From contig NZ_RCHI01000003.1 in assembly GCF_003664585.1 (NCBI RefSeq), positions 1-64,000 on the forward strand: 64,000 nucleotides of DNA. Reading direction: 5' to 3'. Each line of letters opens with the position of its first letter. Position 1 is the first letter of the stretch. The notes below the pieces were generated by a model. That model saw only the letters and a program-made list of their open reading frames with translations. It made no database searches and was not told where the DNA came from. This DNA comes from Paenirhodobacter hankyongi (GTDB lineage Bacteria > Pseudomonadota > Alphaproteobacteria > Rhodobacterales > Rhodobacteraceae). Below are positions 1 to 64,000 of this stretch, piece after piece. The translations under genes were made by a program, and so were the position numbers.

Positions 1-78
1 TTCTCACGATGCAAATCGTGCCGCTTTTCCGGGCAGTTTTCCCCGCACCTCACCCCGCCCAAGCCGCAATTCCGGGCA

Positions 79-112
79 GATCACCCCTCACGCAACCTGA
101 GGATAGGTGATG
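79..112 (-). terminator. Imperfect hairpin downstream of the GST gene
   Basis: An imperfect inverted repeat with arms around ATCACC-CTCA and TGAGG-GGTGAT lies just past the stop codon of the glutathione S-transferase gene. There is no clear T-run, so termination is a guess from position only. Confidence 0.3.
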
Positions 113-128
113 ATCGACAGGGGACGGC

Positions 129-785
129 TCAGAACTCGACCTCGAGCTCGACGATCTCGTCGGGTTCGGCCAGCGCGCCCTCCGTCCATTCCTGCATCGG
201 CGCCCAGCCGAGGATGGTCTCGACATAGGCCGCGAGCCGGGTCTCGAGCGGCACGGAATAGGTGCGGAAGCGGGTGCAGACCGGGGCATACATCGCATCG
301 GCGACGGTCGGCGCGGCGCCGAACAGGAACGGCCCGCCATGGGTCGCGAGGCACTCGAGCCAGATCGCCTTGACCCGTTCGACATCCGGGCGCGCCCCCG
401 AGAAGATCTTGAACTTCTCGTGCCGCGCCTTGAGATTCATCGGCAGCGCCGAGCGCAGGTTGTAAAAGCCCGAGTGCATCTCGCCCGAGACCGAGCGGCA
501 CTGGGCGCGGGCGACCTTGTCGACGGGATAGAGCCCGGCCTTGGGAAAGGTCTCGTTCAGGTATTCGGCGATGGCGAGCGTGTCCCAGACCTCGACCTTG
601 CCATGGGTGAGCCGCGGCACCAGCACCGAGGGGGTGAGCAGCAGCAGTTCCTGCCGCGCGCCGGCATCGGAAAGGTCGACCGGGCTTTCGGCGAAGTCGA
701 GCCCGGCCATCTTGCACAACAACCAGCCGCGCAAGGACCATGACGAATAGTTTTTCGATGAAATCGTAAGCGTTGCTTGCGTCAC
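129..785 (-). CDS. Glutathione S-transferase family protein
   Basis: A 218-residue cytosolic protein with the length and two-domain layout of the GST family. The N-terminal thioredoxin-like half (about 1-80) contains the family-typical NYSSWSLRGWLL segment followed by VPRLTHGKVEVWDTLAIAEYLNE, which corresponds to the glutathione gamma-glutamyl contact region. The C-terminal half is helical. I chose the GTG start at 785 because AAGGAGG lies seven bases upstream; a longer reading to 887 has no such site and adds a poorly conserved leader. It stands alone, divergent from the PHA depolymerase gene. Substrate is unknown; proteins of this subgroup are usually annotated only as GST-like. Confidence 0.9.
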   Translation of the reverse strand: MTQATLTISSKNYSSWSLRGWLLCKMAGLDFAESPVDLSDAGARQELLLLTPSVLVPRLTHGKVEVWDTLAIAEYLNETFPKAGLYPVDKVARAQCRSVSGEMHSGFYNLRSALPMNLKARHEKFKIFSGARPDVERVKAIWLECLATHGGPFLFGAAPTVADAMYAPVCTRFRTYSVPLETRLAAYVETILGWAPMQEWTEGALAEPDEIVELEVEF

Positions 786-885
786 GGTGCCTCCTTGCCC
801 GAGAAGGGCTGTATTCCCGGAAATTTTGTCGCAGGCTGCCGGGGGCCTGACCAGCGGTTTTCGGGCGTCAAAGGGGTGAATCGCC

Positions 886-2097
886 ATGCTTTATGCAACC
901 TACCAGTCTCTTGATGATATTTTCGCCCCTTTTCGCACCGCCGCCCATTTCGCGCTCTCCTTCACGCCCAAGGCCAGCGGCCCCTTCGCGCAGCTGATCC
1001 GGCAGCAGGCGGCGGGGCTCGAGATGATCACCCGCTTCGGCCTCAGCCATGACCGGCCGCGCTTCGGCATCGGCACGGTGAAGGTCGATGGCTGCGAGCG
1101 GCCGGTGCGCGAGGAGGTGGCGCTCGAGCTGCCCTTCGGCCGGCTGCTGCACTTCGCGCGCGATCTCGACACGCCGTTGCCGAAGGTGCTGGTGACGGCG
1201 CCGCTCTCGGGCCATTTCGCCACGCTGCTGGCGGGCACGGTGCGCACGCTGCTGCGCGACCATGACGTCTACATCACCGACTGGACGAATGCGCGCGACG
1301 TGCCGTTGTCGGCGGGCGATTTCGGCGTCGAGGATTACGTCGCCTATCTGATCCGCTTCATGGAAGAGATCGGCCCGGGCGCGCATATGCTCGCGGTGTG
1401 CCAGCCCTGCGTGCAGGCGCTTGCCGCAACCGCGGTGATGTCCGAGGACCGCAACCCGGCCACGCCGCGCTCGCTGGTGCTGATGGCGGGGCCGGTCGAT
1501 GTGCGCGAAAGCCCGACCTCAGTCAACGATCTGGCGAACGAGAAGCCGATGGACTGGTTCGAGCGCACGGTGATCGGCACCGTGCCGCTGCGCTTTGCGG
1601 GGGCGGGGCGCAAGGTCTATCCGGGCTTCGTGCAGCTCTTCTCCTTCATGGCGATGAACATGGACCGCCACCGCGAGCAGCACGAGAAACTCTATCACCA
1701 CCTCGCCAATGGCGAGGAGGCCGAGGCGAAGAAGATCAAGGACTTCTACGACGAGTATTTCTCGGTGCTGGACCTGACCGCGGAATTCTACCTCGAGACC
1801 ATCGACCGGGTGTTCCAGAGGGCCGAGCTGGCGACCGGCGACTTCACCTACAGGGGCCGCAAGGTGAACCCCGGCGCGATCCGGCACACGGCGCTGCTGA
1901 CCGTCGAGGGCGGGCGCGACGACATCTGCGGGCTGGGGCAGACCTCGGCCGCGCATGACCTGTGCAGCGCGCTGCGCCCGCATCTGAAGCGCCACCACCT
2001 GCAAGCGAATGTCGGCCATTACGGCGTGTTCAACGGCCGTCGCTGGGACAACGAGATCTATCCGGTGGTGCGCAACATGATCCTGGCGGTAGATTAA
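886..2097 (+). CDS. phaZ: Intracellular polyhydroxyalkanoate depolymerase
   Basis: A 403-residue protein with the typical start MLYATYQSLDDIFAPFR of intracellular PHB depolymerases, which hydrolyse stored polyhydroxybutyrate in granules to 3-hydroxybutyrate units. It is an alpha/beta hydrolase. In this family the nucleophile is a cysteine, and a VCQPCV motif supplies candidates at Cys172 and Cys175. An acid in VEGGRDDICG and a histidine in ANVGHYGVFNGRRW complete a plausible triad. There is no signal peptide, as expected for the intracellular type. AAGGGG precedes the ATG. No other pha genes are present in the window, so it is transcribed apart from PHA synthesis genes. Confidence 0.93.
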   Translation: MLYATYQSLDDIFAPFRTAAHFALSFTPKASGPFAQLIRQQAAGLEMITRFGLSHDRPRFGIGTVKVDGCERPVREEVALELPFGRLLHFARDLDTPLPKVLVTAPLSGHFATLLAGTVRTLLRDHDVYITDWTNARDVPLSAGDFGVEDYVAYLIRFMEEIGPGAHMLAVCQPCVQALAATAVMSEDRNPATPRSLVLMAGPVDVRESPTSVNDLANEKPMDWFERTVIGTVPLRFAGAGRKVYPGFVQLFSFMAMNMDRHREQHEKLYHHLANGEEAEAKKIKDFYDEYFSVLDLTAEFYLETIDRVFQRAELATGDFTYRGRKVNPGAIRHTALLTVEGGRDDICGLGQTSAAHDLCSALRPHLKRHHLQANVGHYGVFNGRRWDNEIYPVVRNMILAVD

Positions 2098-2126
2098 GGT
2101 CGCCACGCAAATCACTGAATTAAAAC

Positions 2127-2153
2127 GGCCCCCGCACCCACAGGCGCCGGGGG
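2127..2153 (+). terminator. Hairpin after phaZ
   Basis: GGCCCCCG and CGGGGG arms, separated by 13 bases, lie about 30 bases past the phaZ stop. The hairpin lacks a strong T-run. It also sits beyond the end of the ttrA remnant on the opposite strand. Confidence 0.4.
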
Positions 2154-2220
2154 AGTTCCGTTCCGGGCTCGGCCGGTATTTCGAGCCCTGCGGGCAGCCT
2201 CCTCCGCTTCGCGCTGGCGA

Positions 2221-2349
2221 TCAGAAACGTCTCCATCCCGGACCCGCTCGCCCGCCGCGTCGCGCTCCATCCGCGGATCGACCACCCGCCGGCGCCGTCG
2301 TCGCCCCGGTCGCGACGGCGCCTTGCAGGATCGTGCGGCGCGTGGGCAT
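2221..2349 (-). pseudogene. ttrA: ttrA remnant: Tat leader of the tetrathionate reductase catalytic subunit
   Basis: After the ttrC stop codon, AGGAGAG and an ATG at 2349 open a 42-codon frame beginning MPTRRTILQGAVATG, a twin-arginine leader with a hydrophobic stretch. It becomes a low-complexity Arg/Gly sequence and ends in TGA at 2221-2223. In Salmonella the order is ttrB-ttrC-ttrA and TtrA is a large (about 1,000-residue) Tat-exported molybdopterin enzyme, so this position and leader are those expected for ttrA. None of the molybdopterin domain is present. Only about 120 bases separate the stub from phaZ. Assignment as ttrA is inference from position plus the twin-arginine leader. Confidence 0.7.
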
Positions 2350-2361
2350 CGGGGCTCTCCT

Positions 2362-3474
2362 TCAGAAGCTGCGGGCGGGTTCGGGGGCGGTGCCGGATTT
2401 CGTCCCCCCGACCTGATCCCAGGGCACGAAGGTCGTGTAGGCGATCAGCAGGACGAGCCAGAGCCCGAAGGTGCCGATCACCCCCATCAGCCCGGCCAGC
2501 CCGGTGGGCATCAGCGCGTCATAAAGACCCGATCCCACCTTCGGCACCGCCTGCCCGCCCATGAACACGGTCCAGCGGAACATCCAGGCGGCGTGGATGG
2601 CGAGAAGCCCGGTGATCCAGCCGCTGCGCGCCGGGGCGGCCAGCGCGATGCCGAAGGGCAGCACGATCGCCACCGCCCCCCAGAGCGCGATCCGCTGCCA
2701 GACCGGGAAGCCCGCGACGGAGGCGAGCGCCGCGGCGTGGCGCGGGCTGAGCCCGGAGAGCGCCAGCGCGAACCAGGCCGCGCCCAGCACACCGACGAGG
2801 CCGAGCGCCAGCGCAAGGGCGCGGTTCATCGCCGCCTCGACCGCCGCCCCGGTGCCCAGCGAACGGCCGAGCACCAGCATCACCCCAAGCGCGCCGACAC
2901 AGCCCGTGGCGGCGAATTGCAGCGGCAGGAAGGGGGTGTTCCACAGCGGGCGCGAGCGCACCACCATCACCTCCATCCCGGTGTAGGTCAGGAGGCCGAG
3001 CGCCGCGAGCCCGGCCAGCACTCCGAGCGGACGGGCAAAGCCGTTGCCCGCGCCGCCGAGCGCCAGGAGCCGGAAAAGCGGCGCATAGCGCCAGTCGCCC
3101 TGCCCCCAGGCCCAGAAGGCCGGCCGGTGCACGGCCCAGGCGAAGGCGATCAGCAGCCCGACATAGCCCGGCAAGATCCAGGCGCCCCAGGCCATCCACG
3201 CGGTCGGATGGGTGTAGAAGAAGAACTCCCAGAACCGGCCGGGCTGGTGCAGGTCGGCCAGCAATGCAATCGGCGCGGTGATCCCCGTCGTCACCGCCGT
3301 CATCAGCGCGAGCCGCGCGCGCGGCATCGCCGCCGCGCGGCCCAGCACGAAGCCCGGCAGCGCCATGAGAAGCGCCGTGACCGAGAGCGCGATCAGGAAG
3401 AAGTACTGCACCGCCCAGGGGAGCCAGGCCGCCTCGTGCGTCGCACCGACAAGGTCGTGAATCTGCACCTGCAT
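2362..3474 (-). CDS. ttrC: Tetrathionate reductase membrane subunit TtrC (NrfD/PsrC family)
   Basis: A 370-residue integral membrane protein with about nine hydrophobic segments. TtrC is the quinol-oxidising membrane anchor that passes electrons to TtrB and TtrA during anaerobic tetrathionate respiration. Segments recalling enteric TtrC include AAWLPWAVQYFFLIAL near the N-terminus, ITAPIALLADLHQPGRFWEF, LTYTGMEVMVVRSRPLW, FRWTVFMGGQAVPK and GTFGLWLVLLI. The frame is open and full length. Its ATG lies two bases after the stop of the ttrB stub, and ttrR-ttrS are upstream on the same strand. The partner subunits are reduced to stubs, so the protein has no evident electron acceptor encoded here. 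Confidence 0.9.
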   Translation of the reverse strand: MQVQIHDLVGATHEAAWLPWAVQYFFLIALSVTALLMALPGFVLGRAAAMPRARLALMTAVTTGITAPIALLADLHQPGRFWEFFFYTHPTAWMAWGAWILPGYVGLLIAFAWAVHRPAFWAWGQGDWRYAPLFRLLALGGAGNGFARPLGVLAGLAALGLLTYTGMEVMVVRSRPLWNTPFLPLQFAATGCVGALGVMLVLGRSLGTGAAVEAAMNRALALALGLVGVLGAAWFALALSGLSPRHAAALASVAGFPVWQRIALWGAVAIVLPFGIALAAPARSGWITGLLAIHAAWMFRWTVFMGGQAVPKVGSGLYDALMPTGLAGLMGVIGTFGLWLVLLIAYTTFVPWDQVGGTKSGTAPEPARSF

Positions 3475-3475
3475 G

Positions 3476-3574
3476 TCAGTGATCCCCCGCCTTGCGTATG
3501 CCCGGGATGAAGGGCGCAGCGCCGATCATCGCCCGGCCGGCCGCACCGGGAAAGCCGCGACGGTTCTTCTCCAC
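3476..3574 (-). pseudogene. ttrB: ttrB remnant: Tat leader of the tetrathionate reductase Fe-S subunit
   Basis: AAAGGGGGAG followed by a GTG start at 3574 opens a 32-codon frame that begins with Glu-Lys-Asn-Arg-Arg-Gly-Phe and continues GRAMIGAAPFIPGIRKAGDH. It ends in TGA one base before the ttrC ATG, the tight coupling expected of an intact ttrB-ttrC junction. The twin arginines and hydrophobic stretch are those of a Tat signal. The four-cluster ferredoxin domain that makes up TtrB (about 240 residues) is absent, with no Cys-rich motif in any frame of the gap. The arrangement looks like an in-frame internal loss. Identification rests on leader type and position between ttrR and ttrC. Confidence 0.72.
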
Positions 3575-3668
3575 GGCTCCCCCTTTCCACCTCGACCGGA
3601 AAGAACCCTACGCCCGACGCATCCCCGGCCGGTATCGGCACAAACCCCGGAAGATTAGGGGTTTGCCC

Positions 3669-4286
3669 CTAGGTTTCGGTCCAGCCCGCCGCGACAAGCA
3701 GACGCACCAGATCGGCGGCGCTACTCGCCCCCATCTTGTCCATCACGTTGTGACGGTGGATCTCGACGGTCTTCAGGCTGATGCCGAGCTCGGCCGCGAT
3801 CTGCTTGTTCAGCCGGCCGGCCAGCACCGCGCTGGCGACCTCTGCCTCGCGCGCGGTGAGGCTGTCGACACGGGCGCGCACCTGCGCCGCGCCGCGCGCC
3901 GCCTCGGCCCGCGACCGGCTGAGCGCCAGCGCCTCGTTCAGCCGCCCGACAAGGGCCATGCCGTTCACCGGCTTCTCGAAGAAATCCATCGCGCCCGCGC
4001 GCATCGCCCGCACCGCCATCGGCACGTCGCCATGCCCGGTGATCATGATCACCGGCAGCGCACAGCCGCGCCGGCCAAGCTCGTCGAGGAGTTCAAGCCC
4101 GGTCATCCCGGGCATCCGCACATCGGCAAGGATGCAGCCCACGCCCGCACAGTCGAGCCGGTCGAGCAGCTCGGCCGCCGAGGCATGCGCCTCCACCCTC
4201 AGCCCGAGCGAGCCGAGCAGGAAGCCCAGCCCCTCGCGCGCGGCGCGGTCGTCGTCGACAACATGGATCACCGCATCCTCGTTCAT
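3669..4286 (-). CDS. ttrR: Response regulator TtrR (FixJ/NarL type)
   Basis: A 205-residue two-domain regulator. The receiver domain (1-120) has the acidic cluster DDD at 11-13, the phosphoacceptor Asp55 in LADVRMPG and the switch lysine in FFEKPV. A LuxR-type helix-turn-helix follows (about 140-200), with LTAREAEVASAVLAGRLNKQIA and KTVEIHRHNVMDKM. Its length matches enteric TtrR (206). The start ATG overlaps the ttrS stop in ATGA, so the two are translationally coupled. In Salmonella, TtrR activates ttrBCA in response to tetrathionate. Here its only obvious adjacent target is the ttrB stub-ttrC-ttrA stub transcript. Confidence 0.9.
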   Translation of the reverse strand: MNEDAVIHVVDDDRAAREGLGFLLGSLGLRVEAHASAAELLDRLDCAGVGCILADVRMPGMTGLELLDELGRRGCALPVIMITGHGDVPMAVRAMRAGAMDFFEKPVNGMALVGRLNEALALSRSRAEAARGAAQVRARVDSLTAREAEVASAVLAGRLNKQIAAELGISLKTVEIHRHNVMDKMGASSAADLVRLLVAAGWTET

Positions 4287-6064
4287 GCATCCTCCTGTGC
4301 CGGCAGCCACATGCTGACGCGCAGCCCGCAGCCGTCGGCGGGGGTCTCGGCGCGCAGCCAGCCGCCATGGGCCTCGACGATCGAGCGGCTGAGCGCAAGC
4401 CCCAGCCCGATCCCCTCGGGTTTCGTGGTGTAGAAGGCCTCGGCGAAGCGCGCCATCGCGGCGGGTGACAGGCCGGTGCCCCGGTCGCGCACCGAGATGC
4501 ACACCCCCGCCCCCTTCAGCGCATCCGCCTGCCGCGCCGAGCGGATCAGCAGCCGCTTTTCCTCGGCCGGCGTCTCGGCCATCGCCTCGACCGCGTTCTG
4601 CACGAGGTTCAGCACCACCTGCTGCAACTGCACCCGGTCGGCGAACACCACCGGCAGATCGCCCGCCAGCATCAGCTCGGTGCGCACGCCGGCGCGGTGC
4701 ACCGTCGCCTCGTAAAGGACCGCCGTCTCGCGCAGCATGTCGTTCAGATCAACCGGGTCGCGCAGGCTCTCGCGCTTCTTCACGAAGGCGCGGATGCGGC
4801 GGATCACGGTCGCCGCGCGTTCGGCCTGCGCCGCGATCTCGGTCGAGGCGCGGTCCATGTCCTCGGGGGTGAAGGTGCCGAACTTCAGCCGCATCGAGCA
4901 GCCCTGCGCGTAATTCGCGATCGCGCTGAGCGGCTGGTTCAGCTCGTGCGCGATGCTCGAGGCCATCTCGCCCAGGATCGACAGCCGCGCGACGTGCTCG
5001 AGCTCGCGCCGGTGCAGCCGCTCTTCCTCCTCGAGCCGCTCGCGTTCGGCGATCTCGCGCACCAGCCCCGCATTCGCGGCATCGAGCGCGGCGGTGCGGC
5101 GGCGCACGAGGCTCTCGATCCGCACCGAATAAAGCGCCCAGAACATCAGCGCGATGCCAAGCGCAATCAGCCAGTCGCGGTAATCCTCGACGAATTCGCT
5201 CAGGCTGACCGGGCCGGTGCGGGCATAGGGGCCGATGCGCAGCGCGCGCAGCAGGTCATGCACCGGCTGATAGTCGAGCGGCACAGTCCAGAGGTTGCCC
5301 CCCTCCATTCCCAGAAGCGCGATCGCCACCTGTTTCGACAGCGCCGCATCGGTGTGGCGGGTCTTGGCGAAGGGCCAGCCCGGATAAACCCGGCTCGAGA
5401 CCGCGCAGGGCACCTCGGGCAGGTCGCGGGTGGCAAAGGCATGAAGCCCTGCCCAATGCCCGGGGTCTGCCGCCTGCAGCTCCTCGAGCAGGCAGGCACG
5501 CAGCACCGCGGCATCGGCCTTGCCGTCAAGCACCGCCTGCGCCGCGGCCTGCATCGGATAGCCGGTCACCAGGGGCTCGATCCGCCCGGGCAGGCGCGTG
5601 TCATGGTCGTAAAGCTCGCGCCAGAGCACCTGAAAACCGCCGAAGGCCTCGGGCGCGACGACGGCGAGGCGGCGGCCGGAGAGGTCATCATAACTTTCGA
5701 GCGGCTCGGTGGTGACCAGCGTCGAGGCCACCGGAATGTCGCCCTCTGCCGTCGCGATGCGGCTGACATGGTGGCGATATTCAAGCTCGGCGTAATTGCC
5801 GGGATTGGTGATGACGAAATCGAGGCTGTTGGCATCGAGCGCGGCATCGAGGGCATGGATGTCGAGCGCCACAAGCTCGAAGCGATGGCCCGGCAGCGCC
5901 GCGTTCAGCGCCGCCCCGGTCGCCTGCCAATGCGCGATCGAATGCTCCGAGCCCTGATAGTCGAGCACGCCGATGCGCAGCACATCTGCCTGCGCGGCCG
6001 GGGCGGCACATGCCACAAGGGCCGCCACCACCAGCCCCCAGCCTGCCCCGATCCGTCCCAGCAC
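4283..6064 (-). CDS. ttrS: Tetrathionate sensor histidine kinase TtrS
   Basis: Inner-membrane sensor kinase. From the chosen start it has a signal-like segment (about 8-25), a periplasmic phosphonate-binding-like domain (about 27-285) with FVITNPGNYAELEYRH, one membrane segment (about 298-312), a charged coiled coil (318-358), and a kinase core with His373 in SSIAHELNQPLS and an ATP-binding G box GIGLGLALSRSIVEAHGG. This architecture is that of TtrS, which detects tetrathionate and phosphorylates TtrR. The GTG at 6064 gives 593 residues, close to the enteric protein, with GAGG upstream; a GTG at 6151 would add 29 Arg-rich residues. It follows macB closely on the same strand. Confidence 0.88.
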   Translation of the reverse strand: MLGRIGAGWGLVVAALVACAAPAAQADVLRIGVLDYQGSEHSIAHWQATGAALNAALPGHRFELVALDIHALDAALDANSLDFVITNPGNYAELEYRHHVSRIATAEGDIPVASTLVTTEPLESYDDLSGRRLAVVAPEAFGGFQVLWRELYDHDTRLPGRIEPLVTGYPMQAAAQAVLDGKADAAVLRACLLEELQAADPGHWAGLHAFATRDLPEVPCAVSSRVYPGWPFAKTRHTDAALSKQVAIALLGMEGGNLWTVPLDYQPVHDLLRALRIGPYARTGPVSLSEFVEDYRDWLIALGIALMFWALYSVRIESLVRRRTAALDAANAGLVREIAERERLEEEERLHRRELEHVARLSILGEMASSIAHELNQPLSAIANYAQGCSMRLKFGTFTPEDMDRASTEIAAQAERAATVIRRIRAFVKKRESLRDPVDLNDMLRETAVLYEATVHRAGVRTELMLAGDLPVVFADRVQLQQVVLNLVQNAVEAMAETPAEEKRLLIRSARQADALKGAGVCISVRDRGTGLSPAAMARFAEAFYTTKPEGIGLGLALSRSIVEAHGGWLRAETPADGCGLRVSMWLPAQEDA

Positions 6065-6163
6065 CCGCGCCCTCGCTCTTGTCCGCCCCAAGCATAGGCG
6101 CAAGCGCGGTCCAGGGGAAAGGGGGCGACTTGCCGCCCCCTTCCGGTTCACTCGCGGTCCGGT

Positions 6164-8101
6164 TCACTCGCGGTTCAGCGCCACCACCGGGTCGAGCTGG
6201 GCCGCCGCGCGGGCGGGCAGGAAGCCGAAGGTCACCCCGATCAGCGTCGAGGACAGGAACGCCACCACGATCGCCGTGCCCGAGAAGGAGAGCGTCACCG
6301 TGGTATAGACCAGGCCGATCACCGCCCCCGCGCCAAGCGCCAGCGCGATGCCGAGCACGCCGCCGACCAGACAGACGAGCACCGCCTCGACCAGGAATTG
6401 CCCGACGATGTCGCTGCGCCGCGCGCCGACCGCCACGCGCACGCCGATCTCGCGGGTGCGCTCGGTGACCGAGACCAGCATGATGTTCATCACCCCGATG
6501 CCGCCGACGACCAGCGAGATCACCGCGATCGCGGCGACAAGCCAGGTCATCGTCTCGGTGGTCGAGGTGATCGTGGCGCGGATCGTGTCGCTGTTCGACA
6601 GGAAGAAGTCCTGCGTGCCGTGGCGGTTCAGCATCAGCGCGGTGATCTCGGACTGCGCCTTCGTCATGTCATAGCTGTCGGCGATCTTCACCCCGATGCT
6701 GTCGAGGTAATTCTGCCCCGACACCCGCGACATCGCCGTGGTGTAGGGGATCCAGACGTTCAGCGACGAGGGGCCGAAGGTCGCGCCGGTCGAGCGCACG
6801 ACGCCGATCACCCGCACCGGCACATGGCCGAGGATCAGCACCTGGCCCAGAGGGTCCTCGCCGTTCGGGAAGAAGGTGTCGCGGGTATCCTCGTCGATCA
6901 CCGCGACCTGCGCAAGCTCGGTCACGTCGCGGCTGTCGAACTGCTGGCCGTCGACGGTCTCGTAGGCGTGGACGGCAAAGTAATCGCCGCTCACCCCGTT
7001 CACCGCGGCCGTGGCCGAGACATTGCCATGCAGCACGTTCGAGCTGTTCGAGACCGCGGGCGAGACGCCGTCGGCATAGGGTTGCAGCGCGATCATCGAG
7101 GCGTCCGAGGGCATCAGCGTCTCGGTCTTGCCGGCGTCGCGCGCGCCAAAGCCGGTGCCCGCGCGCACGGTGATCGTGTTCGTGCCGAGCGACGAGATGT
7201 TCTGCAGGATCTTCTCCTGCGTGCCCGAGCCGAGCGCCACCACCAGCACCACCGAGGCGATGCCGATGATGATGCCGAGCATGGTCAGGAACGAGCGCAC
7301 CCGATGCGCCAGCATCGCCTTCAGCGCCATCGACAGCGTCTCGCTTGCGCGGCGCAAAAGCGCGCCGGCGCCGCGCTCCGCGGTGGCGGGACGGGCGGCG
7401 CCCTCCCCGGCCTCGGTGCGGCCGCTGTCGCGCACGATCCGGCCGTCGCTGATCTCGATCTCGCGGCGGGCATGGGCGGCCACGGTCGGGTCATGGGTGA
7501 CGACGATCACCGTGTGCCCCTTGGCGTTCAGATCGAGCAGCAGCTCGATCAGCTCGGCCGAGCTTTTCGTGTCGAGCGCGCCGGTCGGCTCGTCGGCCAG
7601 GATCACCTCGCCGCCGTTGATCAGCGCGCGCGCCACCGAGACGCGCTGCTGCTGGCCGCCCGAAAGCTCGTTCGGCCGGTGGTCGAGCCGGGTGCCGAGG
7701 CCGAGCTGGGTCAGCAGCTCGGTCGCGCGCCTGCGCCGGCTGGCGCGCCCCTCGCCCGCATAGATCGCCGGCACCTCGACGTTGCCGACCGCATCGAGAT
7801 CACCGAGCAACTGATAGCGCTGGAAGATGAAGCCGAAATGCTCGCGCCGCAGCCGGGCGAGCGCGTCGGGGTCAAGCCCGCCCACATCCTCGCCCGCGAA
7901 GCGATAGCTGCCCGCGCTCGGCCGGTCGAGACAGCCGAGGATGTTCATCAGCGTCGACTTGCCCGAGCCCGAGGCGCCGATGATCGCCACGAATTCGCCC
8001 GGCCAGATGTCGAGATCGACGTCGCGCAGGACGGTGATCGTCTCCTCACCGGCCTGGAAGGAGCGGCCGACGCCGCGCACGGAAATCAGCGGATCGCTCA
8101 T
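6164..8101 (-). CDS. macB: MacB-type ABC transporter, fused ATPase and permease
   Basis: A 645-residue exporter subunit of the MacAB tripartite type, which acts from the periplasm with a TolC-like channel. The N-terminal ATPase carries Walker A GASGSGKST (42-50), signature LSGGQ (146-150) and Walker B VILADEPT (166-173). The C-terminal half has a first membrane helix (about 270-295), a large periplasmic domain with NTITVRAGTGFG, and three further helices near the end (FtsX-like permease). It ends two bases from macA in the macA-macB order and is followed closely by ttrS. Substrate is not evident; relatives export macrolides, peptides or siderophores. Confidence 0.92.
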   Translation of the reverse strand: MSDPLISVRGVGRSFQAGEETITVLRDVDLDIWPGEFVAIIGASGSGKSTLMNILGCLDRPSAGSYRFAGEDVGGLDPDALARLRREHFGFIFQRYQLLGDLDAVGNVEVPAIYAGEGRASRRRRATELLTQLGLGTRLDHRPNELSGGQQQRVSVARALINGGEVILADEPTGALDTKSSAELIELLLDLNAKGHTVIVVTHDPTVAAHARREIEISDGRIVRDSGRTEAGEGAARPATAERGAGALLRRASETLSMALKAMLAHRVRSFLTMLGIIIGIASVVLVVALGSGTQEKILQNISSLGTNTITVRAGTGFGARDAGKTETLMPSDASMIALQPYADGVSPAVSNSSNVLHGNVSATAAVNGVSGDYFAVHAYETVDGQQFDSRDVTELAQVAVIDEDTRDTFFPNGEDPLGQVLILGHVPVRVIGVVRSTGATFGPSSLNVWIPYTTAMSRVSGQNYLDSIGVKIADSYDMTKAQSEITALMLNRHGTQDFFLSNSDTIRATITSTTETMTWLVAAIAVISLVVGGIGVMNIMLVSVTERTREIGVRVAVGARRSDIVGQFLVEAVLVCLVGGVLGIALALGAGAVIGLVYTTVTLSFSGTAIVVAFLSSTLIGVTFGFLPARAAAQLDPVVALNRE

Positions 8102-8102
8102 C

Positions 8103-9278
8103 TCAGATCCCCATCGGCGGGCGCATCCGGGTGGTGGTGCCCGCCGCCTTCGGGGCCACGGCGGTGCCGGTGACCACCTGTTGCCCCTCGCTCAGACCGG
8201 ACCGGATCTCGGCGGTGACCTTGTCGTTCAGCCCGACCTCGACGCGGGTCGGGATGGCGGTGCCGCTCTTCGCGTCCCAGACCTCGACATAATTGCCCTC
8301 GCCGTCGCGCTTCACCGCCGCGGCGGGCACGGTCAGCACGTTCTCGGCCTTGTCGAGCAGGACCGACACCTGCGTCGTCATGCCGATGCGCAGCTTGTGA
8401 TCGGGGTTCGCGACGTCGAGCAACCCGTTGTAATAGATCGCCTCGTCGGTCGAGATCGTGTCGCTGTTCTCGATTTCCGAGGGCGCGGGCTCGATCGAGC
8501 GGACCTTGGCGGTGAAGGTGGTCTCGGGCTCGCCCAGAATGGTGAACCGCACGTCCTGACCGGGCTGCACATGCACCACGTCGGCTTCCGAGATCTCGGC
8601 CTTGACCTGCATCGTGTCGAGATCGGCGAGCTTGACGAGGGTCGGCGCGGTCTGGATGGCGTTCACCGTCTGGCCCTGCTCGACCGCCACGGCGACGACG
8701 GTGCCGGTGATCGGCGCGGTGATCCGGGTGCGGTCAAGCTCGATCTTGGCGGTGGTCACGGTGACCTCGGCGCGCGCCTTCTGCGCCTGCAGCGCGGCCA
8801 GGTTGGCGGTATAGACCTGCACCTCGGCAGTCGCGCTCTCGATCGTCTCCTTCGAGGCCCAGTCCGACTTGCCAAGCGCCGTCTGCCGCTCGAGCGTCAG
8901 CTCGGCCTTGCGCAGGTTCGCCTGCATCGCGACGATCTGCGCCTCGATATTGGCAAGATCGGCCTCGGCCTGCAGCACATCGTTCTGCTGGTCCTGACTG
9001 TCGATCTGGGCGATCAGGTCGCCCGCCTTCACCGTGTCGCCAAGGCTGACGGCGAGGGTCTCGATCTGACCCGAGACCCGCGCGCCGACCGAGACGAGCT
9101 GCTTTGCCTCGATCTGGCCCGAGGCGAGCACGGTCTCGCTGACGGTGCCGCGGGTGACGGTGGCAAGCGTCGGCGCCGCGCCGCTCTGCCCCGCCGTGCG
9201 CGCCCACCAGTACCAGCCGCCGCCGCAGGCCAGCACGGCCAGAAGAAGAAGGGTCAGCAGTCGCGCGTTTCTTTTCAT
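8103..9278 (-). CDS. macA: MacA-like periplasmic adaptor (membrane fusion protein)
   Basis: Adaptor subunit that links MacB to an outer membrane channel. It starts MKRNARLLTLLLLAVLACGGGWYWW, a membrane anchor, followed by a lipoyl half (ASGQIEAKQLVSVGARVSGQ), a long alpha-helical hairpin (about 95-170) rich in Ala, Glu and Lys, the second lipoyl half with ITAPITGTVV, and beta-barrel/membrane-proximal domains. Length and order match MacA. I prefer the ATG at 9278; a GTG at 9287 is also possible. macA and macB are separated by one base and form an operon. No outer membrane factor is adjacent; the nodT-like gene near 15 kb belongs to another operon. Confidence 0.9.
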   Translation of the reverse strand: MKRNARLLTLLLLAVLACGGGWYWWARTAGQSGAAPTLATVTRGTVSETVLASGQIEAKQLVSVGARVSGQIETLAVSLGDTVKAGDLIAQIDSQDQQNDVLQAEADLANIEAQIVAMQANLRKAELTLERQTALGKSDWASKETIESATAEVQVYTANLAALQAQKARAEVTVTTAKIELDRTRITAPITGTVVAVAVEQGQTVNAIQTAPTLVKLADLDTMQVKAEISEADVVHVQPGQDVRFTILGEPETTFTAKVRSIEPAPSEIENSDTISTDEAIYYNGLLDVANPDHKLRIGMTTQVSVLLDKAENVLTVPAAAVKRDGEGNYVEVWDAKSGTAIPTRVEVGLNDKVTAEIRSGLSEGQQVVTGTAVAPKAAGTTTRMRPPMGI

Positions 9279-9398
9279 GTCAGTCACTCTTGCACCGGTG
9301 TTTTCGTTGCGGGCCAGAAGGTGATACGCGCCCGGGCCCCGTTTCCGACGCCGGTGCCGCCCATTTCGCGAAATTCCTCCGCAAGATAGGGTGCGGGC

Positions 9399-10385
9399 TC
9401 AGGCGTCCTGCGACGGCTCGCCCCGGGTTTCGGCGGCAATCGCGGCGGCCGCCTGCGCGCCCGAGGCCGAGACCGGCGGCGGCAGGCTCACCCCGCGCTG
9501 ACGTTCGCGCGCAAGGGTCAGAAGCCCCGAGCCGACGATCAGCACCATGCCCGCCAGCATCGGCAGATCGACCCCGTCGCCGAAGATCAGATAGCCCAGC
9601 ACGATCGCCCAGAGCATCTGGCTGTATTGCGTCGGGCTGACGGCTGCGGCCGGCGCAAGCCGGGTCGCGGCCATCATCATCATGTTGGCGAGCGCGGCGA
9701 GCAGGCCATAGCCCGCCAGCAGCGCCCATTGCGTCGCATCGGGCCAGCGGAAGGCGGGCAGCATCGCGATGAAGCATAGCGTCACGCCGCCAAGCGTGCC
9801 CGAGCCGAACAGCGACAGCCGCGACTCGCCGCCGCCGACGATGCGGAACGAGACGACCGAGATCGCCCCGCACAGCCCGGCGAGCGTGGCGCCGAGATGG
9901 CCGATGCCAAGCTCGCGAAAGCCCGGGCGCAGCACGATCAGCACGCCGAGGAAGCCGATCACCACCGCCCCCCAGCGCCGCGGCCCGACCCGCTCTCCGA
10001 TGAACACGACCGACATCACCGTGACGAAGGCGGGCATCAGGAAGATCAGCACGAAGGCCTCGGCCATCGACAGCTCGGTGAAGGCGGTGACCGAGCCCAT
10101 CACGCCGACCGGATAGGCGAAGAAGCGCAGCCACCATTGCCCGCGTCGGCGGGTGGCGAAGATCGCCCGCCACGGCTCGCCGGGCGCGCGCAGAACGGGC
10201 AGCACCAGAAGCGCGAAGACCGCGCCGAAGAAGGCCGATTCGTAGGGCGGCAGCTGCCCCTCGATCAGCTTCACGCAGGCGTCCGAGACGGCATAGATCG
10301 CGAAGGCGGCAAAGCCGATCAGAACACCCGCGGTCACCGGGTCCATGCCCGCGGGCAGCCGCAGAGGAGTGCGCAATCCGTTCAT
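9399..10385 (-). CDS. DMT superfamily permease (EamA domains)
   Basis: A 328-residue membrane protein with ten hydrophobic segments in two EamA repeats, the layout of drug/metabolite exporters. Recognisable parts are SDACVKLIEGQLPPYESAFF in the first repeat, FTELSMAEAFVLIFLMPAFV, and ATRLAPAAAVSPTQYSQMLW in the second. The C-terminal tail is Ala/Gln-rich. The ATG at 10385 is preferred because GGGG lies six bases upstream; an ATG six bases earlier abuts that site. It stands between the RND operon and macAB on the same strand, after hairpins that probably end the RND transcript. The substrate cannot be told from sequence. Confidence 0.88.
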   Translation of the reverse strand: MNGLRTPLRLPAGMDPVTAGVLIGFAAFAIYAVSDACVKLIEGQLPPYESAFFGAVFALLVLPVLRAPGEPWRAIFATRRRGQWWLRFFAYPVGVMGSVTAFTELSMAEAFVLIFLMPAFVTVMSVVFIGERVGPRRWGAVVIGFLGVLIVLRPGFRELGIGHLGATLAGLCGAISVVSFRIVGGGESRLSLFGSGTLGGVTLCFIAMLPAFRWPDATQWALLAGYGLLAALANMMMMAATRLAPAAAVSPTQYSQMLWAIVLGYLIFGDGVDLPMLAGMVLIVGSGLLTLARERQRGVSLPPPVSASGAQAAAAIAAETRGEPSQDA

Positions 10386-10528
10386 CGTCATCCCCGTTCG
10401 CGGCGCCCCGAGGGCGGTGCTGCGCGCAGCGCGCGGCTGCGCCGAAATGTCGCGTATGTTTACCGCGGCGCGGCATCCCGGTCCATGGCGAACCGTGCCC
10501 GGCAGCCCTGCCCTGCGCCACGCGAAAC

Positions 10529-10603
10529 GCGCCCGGCGGCGATCTGCCACCGGGCGCGGCCTGCGGGTCCGAAACGCGCACGGGCCGCCCTTGCGGACGG
10601 CCC
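10529..10603 (-). terminator. Two consecutive hairpins ending the RND efflux operon
   Basis: The first hairpin past the pump gene pairs GGGCCGTCC with GGGCGGCCC around a GCAA tetraloop (10582-10603). A second pairs GCGCCCGG with CCGGGCGC (10529-10557). Neither is followed by a long T-run. The spacer 10386-10615 otherwise shows nothing I can identify. Confidence 0.55.
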
Positions 10604-10615
10604 GCGGCAAAGCGA

Positions 10616-13600
10616 TCAGGTGGCGGCCTGTGCCTTCGCCCGCTTGCGGCGACCGAAGACGAGATCGGTCAGCACGAAGAACAGCGGCACGAAGAAGATC
10701 GCCAGCGCCGTCCCGGTGAGCGTGCCGAAGAAGGTGGCATAGCCGATTGCCTCGCGCGCGCCGGCCCCGGCGCCGGTCGACAGGATCAGCGGCACCACAC
10801 CGAGCGAGAAGGCCATCGAGGTCATCAGGATCGGGCGGAAGCGCAGCCGCGCCGCCGCGATCACCGCATCGCGCGCGCTTTCGCCCATGTGCCGCATCCG
10901 GTCGCGGGCGAACTCGACGATCATGATGCCGTTCTTGCCGGTCAGACCGACCACGGTCAGCAGACCCACCTGGAAGTAGACGCCGTTCGACTGCCCGCCA
11001 AGCACGGCCCCGATCAGGGTGCCGAGGATGCCGACCGGCATCGCCAGGATCACCGCGATCGGGATCACCCAGCTTTCGTAGAGCGCTGCAAGGCACAGGA
11101 ACACCGCGGCAAGCGACAGCGCATAGAGCATCATCGCGCCGTTGCCGGCCTCCTTCTCCTCGAGCGACAGGCCCGACCACTGCAGCGAGAAGCCCGGCGG
11201 CAGCTGGCTGGCCAGACGCTCCATCTCGGCCAGCGCCTCGCCCGAGGAGACGCCGGGCTTCGGCGAGCCCTGGATCTCCATCGCCGGCAGCGCGTCATAG
11301 CGCACCACCTGCTGCGGACCATAGACCCATTCCTGCGTCGCGAAGGTCGAGAGCGAGACGAAATCGCCATTCGCATTCGGCACCCGCCACAGGTCGAAGT
11401 CGGAGGGCGTCGCCCGCGCCCAGGGCTCGCCCTGCACGTAGACGCGCTTCACCCGGCCGTCATAGAGGAAGTCGTTGACATAGGTCGAGGACCAGACCGT
11501 GTTCAGGAACGAGCCGACCTCGGCCGCCGTCAGCCCCACCGCCCCGGCCTTCGGCCAGTCGATGTTGAGCTTGAACTGCGCCGCATCCTCGACGCCGTTC
11601 GGGCGCACCGCCATCAGCTTGTCGCTTTGCGAGGCAAGCCCGAGCAGCATGTTGCGCGCGGCCAGAAGCTCGTCGTGGCTTTGCCCGGTGCGGGCCTGCA
11701 GGAAGGCGGTGAAGCCGTTCGAGTTGCCAAGTTCCAGCACCGGCGGCGGCACGATCGGGATCACCACCGCCTCGTTGATGCCGCCCATCAGCGGCCCGAA
11801 GGCACGGCCCGCGATCGCCTCGGCGCCGTTCGCGACGCCCTGACGCTCTTCCCAGTCCTTCAGCTTGACGAACATCATCGCCATGTTCTGGCCCTGGCCG
11901 GCGAAGGAGAAGCCCACCACCGAGAACACCGAGGCGACATTGTCCTTCTCGGCGGTCAGGTAATATTGCTCGACCTTCTGCACCACCTTCTTCGTCTGCT
12001 CGGCCGTGGTGCCCGAGGGCGCCTGGATGATCGTCATCAGGACGCCCTGGTCCTCGTTCGGCAGGAAGGAGGTCGGCGTGCGGACATAGAGCGCGCCCAT
12101 GGCCGCGACGAGCGCCGCATAGACCACGACGCCCTTCACCGGGTTCGCCACCACCCATTTGACGATCCCGCCATAACCGCCGGTGATCCGGGTGAAGCGA
12201 TGCTCGAAACCCTTCGAGAACCACGAAGCAAAGCCCGGCTTCGCCCCGCCGTGCGGTTTCAGCATGGTGGCGCAGAGCGCCGGAGTGAAGACGATCGCCA
12301 CGATCACAGAGAGCGTCATCGCCGAGACGATGGTGATCGAGAACTGCTTGTAGATCTCGCCGGTCGAGCCGCCGAAGAAGGCCATCGGCACGAACACCGC
12401 CGAGAGCACCATGGCGATGCCGACGAGCGCGCCGGTGATCTCGCCCATCGACTTCTTCGTCGCCTCCTTCGGCGAGAGGTGTTCCTCGGCCATGATCCGC
12501 TCGACGTTCTCGACCACGACGATCGCGTCATCGACGAGCAGCCCGATCGCCAGCACCATGGCCAGCATGGTCAACGTGTTGATCGAGAAGCCGAAGGCCG
12601 CCATCACCCCGAAGGTGCCCAGGAGCACCACCGGCACCGCCATCGTCGGGATCAGCGTCGCCCGGAAGTTGTGCAGGAAGAGCAGCATCACCAGGAAGAC
12701 GAGCGCAATCGCCTCGAGCAGCGTATGCACCACCGCCTCGATCGAGATCGTGACGAAGGGCGTGGTGTCATAGGGGATGACATAGCTCATCCCGGCGGGG
12801 AAATAGGGCGCGATCTCGTCCAGCCGCGCCTTCACCAGCGTCGCCGTGTCGAGCGCATTCGCGCCCGAGGCCAGCTGGATCGCCATGCCCGCCGAGGGCG
12901 CCCCGTCGTAATAGGCCGAGACCTCGTAGTTCTCGGCACCGAGCTCGACGCGGGCGACGTCACGCAGCAGCACCATGCCGCCGTCGGTATCGGCGCGCAG
13001 CACGATGCGCTCGAAATCCTGCGGCGTCTTGAGCAGCGATTGCGCGGTGATCGTGGCGTTCAGGAGCTGCCCCTCGGGCGCGGGCTGCGCCCCGAAGGCG
13101 CCGGCCGAGATCTGCGCGTTCTGCCCCTGCACGGCGGCGATCACCGTCGCCGGCGCCATGTCATAGGTCTTGAGCTTCTGCGGATCGAGCCAGATCCGCA
13201 TCGCATATTCCGACCCGAAGACCTGCACCGAACCCACCCCCGGCAGGCGCGAGAAGCTCTCGACCATCGAGGAGTTCATGTAGTCGCTCAGCTCGACCTG
13301 GTTGCGCGACTTGTCGGGCGAGATCAGCGAGACGACCATCAGGAAGCCGGTGCTCGACTTCTTCACCGTCACCCCCTGCCGCGTCACTGATTCCGGCAGC
13401 GAGGCCTCGGCCTGGCTGAGCTTGTTCTGCACCTGCACCTGCGCGATGTCGGGGTTGGTGCCGAGCTTGAAGGTCAGGGTGATCGTCGCGCGACCGGTCG
13501 AGGTGGTGTCGGAGTTGATGTAGCGCAGCCCGTCGAGGCCGGTCATCTGCTTCTCGATCACCTGCACGACGGTGTCGGCCACGGTCTCGGCCGAGGCGCC

Positions 13601-13750
13601 GGGATAGGTCGCCGAGATCACCACCGAGGGCGAGGCGATCGAGGGATATTGCGAGACCGGCAAGTTGAGGATGGAGAGCGCCCCGAGCCCCATGATGACG
13701 ATCGCGATCACCCAGGCGAAGATCGGGCGGTCGATGAAGAAACGCGCCAT
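10616..13750 (-). CDS. acrB: RND multidrug efflux pump, inner membrane subunit (AcrB/MexB type)
   Basis: A 1044-residue proton-driven pump, the usual size of hydrophobe/amphiphile RND transporters. It starts MARFFIDRPIFAWVIAIVIM, the hallmark of the family. The transmembrane aspartate pair lies in LAIGLLVDDAIVVVENVERIM, and the second half repeats the 12-helix plus porter-domain plan (GLTGKNGIMIVEFARDRM). The protein exports dyes, detergents and antibiotics through the adjacent adaptor and outer membrane factor. Its ATG lies one base after the adaptor stop codon. It is the last gene of the operon and is probably controlled by the divergent TetR protein. Confidence 0.95.
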   Translation of the reverse strand: MARFFIDRPIFAWVIAIVIMGLGALSILNLPVSQYPSIASPSVVISATYPGASAETVADTVVQVIEKQMTGLDGLRYINSDTTSTGRATITLTFKLGTNPDIAQVQVQNKLSQAEASLPESVTRQGVTVKKSSTGFLMVVSLISPDKSRNQVELSDYMNSSMVESFSRLPGVGSVQVFGSEYAMRIWLDPQKLKTYDMAPATVIAAVQGQNAQISAGAFGAQPAPEGQLLNATITAQSLLKTPQDFERIVLRADTDGGMVLLRDVARVELGAENYEVSAYYDGAPSAGMAIQLASGANALDTATLVKARLDEIAPYFPAGMSYVIPYDTTPFVTISIEAVVHTLLEAIALVFLVMLLFLHNFRATLIPTMAVPVVLLGTFGVMAAFGFSINTLTMLAMVLAIGLLVDDAIVVVENVERIMAEEHLSPKEATKKSMGEITGALVGIAMVLSAVFVPMAFFGGSTGEIYKQFSITIVSAMTLSVIVAIVFTPALCATMLKPHGGAKPGFASWFSKGFEHRFTRITGGYGGIVKWVVANPVKGVVVYAALVAAMGALYVRTPTSFLPNEDQGVLMTIIQAPSGTTAEQTKKVVQKVEQYYLTAEKDNVASVFSVVGFSFAGQGQNMAMMFVKLKDWEERQGVANGAEAIAGRAFGPLMGGINEAVVIPIVPPPVLELGNSNGFTAFLQARTGQSHDELLAARNMLLGLASQSDKLMAVRPNGVEDAAQFKLNIDWPKAGAVGLTAAEVGSFLNTVWSSTYVNDFLYDGRVKRVYVQGEPWARATPSDFDLWRVPNANGDFVSLSTFATQEWVYGPQQVVRYDALPAMEIQGSPKPGVSSGEALAEMERLASQLPPGFSLQWSGLSLEEKEAGNGAMMLYALSLAAVFLCLAALYESWVIPIAVILAMPVGILGTLIGAVLGGQSNGVYFQVGLLTVVGLTGKNGIMIVEFARDRMRHMGESARDAVIAAARLRFRPILMTSMAFSLGVVPLILSTGAGAGAREAIGYATFFGTLTGTALAIFFVPLFFVLTDLVFGRRKRAKAQAAT

Positions 13751-13751
13751 C

Positions 13752-14894
13752 TCAGTTGCCCTCGCCCGGCGCCGCGGCGCCGGCAGCGGCGCCCTCGGCC
13801 GGCACGATCTCGACCGGGGCACCGACCGCGGTCTTCTGGAAGCCCGAGGTGATCACCTGGTCGCCGTCGCGCACGCCGTCGGTGACGATCCAGTCCGAGC
13901 CCGAGGAGGTCGCGAGATGCACCGGGCGCTGCGCCACGGCACCGTTGTCGACGACCCAGACGAAGGCATTGCCGGTGCGGTCGCGCATCACCGTGTTCTG
14001 CGGCAGCGAGACGGCGCCGCGCGCCATCGCCTGCGGCAGGTCGACCTCGACATACATGCCCGGAAGCAAGAGGTGGTCGGGGTTCTGGAAGGTCATGCGC
14101 AGGGTGATCATGCCGGTGGTCGGCTCGACGTTGGGCTCGGCCGCGGCAAGGTGGCCGGTCTCGTGATAGATCGAGCCATCGGCGAGGATCAGCTTCGCCG
14201 CGCCGGTCGCGCGCATCTCGCGGCCCTCGGCGGTCGAGGTCAGGCGCAGGATGTCGGTCGCCGACTGGGTGACGTCGACATAGACGGTGTCGAGCGCGCG
14301 GATGGTGGCAAGGGGCGTCGCCTGCTGCGCCGCGACCAGCGCGCCGGTCGTCGTCTGCGACAGGCCGATGACGCCGGCGATCGGGGCGCGGATGGTGGTG
14401 CGGTCAAGGTCGATCTCGGCGCTCATCAGCTGCGCCTGGGCAAGCTGCAGCGCCGCATCGGCGGCCTGCCGCGAGGCCACGGCGGAATCGCGCTTCTGCG
14501 CCGAGCCGGCGTTGTTGCCGAACAGCTCGATCGCGCGCTTTTCCTCGGTCACGGCGAGATCGCGGTTCGCCTGCGCCTGCGCGACCGCAGCCTTCGCCGC
14601 GGCAACCGCCGCCTGATAGCTCTCATCCTCGATCTTGTAGAGCGGCGCGTCCTTCTCGACCGAGGCGCCCTCGTCGAACAGCCGCTCGCGGATGATGCCC
14701 GAGACCTGCGGGCGCACCTCGGCGACGGTCGAGGCCTTGATCCGTCCGGGCAGGCGTACGGTGAGCGGGAAATCGGCGGTGTGCGCCGTGACGACGGTGA
14801 CCCGCGAGGGGCCCTGTGCCTGCTGGGCGAAAAGCGGGGTGGCGAGGGTCAGCGCGACGAGCGGCAGAACCCTCAGGGGTAAGGAGAATGACAT
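13752..14894 (-). CDS. acrA: RND efflux periplasmic adaptor (AcrA/MexA type)
   Basis: A 380-residue membrane fusion protein that connects the RND pump to the outer membrane channel. A cleavable leader (MSFSLPLRVLPLVALTLATP, then LFAQ) is followed by a lipoyl half with RLPGRIKASTVAEVRPQVSG, an alpha-helical hairpin (about 95-165), a second lipoyl half with TTIRAPIAGVIGLSQ, and beta-barrel domains with NPDHLLLPGMYVEVDLP. No lipobox is obvious, unlike E. coli AcrA. It is the middle gene: nodT-like gene, acrA, acrB. Confidence 0.93.
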   Translation of the reverse strand: MSFSLPLRVLPLVALTLATPLFAQQAQGPSRVTVVTAHTADFPLTVRLPGRIKASTVAEVRPQVSGIIRERLFDEGASVEKDAPLYKIEDESYQAAVAAAKAAVAQAQANRDLAVTEEKRAIELFGNNAGSAQKRDSAVASRQAADAALQLAQAQLMSAEIDLDRTTIRAPIAGVIGLSQTTTGALVAAQQATPLATIRALDTVYVDVTQSATDILRLTSTAEGREMRATGAAKLILADGSIYHETGHLAAAEPNVEPTTGMITLRMTFQNPDHLLLPGMYVEVDLPQAMARGAVSLPQNTVMRDRTGNAFVWVVDNGAVAQRPVHLATSSGSDWIVTDGVRDGDQVITSGFQKTAVGAPVEIVPAEGAAAGAAAPGEGN

Positions 14895-14929
14895 GACGGA
14901 ACCTTGGACCTGGGAGGGGAAGAACAGGC

Positions 14930-16318
14930 TCAGCGCGTGCCGCCGGCGGCAGCGACGCTGAGGGTGATGAAGTCGGAGGCGCGCTGGCGCTCGGCCGCGG
15001 CAAGACCTTCCTGCGCCGACAGATAGCTGCGCTCGGCGTCCAGCACGGACATGAAGCTGCCTTCGCCATAGCTGAAGTTGGTGCGCGACAGATCGACCGC
15101 CTCGGCGCTGGTGCTGACCAGCCGGCTTTGCGCGGCAATCGCCCGGCCGTCACGGTTGTAGGCGGCAAGCCCGCTCTCGATCTCCTCGATCGCGGCCAGC
15201 ACCGCGGCTTCCCAGGCAAGCTTGGCCTGCACCGCGCGCGCCTCGGCGCCCTTCAGGTTGGCCCGGTTCGCGCCGCCGGTGAAGATCGGCAGGTCGATCT
15301 GCGGGCCGACGGCCCAATAGCTGATCGAGCCGGCATGGCGGATGTCGGTCGGCGTGATCGAGCCCGAGAGCGAGACCGAGGGGTAGAAGGCCGCCTTCGC
15401 CACCCCCACATCGAAGGCCGCGGCGGCATAGGCGCGCTCGGCCATGCGCACGTCGGGACGCGCCGCGATCACCTGTGCCGGCACGCCGACGCTGGCCTTG
15501 AAGCGCGGTTTCGGCTGCGCCGCGCCGCGCTGCAGCCGCGGCCGCAGCGTGGCGCTGCGCTCGGCGGTCAGCGTCGCAAGCTGGGCCAGCGCCTGGTCGA
15601 AGCCGGTCTCGAAGGCGGGCAGCTGCGCCTCGCCCTCGGCCACCAGCTGCTCGGCCTGGATCTGGTCGAGCCGCGAGGCATCGCCCGCCTCGACCTGGGC
15701 CTTGGTCAGATCGAGGCTGCGCTTGCGGCTCTCGATCGAGCGCTTCGTGAGCGCGATGCTTTCCTGATGATAGCGCAGCGCGACATAGGCCTGGGCGATG
15801 GCGCTTTCCATCATCAGCCGCGCGACATCGGCCGAGAGATAGGCCGCGTCGAGCCGCGCCGCGGCCGCCTTGCGGCTGTTGCGGTTCGCCCCGAAGATGT
15901 CGAGCAGCCAGCTGACGCCGAGCCCGGCCGAGGTGGTGGTGCGCGTACCGGTGCCCTGGGTGTCGCCGCGCGTCGCGGCGGCCGAGCCCGAAACCTGCGG
16001 CAGATCGGCGGCGCCGGTGGCATCGGCCGCGGCACGGGCCTCCTCGATCGCGGCAAGGGCCTGCTGCACCGAGAGGTTGCGCGCCTGCCCCGCGGCGATC
16101 AGCCGGTTCAGCTCGTCATCGCGGAAGGCGAGCCACCAGTCGCGCGTCTCGCCGGTGCGCGCCGGCGCCGCGCCATCGAAGCGATCCGCCACCGCCGCCT
16201 CGGGCGGCTGGTAGGCGACATCGGCGCAGCCCGCGAGGGCAAGGAGCGAGGCCGCGCCCCAAAGGAAAGACCGGCGCGACGGCGCGCGCCCCGAAGGTTC
16301 AGACAGATTCATAGCCAT
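14930..16318 (-). CDS. RND efflux outer membrane factor (NodT/OprM family lipoprotein)
   Basis: A 462-residue outer membrane channel with two outer-membrane-efflux repeats. The mature part begins after a lipobox LALAGC (Cys about 33), so it is probably acylated like OprM. The leader contains SRRSFLW directly before the hydrophobic stretch, a twin-arginine-like pattern unusual for a channel protein. Typical segments are RDWWLAFRDDELNRLIAAGQARNLSVQQALAAIEEARA near the N-terminus and a C-terminal coil with ERSYLSAQEGLAAAERQR. It is the first gene downstream of the AcrR-type operator. Start at 16318 is chosen to keep the leader short; the site upstream is weak. Confidence 0.9.
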   Translation of the reverse strand: MAMNLSEPSGRAPSRRSFLWGAASLLALAGCADVAYQPPEAAVADRFDGAAPARTGETRDWWLAFRDDELNRLIAAGQARNLSVQQALAAIEEARAAADATGAADLPQVSGSAAATRGDTQGTGTRTTTSAGLGVSWLLDIFGANRNSRKAAAARLDAAYLSADVARLMMESAIAQAYVALRYHQESIALTKRSIESRKRSLDLTKAQVEAGDASRLDQIQAEQLVAEGEAQLPAFETGFDQALAQLATLTAERSATLRPRLQRGAAQPKPRFKASVGVPAQVIAARPDVRMAERAYAAAAFDVGVAKAAFYPSVSLSGSITPTDIRHAGSISYWAVGPQIDLPIFTGGANRANLKGAEARAVQAKLAWEAAVLAAIEEIESGLAAYNRDGRAIAAQSRLVSTSAEAVDLSRTNFSYGEGSFMSVLDAERSYLSAQEGLAAAERQRASDFITLSVAAAGGTR

Positions 16319-16392
16319 TTCACATTCCCGCTGACGGGCATGGCCGCCGCGCTGCGACCGCCTGCCCCCTGTTCGCTCGACTTCGGCAGAGC

Positions 16393-16416
16393 TACATACA
16401 TTCACGTATGGATGTA
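16393..16416. promoter_or_regulatory. AcrR-type operator between the efflux operon and its repressor
   Basis: A 24-base imperfect palindrome starting TACATACATTCAC and ending GTATGGATGTA. Arms follow the pattern TACAT-N-CAT and ATG-N-ATGTA with four central unpaired positions. It closely resembles the E. coli AcrR operator, which begins TACATACATT and ends AATGTATGTA. It lies 75 bases upstream of the outer membrane factor start and 158 upstream of the TetR gene, so it can control both directions. The remaining spacer (16319-16573) shows nothing else I can name. Confidence 0.8.
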
Positions 16417-16573
16417 AACAGGAAATTGCGGCATAAGGCGATCTTGACGTGTCCGCTGTGACACGAGAGGAACAGAGTGCCTATCACTGCAGCGGCGCGT
16501 CTTCCGAAGATCGGACTCGGCGCGCCGAGGGCCCGCCTGACGGAGGGGAGGAGGCGATCTGCATCACGGGAGG

Positions 16574-17218
16574 ATGCGCGGAGTGAGACGAAGCAAGGCC
16601 GATGCCGAACAGACCCGGCTGAAGATCCTCGAGGCGGCCGAGGTGCTTTTCGCCGAGCACGGGATCGCGCGCACCACGCTTGAACAGATCGCCCGGGCCG
16701 CAGGCGTCACACGTGGCGCGTTCTACTGGCATTTCAAGGACAAGACGGATGTCCTGAGCGCGCTTTACGAACGCACCACCGCACCGCAGCTCGCGCTGAT
16801 CCGGGAAGCGTCGGAACAGGCCGACCTGACCGACCCGCTCGCCTTCCTCGAATGCTCCGGCACCCGGTTCCTGTCGGTCTTTGCCGCCGACAGGTGCCAG
16901 CAGCGGATGCACCGGATCATGTCGAACGCGGCCATGTCCGAAGAGACGGCGGCCTGGCTGGCACAGGCCAACGCCGAGCTGTGGCGGGTGTTCCAGCGCC
17001 TTCTGGCGCGCGCGGGCGAGGCCGGCCAGCTGACCGACGAGCTGACCCCGGACGAGGTGGCGGTGTCGCTGATGGTGATGTTCAACGGGCTGCTGAACGA
17101 GTGGCTGCGCTCGGACCGGGCCTTCCCGCTCGACACGCTCGGCGCGAAGCTCCTGCACCACCACATCGCCTCGCTGCGCCGCCAGCCCGCCTGCGCCGAG
17201 GGCGGCCCGACCCCCTGA
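16574..17218 (+). CDS. acrR: TetR family repressor of the RND efflux operon (AcrR-like)
   Basis: A 214-residue regulator. The N-terminal helix-turn-helix (about 12-60) reads TRLKILEAAEVLFAEHGIAR then TTLEQIARAAGVTRGAFYWH, followed by FKDKTDVLSALYER, which matches the AcrR/TtgR/MexZ subgroup including the GAFYWHF motif. The C-terminal helical ligand-binding domain is less conserved. It is divergent from the efflux genes with an AcrR-type operator in between, so it most likely represses them until a toxic ligand binds. Confidence 0.92.
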   Translation: MRGVRRSKADAEQTRLKILEAAEVLFAEHGIARTTLEQIARAAGVTRGAFYWHFKDKTDVLSALYERTTAPQLALIREASEQADLTDPLAFLECSGTRFLSVFAADRCQQRMHRIMSNAAMSEETAAWLAQANAELWRVFQRLLARAGEAGQLTDELTPDEVAVSLMVMFNGLLNEWLRSDRAFPLDTLGAKLLHHHIASLRRQPACAEGGPTP

Positions 17219-17261
17219 GGGGCCCGATGGCGGCGCCCCGGCCCGGGACGCCGCGCTGATG

Positions 17262-19349
17262 TCAGAACGTCATCTGCATCGAGACATAGACCGTCCGCCC
17301 CGGCTCGTTCACCCGCGTCACCGTGGTGTCGAAGACGTTGCGCCGGCTCAGGTGCTGGGCATAGGTCTTGTCGAAGACGTTGTTGATGCCGCCGATCAGC
17401 CGGACATTCTCCTTCACCGCATAGCTGCCGAAGAGGTCAAGCGTCGCCCAGCCCGCGGTCTCGCCCGGGTCGATCTCGGCGTTGATCCGGTCCTGCCGCG
17501 TGGCCCAGTTCACCCGCGCGCCCGCATTCCACAGCGCCTCGTCCCACACCGCGCTGAGGCTGCCCTCGAGCGGCGGGATCTGCGCCAGCGGCGCATCGTC
17601 GCTGGTGTTCTGCCCGCGGGTATACGTGGCATCGCCCGCAAGGGTCAGCTTGCCCATCGAGTAGCTGCCCGAAACCTCGGCCCCCGACAGCGTCGCGCCG
17701 ATGTTGCGATATTCGGTGCGGGTGCTGGTGCTGCCCATCATCGAGATCGTCACCGAGTCCTGCAAGATGAAGTCATCGACCCGGTCGTAGAAAGCCGAGG
17801 CGTTCAGCGACCAGGTCTGCCGCGCCGTCTGGAAGCCGACGTCGAGCTGGTTGTGCTTCTCCGGCGCGATGTCGGGATTGCCGACCCAGGTCGGCGTGCC
17901 CATCGAGCCGCGCGCCATCGCGCGCTCGTTCGCATCCGCGGTGCGCACCGTGCGCGAGAGCCCGACGAAGGCCTTGGTGTCGGCGTCAAACGCATGCTCG
18001 AAGCGGATCAGCCCGCCGAGGTTGTCCTCGGTCCGCGCGCTGTCATAGGTCGTGCCGTAGACCGCCGAATAATAGTCGTTCGGCGTCACGCCACGCACCG
18101 CGACATCGGCCTTCGCCGCATCGGCGCGCACATGGTCGAAGCGCAGCCCCATCTTCAGCATGTCGCGCGAGCTCAGCGCCGTCTCGGTCTGGGCGTAAAG
18201 CCCGGTCTGCGCGATCGTCACGTCGGGCCAGGTCAGCGAGGACGGCGCGTCGAAATCGATCATCGCCGGCGTCATCGCCATGTAGCCCCAGGCGGTGCGG
18301 GCGTTCGACTGAGTGTCGATGCCGACGGTCGCCCTGGTGCGGCCGAACTCGAACTTGCCCTCGACCTTGCCGCCATGGGTGTCCGAGGTGGTGGGCGACA
18401 CCATCGCCATGCCGGTGGGCACCCGCAGCGAATAGTTGTCCATCGTGTGATCGACATTCGAGCGATAGAGCGTGCCCTCGATCCGCTTCAGCGGCCCGAG
18501 ATCAAGATCGACACCGCCGCGCAGGCGCAGGGTCTCGGTCTCGGACAGCGGGCTGTCCATGCCGGCGCCGGCGAATTCGACATCCTCGGCGCGGTCCTTC
18601 TCGATGTCGAGCGCAAGGTCGAGCCCGCCCTGCTTGTAGCCAAGCGTGACGCCCGCGCTCTTCTGCGTATAGGCCGAGCGCACGTCATGGCCCGACCCGT
18701 CCTTGTAATCGTCGGCGGTCTTGTATTCGCCGGAGGTCTCCAGATAGAGGCCGCGGCCCAGATCGAAGGACAGCCGCCCCGCGACCTCGCGCCCTGCCCC
18801 GTTCGAGGTGCCGCCCAGGGTCAGATCGCCGCTGACGCGCTTGCCCGCCTCGAAGTTCGGCGCATCGCGTTCAAGCCGGACCGTGCCGGCCGGCGCGCCC
18901 GGGCCATTCGTCACGCTGGAATAGCCCTTTTCCACGACGATCCGGTCGGCGCGGTAGAAGGCCGCGATCGAGGACGGCGGGTCCATCCGGTTCGGGCAGC
19001 CGCCATAGGTGAACGAGCCCGCGTCGATCACGTTGAGCTGGTTCTTCGACATGCCGCGCAGGATGATGTCGATGCCATGCCCGCCCATGCGCGAGCCGGA
19101 GATGCCCGGGATCGAGGACAGCAGCGCGCCCCCATCCAGCGCCGGCGGCACCGAGAGCGCGCGCGGAGGAACGGTGATCGTGGTGCCGTCCTGCTCGAGC
19201 GTCTTCGGCGCGACGACGATGGTGTCGAGCGCGAGCGGCGCCTCGGTCTTCGCCTCTTCGGCCAGGGCGGCCGGAGCCAGGGCGGCGGGGGCGAGGCTGC
19301 CAAGCAGCAGTGCGGTCACGCCAGGGCGTGCCGGAAAGAAGATGTTCAT
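17262..19349 (-). CDS. TonB-dependent copper receptor (OprC/NosA family)
   Basis: A 695-residue outer membrane receptor. A signal peptide (about 1-30) precedes the plug domain with GGHGIDIILRGMSKNQLNVI and the family-typical GGCPNRMDPPSSIAAFYRAD, followed by the barrel; the chain ends in phenylalanine (VSMQMTF), as usual for barrel proteins. The Cys-containing GGCPNRMDPP motif is characteristic of copper receptors such as OprC and NosA, which supply copper, in denitrifiers to nitrous oxide reductase. It is the last gene of a run on the minus strand with DUF2946 and DUF1513 proteins, behind a promoter with an FNR-like box. Confidence 0.92.
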   Translation of the reverse strand: MNIFFPARPGVTALLLGSLAPAALAPAALAEEAKTEAPLALDTIVVAPKTLEQDGTTITVPPRALSVPPALDGGALLSSIPGISGSRMGGHGIDIILRGMSKNQLNVIDAGSFTYGGCPNRMDPPSSIAAFYRADRIVVEKGYSSVTNGPGAPAGTVRLERDAPNFEAGKRVSGDLTLGGTSNGAGREVAGRLSFDLGRGLYLETSGEYKTADDYKDGSGHDVRSAYTQKSAGVTLGYKQGGLDLALDIEKDRAEDVEFAGAGMDSPLSETETLRLRGGVDLDLGPLKRIEGTLYRSNVDHTMDNYSLRVPTGMAMVSPTTSDTHGGKVEGKFEFGRTRATVGIDTQSNARTAWGYMAMTPAMIDFDAPSSLTWPDVTIAQTGLYAQTETALSSRDMLKMGLRFDHVRADAAKADVAVRGVTPNDYYSAVYGTTYDSARTEDNLGGLIRFEHAFDADTKAFVGLSRTVRTADANERAMARGSMGTPTWVGNPDIAPEKHNQLDVGFQTARQTWSLNASAFYDRVDDFILQDSVTISMMGSTSTRTEYRNIGATLSGAEVSGSYSMGKLTLAGDATYTRGQNTSDDAPLAQIPPLEGSLSAVWDEALWNAGARVNWATRQDRINAEIDPGETAGWATLDLFGSYAVKENVRLIGGINNVFDKTYAQHLSRRNVFDTTVTRVNEPGRTVYVSMQMTF

Positions 19350-19433
19350 GAGATCTCAGACCTTGTGGAAACGGAGCGGGAGGCCACGGCGGGGCCGTGG
19401 CATCGTCTTGCCCGGACGGACCGGGGCGGCGTT

Positions 19434-19841
19434 TCAGGTCAGGACGGGTGGGGCACGGATCGCCCGGCTGTGGTCGCGCCGCGCGCCTGCCGGCAGCCGC
19501 AGCACTGGCAGCGGCAAGGCCTCGCGGTGCACGCGGGCGTGGAAGGCCAGCTCGGGCGCAAAGCCCGGGGGCGCGGCAAAGCCAAGCACGCAGAACGGGC
19601 ATTTCGGGCCGGACTGCTCGCCGCCCGCGGCCGCATTGCGGGTCTTGCCGGTGGCGAGATCGATGACGATCCGGCTCAGCCCGGTGCCGTCGCACAGCTC
19701 GAGCATCACCTCGTTGGCGCCAAGATCGGGCGCGGCCGCGGCCGGCAGATAGGCCGCGCCGACCTGCAGGCTCAGAAGCAACGCCAGAACCACGGCGAAG
19801 ATGCCGTGGAAAGCTGCCCCGATGCGCTGCGCTGTTCTCAT
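19434..19841 (-). CDS. DUF2946 family protein
   Basis: A 135-residue protein with one N-terminal membrane segment (FHGIFAVVLALLLSLQVGAAY) and a CPFCVLG motif typical of DUF2946, a family of unknown function often next to copper receptor genes. The paired cysteines could bind metal, which is inference. A second cysteine-containing segment is ELCDGTGL. The ATG at 19841 is favoured because AGGTGAG lies nine bases upstream; an ATG at 19850 is too close to that site. It is followed by the TonB copper receptor on the same strand. Confidence 0.78.
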   Translation of the reverse strand: MRTAQRIGAAFHGIFAVVLALLLSLQVGAAYLPAAAAPDLGANEVMLELCDGTGLSRIVIDLATGKTRNAAAGGEQSGPKCPFCVLGFAAPPGFAPELAFHARVHREALPLPVLRLPAGARRDHSRAIRAPPVLT

Positions 19842-19945
19842 GACGCGCATCTCACCTGCGCTCACGAAAACGTCAAGCCCCGTGAGGCTGCGGCAAAGCT
19901 TCGCGCGACCGCCCCGCGCCCTTCCCGAAGGACGCGGGGCGGGGC

Positions 19946-21223
19946 TCAGGCGGCGGTCATGTGGCTGTGCCCGCCGACGACGGGCGCGGATCCGGTCAGC
20001 CGATGCACGACCCGGTGTGAACCGCGCTCGGCCACGATCAGCCCCTGCCAGTATCCGGCGATGACATAGCGGTCGCTGTCGGGCAGAAGCGCCAGCCCGC
20101 TCGGCCGCACCATCCCCCGGCTGCGCATGTCGATCGAGTGCACGAGCGCCCCGTCATCGCCCGAAAACACCATCAGCCGATGCGAGCTCGGAAAGATCGC
20201 CAGGAATTCGTTGTGCAGCGGATCGTATTCGACCGACAGCCCCTCGAGCAGATGCGCCTGCGGCTCGCCCCGGGCGAGAACCCGCACCGGCCCGCCCGCC
20301 CGGTCGAGCAGGACAGGCGCCATCGGCAGATAGGAGGCCGTGGGGTTCGGATCGACCGGAAGGGCATCTGCCACGTCGCCGATCGCCTGCAGCCAGATCG
20401 CATTGTCCCCCGGCAGCCCCTGCCGTGCGCGGATCGCAAAGATCCTGCCCCCGCGGCCCAGCGCCAGGTGACGCACCTCGGCGTGGGGATCGGGCACGGC
20501 AAGACGGCGCAGCAGCCGGCCGCTGTCCAGATCGACGACCGTCACCGCCGGCTCGACGACCTGCCAGAGCCCGCCGCGCCGCCTCGGCACCGAGCCGTAA
20601 TTGGCCACGATCACCGACCGCCCGTCGTCGGACAGGCGCAGCTCGTGCGGGTCGATGCCATGCGTCGGGAGCGTGTCGAGAACCCGCAGCGTCATCGGGT
20701 CGCGCCGCGACAGCCGGCCGTAGTGATCCGACGGCCGTCCGGCATAGGGCCTCTCGGGGGCGCGCTCGGCGCAAAGCACGGTCCCGTCCGGCAGGAACAG
20801 GCCATGCCCGCCACCGCGCCATCCGGGCCCGAGCGAGCGGCCGACCGCGATCATCTCGAGCGTTTGCGGATCGAAGGTGACATGATGCGCCGCCCCCTCT
20901 CCGCCGCCCAGATTCATCCGCCCGAAAAAGCCTGCGCGCCCGTCGGGCGAGATCGCCACGTCATGGGCGATGACCGGGAACACCGCCTGCCGGACCTCGC
21001 CGCGAGGCGAGATCCGGGTCAGCATGGTTTCGGGCCCCTCCTTGGCCCGGCGCCGGCTGTCGGGCGGCTCGCCGACCGGGCGCAGCTTCTCGGGATGATA
21101 GCCGGGGATGAACAGGCTGGCCTGCATCCCGGACCCCGACCGCTCCGGCACAAGCGCCGGAGCGCATCCCGCAAGGACCGGCAGCGACGCCGCCATTCCA
21201 AGGGTGAAATCACGGCGTCGCAT
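19946..21223 (-). CDS. DUF1513 domain protein, predicted exported lipoprotein
   Basis: A 425-residue protein starting MRRRDFTLGMAASLPVLAGC, a leader with paired arginines and a lipobox, so it is probably exported by Tat and acylated. The body has beta-propeller-like repeats: HDVAISPDGRAGFFG, GGHGLFLPDGTVLCAE, HGIDPHELRLSDDGRSVIVANYG and SGLALLPDSDRYVIAGYWQG, each with a His/Asp-rich turn. DUF1513 proteins commonly accompany periplasmic iron or copper uptake genes in alphaproteobacteria; their reaction is not known. GGGGGAG precedes the ATG. It starts 13 bases after the upstream lipoprotein and is followed by DUF2946 and the copper receptor. Confidence 0.83.
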   Translation of the reverse strand: MRRRDFTLGMAASLPVLAGCAPALVPERSGSGMQASLFIPGYHPEKLRPVGEPPDSRRRAKEGPETMLTRISPRGEVRQAVFPVIAHDVAISPDGRAGFFGRMNLGGGEGAAHHVTFDPQTLEMIAVGRSLGPGWRGGGHGLFLPDGTVLCAERAPERPYAGRPSDHYGRLSRRDPMTLRVLDTLPTHGIDPHELRLSDDGRSVIVANYGSVPRRRGGLWQVVEPAVTVVDLDSGRLLRRLAVPDPHAEVRHLALGRGGRIFAIRARQGLPGDNAIWLQAIGDVADALPVDPNPTASYLPMAPVLLDRAGGPVRVLARGEPQAHLLEGLSVEYDPLHNEFLAIFPSSHRLMVFSGDDGALVHSIDMRSRGMVRPSGLALLPDSDRYVIAGYWQGLIVAERGSHRVVHRLTGSAPVVGGHSHMTAA

Positions 21224-21236
21224 GCTCGGCTCCCCC

Positions 21237-21722
21237 TCAGTGCGAGTGACCGCCGTCGTGATCGCCGCGCGCGCTGGCCGCGGCCGCATTGCGCGCCTGC
21301 CGCACCGAGGTCCGCAACGCCGGAACACGGTCACAGCTGGCCCGGTCGCCGGACAGGCAGCGGATGTAGTTGTCGTAATAGTTCGACTCGGCATCGAGGG
21401 CGTTGGCTTCAAGCCCATGGGCATAGATCGCCCGGCCATCGGCCGCATCGCGCCGGGCGCGGAAGGTCTCCATCAGGTAGGACCGGGTGATATCCGGCAT
21501 GTCCGCCGCGAACTGGAAGACCTCGCCGCCCGGAACGATGTTGAAGGCGGTGTCATTGGCAATCTGCTTGCCGATGGTCTTGTAATCGTCCGCCGTATAT
21601 TCCTGCCCGGTGCCATATTCGACGACGCGATCCGCGGCATTGCCGACAGGGTTGCATCCGGCGATCAGGGCAAGCACGACCAGGGCCGGAAGCGACTTCC
21701 GGCACAGATGAGATGTCCGCAT
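21237..21722 (-). CDS. Small lipoprotein with a His-rich C-terminus
   Basis: A 161-residue protein of no family I recognise. MRTSHLCRKSLPALVVLALI is followed by AGC, a clear lipobox. The body contains EYGTGQEYTADDYKTIGKQI and two cysteines in RCLSGDRASC that may form a disulfide. The tail ends GDHDGGHSH, three histidines among nine residues, a likely metal-binding end. AAGGAGGAG lies ideally before the ATG. It is the first gene of the copper cluster and the one closest to the FNR-like box, so it may help handle copper in the periplasm; that role is inference. Confidence 0.82.
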   Translation of the reverse strand: MRTSHLCRKSLPALVVLALIAGCNPVGNAADRVVEYGTGQEYTADDYKTIGKQIANDTAFNIVPGGEVFQFAADMPDITRSYLMETFRARRDAADGRAIYAHGLEANALDAESNYYDNYIRCLSGDRASCDRVPALRTSVRQARNAAAASARGDHDGGHSH

Positions 21723-21730
21723 CTTCTCCT

Positions 21731-21755
21731 CCTTAAGCTGCGACACGGCTTAAGG
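21731..21755. promoter_or_regulatory. Perfect inverted repeat over the -10 and RBS of the copper cluster
   Basis: CCTTAAGC and GCTTAAGG, 8-base perfect arms separated by 9 bases. The left arm overlaps the Shine-Dalgarno sequence of the lipoprotein gene and the right arm overlaps the predicted -10 region. It could be an operator. If transcribed from further upstream it could form a hairpin masking the ribosome binding site. Confidence 0.6.
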
Positions 21756-21758
21756 ATA

Positions 21759-21772
21759 TCACGATCTCGTGA
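21759..21772. promoter_or_regulatory. Inverted repeat in the -35 to -10 spacer of the copper cluster promoter
   Basis: TCACGA-TC-TCGTGA, with perfect 6-base arms and 2 central bases, lies between the FNR-like box and the predicted -10 element. This is a typical place for a repressor operator. The binding protein is unknown. Confidence 0.5.
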
Positions 21773-21780
21773 GGCCGTCG

Positions 21781-21794
21781 TTGAGCCAGATCAA
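21781..21794 (-). promoter_or_regulatory. FNR/FnrL-like box upstream of the copper cluster
   Basis: TTGAGCCAGATCAA matches TTGAT-N4-ATCAA at nine of ten defined positions. Centred at 21787.5, it would place a class II start site near 21746, with TATCCT at the correct -12 to -7 position and a 24-nt leader before the lipoprotein ATG. Confidence 0.6.
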
Positions 21795-21844
21795 GCTTGC
21801 CCGGGACAGACTGCCGCACCGGCCGAGGACGGACCCACCCGGGA

Positions 21845-22576
21845 TCACCGGACCGGGCCGCGACCGGCGCGCGGATCGGCCGCGCCGGAGAAGAGATCGC
21901 GCAGCCCGGCGGCCCCGCCCTCTGCCGCGAGCCAGCGCAGCACCGCGCAGCCCGCCTCGGCATAAAGCCCGGGGTCGCGCGCGGCAAGCGGCGCCCAGTC
22001 GAAGGGAGTCTCGGGCAGATCGGCGCGCGGCGCGCGGCGGCAGCGCGCGGCGCCCTGACCCGGACCGAGGTAGCGCGGATCATCCGAGATCACCACCGAC
22101 AGTCCCTCGTCGAACCAGGTCGGCAACCGCCCGCCAAGCTGCCCCCGAAGACCAAGCTGGGCGTGGGTCTCGGCATGGGCAAGCTCGTGGGTCAGCACGG
22201 TGGCCGACAGCCCGCGCGGCGCAAGCCGCACCACCGAGACGGGCCCGAGCGAATAGGTCACCGCCGCCGCCCCCCGCCCGCCAAGGCGGCGGTCGCAGGC
22301 GGCGCTTTCGCAGGCGATCAGGCGCAGATGCGCACGCGGCGGGCCGTAGAAGGCGGCGATGCGGGCGCGGGCGGCGCGGACCTCGGCCGCAAGCGCCACA
22401 CGGGCATGGGCCGGCATCGAGGCCTCGACCCAGAGCCCGGCGCCCGCGGGGTCAAGCCCGAAGCAGCGCGGACAGGCCGCCCCGCGCAATGCCGGCAGGA
22501 AGGCCAGCAGCGCCGCAAGGCCGAGCCCCGCGCCAAGCGCGAGGGCCAGAAGGGAAATGCGCATCGCCCGCCACAT
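21845..22576 (-). CDS. Predicted membrane-anchored gluzincin-type zinc peptidase
   Basis: A 243-residue protein with an N-terminal membrane anchor or signal (about 6-30) and a catalytic motif HELAHAETH (130-138), followed by WFDEGLSVVISDD (154-166), whose Glu157 would be the third zinc ligand. This is the M1/MA-clan layout (HExxH then WxxEG). Cys35/Cys38 (CPRC) and Cys89/Cys94 could form disulfides outside the cytoplasm. Short domains like this are usually annotated as uncharacterised metallopeptidases. The start is uncertain; ATG at 22576 or 22564 would both fit. It lies just downstream of trmJ. Confidence 0.75.
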   Translation of the reverse strand: MWRAMRISLLALALGAGLGLAALLAFLPALRGAACPRCFGLDPAGAGLWVEASMPAHARVALAAEVRAARARIAAFYGPPRAHLRLIACESAACDRRLGGRGAAAVTYSLGPVSVVRLAPRGLSATVLTHELAHAETHAQLGLRGQLGGRLPTWFDEGLSVVISDDPRYLGPGQGAARCRRAPRADLPETPFDWAPLAARDPGLYAEAGCAVLRWLAAEGGAAGLRDLFSGAADPRAGRGPVR

Positions 22577-22614
22577 CGGGGCAGGATGGCCGGGCGCGCG
22601 CCGGCCCGCAAGCC

Positions 22615-23367
22615 TCAGTCGCGGCGGCGGATGATCTGCCGCAGCATGCCGTGCAGGGTCTGCACATCGGCCCGCGTCAGCCCGAAGCGCGACCACATGT
22701 TGCGCAGGTTGCGCTTCATCATCGGGCCCTTGTCGGCCGGGAAGAAGAACCCCGCCTGCTCGAGCACCTCTTCATAGTGATCGCCCAGCTTCTCGACATC
22801 GAGGGCGCTTGCCACCTCGGTGCCGGCAAGCCCCGGCGCGACCGGCGCGGCCGAACTTTCCTGCCGTGACAGCTCATAGGCCATCAGCAGCACCGCCTGC
22901 GCGAGGTTGAGCGAGAAGAAGACCGGGTTCACCGGCACGGTGATGATCGCATTCGCCCGCGCGATGTCGTCGTTTTCAAGCCCGGTGCGCTCGGGCCCGA
23001 AGAGCACCGCGATCTTCTGCCCCGCCGCCATCCGCGCCCGCGCCTCGGCCATCGCCGCCTCGGGGGTGTAGATCGGCTTCGTCAGCTCGCGCCCGCGCGC
23101 GGTGGTGGCAAAGACGAAATCGCAATCCGCGATCGCCGCCCCGGTGTCGTCGAAGACGCCGGCATGGTCGAGCACCTTCGTCGCCGCGCCCGAGGCGGTG
23201 GCCACCGCCTTCGGGTTCGGCCAGCCGTCGCGCGGCGCGACCATCCGCAGCGACGCGAAGGAGAAGTTCAGCATCGCGCGCGCCGCCGCGCCGATGTTCT
23301 CGCCCATCTGCGGGCGCACCAGCACGAAAACGGGGTTGCGGATCAGGCTGTCGTCGGGATCGGTCAT
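22615..23367 (-). CDS. trmJ: tRNA (cytidine/uridine-2'-O-)-methyltransferase TrmJ
   Basis: A 250-residue SPOUT methyltransferase that 2'-O-methylates the tRNA anticodon loop position 32. It starts with PVFVLVRPQMGENIGAAARA, containing the conserved NIGAAAR motif. The trefoil-knot motifs are VLFGPERTGLENDDI and VNPVFFSLNLAQAVLLMAYE. The C-terminal helical extension is characteristic of TrmJ as opposed to TrmL. It is divergent from the thiamine-phosphate-synthase-like gene. Confidence 0.9.
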   Translation of the reverse strand: MTDPDDSLIRNPVFVLVRPQMGENIGAAARAMLNFSFASLRMVAPRDGWPNPKAVATASGAATKVLDHAGVFDDTGAAIADCDFVFATTARGRELTKPIYTPEAAMAEARARMAAGQKIAVLFGPERTGLENDDIARANAIITVPVNPVFFSLNLAQAVLLMAYELSRQESSAAPVAPGLAGTEVASALDVEKLGDHYEEVLEQAGFFFPADKGPMMKRNLRNMWSRFGLTRADVQTLHGMLRQIIRRRD

Positions 23368-23492
23368 CGGGGGTCCTTTCGGGGGGCCTTTTCGCGCGCC
23401 GTCCTAGCCCCGCAGGCCCCGCGCCGCAAGCCCTCTGGCCTCGGCCCCTGCGCTGCGCTAGAAGGCGCGAAACACGTTTTCCAGGAGGCGTC

Positions 23493-24110
23493 ATGGCCGA
23501 GGACCGCCCGCAGATCTACCTGCTCACCCCGCCGAGCTTCGATCTCGACATCTTCCCGCAGACGCTGTCGCGGGTGCTGGCCGCCCAGGAGGTGGCCTGC
23601 ATCCGCCTCGCACTCGCCAGCCGCGACGAGGATGCGGTGATGCGTGCGGCCGACGCCGTGCGGCTTGTGGCGCATGAGCATGACGTGGCGCTGGTGATCG
23701 AGGATCACCTCCAGCTCGTCGAGCGGCAGGGCCTTGACGGCGTGCATCTGAGCGACGGCGCGCGCTCGGTCCGCGCCGCGCGCAAGGCGCTTGGCCCCGA
23801 TGCGATCGTCGGCGCCTTCTGCGGTGCGTCGAAACATGACGGCATGGGCGCGGGCGAAGCCGGCGCCGATTACGTGGTCTTCGGCCCCGTCGGCGAGACC
23901 GGGCTCGGCCACGGCACGCGGGCCGGGCGCGACCTCTTCGCCTGGTGGAGCGAGATGATCGAGGTGCCGGTGGTGGCCGAGGGTGCGCTGACCGAGGAGC
24001 TGGTGCGCGATCTGGCCCCGGTGACCGATTTCTTCGGCATCGGCGAGGAGATCTGGAGCAGCGACGATCCGGTTGCGGCGCTGGCCCGGCTTGTCGCGGC
24101 GATGGGCTGA
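23493..24110 (+). CDS. Thiamine phosphate synthase-like TIM-barrel protein
   Basis: A 205-residue protein of the ThiE/TenI fold. It has QIYLLTPPSFDLDIFPQTLS at the N-terminus, EDHLQLVERQGLDGVHLSDGAR (the strand-4 region with the substrate aspartate) and GADYVVFGPVGETG (phosphate-binding loop region). Canonical ThiE couples HMP-diphosphate and thiazole phosphate. This version, common in Rhodobacteraceae and apart from other thi genes, diverges in the first strands, so the reaction is not certain. It lies three bases upstream of the kinase gene and is probably co-transcribed with it. Confidence 0.75.
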   Translation: MAEDRPQIYLLTPPSFDLDIFPQTLSRVLAAQEVACIRLALASRDEDAVMRAADAVRLVAHEHDVALVIEDHLQLVERQGLDGVHLSDGARSVRAARKALGPDAIVGAFCGASKHDGMGAGEAGADYVVFGPVGETGLGHGTRAGRDLFAWWSEMIEVPVVAEGALTEELVRDLAPVTDFFGIGEEIWSSDDPVAALARLVAAMG

Positions 24111-24113
24111 CCC

Positions 24114-24809
24114 ATGCGCGAGAGCGAAGCGGGCGAGTTCTGGCTGGGCGATTCCGACGGGCCGATGGGCGATGTCGGGGCCTTCATGGCCAGCGAGCTG
24201 CGCGCCGACCGCGCCGATCTGGCCGGCCATATCCGCCAGCTTGACGGTGCGCGAAATCTGATCGCGATCGCCGGCGCCCCCGGGGCCGGCAAGTCGCGGC
24301 TCGCGGCCGAGATCGCGGCCGAGCTGAATGCGCGCACGCCAGGATCGGCCGCCGTGGTGGCGATGGACGGCTTTCACCTGCCGAACGAGGTGCTTGCTGC
24401 GCGCGGGCTCCTGCCCCGCAAGGGCGCACCCGAAACCTTCGACGTCGCGGCGCTGGCGGCGAGCCTTGCCGCGCTGAAGACGGGCGACGCGGTCGCCGTG
24501 CCGGAGTTCGACCGCGCGGCGGATGCGGTGGTGCCTGCCGCCGGGACCGTGCCGGCATCCGTGCGTTTCGTGATCGTCGAGGGCAATTACCTGCTGCTGA
24601 CCCGGCCGGACTGGCGCGCGCTTTACCCGCTCTTCGATCTGACGATCCGGCTCTCGGTGCCCGAGGCCGAGCTGCGGCGCCGGCTGCTTCTGCGCTGGCA
24701 GGCCCTGCCCGAGGCCGAGGCGCGCCGCCGCGTCGAGGAGAACGACCTGCCGAACGGGCGACTCCTGCGGCAGGAAAACCGGGCCGCCGATCTGGTGGTG
24801 GCAGGCTGA
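24114..24809 (+). CDS. P-loop sugar/nucleoside kinase family protein
   Basis: A 231-residue kinase with Walker A in IAGAPGAGKSRLA (about 53-63), AMDGFHLPNEVL in the substrate-binding position and VIVEGNYLLLTRP as Walker B-like strand. This is the uridine-kinase/pantothenate-kinase-related group that includes fructose transport-linked FrcK proteins. The substrate is not determined by sequence. A start at an internal ATG (24186, MASELRADRADL) is possible and would remove a weakly conserved leader. It follows the ThiE-like gene after three bases. Confidence 0.8.
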   Translation: MRESEAGEFWLGDSDGPMGDVGAFMASELRADRADLAGHIRQLDGARNLIAIAGAPGAGKSRLAAEIAAELNARTPGSAAVVAMDGFHLPNEVLAARGLLPRKGAPETFDVAALAASLAALKTGDAVAVPEFDRAADAVVPAAGTVPASVRFVIVEGNYLLLTRPDWRALYPLFDLTIRLSVPEAELRRRLLLRWQALPEAEARRRVEENDLPNGRLLRQENRAADLVVAG

Positions 24810-24824
24810 GCCCTGGCGGGGTCC

Positions 24825-24889
24825 GGGGGGCGCTGCCCCCTCTTCGGCTGCGCCGAATTCACCCCCGAGGTATTTTCGGCAAGGAGAAG
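24825..24889 (+). repeat. Dispersed intergenic repeat, copy 1
   Basis: A unit comprising GGGGGCGCTGCCCCC, a short A+T-poor linker with GGCTGCGCC and AATTC, then CCCCCGAGGTATTTTCGG and CAAGGAGAAG. The same order recurs at 43275-43335, and the second part at 36511-36557. The first part forms a hairpin and could act as a terminator for the kinase gene. The rest of the spacer to 24999 shows nothing else. Confidence 0.7.
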
Positions 24890-24999
24890 GCAGGGGCCGC
24901 GATGCGCGGCGCCTTGCCGATCGGCGCGATGTCACGCAGCGTCGTGATTGGTGTGGCAGGCTTCGTCCTGATAGGATGCGCCATCCCCCGGAGACGACC

Positions 25000-25644
25000 A
25001 TGACCCGCCATACCCTTGCCCATTCCTTTGCCGAGCATTTCGCCGATGGCGTGATGCATGTTCTCGGCGTGATCGCCGCCGTTGCCGGGGTGAGCGCGCT
25101 GATCGTCTGGGCGGCGCTGACCGCCGAGCCCGGGCGGATCTGGCCGCTTGTCGTCTATGCGGTGGGGCTGCTCGCCTCGTTCGGCTTCTCGGCGGGCTAC
25201 AACATGACGCTGCATGCGAAGACCCGCGCCGTGCTGCGCCGCTTCGACCATGCCGCGATCTATCTGCTGATCGCCGGCACCTACACGCCGATGGCCCTCA
25301 TCGGCCTTGGCGGGCGGGCCGGGCTGTGGCTCACCGCGGCGATCTGGGCGCTGGCGGCCCTGGGCATGGTGATGAAGCTCGGCTTCTTCCACCGCTTCGA
25401 GCGGGCGGGATTCGTGCTCTATCTCGCCATGGGCTGGCTGGGCATCGTCGCGATCTGGCCGCTGCTGCAGGCGCTGCCGCTTGCCGTCCTGATCCTTCTG
25501 GGCGCGGGCGGCCTGATCTACACGCTCGGCACGATCTTCTATCAGCTCGACCGCATCCCGTTCTCGCGCGCGATCTGGCATGGCCATGTGCTCGCGGCCG
25601 CGGCGGTGCATTACGCCGCGGTGCTGCTGGTGGCCGCGCACTGA
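25000..25644 (+). CDS. Hemolysin III family (TrhA/YqfA) membrane protein
   Basis: A 214-residue protein with seven hydrophobic segments of the PAQR/hemolysin III superfamily. The conserved parts are ADGVMHVLGVIAAV near the start, the HA-DHAAIYLLIAGTYTP block (about 77-95, usually NHA-DH.AI...IAGTYTP) and WHGHVLAAAAVHYAAV at the end, whose histidines form the presumed metal site of the family. Despite the name, a haemolytic role is not established; E. coli YqfA/TrhA affects membrane energetics. GGAG lies eight bases before the ATG. Confidence 0.88.
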   Translation: MTRHTLAHSFAEHFADGVMHVLGVIAAVAGVSALIVWAALTAEPGRIWPLVVYAVGLLASFGFSAGYNMTLHAKTRAVLRRFDHAAIYLLIAGTYTPMALIGLGGRAGLWLTAAIWALAALGMVMKLGFFHRFERAGFVLYLAMGWLGIVAIWPLLQALPLAVLILLGAGGLIYTLGTIFYQLDRIPFSRAIWHGHVLAAAAVHYAAVLLVAAH

Positions 25645-25645
25645 C

Positions 25646-26776
25646 TCAGAGCGGCTCGATGTCGCCCTCGGCGCGCAGGGCGTGGAACTCGGTCACGAAG
25701 GCCGACAGCCGCCCCGCCGCGATCGCGTCGCGCAGCCCCTGCATCAGCTCCTGATAGTAGTGCAGGTTGTGCCAGGTCAGCAGCATGCCCGAGATCATCT
25801 CGCCGGCGCGGAAGACATGGTGCAGATAGGCGCGGGAATAATTGCGGCAGGCCGGGCAGGTGCAGTGCTCGTCAAGCGGGCGCGGGTCGTCCATGTGCCG
25901 GGCGTTCTTGATGTTGACCTGACCGCGCCGGGTCCAGGCCTGGCCGGTGCGCCCCGAGCGCGAGGGCAGCACGCAATCCATCATGTCGATGCCGCGCTCG
26001 ACCGCGCCGACGATGTCGTCGGGCTTGCCCACCCCCATCAGATAGCGCGGCCGGTCCTCGGGCAGGAAGCCCGGCGCATAGTCGAGAACGCCGAACATCG
26101 CCTCTTGCCCCTCGCCCACGGCAAGGCCGCCGACGGCATAGCCGTCAAAGCCGATTTCCGTGAGTTTCTCGGCACTTTCGGCGCGAAGTTCAGGCGTCAC
26201 GCCGCCTTGCATGATGCCGAAGAGCGCGTGCCCCGGCCGGTCGCCGAAGGCGTCGCGCGACCGCTGCGCCCAGCGCATGCTCAGCCGCATGCTCTCGGCG
26301 ACGCGGGTCTCGTCGGCGGGCAGCGCCGGGCATTCGTCGAAGGCCATCACGATGTCCGAGCCCAGAAGCCGCTGGATCTCCATCGAGCGTTCGGGGCTGA
26401 GGAAATGCTTCGAGCCGTCGACATGGCTGGCGAAGGTCACGCCCTCTTCGGTCAGCTTGCGCAGGCCCGAGAGGCTCATCACCTGGAACCCGCCCGAGTC
26501 GGTCAGGATCGGCTTCGGCCAGTTCATGAACTTGTGCAGCCCGCCCAGCCGGTCGATGCGTTCGGCCGTCGGTCGCAGCATCAGGTGATAGGTGTTGCCC
26601 AGAAGGATGTCGGCGCCGGTCGCGGCGACGCTTTCGGGCATCATCGCCTTCACCGTGCCCGCGGTGCCGACCGGCATGAAGGCCGGGGTGCGGATCTCGC
26701 CGCGCGGGGTATGGATCACCCCGGTGCGGGCCTTGCCGTCGGTGGCGTGGAGGGTGAAGCTGAATTTCTCGGTCAT
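25646..26776 (-). CDS. tgt: Queuine tRNA-ribosyltransferase (tRNA-guanine transglycosylase)
   Basis: A 376-residue TIM-barrel enzyme that swaps guanine 34 for preQ1 in GU(N) tRNAs. Key parts are [16 protein letters not shown] (substrate-pocket Asp), [36 protein letters not shown] and [20 protein letters not shown] with the downstream [18 protein letters not shown] nucleophile region. The zinc site is [16 protein letters not shown] near the C-terminus. The ATG at 26776 matches family length; the open frame further upstream is not conserved. It is convergent with the hemolysin III gene, with stop codons one base apart. Confidence 0.95.
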
Positions 26777-26901
26777 CCGGGCGCTCCTTTGCCGGCGGGG
26801 TGTAGCGCGAAAGCGCCGCCTTGGAAAGGTGGGCGGCAGGCGGCAAGCCTCTTGCCTGACGCAGGGGCAGCGTGCCAGTCTGACCCCGGGGAGTGAGGCA
26901 G

Positions 26902-27579
26902 ATGGCGCGAGACGAGGAGGATCGGCGCACCAGGTTCGATACCGGCGAGCTCGGGGCGGTGGCGCATCTCTACCGCGGCGAGGTCTATCGCTCGACGATC
27001 TGGCGCACACGGCTCGACACCACGACGAACTGGTCGGTCGTGACGCTCGGCATTGCGCTGTCGATCTCCTTCGCCTCGCCCGCCGCCTCGCCGCTGCCGC
27101 TGATCCTGGTGGGCATCCTGATCGTCTTCTTCCTGATGCTCGAGGCGCGGCGCTATCGGTATTTCAACGTCTGGCGGGCGCGCTGTCGCTGGATGGAGCG
27201 GCATTTCTTCGCGCCGCTGCTGACCGATGGCGAGCAGCATCTGGAGACCGGCTGGCAGAAGGTGCTGGCCGAGGATTACCGCTTTCCGCGCTATCACGTG
27301 CCGATGCGGGTGGCGGTCGGGCGGCGGATCCGGCGCAATTACATCTGGATCCTGCTGATCCAGAGCGCGGCCTATGCCGGCAAGCTGATGGTCCACCCCG
27401 GGCCGCTGACCTCGACGCGCGAGCTTTACGAGCGCGCCGCGATCGGTCCGGTCGACGGGCGGATCGTGATCGGCATGGGCTGTCTTTACGTGCTGAGCTG
27501 GGCGCTGGCGGCGGTGGCGAGCGCCTGGGACGACCGCCGCCGCGCCGCGGGCCGCGCGGGCGACAGCGGCATGGGCTAG
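26902..27579 (+). CDS. DUF2270 integral membrane protein
   Basis: A 225-residue predicted inner-membrane protein. A cytosolic N-terminus ([20 protein letters not shown]) precedes two adjacent helices (about 45-80), then [20 protein letters not shown], a loop, and two further helices (about 140-160 and 190-210). This pattern, with the YRGE and RRYRYF-VWR motifs, is DUF2270, of unknown function. GAGG precedes the ATG; a GTG nine bases earlier is possible. Its TAG stop directly abuts the holC stop on the other strand (GGCTAGCTAG at the junction). Confidence 0.78.
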
Positions 27580-28032
27580 CTAGCGCTCGGCCTTCTTCTC
27601 CCAGCGGCCCGATTCCTCGCTCCAGTATTGCGCGGTCGCGCCGGCGGCGGTGAGCGCCTTCCATTGCGCGCGCGCCCGCCCCACGGCCCGCTCGTCGCGC
27701 CCGTCGAACAGGATCCAGACCCGCTGCGTTGCGCCGACCTCGGCCGGATCAACCTCGGCGCCGTCGATCGTCATGATCGCGTCGCGCCCCGCCGGGGCGG
27801 GGCTCACCGTCAGCAGCACTGGCTGCAACGCGTCATGCGGCCCGCCCGCCATCCCGTGCGGCAGGAAGCTCTCGTCGCCCTCGAGCCAGAGCCGCTGGTC
27901 GAGCCAGTCCATCCGCTCGGCATCGGTGCCGCGCAGCTCGACCTTCCAGCCCTGGGCAAGGGCGCGCGGCAGCAGGCTGGCCACCACCTCTTCCACCGGC
28001 GATTGCGTGACGTGGTAGAAGAGCGCAGGCAC
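27580..28032 (-). CDS. holC: DNA polymerase III chi subunit
   Basis: A 150-residue HolC family protein. Chi joins the clamp loader to single-strand-binding protein through a psi-chi heterodimer in enterobacteria. The sequence begins FYHVTQSPVEEVVASLLPRALAQGWKV and has RMDWLDQRLWLEGDESFLPHG in the middle, the standard chi pattern, and RVWILFDGRDERAVGRARAQWKAL near the end. The GTG start at 28032 uses GAGGCGTAAG, which lies in the end of pepA, so pepA and holC are probably coupled. pepA-holC is the common bacterial gene order. Confidence 0.9.
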   Translation of the reverse strand: MPALFYHVTQSPVEEVVASLLPRALAQGWKVELRGTDAERMDWLDQRLWLEGDESFLPHGMAGGPHDALQPVLLTVSPAPAGRDAIMTIDGAEVDPAEVGATQRVWILFDGRDERAVGRARAQWKALTAAGATAQYWSEESGRWEKKAER

Positions 28033-28033
28033 C

Positions 28034-29527
28034 TTACGCCTCGAACCGGTCGCGGATCAGCCGGTCGAGGGTCATCACGCCCCAGCCGGTCGGGCCCTTC
28101 GGCGCCAGCGCCGTCTCCTTAGGCGGCAGGGCGACGCCCGCGATGTCGATGTGGCACCAGGGCGTGCCCTCGGCGATGAACTTCTTCAGGAAGGCCGCGG
28201 CGGTGATCGCGCCGCCGTGGCGGCCGCCGGTGTTCTTGATGTCGGCAAGCCGCGAGGTGATGAGCGCGTCATAGGCCGGCGCCAGCGGCATCCGCCAGGC
28301 GCCCTCGCCCTCCGCCCCCGCGGCCTTCAGCAGGTCATCCGCCAGCCGGTCGTCATTCGAGAAGACGCCGGCGTTCTCGTGGCCGAGCGCGACGATGATC
28401 GCGCCGGTGAGCGTCGCAAGGTCGATCACCGCCGAGGGGCGGAATTCCTGCTGGGCGTGCCACAGCACATCGGCCAGCACCATCCGCCCCTCGGCATCGG
28501 TGTTGATCACCTCGATCGTGTCGCCCTTCATCGATTTCACGATGTCGCCCGGGCGCTGCGCGCGGCCGTCGGGCATGTTCTCGACAAGGCCCACAAGGCC
28601 CACGACATTCACCGGCGCGTTGCGCAGCGCGAGCGTGCGCATCACGCCCGCGACGACCGCGGCGCCGCCCATGTCCATCGTCATCTCCTCCATGCCCGCG
28701 CCGGGCTTGAGCGAGATGCCACCGCTGTCGAAGCACACGCCCTTGCCGACGAGGGCGAGCGGCGGCACCTCGATCGCCTCGCCGTTCTCGTCCTCGGCGG
28801 GCTGCAGGCCCGTCCAGCGCATCACCACCACCTTCGAGGGGCTGTCCGAGCCCTGCCCCACGGCGAGCAGTGCCCGCATGCCAAGCGCGGCAAGATCGTC
28901 CTCTTCGAGGATCTGCACATCGAGACCAAGCTCCTGCATCGCGGCCAGACGGGCGGCGAAATCGTCGGTGGTCAGAATGTTGGCGGGTTCGTTCACCAGA
29001 TCGCGGGTGAAGAAGATGCCCTCGGCAAGCGCCGCATGGGGGGCCGCCTCGGCCGCCACCGCCTCGGGCTTCGCCACCATCATCTCGACCGCGCCGAAGG
29101 GTTTGCGCTCCTCGCTGCGGTAATCGAAACGATAGGCGCGCAGCGCAAGGCCGAAGGCCAGCTCGGCCGCGCGCGGGTGGTTCTCGGCCAGCACCAGAAG
29201 GTCGGTGCCGCCAAGGGCGCGCCCGATCGCGGCCCCCGCCTTGCGCGCGGTGGCGACCGGCGCACGCCGGGCGAGCTTCACCAGCTGCAGCGCCTCGCAG
29301 GCGAGCCCAGAGGGCCAGGCGAGTTCCATCGACTCGCCCGCCTTCAGCTTGTCCCAGGCCTCGGAGGCGAGCGCGCGGCCAAGCGCGCCGCGGGTCAGCC
29401 GCTCGATCCGCCGCGCGGCGGGCGAACGCCCGGCCCCGGGCGCGACGACAAGCGCGATGCGCCCGTCCCGCGCGGCCAGCGCGTCGAGATCGGATTCGCT
29501 GAAACGGATGGCGACGGGATGGGTCAT
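28034..29527 (-). CDS. pepA: Leucyl aminopeptidase (M17)
   Basis: A 497-residue cytosolic dimetal aminopeptidase. The C-terminal catalytic domain shows VGKGVCFDSGGISLKPGAGM (lysine and aspartate metal ligands), EVINTDAEGRMVLADVL (the family signature NTDAEGR with the catalytic arginine) and ITSRLADIKNTGGRHGGAITAAAFLKKF. The N-terminal domain (1-170) is variable as usual. The full length agrees with PepA. It is followed by holC and divergent from lptF across a 130-base spacer that must hold both promoters. Confidence 0.95.
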   Translation of the reverse strand: MTHPVAIRFSESDLDALAARDGRIALVVAPGAGRSPAARRIERLTRGALGRALASEAWDKLKAGESMELAWPSGLACEALQLVKLARRAPVATARKAGAAIGRALGGTDLLVLAENHPRAAELAFGLALRAYRFDYRSEERKPFGAVEMMVAKPEAVAAEAAPHAALAEGIFFTRDLVNEPANILTTDDFAARLAAMQELGLDVQILEEDDLAALGMRALLAVGQGSDSPSKVVVMRWTGLQPAEDENGEAIEVPPLALVGKGVCFDSGGISLKPGAGMEEMTMDMGGAAVVAGVMRTLALRNAPVNVVGLVGLVENMPDGRAQRPGDIVKSMKGDTIEVINTDAEGRMVLADVLWHAQQEFRPSAVIDLATLTGAIIVALGHENAGVFSNDDRLADDLLKAAGAEGEGAWRMPLAPAYDALITSRLADIKNTGGRHGGAITAAAFLKKFIAEGTPWCHIDIAGVALPPKETALAPKGPTGWGVMTLDRLIRDRFEA

Positions 29528-29656
29528 GGCGGCTCTCTCGAAAGGGTGATCGGCGCAAAGCCTAACGGCGTCGGCGGAAAATGAAAAGCCGCGGGAGGCG
29601 GGGCTTTCGCGCCGGCGGCCGACGGGGTAGACAGGGCGAAACTGCCGGGGGTGCGC

Positions 29657-30781
29657 GTGACGAGACTGGACCGATATCTGCTGTCACAGCTGATGGCGCT
29701 GTTCGGATTCTTCGCGCTGATCCTCGTCTCGGTTTACTGGGTGAACCGGGCCGTGCTGCTGTTCGACAAGCTGATCTCGGACGGCCAGACCGCCTGGGTG
29801 GTGCTCGAGTTCACCGCCCTGACCCTGCCCAATGTGATCCGCCTGGTGCTGCCGGTCGCGGCCTTCGCGGCGACGATCTATGCGGTCAACCGGCTCAGCG
29901 CCGACAGCGAATTCGTGGTGATGCAGGCAACCGGCGCCTCGCCCTGGCGGCTATCGCGCGCCGTCGCCGTCTTCGGACTGATCGTCGCGGTGCTGATGAT
30001 GGTGCTGGTGCATGTCCTGGTGCCGGTCTCGCGCAGCCAGCTGTCCGCACGGCAGGCGCAGATCAACGAGAACGTCACCGCCCGTTTCCTGACCGAGGGC
30101 AGCTTCCAGCACCCGGTCGACGGGGTGACGATCTACATCCGGCAGATCTCCGACCTTGGCGAGCTGCTCGACCCCTATCTGGTCGATGCCCGCTCGAAGA
30201 CGCAGCGCACCACCTATATCGCGGAAAAGGCGCTGATCGTGCGCTCGGACAGCGGGCCGAAGCTGATCATGTTCGACGGCATGGCGCAGACCCTGCGGCT
30301 GAGCGACCACAGCCTCGCCGTCACCCGCTTCTCGGATTTCACCTATGACATCGGCGCGCTGATCGGGGCGCCGGTGAAGGAGGTCACGAACTGGGACGAG
30401 GTGCCGAGCTGGCGGCTGATCGCGCCCTCGGCCGATCTTCTGGCCGCGACCGGCGGCAGTGCCGCCGAGGCCTGGCAGATCCTGAACGACCGCATGGCAC
30501 AGCCGCTGCTGGCGCCGGCGGCCGCGGTGCTCGGCTTTGCCGCGCTGATGCTCGGCGGCTTCTCGCGCTTCGGCATGTGGCGGCAGATCGCCCTCGCCAT
30601 CGTCGGGCTGATCGTGCTGCAGTTCCTCACCAATGCCGTCGACAGCGCGATGCGCGGCAAGCCCGAGCTCTGGGCGATCGCCTATCTGCCGGCGGGTGTG
30701 GGCGCGCTTGCCTCGGCGCTTCTGCTGTGGTGGGCGGGGCGCCCGCGCAAGCTCTGCCCTGGCCGGGAGGCGCGGGCATGA
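29657..30781 (+). CDS. lptF: LPS export permease LptF
   Basis: Inner-membrane permease of the LptB2FG ABC transporter that extracts lipopolysaccharide from the outer leaflet. It has the YjgP/YjgQ pattern: three helices at the N-terminus (YLLSQLMALFGFFALILVSVYW; the EFTALTLPNVIRLVLPVAAFAATIY region; the AVFGLIVAVLMMVLVHVLVPV region), a periplasmic beta-jellyroll (about 110-260), and three helices at the C-terminus. GTG at 29657 has GGGGG six bases upstream; a GTG six bases earlier is also possible. Its stop overlaps the lptG start (ATGA). Confidence 0.93.
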   Translation: MTRLDRYLLSQLMALFGFFALILVSVYWVNRAVLLFDKLISDGQTAWVVLEFTALTLPNVIRLVLPVAAFAATIYAVNRLSADSEFVVMQATGASPWRLSRAVAVFGLIVAVLMMVLVHVLVPVSRSQLSARQAQINENVTARFLTEGSFQHPVDGVTIYIRQISDLGELLDPYLVDARSKTQRTTYIAEKALIVRSDSGPKLIMFDGMAQTLRLSDHSLAVTRFSDFTYDIGALIGAPVKEVTNWDEVPSWRLIAPSADLLAATGGSAAEAWQILNDRMAQPLLAPAAAVLGFAALMLGGFSRFGMWRQIALAIVGLIVLQFLTNAVDSAMRGKPELWAIAYLPAGVGALASALLLWWAGRPRKLCPGREARA

Positions 30782-31887
30782 CGCTGTCGCTCTATATCGC
30801 GCGCCGCTTCCTGCGCGCCTTCGTGATGGTCGCGGCGACCTTCTGGGGCATCCTCTTCCTGATCGAGATGGTCGAGAAGATCCGCTCCTTCAGCGCCGCC
30901 AAGGTCGGCCTTGCACAGGCGGCGCTGCTGGCCGGGCTGTCGGTGCCGGCCTCGCTCTACACCATCCTGCCGCTGGTGATGATCCTCGCCGCGGTGGCGC
31001 TGTTCCTGGGCCTTGCGCGCTCGTCCGAACTGGTGGTGATCCGCGCCTCGGGGCGCTCGGCGCTGCGCATGCTGGCCGCGCCGGTGGTGGTGGCGCTGCT
31101 GCTGGGCGTGCTGATCGTCGCCGTCGGCAACCCGATCGTCTCGGCCACCTCGAAACGCTACGAGGAGCTCGCCGGCCGCTATCGCGCGACCGGGGTGCAG
31201 GCCGTGTCGATCGGCCAGGAGGGCGTGTGGATGCGCCAGGGCATGGGCGGCGACAATGCCGGCGAACAGGCCGTGATCCGCGCCTCGCGCGCCAATCTCG
31301 ACGCGACGCGGCTCTTTGACGTGACCTTCCTGATCGTCGATCCGAAACGCGGCCCGGTGCGCCGCATCGATGCGGACGAGGCGGTGCTGACCCGCGGCGC
31401 GTGGGAACTGACCAAGGTCAAGGACTGGCCGCTCGGCAGCTCGACCAACCCCGAGCGCGACGCGACCCGTGCCGACACGCTCAGCCTGCCCTCGGACCTG
31501 ACCGCCGAGCGCATCCGCGACAGCTTCGGCACCCCCTCGACCGTGCCGATCTGGCAATTGCCGGACTTCATCCGCGGGCTCGAGAATGCCGGCTTCTCGG
31601 CGCGCCGCCATCTGGTGTGGTTCGAGATGGAGCTGGCCCAGCCCCTGGTGATGGCGGCGATGGTGCTGATTGCCGCGGGCTTCACCATGCGTCACAGCCG
31701 GCTGGGCCGGACCGGGGTGATGGTGCTGCTGGCGCTGGCCGCGGGGCTTGGCGTGTTCTTCCTGCGCAATGTCGCGCAGGTTCTGGGTGACAACGGGCAG
31801 ATCCCGGTGGCGCTGGCCGCCTGGGCGCCGCCGGCGATCGCGCTGATGCTGGCGCTGGCGCTGATCCTGCAGGAGGAAGACGGCTGA
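30778..31887 (+). CDS. lptG: LPS export permease LptG
   Basis: The 369-residue partner of LptF. It starts MTLSLYIARRFLRAFVMVAA, and has ASLYTILPLVMILAAVALFLGLARSSELVVIRASGRSALRM, where the coupling helix for LptB lies. A periplasmic domain follows, then three C-terminal helices with FTMRHSRLGRTGVMVLLALAAG. It overlaps lptF by four bases and lptD by one (TGATG), so the three are translationally coupled, joining the inner- and outer-membrane ends of the LPS bridge in one operon. Confidence 0.93.
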   Translation: MTLSLYIARRFLRAFVMVAATFWGILFLIEMVEKIRSFSAAKVGLAQAALLAGLSVPASLYTILPLVMILAAVALFLGLARSSELVVIRASGRSALRMLAAPVVVALLLGVLIVAVGNPIVSATSKRYEELAGRYRATGVQAVSIGQEGVWMRQGMGGDNAGEQAVIRASRANLDATRLFDVTFLIVDPKRGPVRRIDADEAVLTRGAWELTKVKDWPLGSSTNPERDATRADTLSLPSDLTAERIRDSFGTPSTVPIWQLPDFIRGLENAGFSARRHLVWFEMELAQPLVMAAMVLIAAGFTMRHSRLGRTGVMVLLALAAGLGVFFLRNVAQVLGDNGQIPVALAAWAPPAIALMLALALILQEEDG

Positions 31888-34130
31888 TGAGGAACGGGCT
31901 GATTGCCGCGCTGCTCGCGAGTGCCGCGCTGACCCTGCCACCGAGCGCCCGGGCCGAGACCCCGGCCACCGCGCCCGGCACCGATGCGCAAGGCGCCGCG
32001 CCCGGCGGCTATACCGTGGCCGAGGCCGATCAGGCCGCGACGCTGCTGGCCGACCGCATCGTCACCACTGCCGACAACCGGCTGGTGGCCGAGGGCGCGG
32101 TCGAGGTCTACTGGAAACAGAACCGGCTGACCGCGCGCCGCGTCACCTATGACCAGACCACCGAGACCCTGACGATCGAGGGGCCGATCCGGCTGGTCGA
32201 GCCCGGCCAGACCGGCTCGGTGATCGTCGCCGATCAGGCCGAGCTGTCGCGCGATCTGCAGAACGGCGTGATGATCGGCGCGCGGATGGTGATGGCGCGC
32301 GAGCTGCAGCTGGCCGCGAACCGGATCGACCGCAAGGACGGACGCATCACCACCCTGACCGAGGTCGTCGCCTCCTCGTGCCGGATCTGCGCCTCGGACC
32401 CGACCCCGCTGTGGGAGATCCGCGCCCGCAAGATCACCCATGACAGCAACACCAAGCAGCTGCATTTCGAGGGCGCACAGTTCCGCGTGATGGGCGTGCC
32501 GCTCGTCTGGCTGCCGAAGCTGCGCATGCCCGACCCGACGGTGACGCGGATGTCGGGCCTGCTGCGGCCGAGCTTCCGCACCACGTCGAGCCTAGGCGCG
32601 GGGCTGAAGCTGCCCTATTTCATCGCCCTCGGGCCAAGCGCCGACCTGACCGTCACGCCCTATCTGTCGAGCTCCTACACCCGCACGCTCGGGCTGCGCT
32701 ATCGTCAGGCCTTCGACAGCGGCACGATCAACGCCGAGGGCGCGCTCAGCCGCGACAGCATCCGCAAGGGCGAGAACCGCGGCTATCTCTTTGCCGACGG
32801 CACCTTCAAGCTGCCCTCGGATTACACCCTCGGGCTGCAGCTGAAGGTGGTCACCGACCCGTCCTATCTGCTGAACTACGGCATCACCGAGGATGACCGG
32901 CTGTGGTCGGGCGTCACCCTCGAGAAGGTGCACCGCAACGAGATGATCTGGCTGCGCGCCGGCAACACCCATTCGATCCGCTCGGGCGAGAGCAACTCGA
33001 CCGAGCCGATGCTCTCGGGCGATTTCAGCTGGACCCGGGTGATCCGGCCCGCGACGATCGGCGGCGAGGCGACGATCGACTGGTCGCTGCACGCGCATCG
33101 CCGCTCCTCGGACATGACGGTGGACGGCATCGACGACAGCGACACCGTCTCGGACGGGCGCGACACGCTGCGCTCCTCCTTCGTCGCCGACTGGCGCCGG
33201 CAATGGCTGCTGTCGGGCGGTGTGCTGGCGGCGATGCAGGCCGAACTGGCGGGCGACGCGGTGATGGTGCGGCAAGACGAGGTCTGGGCCGGCGACACGC
33301 TGCGCGCGCTGCCGACCGTCGGGGTCGAGCTGCGCTGGCCCTGGGTCGCCACCTCGGGCCGCGCGGCGCAGGTGCTCGAGCCGATCGCGCAGATCGTGTG
33401 GAGCCCCGGCAACCTGAAACAGGTGGCGAACGAGGACAGCCTGCTGACCGAATTCGACGAGGGCAACCTGTTCTCCTTCTCGCGCTACCCGGGCGGGGAT
33501 GCGCGCGAACAGGGGCTGCGGGCGAACCTCGGGCTGAGCTGGACGCGGCACGACGCCTCGGGCTGGTCGCTCGGCGTCACGGCGGGGCGCGTCGTGCGGG
33601 TCACCGACACCGACCAGTTCCCGACCGGCTCGGGCCTGTCGGGGCGGCGCTCGGACTGGCTGCTCGCCACCCATCTGACCACCGCCGAGGGGCTGACGCT
33701 GTCGAACCGGGCGCTCTTCGACAACGATTTCGGCTTTTCGCGCGACGAGCTGCGGCTGGCCTTCGCGGGCGCCAAATACCAGATCGCGGCAGGCTATCTG
33801 TGGATGGATGCGAGCGAGACCGAGGGCCGGCTCACCGACACCTCCGAGCTGCTGCTCGAGACCGGCTGGAGCTGGACCGGCGGCTGGCGCTCGATCTTCT
33901 CGACGCGCTACGACTTCACCGCCGAACGCGCCGCGCGCGCCGCGATCGGGCTGGAATATGCCAACGAGTGCATGGTCGTCGATCTTTCCCTCTCGCGTCG
34001 CTTCACGTCCTCCTCTACTGTGAAGCCGGAAACCGACTTCGGTCTCTCGGTGCAGCTGGCGGGCTTTGGCGGCGCGACGACAAGCAGCACGACCACGGGC
34101 AGCAGCGCGACACGCGTGTGCCGCTACTGA
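31887..34130 (+). CDS. lptD: LPS assembly protein LptD
   Basis: A 747-residue outer membrane protein that inserts LPS into the outer leaflet with LptE. A signal peptide (1-23, ending ARA) is followed by an OstA-like beta-jellyroll domain (ADRIVTTADNRLVAEGAVEVYWKQNRLTARRV) and the large barrel domain. SSCRICASDPTPLWEIRARKITHD (about 172-195) contains two of the conserved cysteines; a further cysteine pair lies near the C-terminal end (ECMVVDL and CRY at the terminus). It is coupled to lptG and followed by a SurA-like gene. Confidence 0.93.
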   Translation: MRNGLIAALLASAALTLPPSARAETPATAPGTDAQGAAPGGYTVAEADQAATLLADRIVTTADNRLVAEGAVEVYWKQNRLTARRVTYDQTTETLTIEGPIRLVEPGQTGSVIVADQAELSRDLQNGVMIGARMVMARELQLAANRIDRKDGRITTLTEVVASSCRICASDPTPLWEIRARKITHDSNTKQLHFEGAQFRVMGVPLVWLPKLRMPDPTVTRMSGLLRPSFRTTSSLGAGLKLPYFIALGPSADLTVTPYLSSSYTRTLGLRYRQAFDSGTINAEGALSRDSIRKGENRGYLFADGTFKLPSDYTLGLQLKVVTDPSYLLNYGITEDDRLWSGVTLEKVHRNEMIWLRAGNTHSIRSGESNSTEPMLSGDFSWTRVIRPATIGGEATIDWSLHAHRRSSDMTVDGIDDSDTVSDGRDTLRSSFVADWRRQWLLSGGVLAAMQAELAGDAVMVRQDEVWAGDTLRALPTVGVELRWPWVATSGRAAQVLEPIAQIVWSPGNLKQVANEDSLLTEFDEGNLFSFSRYPGGDAREQGLRANLGLSWTRHDASGWSLGVTAGRVVRVTDTDQFPTGSGLSGRRSDWLLATHLTTAEGLTLSNRALFDNDFGFSRDELRLAFAGAKYQIAAGYLWMDASETEGRLTDTSELLLETGWSWTGGWRSIFSTRYDFTAERAARAAIGLEYANECMVVDLSLSRRFTSSSTVKPETDFGLSVQLAGFGGATTSSTTTGSSATRVCRY

Positions 34131-34180
34131 GCGAGCGAAGACACGCCCCGGCGGGGAGCGACGGGGCAGGAACGGAACGG

Positions 34181-35443
34181 ATGACGGACGAAAGACGGAT
34201 GAGGATGAGGATGCGACTGACCCCGCTTCTGGGCATGGCGCTCGCGCTCGGGCTGACGGTGACGGATGTGGCGGCCCAGGCGGCCACCACCAGCCCCTTC
34301 GCGCCGGTGATCCTCGTGAACGGGCTCGGCGTGACCGGCTACGAGATCGAGCAGCGGATCCGCTTCATGCAGCTGCTGCGCCAGCCCGGCGACCTGCGCA
34401 AGGAAGCCGAGAAGTCGCTGACCGAGGACCGGATCCGGGTCTGGGCGGCGAAGCAGGCGGGCATCACGCTCGAGAAGGACGCGGTCACGCAGGGCATGAG
34501 CGAATTCGCCGGCCGCGCCAACCTGAGCACCGAGCAATTCGTCGCCGAGCTGGCGAAGGCCGGCGTCGATGAGCCGACCTTCCGCGACTTCGTCACCGCC
34601 GGCCTGCTCTGGCGCGAGCTGGTCAAGCAGCGCTTCGCGCCGCGGGTGCAGATCTCGGACAGCGACATCGACCGCGCGATGCTGATGGAATCGAGCCGCG
34701 GCGGCGGCACCCGCGTGCTGATCTCCGAAGTCATCCTGCCGGCCCCGCCCGGTCAGGAGGCCGAAGCCCATGCCGCGGCCGAGAAGATCTCGCAGCTGCG
34801 CAGCGAAAGCGCCTTCGCCGAGGCGGCGCGACAGATGTCGGCGGCCTCGACCCGCGACAATGGCGGCCGGCTTGACTGGATGCCACTCGACAACCTGCCG
34901 CCGGCGCTGCGCCCGATCCTGCTGAGCCTGAAGCCCGGCCAGGCCTCGGCGCCGATCGACCTGAATGGCGCCGTCGCAATCTTCATGATGCGCGGCCTCG
35001 ACGAGCATGGCCCCGCCAGCACCCGGCCGCAGACGCTTGGCTATGCGACGCTCGCGCTTGGCCCGGCGGGCTCCGAACAGGGCGCGCAACTGCTGCAGAA
35101 GGCCGCCTCGGCAAAGCGCTGCGACGACCTTTACTCCGTGGTGAAGGGGCTGCCCGTGTCGCTCGTCACCCGGCCCGATCCGGCGCCGCAAGGCGCGCTG
35201 CCGAAGGATATCGCGCTGGCGCTGGCCGGGCTCGACATCGGCGAAACGACGATTCTGACCCGTGGCGCGGGGCAGGAGCTGCTGATGCTGTGCTCGCGCG
35301 AGGCGGCGGTCGACGAGGCCAAGGGCGAGACCGCGCCGAACCGCGATGCGGTGCGGTCGCGGCTGCAGAACGAGCGTATCGGCAGCTATGCCGACAACTA
35401 CCTCGCCGATCTGATCGCCAATGCGGTGATCGTGCGGCCATGA
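34181..35443 (+). CDS. surA: SurA-like periplasmic peptidyl-prolyl isomerase/chaperone
   Basis: A 420-residue exported protein. After a signal peptide (LLGMALALGLTVTDVAAQA) comes a SurA N-domain (VILVNGLGVTGYEIEQRIRFM), a helical middle and a parvulin domain (RVLISEVILPAPPGQEAEAH through DNGGRLDWMPLDNLPPALRP). SurA escorts barrel proteins such as LptD to the outer membrane. The placement after lptD and before pdxA and rsmA is the classical lptD-surA-pdxA-rsmA order. The start at 34181 has a purine-rich site; an ATG at 34199 would also leave the signal peptide intact. Its stop overlaps the pdxA start. Confidence 0.9.
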   Translation: MTDERRMRMRMRLTPLLGMALALGLTVTDVAAQAATTSPFAPVILVNGLGVTGYEIEQRIRFMQLLRQPGDLRKEAEKSLTEDRIRVWAAKQAGITLEKDAVTQGMSEFAGRANLSTEQFVAELAKAGVDEPTFRDFVTAGLLWRELVKQRFAPRVQISDSDIDRAMLMESSRGGGTRVLISEVILPAPPGQEAEAHAAAEKISQLRSESAFAEAARQMSAASTRDNGGRLDWMPLDNLPPALRPILLSLKPGQASAPIDLNGAVAIFMMRGLDEHGPASTRPQTLGYATLALGPAGSEQGAQLLQKAASAKRCDDLYSVVKGLPVSLVTRPDPAPQGALPKDIALALAGLDIGETTILTRGAGQELLMLCSREAAVDEAKGETAPNRDAVRSRLQNERIGSYADNYLADLIANAVIVRP

Positions 35444-36447
35444 GCGCAGCACGGGAAGACGCGGCGCACCGGCCGGTGATCGTCAGCTGCGGCGACCCCT
35501 CGGGCATCGGCCCCGAGATCGCCGCGAAGGCCTGGGAAATCCTTGGCGCGGCGCTGCCCTTCGTCTGGGTCGGCGATCCGGCGCATCTGCCGCGCGGCAC
35601 CAGGATCCGCGAGATTGCCGAACCCGCCGAGGCGATGCTGCATGCGGGCTCGGCCCTGCCGGTGCTGCCGCATGCCTTCCCGGCCGCGGCGCTGCCCGGC
35701 CAGCCCGATCCGGCCAACGCCACCGCGGTGATCGAGGTGATCGCCCGCGCCGTCGAGATCGTGCGCGCGGGCGAGGGCAGCGCGCTGACCACCGCCCCGA
35801 TCCACAAGAAGGCGCTGCATGACGGCGCGAATTTCGCCTTCCCGGGCCATACCGAATACCTCGCCCATCTGGCGGGGGGGGCGCGGGTGGTGATGATGCT
35901 CGCCGCCGAAAGCGCCACGCCGCCGCTGCGCGTGGTGCCGACGACGATCCATATCGCGCTGAGCGCGGTGCCCAAGGCCTTCACCCCCGAGCTGCTGCGC
36001 GAGACCGTGCGGATCACCGCCGAGGGGCTGCGCCGCGATTTCGCGATCGAGAACCCGCAGCTGGCCGTCGCCGGTCTGAACCCGCATGCGGGCGAAGGCG
36101 GCGCGATGGGGCACGAGGAGCTCGACTGGATGAACGACACCCTCGCCGGGCTGCGTGCCGAGGGCTTTGCCGTCGCCGGGCCGCTGCCGGCCGACACGAT
36201 GTTCCACGCCGGGGCGCGGGCGCGCTATGACGCGGCGATCTGCGCCTATCATGATCAGGCGCTGATCCCGATCAAGACGCTCGATTTCGACGGCGGGGTG
36301 AATGTGACGCTCGGCCTGCCCTTCGTGCGCACCTCGCCCGATCACGGCACCGCCTATGACATCGCGGGCCAGGGCCGCGCCAATCCGGCCAGCCTGATCT
36401 CGGCGCTGAAGATGGCGGCGAAGATGGGGGCCGCGCGGGCGCGCTGA
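35440..36447 (+). CDS. pdxA: 4-hydroxythreonine-4-phosphate dehydrogenase PdxA
   Basis: A 335-residue NAD-dependent enzyme of pyridoxal 5'-phosphate synthesis. It shows [20 protein letters not shown] at the N-terminus, [26 protein letters not shown] (His of the metal site), [16 protein letters not shown] and [44 protein letters not shown], all standard PdxA motifs. The ATG overlaps the surA stop (ATGA). The run of seven G near 35874-35880 keeps the frame. The next gene, rsmA, starts 119 bases further on. Confidence 0.95.
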
Positions 36448-36510
36448 CGTGCTTGCCGTTGCCGCCCGGGGACAGTATGCCCGGGCGCGACGCGGCCGGG
36501 GGCCGTGAGA

Positions 36511-36557
36511 CCGGGGGCCAGCCCCCGGACCCCCGAGGTATTTGCGGCAAGATGAAG
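36511..36557 (+). repeat. Dispersed intergenic repeat, copy 2 (partial)
   Basis: CCGGGGGCCAGCCCCCGG, a hairpin, followed by ACCCCCGAGGTATTTGCGG and CAAGATGAAG. The second half matches copies at 24861-24889 and 43308-43335. Here the right end runs into the ribosome binding site of rsmA, so the repeat contributes part of that gene's 5' leader. Confidence 0.65.
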
Positions 36558-36566
36558 GAACGGATC

Positions 36567-37409
36567 ATGGCGGCGATCGACGGGCTTCCCCCTCTGCGCG
36601 AGGTGATCCGCGACCATGAGCTGGTGGCGAAGAAGAGCCTTGGCCAGAACTTCCTGCTGGATCTGAACCTGACCGCCAAGATCGCGCGCGCCGCGGGCGA
36701 TCTGAGCGGCTGCGACGTGCTCGAGGTCGGCCCCGGGCCGGGCGGTCTGACCCGCGGCCTCCTTGCCGAGGGCGCGCGCCGGGTGCTTGCCGTCGAGAAG
36801 GACAGCCGCTGCCTGCCGGCGCTGGCCGAGATCGCGGCGCATTACCCGGGCCGGCTGGAAGTCATCAACGGCGATGCGCTGGAGATCGACGTGCGCGCCC
36901 ATCTGACGCCGCCGATCCGGATCGCCGCGAACCTGCCCTACAACGTCGGCACCGAGCTGCTGATCCGCTGGCTGACGCCGCCGGACTGGCCGCCGTTCTG
37001 GGACAGCCTGACGCTGATGTTCCAGAAGGAGGTGGCCGAGCGGATCGTGGCAAAGCCCGGCTCCAACCATTACGGGCGGCTGGCGCTGCTGGCGCAATGG
37101 CGCTGCGAGGCGAAGATCGTGATGGTGCTGCCGCCCGAGGCCTTCACCCCGGCGCCGAAGGTGCATTCGGCGGTGGTGCATCTGCGCGCCCTGCCCGAGC
37201 CGCGGTTCCCGGCCGATCCGAAGGTTCTGGAACGCGTCGTCGCCGCCGCCTTCAACCAGCGCCGCAAGATGCTGCGGGCCGCGCTGAAGGGCGTGCATCC
37301 GAACATCGAGGCGCTACTCGAGGAGGCCGGCATCGCGCCGACCGAGCGGGCCGAACGTGTCTCGCTCGAGGCATTCTGCACCCTCGCCCGGCTCGTCGCC
37401 CGCGGCTGA
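36567..37409 (+). CDS. rsmA: 16S rRNA (adenine1518/1519-N6)-dimethyltransferase RsmA (KsgA)
   Basis: A 280-residue SAM-dependent enzyme that dimethylates two adjacent adenines in 16S rRNA helix 45. Motifs are [11 protein letters not shown] (family start), [16 protein letters not shown] (SAM loop), NGDALEID, and [18 protein letters not shown], which contains the catalytic [16 protein letters not shown] follows in the C-terminal domain. I chose the ATG at 36567 because AAGGAA is well spaced; an in-frame ATG at 36552 lies inside the dispersed repeat. It follows pdxA as in many proteobacteria. Confidence 0.95.
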
Positions 37410-37422
37410 GCGCAAAAAGGCG

Positions 37423-37451
37423 AAGGCCCCGCAACGGATTGCAGGGCCTTT
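37423..37451. terminator. Bidirectional intrinsic terminator between rsmA and the DUF4167 gene
   Basis: AAGGCCC-C-GCAA paired with TTGC-A-GGGCCTT around CGGA, followed by TT on the plus side and preceded by AAAAAGG, which gives a U-rich tail in the opposite direction. It lies between convergent genes. Confidence 0.75.
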
Positions 37452-37480
37452 CGGACTTTCGGAAAATCTGGAAACCGGGC

Positions 37481-38152
37481 TCAGTCGCCCGAGGGCGCCG
37501 CCGGAGCCTCGGCCGGGGCGGCATCGCCCTGCCCGTCGGCCTTGTCGCTCTTCTTGCTGCGCGACGAGGTCGAGCGGCTGCGCGAGGAGGAGGACGAGCG
37601 GCTGCGCGGTTTCTTCGGCGCGGGCTCGGCGCCCGCTTCGGCGCTGTCCTCGACCTGAGGTGCGGGCGCGGCCGGTGCCGGCGCGCTTTCGGCCTGCCGC
37701 TCGGGCGTCAGCACGAGGCCCGGGCCGTCATCCTCGGTCGCGAAGGCTTCGGGCATCGCCGTGCCTTCCTCGATCCGCGGTTCGCGCTCGGGACGCTCCT
37801 GCCGGTCACGGTTGCCGGTCTGGCCGCCGTTCTGACCGCCCTGCTGGCCGCCATTGCCGCCCTGCTGCGGGAAGCTGCGTTGCCGCTCTTCCTGCTCGCG
37901 CGCCATCTCGCGCTGCGCCTCGCCCAGCATCCGGGTGTAATGCTCGGCATGCTGCAGGAAGTTCTGCTCGGCGACGCGGTCGTTGCCAAGCTGCGCATCC
38001 CGCGCCAGCGCGAGATACTTGTCGATGATCTGCTGCGGCGTGCCGCGCACCTTGCCCTCGGGGCCGGAGCTGTCGAACACCCGGTTGATGATGTTGCCGA
38101 TCGAGCGCTGACGGTTCGACTTATTGCGCGAACGGGATTTGGAAGATCTCAT
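37481..38152 (-). CDS. DUF4167 domain protein, RNA-binding-like basic protein
   Basis: A 223-residue protein. The N-terminal DUF4167 domain (about 1-85) reads SKSRSRNKSNRQRSIGNIINRVFDSSGPEGKVRGTP then QQIIDKYLALARDAQLGNDRVAEQNFLQHAEHYTRML, characteristic of alphaproteobacteria. The middle is Gln/Gly-rich and the C-terminus is disordered: Pro/Ala stretches, then a Ser/Arg-rich block (about 185-205) and a Lys/Asp end. Its function is not established; the composition suggests nucleic acid binding. GAAGG lies before the ATG. prmC and prfA are upstream on the same strand. Confidence 0.85.
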   Translation of the reverse strand: MRSSKSRSRNKSNRQRSIGNIINRVFDSSGPEGKVRGTPQQIIDKYLALARDAQLGNDRVAEQNFLQHAEHYTRMLGEAQREMAREQEERQRSFPQQGGNGGQQGGQNGGQTGNRDRQERPEREPRIEEGTAMPEAFATEDDGPGLVLTPERQAESAPAPAAPAPQVEDSAEAGAEPAPKKPRSRSSSSSRSRSTSSRSKKSDKADGQGDAAPAEAPAAPSGD

Positions 38153-38366
38153 GGGCCTTCGTCTGTTGAGCCCCTCGGGGGCGCTGAAGTCCGGGCCACG
38201 ATCGGATTGAAGGATCGGGCCCGCCAGGGGTGCGGCCGGTCTGTCCGGGCGATGCCCGTGAACCGTCTGACCCGCAGTGGAGAGCTGAGCCGTGCGGGGG
38301 ATCGAATTTCCGTCCTGCACGGGAACGACTAAGCATTTCACGCGCGCCCGTGCAAGCCGGAAATTG

Positions 38367-38380
38367 CAAAACGGCGCCGT
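38367..38380 (-). terminator. Short perfect palindrome after prmC
   Basis: AAACGGCGCCGTTT, extended by flanking GCG and TGC on the minus strand and followed by AATTT, lies about 30 bases past the prmC stop. It may be a weak terminator. The rest of the spacer 38153-38409 must hold the DUF4167 promoter; I see no other element. Confidence 0.4.
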
Positions 38381-38409
38381 TTCGCGCAGGAAAAGCGCCG
38401 AAACCAGCC

Positions 38410-39267
38410 TCAGACGCAGCCGCAACCGCCCTCTTGCGCCGGCTTGCGGCCGATCACCACACGGTCGCGGCCATCAAGATCGCGGCGGATCTCGATCCGC
38501 TCGAAGCCCTGCGCGGCCAGCAGCTCCGAGACCGCGGCGCCCTGCGTCGGGCCGATCTCGAACAGCACCCGCCCGCCCGGCAGCAGCCGCGCCCCGGCGC
38601 CACGCGCGAGCGCGCGATAGGCGTCAAGCCCGTCGCCGCCCGGGGTCAGCGCGCCGCGGGGTTCCCAGTCGCGCACCTCGGGGGCAAGGCCCGCCATTTC
38701 CGCCTCGGCGATATAGGGCGGGTTCGAGACGATCAGGTCGAAGACCCCGCTCACCCCGGCGAACCAGTCCGAGCGGAGCAGCCGCACCCGCGCCGCAAGC
38801 CCGAGCGCCGCGGCGTTCTCGCCCGCAACCGCAAGTGCTGCCTCGGAAAGATCGGTGCCGGTGCCGGTGGCGAAGGGCATGTCGGCAAGCAGGCTGAGCA
38901 GGATGCAGCCGGTGCCGGTGCCAAGGTCGATCACCCGCGCGAAGGGCTCCTCGAGCGCCGCGGCGACCAGCAGCTCGGTCTCGGGGCGCGGGTCGAGCGT
39001 GTCGCGGGTGACGCGGAATTCGTGCCGCCAGAACCGGCGCCGGCCGGTGATCTGTGCGACCGGCTGATGCGCCGCGCGCGCCGCAAGCGCCGCATCGAAG
39101 GCCGCCTGCTGATCGGCGGTGATCTCGTCGCCCAAGGCCATCGTCAGCCGCTCGGGCGCGACGCCAAGCGCATGCGCCATCAGCCGGCGCGCATCGCCCG
39201 CCGCCCCCTCGATCCCGGCGGCATTGAGCGCCCGGGTGCCGAGAACCAGGGACTCCTGCGCCCTCAT
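38410..39267 (-). CDS. prmC: Peptide chain release factor N5-glutamine methyltransferase PrmC
   Basis: A 285-residue SAM enzyme that methylates the glutamine of the GGQ motif in release factors. It has an N-terminal helical domain, [18 protein letters not shown] (SAM loop) and [16 protein letters not shown], the catalytic NPPY that contacts the target glutamine. The tail EGGCGCV is Cys-rich, an unusual end. The ATG overlaps the prfA stop (ATGA), so the enzyme is translated with its own substrate. Confidence 0.95.
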
Positions 39268-40319
39268 CCCTCCATCTCCGCCAGCCGCGCCGCCTGATCG
39301 TCGGCAATCAGCGCGTCGATCACCGTGTCGAGATCGCCGTTCAGGATCTGCGTCAGGGAATAGAGCGTCAGGTTGATGCGGTGATCGGTCATCCGCCCCT
39401 GCGGGAAGTTGTAGGTGCGGATCCGCTCGGAGCGATCGCCCGAGCCGACCTGCGCGCGCCGGTCGGCCGAACGCTCCGAGGCCAGCCGCTCGCGCTCCAT
39501 CTCGTAAAGCCGCGCGCGCAGCACCGCCATCGCATTGGCGCGGTTCTGGTGCTGTGACTTCTCGGAAGAGGTGACGACGATGCCGGTCGGCAGGTGGGTG
39601 ATGCGCACCGCCGAGTCGGTGGTGTTCACATGCTGCCCGCCCGCGCCCGAGCTGCGCATCGTGTCGATGCGGATGTCGCCCGCCGGAATGTCGATGTCGA
39701 CCTCCTCGGCCTCGGGCAGCACCGCGACGGTCGCGGCCGAGGTGTGGATGCGCCCGCCCGCCTCGGTCTCGGGCACGCGCTGCACCCGGTGCACGCCGCT
39801 TTCGTATTTCATCCGGGCGAAGACGCCCTCGCCCTCGATCCGCGCCGTGGCTTCCTTGACCCCGCCAAGCTCCGAGGGGGTCAGCTCCATCAGCTCGAAG
39901 CGCCAGCCCCTGGTCTCGGCATAGCGCTGATACATGCGCAAAAGGTCGCCCGCGAACAGCGCCGCCTCGTCGCCGCCGGTGCCGGGGCGGATCTCGAGGA
40001 TCGCCGGGCGGGCATCGGCCGCGTCCTTGGGCAGAAGTGCCAGACGCAGCGCCTGCTCCATCTCGGGGATGCGGGCGCGCAGCCGCGGCAGCTCTTCCTC
40101 GGCCAGCGCCTTCATCTCGGGGTCGGTCAACCAGCCCTCGGCCTCGGTCACATCCTCGAGCGCCTGGCGATAGGCGGCGATTTCCTCGACCACCGGGCGC
40201 AGCTCGGAATATTCGCGCGACAGCGCCGCGATCTCGGCAGGTGCGGTGGCGACGTTCAGCTTCGCCCCGACAAAGTCGAAGCGCTGCGTGATCTGGGCAA
40301 GTTTCTCGAGCGGGACCAT
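39264..40319 (-). CDS. prfA: Peptide chain release factor 1
   Basis: A 351-residue RF1, which reads UAA and UAG. The catalytic GGQ lies in [20 protein letters not shown], and domains 2 and 4 are complete with [20 protein letters not shown] and [31 protein letters not shown]. It begins [17 protein letters not shown] as usual. It forms a two-gene unit with prmC and is divergent from the sufT-like gene across 105 bases. Confidence 0.95.
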
Positions 40320-40424
40320 GCCGCGGATGTGACGTTTTCATCTCTCCGGGTCAAGCCCCGCGCTCTTTACCTTTGCCGGGCATTCCCTATATAAACGCTC
40401 GACTTTCGCAGATGCGGGTTCGCC

Positions 40425-40790
40425 ATGACCATCGAAGACCAGACGCCCCTCGAGGGCACGCCGCTCATCAAGCCCTCGACCACCGACCATCCGCTGTTCG
40501 ACGCCGTGGTGGAGGCCTGCCGCACGGTCTTCGACCCTGAAATCCCTGTGAATATCTACGATCTGGGCCTTGTCTACACGATCGAGATCAACGCCGCGAA
40601 CGAGGTCGAGATCGTGATGACCCTGACCGCGCCGGGCTGCCCGGTGGCGGGCGAGATGCCCGAATGGGTGCAGAACGCGGTCGAGTCGGTGCCGGGCGTG
40701 CAGGCGGTGAATGTCGAGATGACCTTCCAGCCGCAATGGGGCATGGACATGATGTCGGACGAGGCGCGGCTCGAACTCGGGTTCATGTGA
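40425..40790 (+). CDS. sufT: MIP18/DUF59 family Fe-S cluster assembly protein (SufT type)
   Basis: A 121-residue protein with the core DAVVEACRTVFDPEIPVNIYDLGLVYTIEI and MTLTAPGCPVAGEMPEWVQNAVESVPGV, the MIP18 family pattern. Its conserved cysteine lies in TAPGCP. Members carry out late steps of iron-sulfur protein maturation. It is a single gene here rather than part of a suf operon, though an IscA-type gene lies 1.3 kb downstream in the same direction. Confidence 0.88.
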   Translation: MTIEDQTPLEGTPLIKPSTTDHPLFDAVVEACRTVFDPEIPVNIYDLGLVYTIEINAANEVEIVMTLTAPGCPVAGEMPEWVQNAVESVPGVQAVNVEMTFQPQWGMDMMSDEARLELGFM

Positions 40791-40861
40791 GCCGCCGGGG
40801 CAGAAATCGGGGCAGAAATTCCGCGCTTCCCCCTTGTCGGCCGCGCCGCGCGCGCCAAAAT

Positions 40862-40877
40862 TGAACTCATCCGTTCA
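40862..40877. promoter_or_regulatory. Inverted repeat upstream of the Old Yellow Enzyme gene
   Basis: TGAAC-TCATCC-GTTCA, with perfect 5-base arms, is centred about 50 bases before the ATG at 40920. It could be the operator of a redox- or electrophile-sensing repressor. No regulator gene is adjacent. Confidence 0.35.
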
Positions 40878-40919
40878 CTCTGGCGCGCAGGTCGCGCCGC
40901 ACAAGGGACAGTCTTTCCG

Positions 40920-41993
40920 ATGACCGACACGCTGTTTTCGCCGGGCCAGCTTGGCCAGATCGAGATCGCCAATCGCCTGGTGATGGCACCGCTCACCCGC
41001 AACCGTGCGCCGGATCTGGTGCCGACCGAGCTCACCGTCGAATATTACCGCCAGCGCGCCAGCGCCGGGCTGATCGTCTCCGAGGGCACGCAGATCTCGC
41101 CGATGGGCCAGGGCTATGCCTGGACGCCGGGGATCTATTCTCCCGAACAGGTCGCCGGCTGGCGCAAGGTCACCGATGCGGTGCATGCCGCGGGCGGCAA
41201 GATCGTCGCGCAGCTGTGGCATGTCGGCCGGATCTCGCATCCGGTGCTGCTGAACGGCGCCCTGCCCGTCGCGCCCTCGGCGCTCTCGGCCCATTCCAAG
41301 ACCTTCGACGGCACCGGCTTCGTCGAGACGGTGACGCCGCGCGCCCTCGAGGCCGACGAGATCCCCGCGATCTTCGCCGATTACGCCCATGCCGCGCGCT
41401 GCGCCGACGAGGCGGGCTTCGACGGGGTCGAGATCCACGCCGCGAACGGCTATCTGATCGACCAGTTCCTGCGCGACACCTCGAACACCCGCACCGACGA
41501 TTGGGGCGGATCGATCGCCAACCGCGTGCGCTTCCTTGCGGGCGTGCTCGAGGCGGTGGTGGGCGTGCTCGGCGCCGGCCGCACCGGCATCCGCCTCTCG
41601 CCCTGGTCGAATGCGAACAATGTCGGCCTCGACAGCGACACGCCGGCGCTTGTCGCCGCGGTGGCCGAGGTGCTGAACGCCCATCCGCTCGCCTTCGTCC
41701 ATGTCGTCGAGGGCCAGACCGGCGGGGCGCGCGATTACCCCGAGGCCGAGCTTGCCGCCTTCCGCGCCGCGCTGACCGCCCCCTATATCGCGAACAACGG
41801 CTATACGCGGGCAACGGCACTCGCCGCCGTCGCCTCGGGCGCGGCCTATGCCGTGGCCTTCGGCCGGCCCTTCATCGCCAACCCCGACCTGCCCGCCCGG
41901 CTGGCCGCCGACGCACCGCTGAACCCGCTGCGCCCGGCCCTGCTCTATGGCGGCGGCGCGGAGGGCTACACCGACTATCCCGCCCTCGGCTGA
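40920..41993 (+). CDS. Old Yellow Enzyme family alkene reductase
   Basis: A 357-residue FMN-dependent TIM-barrel enzyme that reduces activated C=C bonds or nitro groups with NADPH. It opens LFSPGQLGQIEIANRLVMAPLTRNRA, contains LWHVGRISHP and the substrate-binding pair in DGVEIHAANGYLIDQFLRD (in the HxxN position) followed by TNTR-like NTRTDDWGGSIANRVRF, and ends with AFGRPFIANPDLPARL. The length matches NemA-type enzymes. It is probably monocistronic, with an inverted repeat in its promoter region. Confidence 0.93.
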   Translation: MTDTLFSPGQLGQIEIANRLVMAPLTRNRAPDLVPTELTVEYYRQRASAGLIVSEGTQISPMGQGYAWTPGIYSPEQVAGWRKVTDAVHAAGGKIVAQLWHVGRISHPVLLNGALPVAPSALSAHSKTFDGTGFVETVTPRALEADEIPAIFADYAHAARCADEAGFDGVEIHAANGYLIDQFLRDTSNTRTDDWGGSIANRVRFLAGVLEAVVGVLGAGRTGIRLSPWSNANNVGLDSDTPALVAAVAEVLNAHPLAFVHVVEGQTGGARDYPEAELAAFRAALTAPYIANNGYTRATALAAVASGAAYAVAFGRPFIANPDLPARLAADAPLNPLRPALLYGGGAEGYTDYPALG

Positions 41994-42061
41994 CCCGTGC
42001 GGGGCGGGTTGTCCGCCCGCCCCGCACGCCCTATCTTGGGCCCATCACAGGAGCCGCCCCG

Positions 42062-42421
42062 ATGTTCGCCATTCCCGGAAAACCGCCCGTCACCCTCACC
42101 CCCGCCGCCGCCGCGCAGATCGCCCGGCTGATGGCGCGCGAACAGGCCGCGGGCTTTCGCATCGGGGTGAAGAAGGGCGGCTGCGCCGGCATGGAATACA
42201 CCATGGAGATCGCGCAGGAGGCGGGCCCGATGGATATCGTGGTCGAGGACGGCCCGGCCCGGGTGCTGATCGCGCCGATGGCGCAGATGTTCATGATCGG
42301 CACCGAGATCGACTATGAGACCGGCCTGCTGGAATCGGGCTTCAAGTTCCGCAACCCGAATGTGGTCGAGACCTGCGGCTGCGGCGAGTCGATCAAGTTC
42401 CGCGAGGCGGACGCCGACTGA
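42062..42421 (+). CDS. HesB/IscA-type iron-sulfur cluster carrier (SufA-like)
   Basis: A 119-residue A-type carrier. VTLTPAAAAQIARLMAREQA begins the domain and the three cluster-binding cysteines are in VKKGGCAGMEY (Cys41) and VETCGCGESIKF (Cys105, Cys107 by count). Such proteins pass 2Fe-2S or 4Fe-4S clusters to apo-enzymes. The IGVKKGGCAGMEYTME version resembles SufA/IscA. It is a separate gene between the alkene reductase and tpiA. Confidence 0.9.
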   Translation: MFAIPGKPPVTLTPAAAAQIARLMAREQAAGFRIGVKKGGCAGMEYTMEIAQEAGPMDIVVEDGPARVLIAPMAQMFMIGTEIDYETGLLESGFKFRNPNVVETCGCGESIKFREADAD

Positions 42422-42519
42422 CACGGCCGACTGTTGGCGTTATCATCCGCGGGCGCGGCGCTTTGCGCCTTCCCCAGCCCCGGCCCCTGCCCTAATCTGG
42501 CGCAAACATGGAGGGGCGG

Positions 42520-43266
42520 ATGCGCAGAAAACTCGCGGCAGGCAACTGGAAGATGAACGGCGTCACGGCGAGCCTCGCCGAGGTTGACGCGCTGATCGCG
42601 GCCCATCCGACGCCGCGCTCCGAGGTGCTGCTGTGCCCGCCCGCGACGCTGGTCGGGCAGATGGCGGCGCGTGCCGCGGGCCGCATCGCGGTCGGCGGGC
42701 AGGATTGCCACATGAAAGCCGCGGGCGCGCATACCGGCGACATCGCCGCCGCAATGCTCAAGGATGCGGGCGCAAGCCATGTCATCCTCGGCCATTCCGA
42801 GCGCCGCGCCGATCACGCCGAGACAAATGCGATGGTGCGCGCCAAGGCCGCGGCCGCGCGCGAGGCGGATCTGGTCGCGGTGATCTGCGTCGGCGAGACC
42901 GAGGCCGAACGCGACGCGGGCGCGACGCTCGAGGTGATCGGCCGCCAGCTTTACGATTCCACCCCCGACGGCGCCACCGGCGCGAATACGGTGATCGCCT
43001 ACGAGCCCGTCTGGGCGATCGGCACCGGCCGCACGCCGACGCTCGAACAGATCGCCGAGGTGCATGATTTCATGCGCTCGGAACTTGCCGGCCGCTTCGG
43101 CGCCGCCGAGGCCGGCAAGATCCGCCTGCTCTACGGCGGCTCGGTCAAGCCCTCGAACGCGAAGGAGATCTTCGCCACCTCGAACGTCGACGGCGCGCTG
43201 GTTGGCGGGGCCAGCCTGAAAGCCGCGGACTTCGGCGCGATCCTCGCCGCGCTCGACGAGGCCTGA
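42520..43266 (+). CDS. tpiA: Triosephosphate isomerase
   Basis: A 248-residue glycolytic TIM barrel. It begins [14 protein letters not shown] with the catalytic lysine, has VILGHSERR with the electrophilic histidine, [11 protein letters not shown] with the general-base glutamate and the mobile loop, and [13 protein letters not shown] for phosphate binding. GGAGGGG precedes the ATG at 42520; an in-frame ATG 12 bases earlier overlaps this site and is less likely. A long composite inverted repeat follows its stop codon. Confidence 0.95.
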
Positions 43267-43274
43267 AACAGGAA

Positions 43275-43395
43275 GGGGGCGCTGCCCCCTCTTGGCTGCG
43301 CCAATTCACCCCCGAGGTATTTCCGGCAAGGAGAAAGCACGACGTCTTTCTCTTCCAATATCCGCAACACTCCCGGGGGTGAGGGCAGCGCCCCC
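43275..43395. repeat. Head-to-head pair of the dispersed repeat forming a long hairpin between tpiA and lrp
   Basis: The left half (43275-43335) matches copy 1 at 24825. The right half is its diverged inverse. Three nested perfect arm pairs are visible: GGGGGCGCTGCCC (43275-43287) with 43383-43395, TCACCCCCG (43306-43314) with 43374-43382, and GAGAAAG (43331-43337) with CTTTCTC (43346-43352). It fills the gap between two convergent genes, so it could terminate transcription in both directions. Confidence 0.75.
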
Positions 43396-43403
43396 TGTCG
43401 CGC

Positions 43404-43865
43404 TCACAGCGGCAGCAACGTCGTCGACTTGATCTCTTCCATGCTCAAAAGCGCGGTGACGTTGTAGATCTTCACCTCGGAGATCAGCGCCTGATAGAAG
43501 GCGTCATAGGCGCGCGCGTTCTGCACCCGCACCTTCAGGATGTAATCGATGTCGCCCGCCAGCCGGTGCGCCTCGAGCACCTCGGGCCGCTCGCGCAGGG
43601 TGCGCAGGAATTTCTGCTGCCACTCCGCCTCGTGCTCCGAGGTGCGGATCAGCACGAAGAAGCAGGCCTCGAGCCCGAGCGCCTCGGGGTCGAGGATCAC
43701 CGTCTGCCGGCCGATCACGCCCTGCTCCTTCATCCGCCGAATCCGGTTCCACACCGGCGTCTTCGAGGAGCCGACCTTGCGCGCGATCTCGTCGAGCGAC
43801 TGGCTCGCGTCCTCCTGCAGCTGGAAGAGGATTTTCCGATCCATCTCGTCGATCCGGACAGCCAT
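43404..43865 (-). CDS. Lrp/AsnC family regulator, probable regulator of the adjacent sulfate-assimilation genes
   Basis: A 153-residue regulator. The N-terminal helix-turn-helix reads MDRKILFQLQEDASQSLDEIARKV then GSSKTPVWNRIRRMKEQGVI; the C-terminal RAM ligand-binding domain contains GDIDYILKVRVQNARAYDAF. It is divergent from DUF2849-cysI-cysH across 142 bases, the arrangement seen in many Rhodobacteraceae, so control of cysteine biosynthesis is likely. AAGGAG lies upstream of the ATG at 43865. Confidence 0.9.
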   Translation of the reverse strand: MAVRIDEMDRKILFQLQEDASQSLDEIARKVGSSKTPVWNRIRRMKEQGVIGRQTVILDPEALGLEACFFVLIRTSEHEAEWQQKFLRTLRERPEVLEAHRLAGDIDYILKVRVQNARAYDAFYQALISEVKIYNVTALLSMEEIKSTTLLPL

Positions 43866-43958
43866 TCCGCTTTTCTCCTTCGGTCGGGAAATTGATGCCA
43901 CTCGGCGCAGGATGCGGAACAGATGTCCTTATCTGCGCGGGTGACTGGCAGGATACCG

Positions 43959-43987
43959 GGAAAATTTCCTATATTCCAGACAGGAAA
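43959..43987. promoter_or_regulatory. Candidate regulator site and promoter of the cys operon
   Basis: GGAAA-A-TTTCC, a palindrome at 43959-43969, is followed at once by TATATT and then a further GGAAA at 43983. The A+T-rich patch stands out in GC-rich DNA and lies 20-50 bases before the first cys-operon ATG. It is a plausible Lrp-type binding region; no start site is proven. Confidence 0.4.
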
Positions 43988-44007
43988 ACACGTCGCCGGA
44001 GGCCGCC

Positions 44008-44313
44008 ATGAGCCGCAAGTTCACCCCGAAAGTCGTCACCGCCAATGATCTGCGCATGGGCGACGTGGTCTACATGACCGCGGCGGGCAGCTGGACGCGC
44101 GACCATGCCGAGGCCGAGCTGATCGAGGACGAGGCGCATGGCGAGCTGCGGCTGCTGGCGGCGCTCGGCCAGCCGGGCATTGTCGTCGGCCCCTATCTCG
44201 CCGAGGCGCGCGCCGGCGCGAACGGCCCCGAACCCGTCCATTTCCGCGAGGTGTTCCGCACCCGCGGCCCCTCGAACTATCCGCACGGCAAGCAGGAGGC
44301 GGCCCATGTATAA
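44008..44313 (+). CDS. DUF2849 family protein of the sulfate-assimilation operon
   Basis: A 101-residue protein with PKVVTANDLRMGDVVYMTAAGSWT, LPLL-type middle replaced by LRLLAALGQPGIVVGPYLAEA and GPEPVHFREVFRTRGPSNYPHGKQ. DUF2849 sits almost always between cysG and cysI in alphaproteobacteria; its role is unknown. It overlaps cysI by eight bases. Here no cysG precedes it; the gene follows directly on the divergent promoter region. Confidence 0.85.
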   Translation: MSRKFTPKVVTANDLRMGDVVYMTAAGSWTRDHAEAELIEDEAHGELRLLAALGQPGIVVGPYLAEARAGANGPEPVHFREVFRTRGPSNYPHGKQEAAHV

Positions 44314-45967
44314 GTATTCCGACTTCGACGAAGCCTTCGTGCGCGAACGCGCCGCGCAGTTCCGCGGCCAGGTCGAGCGCCGCCTGTCGGGCGCGCTGAC
44401 CGAGGACGAGTTCCGCCCGCTGCGGCTGATGAACGGGCTCTACCTGCAGCTGCATGCCTACATGCTGCGCGTCGCCATTCCCTATGGCACGCTGCGCGCC
44501 GACCAGATGCGCCAGCTCGCCCATATCGCCGAGACCTGGGACAAGGGCTATGGCCATTTCACCACGCGCCAGAACATCCAGTTCAACTGGCCGAAGCTGC
44601 CCGACGTGCCCGACATCATCGATGCGCTGGCCGATGTGCAGATGCACGCGATCCAGACCTCGGGCAACACCATCCGCAACGTCACGACCGACGCCTTCGC
44701 GGGCGCCGCCGCCGACGAGATCGCCGATCCGCGCCCGGTGGCCGAGCTGATCCGGCAATGGTCGACCGACCATGCCGAGTTCCAGTTCCTGCCGCGCAAG
44801 TTCAAGATCGCGATCACCGGCTCGGCCGATGACCGGGCGGTGATCCGGGCCCATGACGTCGGGCTGCAGATCGTCGAGAAGGATGGCGAGACCGGCTTGC
44901 GCGTCTTCGTCGGCGGCGGTCTCGGCCGCACGCCGATGGTCGGCCAGGAGCTGCGCGCCTTCCTGCCGAAGGCCGACCTGCTGCCCTATCTCGAGGCGAT
45001 CGTCTCGACCTACAACCTGATGGGCCGGCGCGACAACAAGTACAAGGCGCGGATCAAGATCACCGTCTTCGAGAACGGCATCGACGCCTTCCGCGCCGCC
45101 ACCGAAGAGGAATTCGCCCGGATCCGGCCGAGCTTCGAAGGCGTCGACCAAGCGATGCTGCGCGAGATCGAGGCGCAGTTCGCCCTGCCCGACTTCGAGG
45201 CGGCGCCGGTCGAGTTCTACGAGCGCGCGCTCGAGGTCGATCCGCTGTTCCGGGCCTGGGCGGGCCAGAACCTGACCGCACATCGCCGCGCCGACCACGC
45301 GATCGTCACCGTGTCGCTGAAGGCGCATGGGCAAACCCCCGGCGACGCCTCTGCCAGCCAGATGCGGGTGCTGGCCGATATCGCCGAGCGCTACGGCTAT
45401 GGCGAGCTGCGCATCAGCCACGAGCAGAACGTCGTGCTGCCGCATCTGCGCAAGGCCGATCTGCCGGCGATCCATGCGCAGCTGCTGCGCGCGGGGCTGG
45501 CCACGGCGAATGTCGGGCTGCTTTCCGACATCATCGCCTGCCCCGGCATGGATTACTGCGCGCTGGCCACCGCCCGCTCGATCCCGGTCGCGCAGGAGCT
45601 CGCCACGCATTTCCGCAAGATCGGTCTCGAAGAAGAAATCGGCGCGCTGAAGATCAAGATCTCGGGCTGCATCAACGCCTGCGGCCATCACCACGTCGGC
45701 CACATCGGCATTCTCGGCCTCGACCGCGCCGGGGTGGAGAACTATCAGATCACCCTTGGCGGCGACGCGGGCCCCGCGACCACGATCGGCGAACGGGCCG
45801 GTCCGGGCTTTGCCTATGACGAGGTCGTTCCGGCGATCGAACGGATCCTGCGCGCCTATCTGGCGCTGCGCAGCGACCGCGCCGAGAGCTTCATCGAGGC
45901 GTTCCGCCGCCTCGGCCCCGCGCCGTTCAAGGAGGCGCTTTATGGCGAGGCACGGGATGCTGCCTGA
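44306..45967 (+). CDS. cysI: Sulfite reductase hemoprotein (nitrite/sulfite reductase family)
   Basis: A 553-residue siroheme/4Fe-4S enzyme that reduces sulfite to sulfide. Two ferredoxin-like half domains and two siroheme domains are present. The cluster cysteines are in CPGMDYCALA and SGCINACGHHHVGHIG (the C-x5-C and C-x3-C pattern), and siroheme contacts are in TTRQNIQFNWPKL and TSGNTIRNVTTD. AGGAGG precedes the ATG at 44306, inside the end of the DUF2849 gene. Its end overlaps cysH. Confidence 0.93.
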   Translation: MYKYSDFDEAFVRERAAQFRGQVERRLSGALTEDEFRPLRLMNGLYLQLHAYMLRVAIPYGTLRADQMRQLAHIAETWDKGYGHFTTRQNIQFNWPKLPDVPDIIDALADVQMHAIQTSGNTIRNVTTDAFAGAAADEIADPRPVAELIRQWSTDHAEFQFLPRKFKIAITGSADDRAVIRAHDVGLQIVEKDGETGLRVFVGGGLGRTPMVGQELRAFLPKADLLPYLEAIVSTYNLMGRRDNKYKARIKITVFENGIDAFRAATEEEFARIRPSFEGVDQAMLREIEAQFALPDFEAAPVEFYERALEVDPLFRAWAGQNLTAHRRADHAIVTVSLKAHGQTPGDASASQMRVLADIAERYGYGELRISHEQNVVLPHLRKADLPAIHAQLLRAGLATANVGLLSDIIACPGMDYCALATARSIPVAQELATHFRKIGLEEEIGALKIKISGCINACGHHHVGHIGILGLDRAGVENYQITLGGDAGPATTIGERAGPGFAYDEVVPAIERILRAYLALRSDRAESFIEAFRRLGPAPFKEALYGEARDAA

Positions 45968-46715
45968 CATCACCACCCGGGTCGCCGGGCTCAATGACCG
46001 CTACCGCCACCACGCGGCCGTCGCGGTCATGGAGAAGGCGCTGAAGGACCCCGACACCGGGGAAGTGGCGCTGGTCAGCTCCTTCGGGGCGGAATCGGTG
46101 GTGCTTCTGCACATGGTCTCGCTGATCGCACCGGGCACGCCGGTGATCTTCATCGACACGCTGATGCTGTTTCAGGAGACGCTCGACTATCAGCGCGAGG
46201 TGTCGCGACAGCTTGGCCTGACCGATGTGCGCACGATCACCGCCGCGCAGGCGATGCTCGACCTCGAGGACCCGGACGGCACGCTGCACCAGTTCAACCA
46301 GGACGCCTGCTGCGCGCTGCGCAAGACGGTGCCTCTTGAACAGGCACTGTCGGGCTTTGATGCCTGGATCACCGGCCGCAAGCGCTATCAGGGCCAGACC
46401 CGCGCGACGATCGACTTCTTCGAGGTGGAGACGCCGACGCGGATGAAGATCAACCCGCTTGCGCATTGGGGCCGCGAGGATCTCGAGGAATACATGGTGC
46501 AGAACCGGCTGCCGCGGCACCCGCTGGTGGCGCAGGGCTATCCCTCGATCGGCTGCGCGCCCTGCACCTCGAAGGTCGCGCCCGGCGAGGATCCGCGGGC
46601 CGGACGCTGGCGCGGCTCGCAAAAGACGGAATGCGGCATCCATTTCATCGGCGGCAAGGCCGTGCGCCTCAAGAACGGCACGCAAGAGCCTGACAACAAG
46701 GAGAAAGTTGCATGA
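45942..46715 (+). CDS. cysH: Adenylylsulfate (APS) reductase, assimilatory, thioredoxin-dependent
   Basis: A 257-residue member of the PAPS/APS reductase family, which reduces activated sulfate to sulfite. LVSSFGAESVVLLHMV is the nucleotide-binding segment. It has the cysteine pairs DACCALRK and GCAPCTSKV that hold a 4Fe-4S cluster, together with the catalytic ECGIHF, so it should use APS rather than PAPS. AAGGAGG lies before the ATG at 45942, in the end of cysI; its own stop overlaps the DUF934 start. Confidence 0.93.
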   Translation: MARHGMLPDITTRVAGLNDRYRHHAAVAVMEKALKDPDTGEVALVSSFGAESVVLLHMVSLIAPGTPVIFIDTLMLFQETLDYQREVSRQLGLTDVRTITAAQAMLDLEDPDGTLHQFNQDACCALRKTVPLEQALSGFDAWITGRKRYQGQTRATIDFFEVETPTRMKINPLAHWGREDLEEYMVQNRLPRHPLVAQGYPSIGCAPCTSKVAPGEDPRAGRWRGSQKTECGIHFIGGKAVRLKNGTQEPDNKEKVA

Positions 46716-47083
46716 GCGTGATCGTGCGCGACGACGGCTTCCACGCCGATGACTTCACCGGCGATGTCGTCGAGATCGCCCCCGACACCCCGTCCGAGGA
46801 GCTTGCACAGCGTGCCCTGGGCGCGGCGCTGGTGCGCATCGCCTTCCCGTCCTTCTCGGACGGGCGCGGCTTCACGCTGGCGCGGCGGCTACGGGCGGCG
46901 GGCTATACCGGGCGGCTGCGCGCGGCGGGCCATGTGATCGCCGACCAATATGCGATGGCGCGCCGCTCGGGCTTTGACGAGGTCGAGATTTCCGAGGCGC
47001 TGGCCGAACGGCAGGGCGCGGAACAATGGCTTGCCCGGGCCGATTGGCGCGCGCATGATTACCGCGCCCGGCTGCAGCGCTGA
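46712..47083 (+). CDS. DUF934 family protein of the sulfate-assimilation operon
   Basis: A 123-residue protein containing IAFPSFSDGRGFTLARRLRAAGYTGRLRAAGHVIADQY, the DUF934 hallmark. It occurs next to cysI/cysH in many proteobacteria and is thought to help sulfite reduction, though the mechanism is not established. It overlaps cysH by four bases (ATGA). Confidence 0.9.
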   Translation: MSVIVRDDGFHADDFTGDVVEIAPDTPSEELAQRALGAALVRIAFPSFSDGRGFTLARRLRAAGYTGRLRAAGHVIADQYAMARRSGFDEVEISEALAERQGAEQWLARADWRAHDYRARLQR

Positions 47084-47119
47084 CCCGCGCGGGTTGACAG
47101 ATCGCCGCAGCCCGGCAAT

Positions 47120-47133
47120 TTGCCTTAGATCAA
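47120..47133 (+). promoter_or_regulatory. FNR/FnrL-like box upstream of fpr
   Basis: TTGCC-TTAG-ATCAA: the right half is perfect and the left matches at three of five positions. A class II start would fall near 47168, about 48 bases before the fpr ATG; the A+T-rich GATATCT lies in the -10 area but is a poor match to consensus. Confidence 0.4.
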
Positions 47134-47215
47134 GGCCGACCGCAGAGGATTGAGATATCTGCGGCTCATGTTTATTCGCGCCCCGGGTCCTCCTCCCCGG
47201 GCCCAACCGAACGAG

Positions 47216-48037
47216 ATGCCAGACGTGACCCAGACTGCGACGATTCCGCCCGTGAAGCACCTGCCCGACGCCCAGACCGTGACCGATGTGAAGCACTGGA
47301 CCGACCGGCTGTTCTCCTTCCGCGTGACGCGGCCGCAGTCGCTGCGCTTCCGCTCGGGCGAATTCGTGATGATCGGGCTGATGGGCGACAACGGCAAACC
47401 GCTGCTGCGCGCCTATTCGATCGCCTCGCCCGCCTGGGACGAGGAGCTTGAATTCTACTCGATCAAGGTGCCGGACGGCCCGCTGACCTCGAAGCTGCAG
47501 CACATCGGCGTCGGCGACGAGATCATCTTGCGCCCGAAGCCCGTCGGCACGCTGGTGATCGACGCGCTGCTGCCCGGCAAGCGGGTGTGGTTCCTGGCGA
47601 CCGGCACCGGCATCGCCCCCTTCGCCTCGCTGATGCGCGAGCCCGAGACCTACGAGAAGTTCGAGGAAGTGGTGATGATGCACACCTGCCGCACCGTCGC
47701 CGAACTCGAATACGGCAAGGAGCTGGTCGAGAGCCTGAAGGACGACCCGCTGATCGGCGAACTGGTGGGCGACAAGCTGAAATACTATCCCACCGCCACC
47801 CGCGAGGAGTTCCACCACCGCGGCCGCATCACCGACAACCTGATGAGCGGCAAGGTCTTCGAGGATCTCGGCATCGCGCCGATGGATGCCGAGCATGACC
47901 GCGCCATGGTCTGCGGCAGCCTTGCCTTCAACAAGGACGTGATGGCGGTGCTCGAACATTACGGGCTGCGCGAGGGCGCGAATTCCGAGCCGCGCGAATA
48001 TGTCGTCGAGAAAGCCTTCGTCGGCGACGGCATCTGA
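47216..48037 (+). CDS. fpr: Ferredoxin/flavodoxin-NADP+ reductase
   Basis: A 273-residue FAD enzyme that exchanges electrons between NADPH and ferredoxin or flavodoxin. It shows the FAD motif LLRAYSIASPAWDEELEFYSIKV, the NADP motif VWFLATGTGIAPFASLM, VMMHTCRTVAELEYGKEL and MVCGSLAFNKD. The C-terminus extends past the usual final aromatic, as in the bacterial R. capsulatus subclass. It follows the cys genes in the same direction, after a 132-base spacer with an FNR-like box, so it may have its own oxygen-sensitive promoter. Confidence 0.92.
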   Translation: MPDVTQTATIPPVKHLPDAQTVTDVKHWTDRLFSFRVTRPQSLRFRSGEFVMIGLMGDNGKPLLRAYSIASPAWDEELEFYSIKVPDGPLTSKLQHIGVGDEIILRPKPVGTLVIDALLPGKRVWFLATGTGIAPFASLMREPETYEKFEEVVMMHTCRTVAELEYGKELVESLKDDPLIGELVGDKLKYYPTATREEFHHRGRITDNLMSGKVFEDLGIAPMDAEHDRAMVCGSLAFNKDVMAVLEHYGLREGANSEPREYVVEKAFVGDGI

Positions 48038-48110
48038 GCACGGATCGGCAGAGGGCGACAGGCGACGGGTGCGTCCCCCCGCGGCCTGCTCCGCCTCTCC
48101 GCAAACGAAA

Positions 48111-48135
48111 AACGCCGCCCCTCGGGGCGGCGTTT
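48111..48135. terminator. Strong bidirectional intrinsic terminator
   Basis: AACGCCGCCCC and GGGGCGGCGTT arms around TC, preceded by A and followed by T, between the convergent fpr and Ala-rich protein genes. Confidence 0.9.
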
Positions 48136-48159
48136 CGCTGTCTGGGCTGCGGCCCGGTC

Positions 48160-48885
48160 TCAGAGACCAAGCGCAACCTTCACCTGCTCGACCGTCGCCG
48201 CGACGAGGTCGGGGTTCGTCTTCGCCGCCGCGACCGCCGCCTTGAGCGAGGTCTTGCTTTCAGCCGAGAGCGACGAGGCGTCGATCATCGCGCCGACCTT
48301 CTCGGCATCGAAGCCCTCGACGGTCAGCGCCGAGGCGTCGGCGCCCGCACCGGTGCCCGCAGCGGCGGCATTGGTCGCGGCCGTGGCCGCATCGCTCACC
48401 GCCTGCGCGGCGGCCGAGGTCGCGGCGGCGGCCGATTGCGCGGCCTGGGTCGCGGCATCGCTTGCCGCCCCGGTCGCGTCCGAGGCCGCGGTCTTGGCGG
48501 CATCGACGGCCGCACTTGCCGCCTGGTTCGCGGCCGAGGCCGCGTTGGAGGCCGCGCCCGCGGCCTGGGTGGCGGCGTCGCTGGCCATGTCCTTGGCCGC
48601 GTCAACCGCGGCCCCGGCGGCGGTGGTCGCCGCGCTTGCGGCATCGCCGGCGGCCTTCGTCGCCGCGGCCGCGGCCTCGGCCGCGGTCTTCGCGGCATCC
48701 TCGGCGGCGGTGGCAGTGCTGTCGGTGGTACCCTTCTCGACCGCGCCGGTCACCGCCTTGGCGGCCTCCTCGGCATCGGTCACCGCTTCGGTCGCGGCCT
48801 TCTGCCCCTCGGGCGACCGGGTGACATACCACGCCCCCGCAGCGATCGCGGCAACGACCACGACCAGGCCCAGAACCTTCTTCAT
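48160..48885 (-). CDS. Ala-rich repetitive protein with an N-terminal membrane anchor
   Basis: A 241-residue protein of no family I recognise. It has a membrane segment (VLGLVVVVAAIAAGAWYV, 4-21), then about 150 residues of Ala/Thr/Asp/Ser repeats such as AASDAATQAAQSAAAATSAA, which should form a long amphipathic helix or coiled coil, and an ordinary C-terminal part (about 188-241) with LTVEGFDAEKVGAMIDASSL and NPDLVAATVEQVKVALGL. Only the C-terminal part looks like a folded domain. The codon pattern favours the minus strand: it has a good start MKKVLG and a terminator after its stop. The repeats recall LEA-like or envelope-spanning helices. Confidence 0.8.
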   Translation of the reverse strand: MKKVLGLVVVVAAIAAGAWYVTRSPEGQKAATEAVTDAEEAAKAVTGAVEKGTTDSTATAAEDAAKTAAEAAAAATKAAGDAASAATTAAGAAVDAAKDMASDAATQAAGAASNAASAANQAASAAVDAAKTAASDATGAASDAATQAAQSAAAATSAAAQAVSDAATAATNAAAAGTGAGADASALTVEGFDAEKVGAMIDASSLSAESKTSLKAAVAAAKTNPDLVAATVEQVKVALGL

Positions 48886-49091
48886 GTTTCTCTCCCTTCG
48901 GTTTCGAAACGAATGCGATGCCCGCTATATGGACATCCGCGGCGCCCGGGCAAAGGCACAACCCGCCCCGCCTGCCCGCTTGACAGCCAGATCCGGCCGT
49001 TCGGGCGGAAAACCGCTGATTCCGGTTGAAAGCCGCGGCTGCGGGTCCTATTTTGCGCGCCATTCGACTTGGCCGCAGAAGGATCACAGCC

Positions 49092-49631
49092 ATAGCCCGC
49101 AGACCGCACAATGCCCCGCCGCAAAGAGACACCGGCCCGAGGATCAACGACCGGATTCGAGCGCCCGAAATCCGCCTGATCGGGGCGGACGGCGAGAACG
49201 TGGGCGTCGTGACCCCGGCGCGGGCGCTCGCGATGGCCGAAGAGGCCGGGCTGGATCTGGTCGAGATCTCTCCGACGGCGGTGCCGCCGGTGTGCAAGAT
49301 CATGGACCACGGCAAGTTCAAGTACGAGCAGCAGAAGCGCGAAGCCGAAGCGCGCAAGAAGCAGAAGATCATCGAAATCAAGGAAGTGAAGTTCCGCCCC
49401 GGGACCGACACCCATGACTACGAGGTCAAGATGCGCTCGGTGATGCGGTTCCTCGAGGATGGCGACAAAGTCAAGGTCACCCTGCGCTTCCGCGGCCGCG
49501 AGATGGCGCACCAGGGTCTCGGGCTCGAACTGCTGAACCGCGTCGCCGCCGATGTCGGCGATGCCGGCAAGATCGAGTCGATGCCGAAGCTCGAGGGCCG
49601 GCAGATGGTGATGATGATCGCCCCGAAATGA
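49092..49631 (+). CDS. infC: Translation initiation factor IF-3
   Basis: A 179-residue IF-3, which checks start codons on the 30S subunit. The N-domain reads [21 protein letters not shown], the linker is Lys/Arg-rich ([15 protein letters not shown]), and the C-domain holds [20 protein letters not shown] and the end MVMMIAPK. Family proteins in this group begin (M)[11 protein letters not shown]; here the codon before Ala-Arg-Arg is ATA at 49092, with AAGGA nine bases upstream. No in-frame ATG, GTG or TTG with a site is nearby (a TTG lies at 49026 with none). infC is known to use rare start codons for autoregulation (AUU in E. coli). Confidence 0.93.
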
Positions 49632-49658
49632 GCCCGCGCCACCTGGCGTGAGCCGGCG

Positions 49659-49685
49659 AAGGGCCCTCCGGACGGGGGGCCTTTT
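49659..49685 (+). terminator. Intrinsic terminator after infC
   Basis: AAGGGCCC paired with GGGGCCTT around TCCGGACGG, followed by TTCCTTTT, about 30 bases past the infC stop. Confidence 0.8.
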
Positions 49686-49795
49686 CCTTTTGGCCGCGGC
49701 GCCCCCGACTCGCCCTTTCGTGAGGCGGCGTGATTTGCCCCCGGAGGGGCATCGTGGGAGCATTCGGCAACACGAAGATGAGGACAGGACAGAAC

Positions 49796-50389
49796 ATGGC
49801 ACGGATCATTCTCAGCCGCCGCGCGGCACTCGCGGCGGGGGCTGCATCGCTTTTCGCCCCGGCGATTGCGCGCGCCGGCACGCAGGACATTCCGATGGCC
49901 GATCAGCCGGCGATCGTCGCGCCGCAGATGCGCGCGAACATCTCGTCCTTCCGCGAGATCGACTGGCGCGACCATTTCGACCGGCTCGACCGGGTGACGC
50001 TGATCGCCGACACGGTGTCGAAGGCGCTGCACTACTGGGCCGTCGATGGCGCGGATTACCGGCTCTATCCGACCTCGGTGCCGAAAAGCCCCGAGCTGAC
50101 GCGGACCGGCTATACCGAGATCGTGCGCAAGAAGATCGGGCCGAGCTGGACCCCCACGCCCTCGATGATCGCCGCGGACCCCTCGCTGCACGCGATGCCG
50201 CCCGGACCGGACAACCCGCTCGGCACCCATGCGATGTATCTGAGCTGGCCCGCCTACATCATCCACGGCACCCATGACACCCGCAAGATCGGGCGCAAGA
50301 GCTCGTCGGGCTGCATCGGGCTTTTCAACGAGCAGATCGAGGAGCTTTTCGGCCTGTGCCCGATCGGCACGCAGGTGAAGCTGATCTGA
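49796..50389 (+). CDS. L,D-transpeptidase (YkuD domain), exported
   Basis: A 197-residue protein. A leader with SRRAALAAGAASLFAPAIARA suggests export, with paired arginines. The YkuD catalytic region reads YIIHGTHDTRKIGRKSSSGCIGLFN (HGTH then SSSGC, with Cys nucleophile about 181), the pattern of enzymes that form 3-3 cross-links in peptidoglycan or attach lipoproteins. ATG at 49796 keeps a short leader; an ATG at 49778 is also in frame. A hairpin at 50413-50439 lies 24 bases past the stop. Confidence 0.9.
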   Translation: MARIILSRRAALAAGAASLFAPAIARAGTQDIPMADQPAIVAPQMRANISSFREIDWRDHFDRLDRVTLIADTVSKALHYWAVDGADYRLYPTSVPKSPELTRTGYTEIVRKKIGPSWTPTPSMIAADPSLHAMPPGPDNPLGTHAMYLSWPAYIIHGTHDTRKIGRKSSSGCIGLFNEQIEELFGLCPIGTQVKLI

Positions 50390-50402
50390 CTTGGCATGGG
50401 CC

Positions 50403-50439
50403 AAAAAATAAAGCGCTGCGGGAGGGAGGCCCGCAGCGC
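50403..50439 (-). terminator. Intrinsic terminator of the putative sRNA
   Basis: On the minus strand GCGCTGCGGG, loop CCTCCCT, then CCCGCAGCGC, followed directly by TTTATTTTTT. A 10-bp perfect stem with a long U tail. On the plus strand the same hairpin lacks a U tail, so it serves mainly the minus strand. Confidence 0.9.
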
Positions 50440-50526
50440 ATTGTTGAACCCGACGAGGGAGAACGTCCAAGGTTCGGTCAGGTTCCGCCGGCTTGCGCCG
50501 TGTTTCAGGGAGATCAGGAACCTGAT
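50404..50526 (-). ncRNA. Candidate FnrL-activated small RNA (about 120 nt)
   Basis: Between convergent genes, a perfect FNR box at 50561-50574 is centred 41.5 bases before 50526, with TAGAAC exactly at -12 to -7 (50538-50533), the geometry of a class II FNR promoter. The following RNA would begin with CAGGTTCC, pairing with GGAACCTG 30 bases later (arms 50524-50517 and 50486-50479), with an inner CGGC-GCAA-GCCG hairpin. A second arm pair GAACC/GGTTC encloses ACG-TTCTCCCT-CGT, and the terminator hairpin exposes CCTCCCT. CTCCCT occurs three times, each in a predicted unpaired part, and is complementary to Shine-Dalgarno sequences. No coding capacity is evident. Transcription is inferred, not shown. 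Confidence 0.68.
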
Positions 50527-50560
50527 GCGTTTGTTCTACGCGGCGGTGCAGCGGGCAACG

Positions 50561-50574
50561 TTGATCCAGATCAA
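50561..50574 (-). promoter_or_regulatory. Perfect FNR/FnrL box
   Basis: TTGATCCAGATCAA matches TTGAT-N4-ATCAA at all ten defined positions. It lies in a gap between the 3' ends of two convergent genes, so it cannot serve either as a promoter; its spacing to a -10 element and terminator on the minus strand points to the putative sRNA. Confidence 0.75.
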
Positions 50575-50623
50575 GATTTCCGGGGCGCAGGCTGCGACAT
50601 TTTGACGGCCCGCGCGCGAGGCC

Positions 50624-51997
50624 TCACAGCTTCGCCAGCCCCTGCCGGATCGCCCGGTTGTCGCCACGCTTCAGCACCCATTCGCCCAGCCGCCGCGCCA
50701 GCCGCTTGTGCCCCTTTGCCACCGCCCGCTCGAACAGCTCGCGCTGATAGCGCGCGAAATCCTTGCGCGCGCGCAGCCGGCGATAAAAGGCGGCCTCGGT
50801 CAGCGTGCCGTCGAGCGCCCCCAGGATGATCGGGCTCAGGATCCCCATCTGGCTGAGCGAGGAGCCGAGCCGGTGGCCCAGAAGCGGGGCGCGCAGCTTC
50901 ATCACATTCGCCCCCTGAAACCGCGCGGCATGCTGCGCGTCGAGCGGCTCATAGGGATCATAGAGCAGCGCGATGCGCCGCGCCGCGCCGCTCACAAGCG
51001 CCGCATCGCCGTATTTGCCGCTGAAATCCGCGCCCCAGACCGTCTTGTAGCGCGTTTCCCAGGGCACAACGGTCTTGTCGACCGTCGATTGCGGCGAGAT
51101 CGCCACCACATCCGCCCCCGGACAGGCGCCCGAGAAGGCGCAGGCGGCATAGCCGCCCATCGAGGCGCCATAGAACACCACCCGGTCGAACTGCGCAAAG
51201 AAGCCCTCGGCCGCCAGCCGGTCGAACTCGGCCGGGACCCAGGGGGTGCGATACCAGGTCCAGCCGCCCGCCATCACGCCCAGCATCGACCAGCCCTGCT
51301 TCTCGATGAAGGCAAAGCCCCAGGGCCGACGGTCGTCGCGCTTGTTCATCGCGATGTCGAGGTTGTCGAAGGTGACGACCAGCACCTTCTTCGAGCGCGG
51401 GATATAAAGGAAGCTGTGGCCATCGGTCTCGCGATAGAAGCCGTCGGGCCCCGCAAGCCCCTGCGCGATCGCGGCCCAGCCATCATCAGCCACCGGCGCC
51501 GGCGCATTCGGGGTGAACACCACCCGCCGCACCGACTTGCCGTCGCGGGGCGGCAGCTCGGCCACGATCTCGGTCTCGCCGAAGTCCTTGAGGAACGGGA
51601 AGCTGCCGGTGCCATGGCGGATGTCGAGAACCATCCGGCTGTCGGCATGCAGCACCGTCTCGAGCACCTCTTTCAGATGCTTGATCTTGTGCCGGTCGCC
51701 CCAGCCCGCAAGGTTCAGCAGCAGATCGACGGCGCGCAGCTCGGCGCCGGTCGTGACCACACGCACCCGGCCCGGGTCCACCCCCGCCGCCTCGAGCGCG
51801 GCAAGATAGGGGGCAACCCAGTCCGAGCGCAGCCCGCTCCAGCTGCCATTCGCGCCCATGTCGATCAAGGTGATGTCGCAATCCCAGCGGTCATGCGCCG
51901 CGATCACCTGCGCCAGCGCCCCGCCGCCGAGATCGGCGACCGAGGCCACCTGCGTCAGCCCCGTCGCCGCGAACAGCCCGTCCTGTGCCCCGGCCAT
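50624..51997 (-). CDS. Two-domain protein with a C-terminal alpha/beta-hydrolase-like fold
   Basis: A 457-residue protein of unknown function. The N-terminal half (about 1-150) has Rossmann-like strands (DITLIDMGANGSWSGLRSDWV, RMVLDIRHGTGSF). The C-terminal half has KKVLVVTFDNLD, then FDRVVFYGASMGGYAACAFSGACPGADVVAISPQ, with the nucleophile-elbow pattern G-x-S-x-G-G (Ser279), and IALLYDPYEPLDAQHA as a candidate acid region. The protein of 57640-58611 is clearly related to this half. It starts four bases after the GT32-like gene ends, so the two form a unit at the left of the glycosyltransferase island. Confidence 0.75.
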   Translation of the reverse strand: MAGAQDGLFAATGLTQVASVADLGGGALAQVIAAHDRWDCDITLIDMGANGSWSGLRSDWVAPYLAALEAAGVDPGRVRVVTTGAELRAVDLLLNLAGWGDRHKIKHLKEVLETVLHADSRMVLDIRHGTGSFPFLKDFGETEIVAELPPRDGKSVRRVVFTPNAPAPVADDGWAAIAQGLAGPDGFYRETDGHSFLYIPRSKKVLVVTFDNLDIAMNKRDDRRPWGFAFIEKQGWSMLGVMAGGWTWYRTPWVPAEFDRLAAEGFFAQFDRVVFYGASMGGYAACAFSGACPGADVVAISPQSTVDKTVVPWETRYKTVWGADFSGKYGDAALVSGAARRIALLYDPYEPLDAQHAARFQGANVMKLRAPLLGHRLGSSLSQMGILSPIILGALDGTLTEAAFYRRLRARKDFARYQRELFERAVAKGHKRLARRLGEWVLKRGDNRAIRQGLAKL

Positions 51998-52000
51998 CGC

Positions 52001-52861
52001 TCAGTCATCCGCGTCGGTGTCGGCCTCGGGCGAGCCATGGCGGCGCAGCGGCGCGGCGGCCGGGTCGATGCCATGCTTCTTGACGAGCTGCCCGATCAGG
52101 CTGCGCGGCTTCGGCACGCCGTCGAACTTGTCGAGCAGACGCGCCCGCATCCGCCGGCCATAGAAATGGATCGAATAGGTGTCGTCCTTGATGTGGCTTT
52201 GCCAGTCATAGCCCGGCCGCAGCATCAGCGCGCGCGCGCTGTACTCGAAGGGGTAAAGCCCCCAGATCGGCATCGCATAGCGCGACTCGCCGGTCTTCTT
52301 CAGGAAATGGGTCAGCGCATGCGGCCCCCACACGCCCCAGGGCTGCTCGCCCGCATGCACCGGCGTGCCCGCGGCCTTCTTCTCTTCCAGCTCGCGGCGG
52401 TAGGCCTCGCCATACCATTCCGGGATCGCATACTCGTCGGTGGTGAATTCGAGCAGCTGGCCAAGCGCCTCGCTGTCACGCGGCAGGCCGAGCACGCCGC
52501 CGTTGATGCCATCGGCGCTTTCCCAGGAATAGAAATGGCCGTTCGGCGTCTCGAAGGGCTTCACGCAATAGGCGTCGGTATCGGCCCAGATCGTGCGGTC
52601 GTTCTGTGCCAGCAGGTGATAGCGGAACAGGTCCGAATGCAGCGCCGGGCTGTTGGTGCGGCCGTGGCGCAGGAAGTTCTCCTGCGACAGCACCTCGTTC
52701 GCATCGGCCATCTCGATGCCCTCGGGGGCATTATCGATCGGCTCGTAGGAATAGAGCTTCACATGCTGGCCGGCGTCGACGAAGGATTTCAGGCAAAGCT
52801 GTTCGAGGTAGCTCAGCGACCCGCCGATCCAGAGCGCCGCAACCTGGTAATCTTTTGACAT
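52001..52861 (-). CDS. GT32-like glycosyltransferase with a DXD sugar-binding motif
   Basis: A 286-residue putative cytosolic transferase. It starts QVAALWIGGSLSYLEQLCLKSFVDAGQHVKLYSYEP, then RTNSPALHSDLFRYHLLAQN and DRTIWADTDAYCVKPFE. The sequence ADTDAY is the nucleotide-sugar-binding DXD in the context usual for the GT32/capsular transferase group. DGINGGVLGLPRDSEAL follows. The C-terminus is acidic (EADTDADD). It shares a 153-base divergent promoter region with the large glycosyltransferase gene at 53015. The sugar and acceptor are unknown. Confidence 0.82.
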   Translation of the reverse strand: MSKDYQVAALWIGGSLSYLEQLCLKSFVDAGQHVKLYSYEPIDNAPEGIEMADANEVLSQENFLRHGRTNSPALHSDLFRYHLLAQNDRTIWADTDAYCVKPFETPNGHFYSWESADGINGGVLGLPRDSEALGQLLEFTTDEYAIPEWYGEAYRRELEEKKAAGTPVHAGEQPWGVWGPHALTHFLKKTGESRYAMPIWGLYPFEYSARALMLRPGYDWQSHIKDDTYSIHFYGRRMRARLLDKFDGVPKPRSLIGQLVKKHGIDPAAAPLRRHGSPEADTDADD

Positions 52862-53014
52862 GAATACACTGCCCTTTTGTCTTTTTCTGGCCTTGCCTGC
52901 CGGCATAATCGCCAAATCCCCCCGGATTGCCAACGCAAATTCGACCCAAAGCCGGGTGCGGTTTGCGGGCCCCGGGGGCTGTGCTAGGAAGGGCCAAAGG
53001 CAAGAGGTGAGCAG

Positions 53015-55366
53015 ATGAGTGAGGCAGGGGTGATCCGCCGGCAACTTGGGGTCGTGCAGCTCGGGTGCCTGACGGTGCTCGATGCGGTGGTCTGGCCCGA
53101 TCAGCGCGACGGCGCGCCGGTGCGCGCCCTGCGTCTCTTCCTTGCCGCGCCGTCGCATGCCGGCCAGGTGCCGCCCGAGCAGCCCGAGGGCTGCGTCGAG
53201 GTGCTTGAACGGCGCGAGATCTCGGGGGGCGTGATGGTGGTCGCGCGCGCCGCGGCGGACGGCCCCTTGCGCATTGCGCTGAGCCCCGAGGCACCGCGCC
53301 CGGGCCCCGAGGCCGAGGCCTCCGCCGCGCCGGTGATCGTGCATGAGATCGCCGCCGCGGCCCCCGATACCCGGCTGTTTTCCGGCTGCGATTGCCTCTT
53401 CGGCCAACGGCTCGAGGAAAGTGCCGAGGCGGTGGTCGACTGGCTGAGCTGGCATCACGACTATCACGGCGCGACCGGCGCGGTGATCGTGAACCGCGCG
53501 CCGCCCGACAGTGCCGCGGGCAGCGCCGCGGACTTCGCCACGGCCCTGCGCCGCGGCCTGAAGGCGCGCGAGCTCGAGATGGCAGTGGCCCTCGTCGAAA
53601 GTGCACTCCCGCTCGGCAAGCCCGACCTCGGCCCCGAAAGCCACCCGTTCCTCGCCCCCGACGCGCCGGGCAAGGACCGCATGGAGGTGCCCGCGGCCGA
53701 TCCCTGGCGTTCCCCGCTCGGTCAGGCGCTGATCTACGAGATCGCGAAATGGCGCTTCCTGACCGAGGCGCGGGCGATGCTGACGCTTGACGTCACCGAC
53801 CTGCTGACGCCGCGGGCGGCGGGCGTGCCCTCGGCCTTCGACGCCTGCACCACCGCGCGCTCGGGCGTGGTGCTGCTGGTCGGGCGGCGGATCTATCCCT
53901 GGCGGGTGCGGCAGGGCGCGCCGACGCGCTTTGCCGATCACATCTGCCGCCAGTTCGACGCGCGCCGCGGCATCGCCCGCTGGGGCGTCGCCCCCGCCCG
54001 CGCCGGGCTCGACGCCACCTGGCGCGCGATCCGGGTGGCCTATGCCAAACCCGACCCGAACACCACCTTCCCGTTCTGGCGCGCCATGGGCCTGCGCGTG
54101 CCGGGCCGGGCGGCCTCGGAACTCGCGCCCAAGACCTCGCTGATCGAGGACGCGCAGTTGCTGGACCTCGCCACCCAGGTCTGGGGCCACAAGCCGATCC
54201 GGCCGCCGGTGTCGAAGCCCAAGGCCGCACCGAAACGCGCCGTCGAGGGCGGGCGCACCTGCATCGTCACCACGATGAAGAACGAGGGCCCCTTCATCAT
54301 GGAATGGATCGCCTATCACCGGGCGATCGGGGTCGACGACTTCCTGATCTACACCAACGACTGCTCGGACGGCACCGACGAGATGCTCGACCTGCTCGAG
54401 CGCAAGGGGATCTGCGCGCATCGCGACAACCCGTTCCGCACGATGGACCTCAAGCCGCAGCACGCCGCGCTGCAGGCCGCCGAAAGCGAACCGATGATGC
54501 AGAATGCCGGCTGGGCGATCTGCATGGATGTCGACGAATTCATCGACATCAAGATCGGTGATGGCACGCTGCGCGCGCTGTATACCGCCATGGGCGAGGC
54601 GAACATGATCTCGCTGACCTGGCGGCTCTTTGGCAATTGCGACGTGCATGAATACGAAGACCGCTTCCTGCTCGAGCAGTTCACCACCTGCGCGCCCGAG
54701 GTGGTGCGCAAGCCGCATCAGGCCTGGGGCTTCAAGACCCTCTTCCGCAACATCGACATCTACAAGAAGCTGGGCGTGCACCGGCCGAAGGGGCTGATCC
54801 CCGATCTCTGGGACCAGGTGAAATGGCTCAACGGCTCGGGGCGTCCGATGCCGAAGGAGATGTTCCGCAACGGCTGGCGCTCGACCACCGACACCTACGG
54901 CTATGACTGGGTGCAGCTGAACCATTACGCCGTGCGCTCGGCCGAGAGCTTCCTCGTCAAGCGCGACCGCGGCCGGGTGAACCACGTCGACCGCGACCAG
55001 GGGCTCAGCTACTGGTTCCGGATGAACCACAACGCCGTCGAGGACCGCTCGATCCAGCGGATGATCCCGGCGCTTCAGGCCGAATGGGACCGGCTGATGG
55101 CCGACCCCGAGATCCGCGCGGCGCATGAGTATTCCGTCGGCAAGCACCGCGAGAAGATCGCCGAGCTGCGCGCCACCGAGAATTACGAGAAATTCTATGG
55201 CGAGCTGTGCTCACCGCGCTTCGAGAAATATTCCCGCATCCTGCATGTCTTCGGCTCGAGCGTGTTCAACGCCGGGCCCGGCGTGATCCCGCCCGACCTG
55301 CACGAACAGGACCTGCCGCCCGACTTCCTCTTCACCGTCGAGCATGTGGGGGAGGCCGAGCATTGA
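53015..55366 (+). CDS. Large family-2-type glycosyltransferase with a second degenerate GT module
   Basis: A 783-residue protein. The C-terminal module (about 413-700) is a Glyco_tranf_2_4 domain: TCIVTTMKNEGPFIMEWIAYHR, then IGVDDFLIYTNDCSDGTDEM, the metal-binding CMDVDEFIDI (503-512), ISLTWRLFGN and YDWVQLNHYAVRSAESFLVKRDRGRVNH. The N-terminal part (about 120-300) mirrors this order in weak form: EESAEAVVDWLSWHHDYHGA, TGAVIVN, then LTLDVTDLLTP where the DVDE motif would be. The first module is probably inactive and may bind the acceptor. It is first of three related transferase genes. Confidence 0.85.
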   Translation: MSEAGVIRRQLGVVQLGCLTVLDAVVWPDQRDGAPVRALRLFLAAPSHAGQVPPEQPEGCVEVLERREISGGVMVVARAAADGPLRIALSPEAPRPGPEAEASAAPVIVHEIAAAAPDTRLFSGCDCLFGQRLEESAEAVVDWLSWHHDYHGATGAVIVNRAPPDSAAGSAADFATALRRGLKARELEMAVALVESALPLGKPDLGPESHPFLAPDAPGKDRMEVPAADPWRSPLGQALIYEIAKWRFLTEARAMLTLDVTDLLTPRAAGVPSAFDACTTARSGVVLLVGRRIYPWRVRQGAPTRFADHICRQFDARRGIARWGVAPARAGLDATWRAIRVAYAKPDPNTTFPFWRAMGLRVPGRAASELAPKTSLIEDAQLLDLATQVWGHKPIRPPVSKPKAAPKRAVEGGRTCIVTTMKNEGPFIMEWIAYHRAIGVDDFLIYTNDCSDGTDEMLDLLERKGICAHRDNPFRTMDLKPQHAALQAAESEPMMQNAGWAICMDVDEFIDIKIGDGTLRALYTAMGEANMISLTWRLFGNCDVHEYEDRFLLEQFTTCAPEVVRKPHQAWGFKTLFRNIDIYKKLGVHRPKGLIPDLWDQVKWLNGSGRPMPKEMFRNGWRSTTDTYGYDWVQLNHYAVRSAESFLVKRDRGRVNHVDRDQGLSYWFRMNHNAVEDRSIQRMIPALQAEWDRLMADPEIRAAHEYSVGKHREKIAELRATENYEKFYGELCSPRFEKYSRILHVFGSSVFNAGPGVIPPDLHEQDLPPDFLFTVEHVGEAEH

Positions 55367-55448
55367 GCGCGCGTGCCCTGCCCGGCGGCGTGCCCGGCCC
55401 CGATGGCGCTTGCCTGCGGCAGGAGTCTCTGGGCCGGGAAAATGGGCC

Positions 55449-55478
55449 TTTTCCCTGGCAAAAATACTCCCCGCGGAG
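55449..55478 (-). repeat. Degenerate inverted copy of the dispersed repeat
   Basis: Read on the minus strand, CCGCGGGGAGTATTTTTGCC and AGGGAAAA resemble the CCGAGGTATTT-CGGCAAGGAGAA core seen at 24861, 36530 and 43308. It lies in the 139-base gap before the second glycosyltransferase gene. Confidence 0.4.
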
Positions 55479-55505
55479 CGTCCGACGCGGCGACCGGGGG
55501 CGGCG

Positions 55506-56453
55506 ATGACAGGTTCGTCCCCGCGCGTCGCCGTGGTCACCACGATGAAGAACGAGGGCGCCTTCCTGCTCGAATGGCTCGCCCATTACCGGGTGCTGGG
55601 CGCGACGTCCTTCTATGTCGCCCATAACGACTGCGAGGATGGCCAGCCCGAGATGCTCGCCCGTCTGGCCGAGATGGGCCTTGTGCGCCCGCACGCGACG
55701 CGGGCGACCGAACATGGCGGCATCCAGCGCGCGGCGCTGCGTCAGGCGCGCTGGTATGAGGAGGTGACGCAGGCCGAGTGGATCTGGGTCTGCGATGCCG
55801 ACGAGTTTCTGGTGGTGAAGGCGGGCGATGGCAGTTTCGCCGCGCTGATCGGGGCAACGCCCGGGGCCGATGTGATCGGGGTGAACTGGCTGCAGTTCGG
55901 CTCGGCCGGGATCACCACCTATGACCCCGCCCCCGTCACCCGGCAGTTCACCCGCTGCGAGGCGCCGCCGCGCGTGGCCTATGTGAAATCGCTGTTCCGC
56001 CGGTTGCCCGAGATGGCGCGGATCGGCGTGCACATGCCGCACCCGCGCGCGGGCGTCGAAGTCGTGCGTGCCATTGCCGGCGGCGCCCCCTGGCGCAAGG
56101 GCCGCGGCGGGCTGATCCTGAAGGCCGACACCCGCGTGGCGCAGGTCAATCACTATGCGCTGCGGGCGCGCGACAGCTTTCTTGTGAAGCGCGACCGCGG
56201 CAGGGTGAACCACGCGGGCGAGGACATGGGCGCCGACTATTGGGTGCGGTTCGAGCGCAACGAGGCCGAGGATCACGCCATTGCCCGCTATGACGCGGCG
56301 GTGACGGCAGAGCTTGCGGCGCTGCGGGCGGACCCCGAGCTTGCACGGCTCGAGGCCCATGCCCGCGACTGGCACCGCGCCCGCATCGCGGCGCTGCACG
56401 CCCGCCCGGACTGGGCGCACTTCTCGGCGCGTCTTGTCGCGGGGGCGATGTGA
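55506..56453 (+). CDS. Glycosyltransferase, Glyco_tranf_2_4 family
   Basis: A 315-residue single-module transferase. It starts VAVVTTMKNEGAFLLEWLAH then YRVLGATSFYVAHNDCEDGQPEML, has WIWVCDADEFLVV as the metal-binding motif and VNHYALRARDSFLVKRDRGRVNHAG near the end. It closely resembles the C-terminal module of the preceding gene and the next protein, so the three probably arose by duplication. Its stop overlaps the next start (TGATG). Confidence 0.87.
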   Translation: MTGSSPRVAVVTTMKNEGAFLLEWLAHYRVLGATSFYVAHNDCEDGQPEMLARLAEMGLVRPHATRATEHGGIQRAALRQARWYEEVTQAEWIWVCDADEFLVVKAGDGSFAALIGATPGADVIGVNWLQFGSAGITTYDPAPVTRQFTRCEAPPRVAYVKSLFRRLPEMARIGVHMPHPRAGVEVVRAIAGGAPWRKGRGGLILKADTRVAQVNHYALRARDSFLVKRDRGRVNHAGEDMGADYWVRFERNEAEDHAIARYDAAVTAELAALRADPELARLEAHARDWHRARIAALHARPDWAHFSARLVAGAM

Positions 56454-57505
56454 TGCGGGTGCTGGCGATCCTGACGGTGAAGAACGAGGGCGCCTTCCTG
56501 CTCGAATGGCTGGCCCATCACCGCGCCATCGGCTTCACCGATTTCCTCGTCTTCTCGAACGATTGCAGCGACGGCACCGACGTCATGCTCGACCGGCTGG
56601 CGGCGATGGGGCTTCTGACCCATGTGCCGAACCCGGGGCCCTGGCCCGAGGGCCCGCAATGGGCGGCGCTGAAGACCGCCGACCGGCACCCGCTGATGCG
56701 GCAGGCCGATTGGGTGCTGTTCCTCGACATCGACGAATTCGTCAACATCCACGCGGGCGACGGCACGGTGTCGGCGCTGCTCTCCGCCCTGCCCGAGGCG
56801 ACGGCAATCCCGCTGACCTGGCGGCTCTTCGGCAATGCGGGCGTCGTCGATTACACCGATGCGCCGATCACCGCGCAATTCACCCGCGCCGCCCCCGATG
56901 CAATGACCTGGCCCTGGCGCGCGATCCTGTTCAAGACGCTCTTCCGCAACGACGGCAGCTATCGCAAGCTCGGCGTGCACCGCCCGCGCAGCCCCGATCC
57001 CGCGCGGATGGCGGCACAGCGCTGGTTCGACGGCTCGGGCGTCGAGCTGCCACAGATCTACCACCGCTCGCGTCTGTTCTCGCCGCCGGGCGAGCCGCAT
57101 TACGGCCTTGTGCAGCTCAACCACTATGCCCTCGGCGCGATGGAAAGCTATGTGCTGAAATGCGACCGCGGCCGGGCGAATCGCGAGGCCTCGACCTTCG
57201 ACATGAGCTATTGGGTCGAGCGCAATTTCTGCACCGAGGAAGACACCAGCATTGCCCGCCACGCCCCGGCGCTCGCCGCCGGCATGGCCGAGCTGATGGC
57301 AGATTCTGCGCTTGCGCGCCTGCATGCGGCCGCGGTCGCTTGGCGGCGCAGCCGGATTGCCGAGCTGCTGCTTGACGAACCGTTCCGCGCGCTGTTCGGG
57401 CGGCTGCTGCTGACGCCGCCCTCGCGCCCGCTGCCCCCGGCCTTTGCGGCGCGGATGATGGCGCTTGCCCTGCGGGCGCAGAAAGCGCGCGGAGAAACAG
57501 TCTGA
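56453..57505 (+). CDS. Glycosyltransferase, Glyco_tranf_2_4 family
   Basis: A 350-residue transferase. MRVLAILTVKNEGAFLLEWL and IGFTDFLVFSNDCSDGTDVM open the GT-A fold; LFLDIDEFVNIH is the metal-binding motif; IPLTWRLFGNAGVVDY and VQLNHYALGAMESYVLKCDR match its neighbours. The C-terminal 80 residues are helical and not shared. It is coupled to the previous gene by TGATG overlap. A hairpin follows its stop. Confidence 0.87.
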   Translation: MRVLAILTVKNEGAFLLEWLAHHRAIGFTDFLVFSNDCSDGTDVMLDRLAAMGLLTHVPNPGPWPEGPQWAALKTADRHPLMRQADWVLFLDIDEFVNIHAGDGTVSALLSALPEATAIPLTWRLFGNAGVVDYTDAPITAQFTRAAPDAMTWPWRAILFKTLFRNDGSYRKLGVHRPRSPDPARMAAQRWFDGSGVELPQIYHRSRLFSPPGEPHYGLVQLNHYALGAMESYVLKCDRGRANREASTFDMSYWVERNFCTEEDTSIARHAPALAAGMAELMADSALARLHAAAVAWRRSRIAELLLDEPFRALFGRLLLTPPSRPLPPAFAARMMALALRAQKARGETV

Positions 57506-57515
57506 GAAGATTCGG

Positions 57516-57536
57516 CGCATTCCCGCCGGAAATGCG
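57516..57536 (+). terminator. Hairpin after the glycosyltransferase operon
   Basis: CGCATT and AATGCG arms around a nine-base loop, 11 bases past the stop. The following spacer up to 57639 is A+T-rich for this genome and probably holds the promoter of the next gene. Confidence 0.45.
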
Positions 57537-57639
57537 GACAATCCTTTGAAATTCCTTAATTTCCCTGATTTTCGCCTGAATTCGGCAATGCTAGGTTAAT
57601 ATCTCGAGGGGCACCTTTCCCGGGACAGCGGAGGAGGCC

Positions 57640-58611
57640 ATGGACAGCATTGTGGAAACCCGAAAACCGATGCGCGAAATGAGCGACAGCGACTGGAAGC
57701 GGCAGATCGCGGATCTGGGCGAGGACGAGGGCTATTACGAGCCGCTCGGGCCTGCCCATGGCGCGCTTTTCGCCGACCGCGGGCCGGTGCTGCTGGTCAG
57801 CTTCGAGGTGCGCGGCGCGATCCGCAGCCGCGGCGAGGGGCAGGTGCCGCTCGGCTACAGCCTGGCCGAGGCCGCCGATCATTCGAGTCTGACGCTGATC
57901 TCGGACCGCGACACCTGGTTTCGCGACCCGGCGGTCTATGCCTTCTTCGACCGGCTGGTCGATGACGGCTTCTTCGAGGATTTCGACCGCGTCGTCTTCT
58001 ACGGCGCGGGCCCCTGCGGCTATGCCGCCGCGGCCTTCTCGGTCGCGGCCCCCGGCGCCACGGTGATCGCGATCCAGCCGCAGGCGACGCTCGAGCCGCG
58101 GCTGACCGGCTGGGACGACCGCTTCACCGAGATGCGGCGGCTGTGCTTCACCGACCGCTACGGCTTTGCCCCCGACATGCTCGAGGGCGTGGGCAAAGCC
58201 TATGTGCTGTTCGATCCGGCGGTGACGCTTGACGCGATGCACGCGGCGCTGATGGCGCGGCCCTGGGTCGAGCTGCTCGCCTGTTTCGGCGCCGGCTCGA
58301 CGATCGAGCGCACGCTGACCGATCTCGACGTGCTCGAGACGATGCTGACCCAGGCCTGTGCCGGCAGCTTCGACGCGGCGAACTTCTGGCGGCTTTACCG
58401 CACGCGGCGCAATTCGGGGCGCTATCTGCGCCACCTGCTTGCCCATCTCGAGGGCACCGGGCGGACCTATCTGGCCGCGATGCTGTGCCGCAACGTGGTG
58501 CGCCGGATGAATGCGCCGCGGTTCCGCGCGCGTCTCGGCCCGCTCGAGGAGGCGCTGGCCGCGAAGGGCGTCACCCTGCCCGACCCGCTGCCGCTGCCCT
58601 CCGAGATCTGA
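57640..58611 (+). CDS. Alpha/beta-hydrolase-like protein lacking the usual nucleophile
   Basis: A 323-residue protein related to the C-terminal half of the 50624-51997 product. Both have the same order: GPVLLVSFEVRGA, FDRVVFYGAGPCGYAAAAFS, AAPGATVIAIQPQATLEPR, and a helical tail with FWRLYRTRRNSGRYLRHLLAHL. Where the relative has GASMGG, this protein has GAGPCG (122-127), so the serine is gone; Cys126 is not at the same position. It may be a non-catalytic homologue. GGAGGAGG precedes the ATG. It closes the glycosyltransferase island on the right. Confidence 0.75.
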   Translation: MDSIVETRKPMREMSDSDWKRQIADLGEDEGYYEPLGPAHGALFADRGPVLLVSFEVRGAIRSRGEGQVPLGYSLAEAADHSSLTLISDRDTWFRDPAVYAFFDRLVDDGFFEDFDRVVFYGAGPCGYAAAAFSVAAPGATVIAIQPQATLEPRLTGWDDRFTEMRRLCFTDRYGFAPDMLEGVGKAYVLFDPAVTLDAMHAALMARPWVELLACFGAGSTIERTLTDLDVLETMLTQACAGSFDAANFWRLYRTRRNSGRYLRHLLAHLEGTGRTYLAAMLCRNVVRRMNAPRFRARLGPLEEALAAKGVTLPDPLPLPSEI

Positions 58612-58626
58612 CCCCGGGGAACGGGG

Positions 58627-58971
58627 TCAGGCGTTCGACCCGCGCCCCGAGGGTTCCTCGGGCGCCTCGACGTCATGGTCGTGCGAGGCATGCACATGCA
58701 CTGAGGCCCGCCGCGCCGCGGTGCCGCGCGCGACCTGATCGAGAAGCGTCTGCTCGGGCGCGAAAAGCGGCGCGGGCGTGAAGGGTTCGGCGGTGATCCG
58801 CAGCTCGAGCCCGAGCGCGTGCAGCGCCTGCGCCAGCGCATCATCCGCCTGCACCAGAAGCCGGTCGCCCTCGATCTGGCAGGGCGCACGGAACTGCCCC
58901 ACGCACAGCGCGGCAAGAACGAGGTCACCCCGCACTTCGGTCAGCGTCTGCGTCGTCGATGTCTCGGACAT
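58627..58971 (-). CDS. Small uncharacterised protein with a His-containing tail
   Basis: A 114-residue protein I do not recognise. The body is hydrophilic with LVLAALCVGQFRAPCQIEGDRLLVQADDALAQALHALGLEL, and the tail contains SVHVHASHDHD, five histidines that could bind metal. GGGAGGGG is well placed before the ATG at 58971. It is convergent with the hydrolase-like gene, with stop codons 15 bases apart. Confidence 0.65.
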   Translation of the reverse strand: MSETSTTQTLTEVRGDLVLAALCVGQFRAPCQIEGDRLLVQADDALAQALHALGLELRITAEPFTPAPLFAPEQTLLDQVARGTAARRASVHVHASHDHDVEAPEEPSGRGSNA

Positions 58972-59081
58972 CCGGTCCCCTCCCTGCACTGCTCCGGCCT
59001 GTGCGACCGGTCCGGCACGACTATCCGCCGCGCCGCGCCGATGCGCAAGGGGGCGCGGCCGCGTGCCGCGACGACGACGAC

Positions 59082-59117
59082 GAGGGCGAGGGCGAGGGCG
59101 AGGGCGAGGGCGAGGGC
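59082..59117. repeat. Six tandem copies of GAGGGC
   Basis: Six perfect hexamers GAGGGC run from 59082 to 59117, preceded by a short (CGA)n tract from 59069. It lies between two small genes on the minus strand and would be prone to slippage. Confidence 0.9.
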
Positions 59118-59171
59118 CGGGATCGCCGCTTCGGAGGGACGGGCCCCGCAAGGCACCCGCCCCGTCCGGGC

Positions 59172-59393
59172 TCAGTAGCAGAAACGATCGCTCAGCACAT
59201 GCGAGGCAAGCCCCGATCGGGTCAGCCCCCGGCGCCGCAGATCGTCGTCACCAAGCGCCGCCAGCGCGTCGATCTCGGCCAGACGCGCCTGTCGTTCGGT
59301 ATGCGACGTCAGCGCCGCCGCGAGCGACGCCAGCAGGGGGTGGGCCTTGGACGCGCGCGGCGCACGCGGTTCTGTCGCAAAGACGTATGCCAT
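59172..59393 (-). CDS. DUF1127 small protein
   Basis: A 73-residue protein. Its core ERQARLAEIDALAALGDDDLRRRGLTRSGLASHVLSDRF is the DUF1127 (YjiS-like) pattern. Small Arg-rich DUF1127 proteins are abundant in alphaproteobacteria and some affect RNA turnover and phosphate or stress responses. The region upstream has CAGGAGG before the ATG. Confidence 0.85.
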   Translation of the reverse strand: MAYVFATEPRAPRASKAHPLLASLAAALTSHTERQARLAEIDALAALGDDDLRRRGLTRSGLASHVLSDRFCY

Positions 59394-59480
59394 TGGAAAC
59401 CTCCTGATGTCGGGTCAGTCCGCTTCCTCCCATGGCCTCAAGAATACGTCAGAATCACTGCCATAACTATTGCGCGCAGC

Positions 59481-59504
59481 GCATGGCTGCACGGCAAGCC
59501 ATGC
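59481..59504 (-). terminator. Hairpin between the small lipoprotein gene and the DUF1127 gene
   Basis: Perfect 8-base arms GCATGGCT and AGCCATGC around an eight-base loop, 22 bases past the lipoprotein stop. There is no U tail, so it may instead be part of the DUF1127 leader. Confidence 0.4.
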
Positions 59505-59525
59505 ACGCGTCAGCCGCGGCCGCGC

Positions 59526-59831
59526 TCAGCAGGAATAGGCCCGCGCGGTGACCAGATAGACCGCCGCGCCCGGCTCGACCCGGTCGAAGACGATGGTGTT
59601 CGCGCCGCTTGCGCGCGCGCTGTCGAGCACCTTGTTGCGGGCGTATTTGATCCCCTGATCGCCCAGCACCGGGCCATAGACCCCGGGCTTCATGGTGATC
59701 GTCGAGACGAAGCGGCAGCTGCCGACCTCGTTTGCCTCGGCGGTGCGCACGCCCGTGACGCCGCGGAAACCGGGATCGTTGCAGGCGGCCAGCACCAGCA
59801 GGGCACCGGCAAGGGCGGTCAGGGTCTTCAT
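59526..59831 (-). CDS. Small lipoprotein
   Basis: A 101-residue protein with leader MKTLTALAGALLVLAACN (lipobox LAAC). The mature part has EANEVGSCRFVSTITMKPGVYGPV then QGIKYARNKVLDSARASGANTIVFDRV, and a C-terminal cysteine that may pair with the one in GSCRF. The pattern recalls DUF4156-like envelope lipoproteins. AGAGGAGAG precedes the ATG. It is divergent from pyrC. Confidence 0.78.
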   Translation of the reverse strand: MKTLTALAGALLVLAACNDPGFRGVTGVRTAEANEVGSCRFVSTITMKPGVYGPVLGDQGIKYARNKVLDSARASGANTIVFDRVEPGAAVYLVTARAYSC

Positions 59832-59974
59832 CGCGGCTCTCCTCTTTGGCCCGAAGGCGGCGCCATGCTGCACCGGCACGCGGGCGCCGACAATCCCCCT
59901 TCCCCGGCCCGCGGCGTCACATCGGCGCGAAGCTGCCACTGGATTCGCTGCCGCGCCCGGTGTAGGTCGGAGCC

Positions 59975-61015
59975 ATGACCCAGATCACGCTCCCCCGCCC
60001 CGACGACTGGCACCTGCACCTGCGCGACGGCGCGATGCTGGAGGCCGTTCTGCCCGAGAGCGCGCGCCATTTCGCCCGCGCGATCATCATGCCGAACCTG
60101 GTGCCGCCGGTGGTGACCGGCGCGCAGGCCGCGGCCTATCGCGAGCGCATCCTCGCCGGGCTGCCCGCGGGCATGCGCTTCACGCCGCTGATGACGCTCT
60201 ACCTGACCGAAGAGACCGACCCCGCCGATGTCGCCGCCGCCGCGGCCGCGGGCATCGTCACCGCGGTCAAGCTCTATCCGGCCGGGGCGACCACCAACTC
60301 GGCCTCGGGCGTGCGCGACTTCGACAAGGTGCGCGGCGTGCTCGAAAAGATGGCCGAGATCGGGTTGCCGCTGTGCGTGCATGGCGAGGTCACCGACCCG
60401 GCCGTCGACATCTTCGACCGCGAGGCGGTGTTCATCGAGCGCGTGCTCGATCCGGTGCGCCGCGCCACCCCGGGGCTGCGGGTGGTGATGGAGCACATCA
60501 CCACGAAGGACGGCGTCGACTATGTCCGCAGCCAGGGCGAGGACCTTGGCGCCACGATCACCACGCATCACCTGATCATCAACCGCAACCACATCCTGGT
60601 GGGCGGGATCAAGCCGCATTACTATTGCCTGCCGGTCGCCAAGCGCGAGAGCCACCGCCTGGCCCTGGTCGAGGCCGCGACCTCGGGCGAGGCGCGCTTC
60701 TTCCTCGGCACCGATTCCGCGCCGCACGCCGACCCGGCCAAGGAAAGCGCCTGCGGCTGCGCCGGCTGCTTCACCGCGACGAACACGATGCCGCTGCTCG
60801 CACATGTCTTCGAGGCCGAGGGCAGGCTTGCCAACCTCGAGGCCTTCGCCTCGCGCAACGGCCCGGCCTTCTACCGGCTGCCGGTGAACAGCGAAACGCT
60901 GACGCTGGAAAAGACCGACACCGCCACGCACTGGCCCGCGAAGATCTTCGGCGGCGCCGGCCCCGTCACCGTCTTCGACCCGGGCTTCCCGGTCTTTTGG
61001 CACGTGACCCCCTGA
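59975..61015 (+). CDS. pyrC: Dihydroorotase
   Basis: A 346-residue class II dihydroorotase of de novo pyrimidine synthesis. It has [18 protein letters not shown] (metal histidines), [18 protein letters not shown] with the carbamylated lysine, [30 protein letters not shown] and [23 protein letters not shown] with the catalytic aspartate. It is complete. pyrE follows after 85 bases. Confidence 0.95.
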
Positions 61016-61100
61016 CCTTTGCCCCGGAACCGCCCCCGTGGAGCGCCGATGGCGTGCGACGGCGGGCACTCCCGGGCGTCCCTTCAGAAGGATTAGCGAC

Positions 61101-61781
61101 ATGATCCCCTCCTCCTACCCGACCCAGGAAGAAATCGCCCGCCTCACCGCGCGGATGCTGCTCGAGATCAAGGCCGTGCATTTCAATGCCGAGGAGCCCT
61201 TCACCCTCGCCTCCGGCCTGCCCAGCCCGACCTATATCGACTGCCGCAAGCTGATCTCCTTCCCGCGCATCCGCTCGACGCTGATGGACTTCCTGTCCGT
61301 CACCGTGCTGCGCAATGCGGGCTTCGAGGCCTTCGACAACATCGCCGGCGGCGAGACCGCGGGCATCCCCTTCGCCGCGATGGTGGCCGAGCGGCTCGCG
61401 CTGCCGATGACCTATGTGCGCAAGAAGCCGAAGGGCTATGGCCGCAACGCCCGCATCGAGGGCGCAATGAGCGAAGGCCAGCGCGTGCTCCTGGTCGAGG
61501 ACCTGACCACCGACGGCGGCTCGAAGCTCAGCTTCGTCGACGCGATCCGCGACACCGGCGCCACCTGCGCCCACACCGCCGTGATCTTCTACTACGGCAT
61601 CTTCCCCGAGACGGTGGGCAAGCTCGCCGATCACGGCGTGGCGCTGCATTACCTGTGCACCTGGTGGGATGTGCTGGCCGAGGCCCGCGCCCAGGGCGCC
61701 TTCGATGCGAAGACCCTCGACGAGGTCGAGGCCTTCCTGAAGGCGCCGCGCGCCTGGCAGGACGCCCGCCAGAAGGGCTGA
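61101..61781 (+). CDS. pyrE: Orotate phosphoribosyltransferase
   Basis: A 226-residue enzyme that makes OMP from orotate and PRPP. It has [58 protein letters not shown] and the PRPP loop [29 protein letters not shown] lies before the ATG. It follows pyrC, so two steps of UMP synthesis are adjacent. Confidence 0.95.
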
Positions 61782-61793
61782 GGCCGAAAAACC

Positions 61794-61936
61794 TGTGGAC
61801 AGTTTCGGGGGCAGGCTGTGGACAGTCTGCCCCCGACTCGCTTCCCCCTCGCGCGATCCCACCATCCGTGGTAGGCTGATCGCCAAGATCCACAACAAAC
61901 GCCGCAAGTGGCCGCCCCGGCGGCCGGTTATCCACA
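61794..61936. promoter_or_regulatory. Cluster of DnaA-box-like sequences upstream of dnaB
   Basis: TTATCCACA at 61928-61936 is a perfect DnaA box. AGATCCACA (61886-61894) and two TGTGGACAG copies on the opposite strand (61794-61802, 61817-61825) each match seven of nine positions. All lie in the 222-base pyrE-dnaB spacer. Confidence 0.6.
61806..61835 (+). terminator. Hairpin after pyrE
   Basis: CGGGGGCAG and CTGCCCCCG, perfect 9-base arms, with an inner CTGT-GG-ACAG pair, 24 bases past the pyrE stop. No T-run follows. The second DnaA-like box lies in its loop region. Confidence 0.55.
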
Positions 61937-62003
61937 GAGATTTCCAGATGGCGCGGCCCGCCCCCGATCGGCTATGCGACGGGCTCCGGGCCATGAGGCA
62001 GAG

Positions 62004-63500
62004 ATGAACGAGACCACCGCGATCCGCAACGACACCGCCGCCCCGGCCGAGGTGCCGGAAGAGGCGCTGCCGCACAACATCGAGGCCGAGCAGCAGCTGC
62101 TCGGCGCGATCCTGACCAACAACGACATCTTCGACCGCATCGCCTCGGTGGTGAAGCCCGAGCATTTCTTCGAGCCGGTGCACCGCACCATCTACGAGAC
62201 CGCGATCGCGCGGATCCAGAAGAACGCGCTCGCCTCGCCGGTGACGATCAAGGCCTATCTCGAGGACGATCAGGGCCTGCAGGCGCTTGGCGGCGCGACC
62301 TATCTCGCCCGGCTCGCGGGCGCGGCGATCTCCTCCTATGCCGCGCGCGATTATGCGCAGATGATCCATGACCTCGCGCTGCGCCGCGAGCTGATCCGCC
62401 TTGGCAAGGATCTCAGCGCCTCGGCCTCGAAGGTCGACATCGGCATCGAGCCCGACGAGCTGATCGTGAAGACCGAGGGCGCGCTTTACAAGCTGGCCGA
62501 GACCGGCACCGCCGAGAAGGGCTTCGTCAGCTTCCTCAAGGCGGTGACCGAGGCCGTGCAATCGGCGAACGCCGCCTATCAGCGCGACGGCGGCCTCGCC
62601 GGCGTCTCGACCGGGCTGACCGACCTCGACAAGAAGCTCGGCGGGCTGCACCCCTCCGACCTTCTGATCCTCGCCGGCCGTCCCTCGATGGGCAAGACCT
62701 CGCTCGCCACCAACATCGCCTTCAACATCGCCAAGGCCTACAAGCGCGGCCAGCGCCACGACGGCACCGAGGGCGCGGTCGAGGGCGGCGTGGTGGGCTT
62801 CTTCTCGCTCGAAATGTCGGCCGAGCAGCTCGCCGCGCGCGTGCTCTCGGAAGCCTCGGAAGTGCCCTCGGAACAGATCCGCCGCGGCGACATGACCGAA
62901 GGCGAGTTCCGCCGCTTCGTCGAGGCGGCGAAGGCACTCGAGACCTGCCCGCTCTACATCGACGATACCCCCGCCCTGCCGATCAGCCAGGTCGCGGCGC
63001 GCTGCCGCCGGCTGAAGCGCACGCACGGGCTCGACGTGGTCTTCGTCGACTACCTGCAACTGCTGCGCGGCACCGGCCGCACCGACAACCGCGTGCAGGA
63101 AATCGGCGAGATCTCGATGGGGCTGAAGGCGATCGCGAAAGAGCTCAACATCCCGGTGGTCGCGCTGTCGCAGCTCAGCCGGACGGTGGAAAGCCGCGAA
63201 GACAAGCGCCCGCAGCTGAGCGACCTTCGCGAATCCGGTTCGATCGAACAGGACGCCGACGTGGTGATGTTCGTCTATCGCGACGAATATTACCACGAAC
63301 GCATGAAGCCGCCGGAAGACGACCCGAAATTCGCCGAATGGCTGCAGAAGGCCGAGCGCGTGCACGGCAAGGCCGAGGTCATCCTCGGCAAGCAGCGCCA
63401 CGGTCCCATCGGCACCGTCGAGGTCGCCTTCGAGAGCCGCTTCACCCGGTTCTCGGACCTTGCGCGGCAATGGCAGGGCGAGGGCGGCGAGGGCTACTGA
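62004..63500 (+). CDS. dnaB: Replicative DNA helicase
   Basis: A 498-residue hexameric helicase. The N-terminal domain starts LPHNIEAEQQLLGAILTNND; the RecA-like C-terminal domain has Walker A LILAGRPSMGKTSLATNIAFN, Walker B DVVFVDYLQLL and PVVALSQLSRTVESREDKRPQLSDLRESGSIEQDADVVMFVYRDEYY. No intein or insertion interrupts it. The ATG at 62004 gives the standard length. DnaA-box-like sequences lie in the leader, so expression may follow the replication cycle. Confidence 0.96.
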   Translation: MNETTAIRNDTAAPAEVPEEALPHNIEAEQQLLGAILTNNDIFDRIASVVKPEHFFEPVHRTIYETAIARIQKNALASPVTIKAYLEDDQGLQALGGATYLARLAGAAISSYAARDYAQMIHDLALRRELIRLGKDLSASASKVDIGIEPDELIVKTEGALYKLAETGTAEKGFVSFLKAVTEAVQSANAAYQRDGGLAGVSTGLTDLDKKLGGLHPSDLLILAGRPSMGKTSLATNIAFNIAKAYKRGQRHDGTEGAVEGGVVGFFSLEMSAEQLAARVLSEASEVPSEQIRRGDMTEGEFRRFVEAAKALETCPLYIDDTPALPISQVAARCRRLKRTHGLDVVFVDYLQLLRGTGRTDNRVQEIGEISMGLKAIAKELNIPVVALSQLSRTVESREDKRPQLSDLRESGSIEQDADVVMFVYRDEYYHERMKPPEDDPKFAEWLQKAERVHGKAEVILGKQRHGPIGTVEVAFESRFTRFSDLARQWQGEGGEGY

Positions 63501-63581
63501 GCCCCCGCCCGCGTCACGCATTTCAAACCGCCCCGCGGGCGTCGACCGCCAAAAGGGGGGCCGTCTGCCCCTCTGCCGCGC

Positions 63582-63989
63582 TCAGCCGCAGCAGCACCCC
63601 GCGCCGGAACAGCACGCCGCGCTCGCCTCGGCCAGTGCTGCCGGGTCGCCGGTCACCGGAAAACCACGCGCGATCCAGCGCGCAAGCCCCGGCTCCATCA
63701 CCGCAACGGTCTCGAATCCCTGATACATCAGGAAATAGGCGGCCTTGCGCGCCTGCGTGCCGCTGTCGCCGACCAGAATCAGCGCCCGGTCACGCGGGAT
63801 CTCGGTCCAGCGATCCTCGAACTCGGCAAAGGGGATGGCGCGCAGATCACAGCCGCCGAAGCCGAGTTTCGCCACCGCCTCGGGCACGCGCAGGTCGATC
63901 AGCAGCGCGCCCTCGCCGAGCATCCTGTGGCTCGTGGTCGGACAGGCCACGCGCACCTCGGGCAGATCCTTCACCATGGTGTCGCTCAT
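63582..63989 (-). CDS. Rhodanese-fold protein without the catalytic cysteine, with a Cys-rich tail
   Basis: A 135-residue single rhodanese-like domain. GALLIDLRVPEAVAKLGFGGCDLRAIPFAEF and a glycine-rich turn followed by FPVTG fit the fold. Where active rhodaneses have CRSGxR, this reads VGDSGTQARKAAYFL, so the persulfide cysteine is missing. The C-terminus ASAACCSGAGCCCG carries five cysteines and may bind metal or sulfur instead. AGGAGG five bases upstream supports the ATG at 63989. It is convergent with dnaB; the window ends just before it. Confidence 0.75.
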   Translation of the reverse strand: MSDTMVKDLPEVRVACPTTSHRMLGEGALLIDLRVPEAVAKLGFGGCDLRAIPFAEFEDRWTEIPRDRALILVGDSGTQARKAAYFLMYQGFETVAVMEPGLARWIARGFPVTGDPAALAEASAACCSGAGCCCG

Positions 63990-64000
63990 CATCCCCTCCT

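Follow-up and report, generated by a model that had tools for sequence, protein, structure and literature searches.

The minus strand of a Paenirhodobacter hankyongi contig carries, between two convergent genes, what is best read as a stand-alone gene whose product, about 124 nt long, would be a non-coding RNA that acts in trans. (By "the window" we mean the whole stretch of DNA that was analysed, 64,000 nucleotides.) Based on comparisons with related genomes, the locus from about 50526 down to 50403 is almost certainly a real sRNA gene. As a whole, the RNA is likely to be an FnrL-activated, and probably also RegA-bound, low-oxygen sRNA, which would block translation by pairing with AGGGAG-type sites. 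The gene boundaries, the conservation of the promoter boxes, the RNA structure, the independence from the upstream gene, and the identification of FnrL, RegB, and RegA in the host all come from comparison. The confidence that we express in the gene, in its control by the FNR family, in RegA as an input, and in silencing was judged and not computed.

The predicted sRNA locus and its boundaries

A sequence-only reading of this DNA had noticed a perfect FNR box between two convergent 3' ends. The box is present (TTGATCCAGATCAA at 50561–50574). It is flanked by the end of an L,D-transpeptidase gene on the plus strand (50389) and the end of an ORF on the minus strand (50624). These 3' ends face each other across the sRNA locus (Table 1). 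The same reading saw TAGAAC on the minus strand where a class II promoter would need its -10, and we find it there, at 50538–50533; with +1 at 50526, the box is centered at -41.5. The 10-bp terminator stem that it described runs from 50439 to 50413, with all 10 pairs, and is followed by TTTATTTTTT.

The sRNA interpretation is supported by the relatives of this locus. Conservation of the box, the stems, and the terminator was the check that the earlier reading had named, and all three are conserved (see below). Expression at low oxygen and the silencing of mRNAs, which it had also proposed, are what we infer from these features. Our analysis adds a second, RegA-like promoter box, an architecture that resembles alpha-r14/NfeR1, and the spread of related RNAs across the family.

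The boundaries of the gene are apparent from 16 relatives with strong BLAST matches. All 16 matches extend to the terminator, and 8 of them start no more than 3 bases from the predicted +1 (50526). The remaining matches start 18 bases upstream of +1 (three relatives) or 26 bases upstream (one relative) or include the promoter (four relatives). Also, a covariance model for the RNA matches the window at exactly 50403–50526 (the window's RNA is itself part of this model). We rejected the idea that the RNA is coding: its only ATG, found at the terminator's base, is missing from the R. capsulatus RNA. Other homologs have ATGs at other places.

Table 1. Features of the sRNA locus and its flanking genes, with positions in the window.
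Feature	Position	Strand	Basis
L,D-transpeptidase (YkuD) gene, flanking	49730..50389	+	Pfam PF03734, 62.9 bits; convergent, context only
Predicted sRNA, ~124 nt, class II +1 to end of U tract	50403..50526	-	Box/-10 geometry, terminator, fold
U tract TTTATTTTTT	50403..50412	-	T-rich tail in 23 aligned homologs
Terminator stem, 10 bp; loop CCUCCCU = anti-SD site 3 (CCTCCCTCCC, 50429-50420)	50413..50439	-	Sequence, alignment, covariation
Hairpin 2, with anti-SD site 2 in the loop	50446..50475	-	Fold, RNAalifold, covariation
Anti-SD site 2, CUCCCU	50456..50461	-	UCUCCC invariant in 23 aligned homologs
Hairpin 1, 9-bp stem, around anti-SD site 1 and the GCAA hairpin	50478..50525	-	Fold; two-sided changes in all 6 modelled pairs
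Inner hairpin CGGC-GCAA-GCCG	50489..50500	-	Fold
Anti-SD site 1, CUCCCU	50507..50512	-	UCUCCCUGA invariant in 23 aligned homologs
-10 hexamer TAGAAC	50533..50538	-	Sequence
FNR-type box TTGATCTGGATCAA, center -41.5	50561..50574	-	TTGA-N6-TCAA kept in 31/32 distinct loci
Second conserved promoter box CCGTCAAAATGTCGC, RegA/PrrA-like, center about -75	50594..50608	-	RegA matrix, NGTCGCA conservation
ORF upstream, co-directional	50624..51997	-	No Pfam match; context only

Distribution of the RNA

Using a 211-base query, we found strong matches (E ≤ 1e-18) in 14 of 17 other genomes of the same genus and in 2 of 19 genomes from other genera of the family. Three genomes of the genus had no strong match, and two of these are 99–100% complete. 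With the same query, there were no strong matches among 24 genomes from other families (best E = 0.003).

Scanning named genomes for the terminator pattern yielded 29 stretches. These include Rhodobacter capsulatus (two strains), R. viridis, R. aestuarii, R. maris, Sinirhodobacter, Phaeovulum, and Frigidibacter, and also Defluviimonas, Sedimentimonas, Pseudothioclava, and records labelled Gemmobacter, Cypionkella, and Tabrizicola. Together, the stretches from named genomes and the loci from the BLAST search give 32 distinct loci.

The covariance model matched 33 of 395 genomes of the family (E ≤ 0.001). Twelve of these matches are strong (87–137 bits) and 21 are weak (26–42 bits). Ten of the strong matches were already in the model, and those in genomes G223 and G264 were new to it. 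We examined 18 of the weak matches (from other genera), which are those with a fetched locus. TTGA-N6-TCAA was at -41 to -49 in five of them and at -95 in one; an FNR-like box was elsewhere in two, as judged by eye; and ten had no box. Several weak matches have neither CUCCC nor the box, so the weak matches are not all real. Nevertheless, judging from their sequences, RNAs that are headed by an FNR box and bear CUCCC probably extend past the core of the model. In a class-wide control with an unchanged threshold, the model matched just 1 of 288 other genomes (this draw includes some members of the family), and TTGA-N6-TCAA is absent from the 100 bases upstream of that lone match.

With the same draw settings, FnrL was found (E 1e-90) in 312 of the 395 family genomes, as compared to 33 with the RNA. 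Most genomes with FnrL therefore lack the RNA, and it does not belong to the FnrL response in general.

The host has one other match to the covariance model (E ≤ 10; 20.9 bits, locus L114). We rejected it as a second copy: it contains a single CTCCC, which is in the terminator, and has no FNR box in the 110 upstream bases. Plasmid records had no match to the sRNA. In another genome (G349, contig C30), two adjacent model matches lie on the minus strand, at 6692–6795 (41.8 bits) and 6989–7078 (27.7 bits). These are apparently tandem CUCCC-type RNAs, and an FNR-like box is absent from the 100 bases upstream of the better match.

The FNR box

Among the 18 sites in the window that match TTGAT-N4-ATCAA with at most two mismatches (6.7 expected), TTGATCCAGATCAA is the only perfect one. 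(A one-mismatch site, TTGAGCCAGATCAA, is at 21781–21794.) Across the distinct loci, TTGA-N6-TCAA is found upstream of the RNA in 31 of 32, and the end of the box is 108–129 bases before the terminator stem; the exception is L039, which has no box. In 26 of the 31 loci, by our reading of the sequences, TA is at the offset of the -10, give or take about one base. Because the +1 in the relatives was set from the box, the center at -41.5 is an observation for the window alone, and what the relatives test is the presence of the box and its distance from the terminator.

In the window, the orphan small transcript that we predict has its FNR box near -41.5, and the host encodes an oxygen-sensing FNR. 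This FnrL matches NCBIfam NF045989 with 467.6 bits (the cut-off is 300) and has the N-terminal C-X2-C-X7-C. Given these sequences, the sRNA promoter is very probably under the direct control of an FNR-family protein.

It is unlikely, but worth weighing, that the main reader of the box is a different member of the CRP/FNR family, either of the NO-sensing Dnr/NnrR type or CrpK/RedB-like, in which case the signal would be nitrogen oxides or redox state instead of oxygen. Six places in the host's genome are above the cut-off for HTH_Crp_2, and one of these adjoins an ORF for a putative pseudoazurin, which is a copper protein of denitrifiers. Furthermore, most of the homologs other than the closest relative carry TTGAC-N4-GTCAA instead of TTGAT-N4-ATCAA. 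However, the perfect FNR form is present both in the window and in its closest relative, and the FnrL consensus from ChIP in R. capsulatus is (T/C/A)TGA-N6-TCAA, with bound sites that include TTGAC-N4-GTCAA forms (available parts of PMC4634722). We favor FnrL as the main regulator. In the portion of the R. capsulatus FnrL ChIP table that was available, no entry could be placed at the sRNA locus, which is weak evidence because the table lists annotated genes.

A RegA-like box

A second conserved block lies upstream of the FNR box and reads AAAATGTCGCA or TTTTGTCGCA in many loci. Its NGTCGCA end is missing from four of 31 loci; in the other 27, its distance to the FNR box is 18 bp (25 loci) or 17 bp (two loci).

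To score this block, we built our own weight matrix for RegA from 31 ChIP-derived 15-mers in the available part of Table 2 of PMC5359404. The matrix is built without entry 27, which was outside that part, and without the near-identical entry 17, which was excluded deliberately; the motif is degenerate. With this matrix, 50594–50608 ranks first of all 127,972 15-mers in the window, counting both strands. Within the subset of loci that we scored, the ranks are 2 to 12 for four further variants but fall to between 49 and 846 for six 15-mers at more distant loci. The case for RegA is thus strong for loci close to the window and weakens with distance from it. The excluded ChIP site, CTGCCAAAATGTCGC, is one base away from the R. 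capsulatus copy and is identical at the R. viridis locus. The second-best match to the matrix within the window, GCGACATTTCGGCGC, is on the minus strand at 10439–10453.

The host encodes a RegA/PrrA regulator (322 bits, with an NCBIfam cut-off of 250) beside a RegB/PrrB kinase (559 bits, with a cut-off of 350). Both the matrix and the conservation of NGTCGCA point to a RegA recognition sequence in the promoter, and we lean towards RegA as a second input there. The available 32 of the 33 entries in the RegA ChIP table include no peak near 1.721 Mb of R. capsulatus; this table also lists annotated genes, so its silence carries little weight.

Predicted structure of the RNA

The predicted fold of the RNA has an energy of -53.8 kcal/mol, as compared to -36.1 (standard deviation 3.5) for shuffled sequences (z = -5.05), and 0 of 200 shuffles were as good. 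The sequence-only reading had listed an 8-bp stem, a GCAA-capped hairpin, and three CTCCCT motifs in loops. The first stem exists but has 9 perfect pairs (TCAGGTTCC/GGAACCTGA) rather than 8. The GCAA-capped hairpin was found in the window's RNA. The three motifs are all present, but the third is not confined to a loop, as it continues into the terminator stem as CCTCCCTCCC. In that stem, 9 of the 10 pairs are G-C.

Three or more CUCCC motifs occurred in just 0.8% of 5,000 order-1 resamples of the window's RNA. Across the 124 CUCCC motifs in 29 distinct homologous RNAs, the mean probability of being unpaired was 0.82, versus 0.24 for other C. To compare the RNAs position by position, we aligned 23 of the 29, after excluding four short forms and two near duplicates. 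In this alignment, all three CUCCC sites are invariant while the stems vary, and what stays constant in hairpins 1 and 2 is the short CUCCC loop.

RNAalifold predicts 25 pairs, and 10 of the 25 have two-sided changes. The number of two-sided cells is 29, as compared to a mean of 7.7 in shuffled alignments, and 0 of 500 shuffles reached 29; these shuffles ignore kinship. Structures that were slid along the alignment gave at most 4, but the consensus structure was derived from the same sequences, so this control is biased in its favor.

In 10 of the 29 distinct homologs (L024, L041, L046, L047, L052, L054, L057, L059, L063, and L066), the inner GCAA-type loop is replaced by a loop with a further CUCCC. 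Judging from these replaced inner hairpins, it is as if the anti-SD loops were gained one by one.

Proposed mechanism and candidate targets

We propose that when oxygen is low, FnrL would act as a class II activator by binding at -41.5, and that RegA would probably bind the box near -75 as a second redox input. The RNA would fold as three hairpins, of which the last is the terminator, and each would display a C-rich CUCCC site. The CUCCC loops (three or four of them) could then pair with Shine-Dalgarno sequences of the AGGGAG type and block the loading of ribosomes. As oxygen drops, a set of mRNAs would be silenced, as described for NfeR1 in rhizobia. On this model, translational silencing through the CUCCC loops seems quite likely. 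Expression of the sRNA, its activation by FnrL and RegA, the repression of translation, and the targets are all things that we infer. (In E. coli, FnrS silences mRNAs by other contacts.)

Pairing with CUCCC is by itself of little target specificity. Another explanation is that the RNA is a general damper of translation, which would cover many Shine-Dalgarno sequences or compete for the tail of 16S rRNA and would have no selected targets. The invariance of the short CUCCC loops in hairpins 1 and 2 fits this idea, as does the finding that AGGGAGA-N3-10-ATG fits 63 places in the host's genome. But the bases adjacent to the sites are conserved as well (UCUCCCUGA at site 1 and UCUCCC at site 2), which is beyond what a damper would need, and in a control set from sRNA-positive genomes, GGGAG was present at just 18 of 114 starts with Shine-Dalgarno sequences. 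We consider a damper to be improbable and prefer the silencing of particular mRNAs.

To look for such mRNAs, we compared the places that fit AGGGAGA-N3-10-ATG in the host to those in genomes G010 (58 places) and G033 (41 places); 56, 51, and 39 proteins were kept, respectively. The genes in common to the three genomes are rpoH, fadJ, rpsH, and an MFS transporter. Two others are partly shared: pdhB in G000 and G033, and an acyl-CoA dehydrogenase gene in G010 and G033. RpoH and PdhB are above NCBIfam cut-offs, the dehydrogenase was named from Pfam, and RpsH and the MFS protein were assigned by reading. The fadJ fragment (352 residues) has FadJ as its best match but is below the cut-off for the full-length protein. 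Because rpsH is among the matches, AGGGAGA need not imply regulation.

GGGAG precedes fadJ in 16 of 17 sRNA-positive genomes versus 2 of 12 sRNA-negative genomes, and it precedes the acyl-CoA dehydrogenase gene in 17 of 17 versus 7 of 13. (Genes were matched in 36 genomes for fadJ and 40 for the dehydrogenase, of which 29 and 30 were scored; we excluded matches without a fetched locus and the fadJ of G036, which has no start. G001 was counted as sRNA-negative although it is 81% complete.) At other starts in the fetched loci, GGGAG is about as common in sRNA-positive genomes (18/114) as in negative ones (14/82), and AGGGAGA is rarer in sRNA-positive genomes (1/114 versus 6/82). These genes were picked for having the motif in sRNA-positive genomes, and the positive genomes are close kin, so the association is a lead and not a test. 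As targets, fadJ, the acyl-CoA dehydrogenase gene, pdhB, and rpoH are possible rather than probable on the strength of these motifs. Aerobic oxidation of fatty acids and pyruvate would make sense as a target, with the caveat that the choice of genes is biased and is uncorrected for kinship.

More speculatively, the RNA might be the founder of an unrecognized family of low-oxygen sRNAs in the Rhodobacteraceae. These RNAs would combine FnrL and RegA on one promoter, and by covering AGGGAG sites (in aerobic catabolism, namely β-oxidation and pyruvate dehydrogenase, and in rpoH) they would carry out the repressive side of both regulons. Their loops would multiply or be replaced between genera while the FNR control is kept.

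Independence from the upstream gene

Since the upstream ORF in the window is co-directional with the RNA, an origin from its 3' UTR had to be weighed. The locus could be the 3' UTR and terminator of that gene (50624–51997, minus strand), or else a SorX-like product of the UTR. Besides the orientation in the window, 8 of the 29 named loci have a homolog of the upstream gene that is on the same strand and ends no more than about 320 bases before the terminator. On the other hand, the conserved boxes sit at fixed spacing between the stop codon of the upstream gene and the RNA. Also, in R. capsulatus (L051), no homolog of the upstream gene was found within 4.6 kb upstream; the upstream ORFs are instead an overlapping row on the opposite strand, including one GSCFA-family protein. 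The ORF that adjoins the RNA there has no Pfam match, and its strand was assigned by reading. L051 retains the downstream order of L,D-transpeptidase and infC. The promoter boxes, the RNA, and the terminator are intact at L051, so the sRNA gene is independent of its upstream neighbor, and we consider a UTR origin to be quite improbable.

That an FNR-like box and a terminator came to lie together here by chance is barely credible: the window does hold eighteen FNR-like sites with up to two mismatches, but the relatives show conservation, covariation, and fixed spacing.

Relationship to known regulons and small RNAs

In the FnrL map of R. capsulatus, 34 of 82 peaks have no regulated neighbor (PMC4634722, in the available parts), and in that of R. 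sphaeroides, 13 sites are outside annotated upstream regions, of which two correspond to the sRNAs Pos19 and SorX (PMC4263372, likewise). One concrete explanation for such orphan peaks would be a conserved sRNA gene whose promoter has sites of the FnrL and RegA types, and this can be tested in R. capsulatus. Among the matches listed in our literature search (titles and the starts of abstracts), there was no FNR-dependent sRNA of this type; supplementary lists from RNA-seq may contain the transcript without a name.

At gathering thresholds, no Rfam family (including FnrS) matched the window. We rejected two families with weaker matches. The best match to ncS01 (25.5 bits) has an E value of 0.018, which is below the 0.031 of alpha-r14, but it is on the plus strand and is mostly to the terminator hairpin. 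The minus-strand match to ncS01 and the match to ncS54 rest largely on the terminator hairpin as well.

The sequence-only reading had drawn a parallel with PcrZ of R. sphaeroides. This holds for function, but there is no similarity in sequence or structure. PcrZ scores at most 2.1 bits with the covariance model and has only BLAST matches of 7–12 bases, so we rejected it as the same RNA, and TTGA-N6-TCAA is absent from the 420 bases upstream of PcrZ. The genome with this PcrZ locus (L368, G087:C4) is presumably R. sphaeroides 2.4.1. Beside PcrZ, a perfect TTGAT-N4-ATCAA (2566006–2566019) lies upstream of an ORF that resembles a small membrane protein. PcrZ is induced at low oxygen and depends on PrrA and FnrL (available text of PMC8139620). 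Unlike our RNA, PcrZ has no CUCCC within the 136 nt from its published start (as given in the available part of PMC6238624), and two CTCCC lie just beyond.

SorX (RSs2461) and Pos19 (RSs0019) are the R. sphaeroides sRNAs with FnrL ChIP sites (PMC4263372). We set both aside by their descriptions only, as SorX is a 75-nt product of a 3' UTR and Pos19 is a 219-nt RNA under RpoE (available parts of PMC4263372, PMC5036791, and PMC5502269).

FnrS of E. coli and Salmonella is similar to our RNA in being an sRNA gene with FNR-type control, and it accumulates without oxygen. However, FnrS is described as repressing over 30 mRNAs that are dispensable without oxygen, and it has no Rfam match in the window.

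The cuckoo RNAs of R. sphaeroides (CcsR1-4, or RSs0680a-d) share the design of several hairpins with anti-SD loops. They differ in being two-hairpin RNAs that are cut from the ccaF1 transcript with an RpoHI/RpoHII promoter, while ours is a single gene with an FNR-type promoter (available parts of PMC10253847 and PMC3927594). Also, the cuckoo loops are CCUCCUCCC, which is absent from the window's RNA. A linked gene for a small DUF1127 protein is another mark of the cuckoo RNAs; the neighbors scanned in the window are the L,D-transpeptidase gene and the ORF that has no Pfam match.

The closest description is an sRNA that is built like alpha-r14/NfeR1 and scores below that family's cut-off. NfeR1 is about 123 nt, with three hairpins whose anti-SD motifs are redundant in silencing, and its stems are variable while its loops are fixed (PMC10746234, in the available parts). 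Our RNA resembles alpha-r14 (RF02344) in its length and in its three hairpins with anti-SD motifs in unpaired regions, and the model aligns end to end on the correct strand. The scores are 22.4 bits in the window and 25.9–31.1 bits in 4 of 6 orthologous loci, as compared to a cut-off of 58.8, and the model had no match at E 0.5 in the other two loci. The loops differ too: those of alpha-r14 are all CCUCCUCCC, while ours are UCUCCCU, UCUCCCU, and CCUCCCUCCC. The promoter of NfeR1 is activated by LsrB and repressed by NtrC (PMC10746234), in contrast to the FNR/RegA-type promoter here. If our reading is correct, then a multi-hairpin RNA with anti-SD loops, a kind that has so far been described under stress and nitrogen control, would be under the direct control of oxygen.
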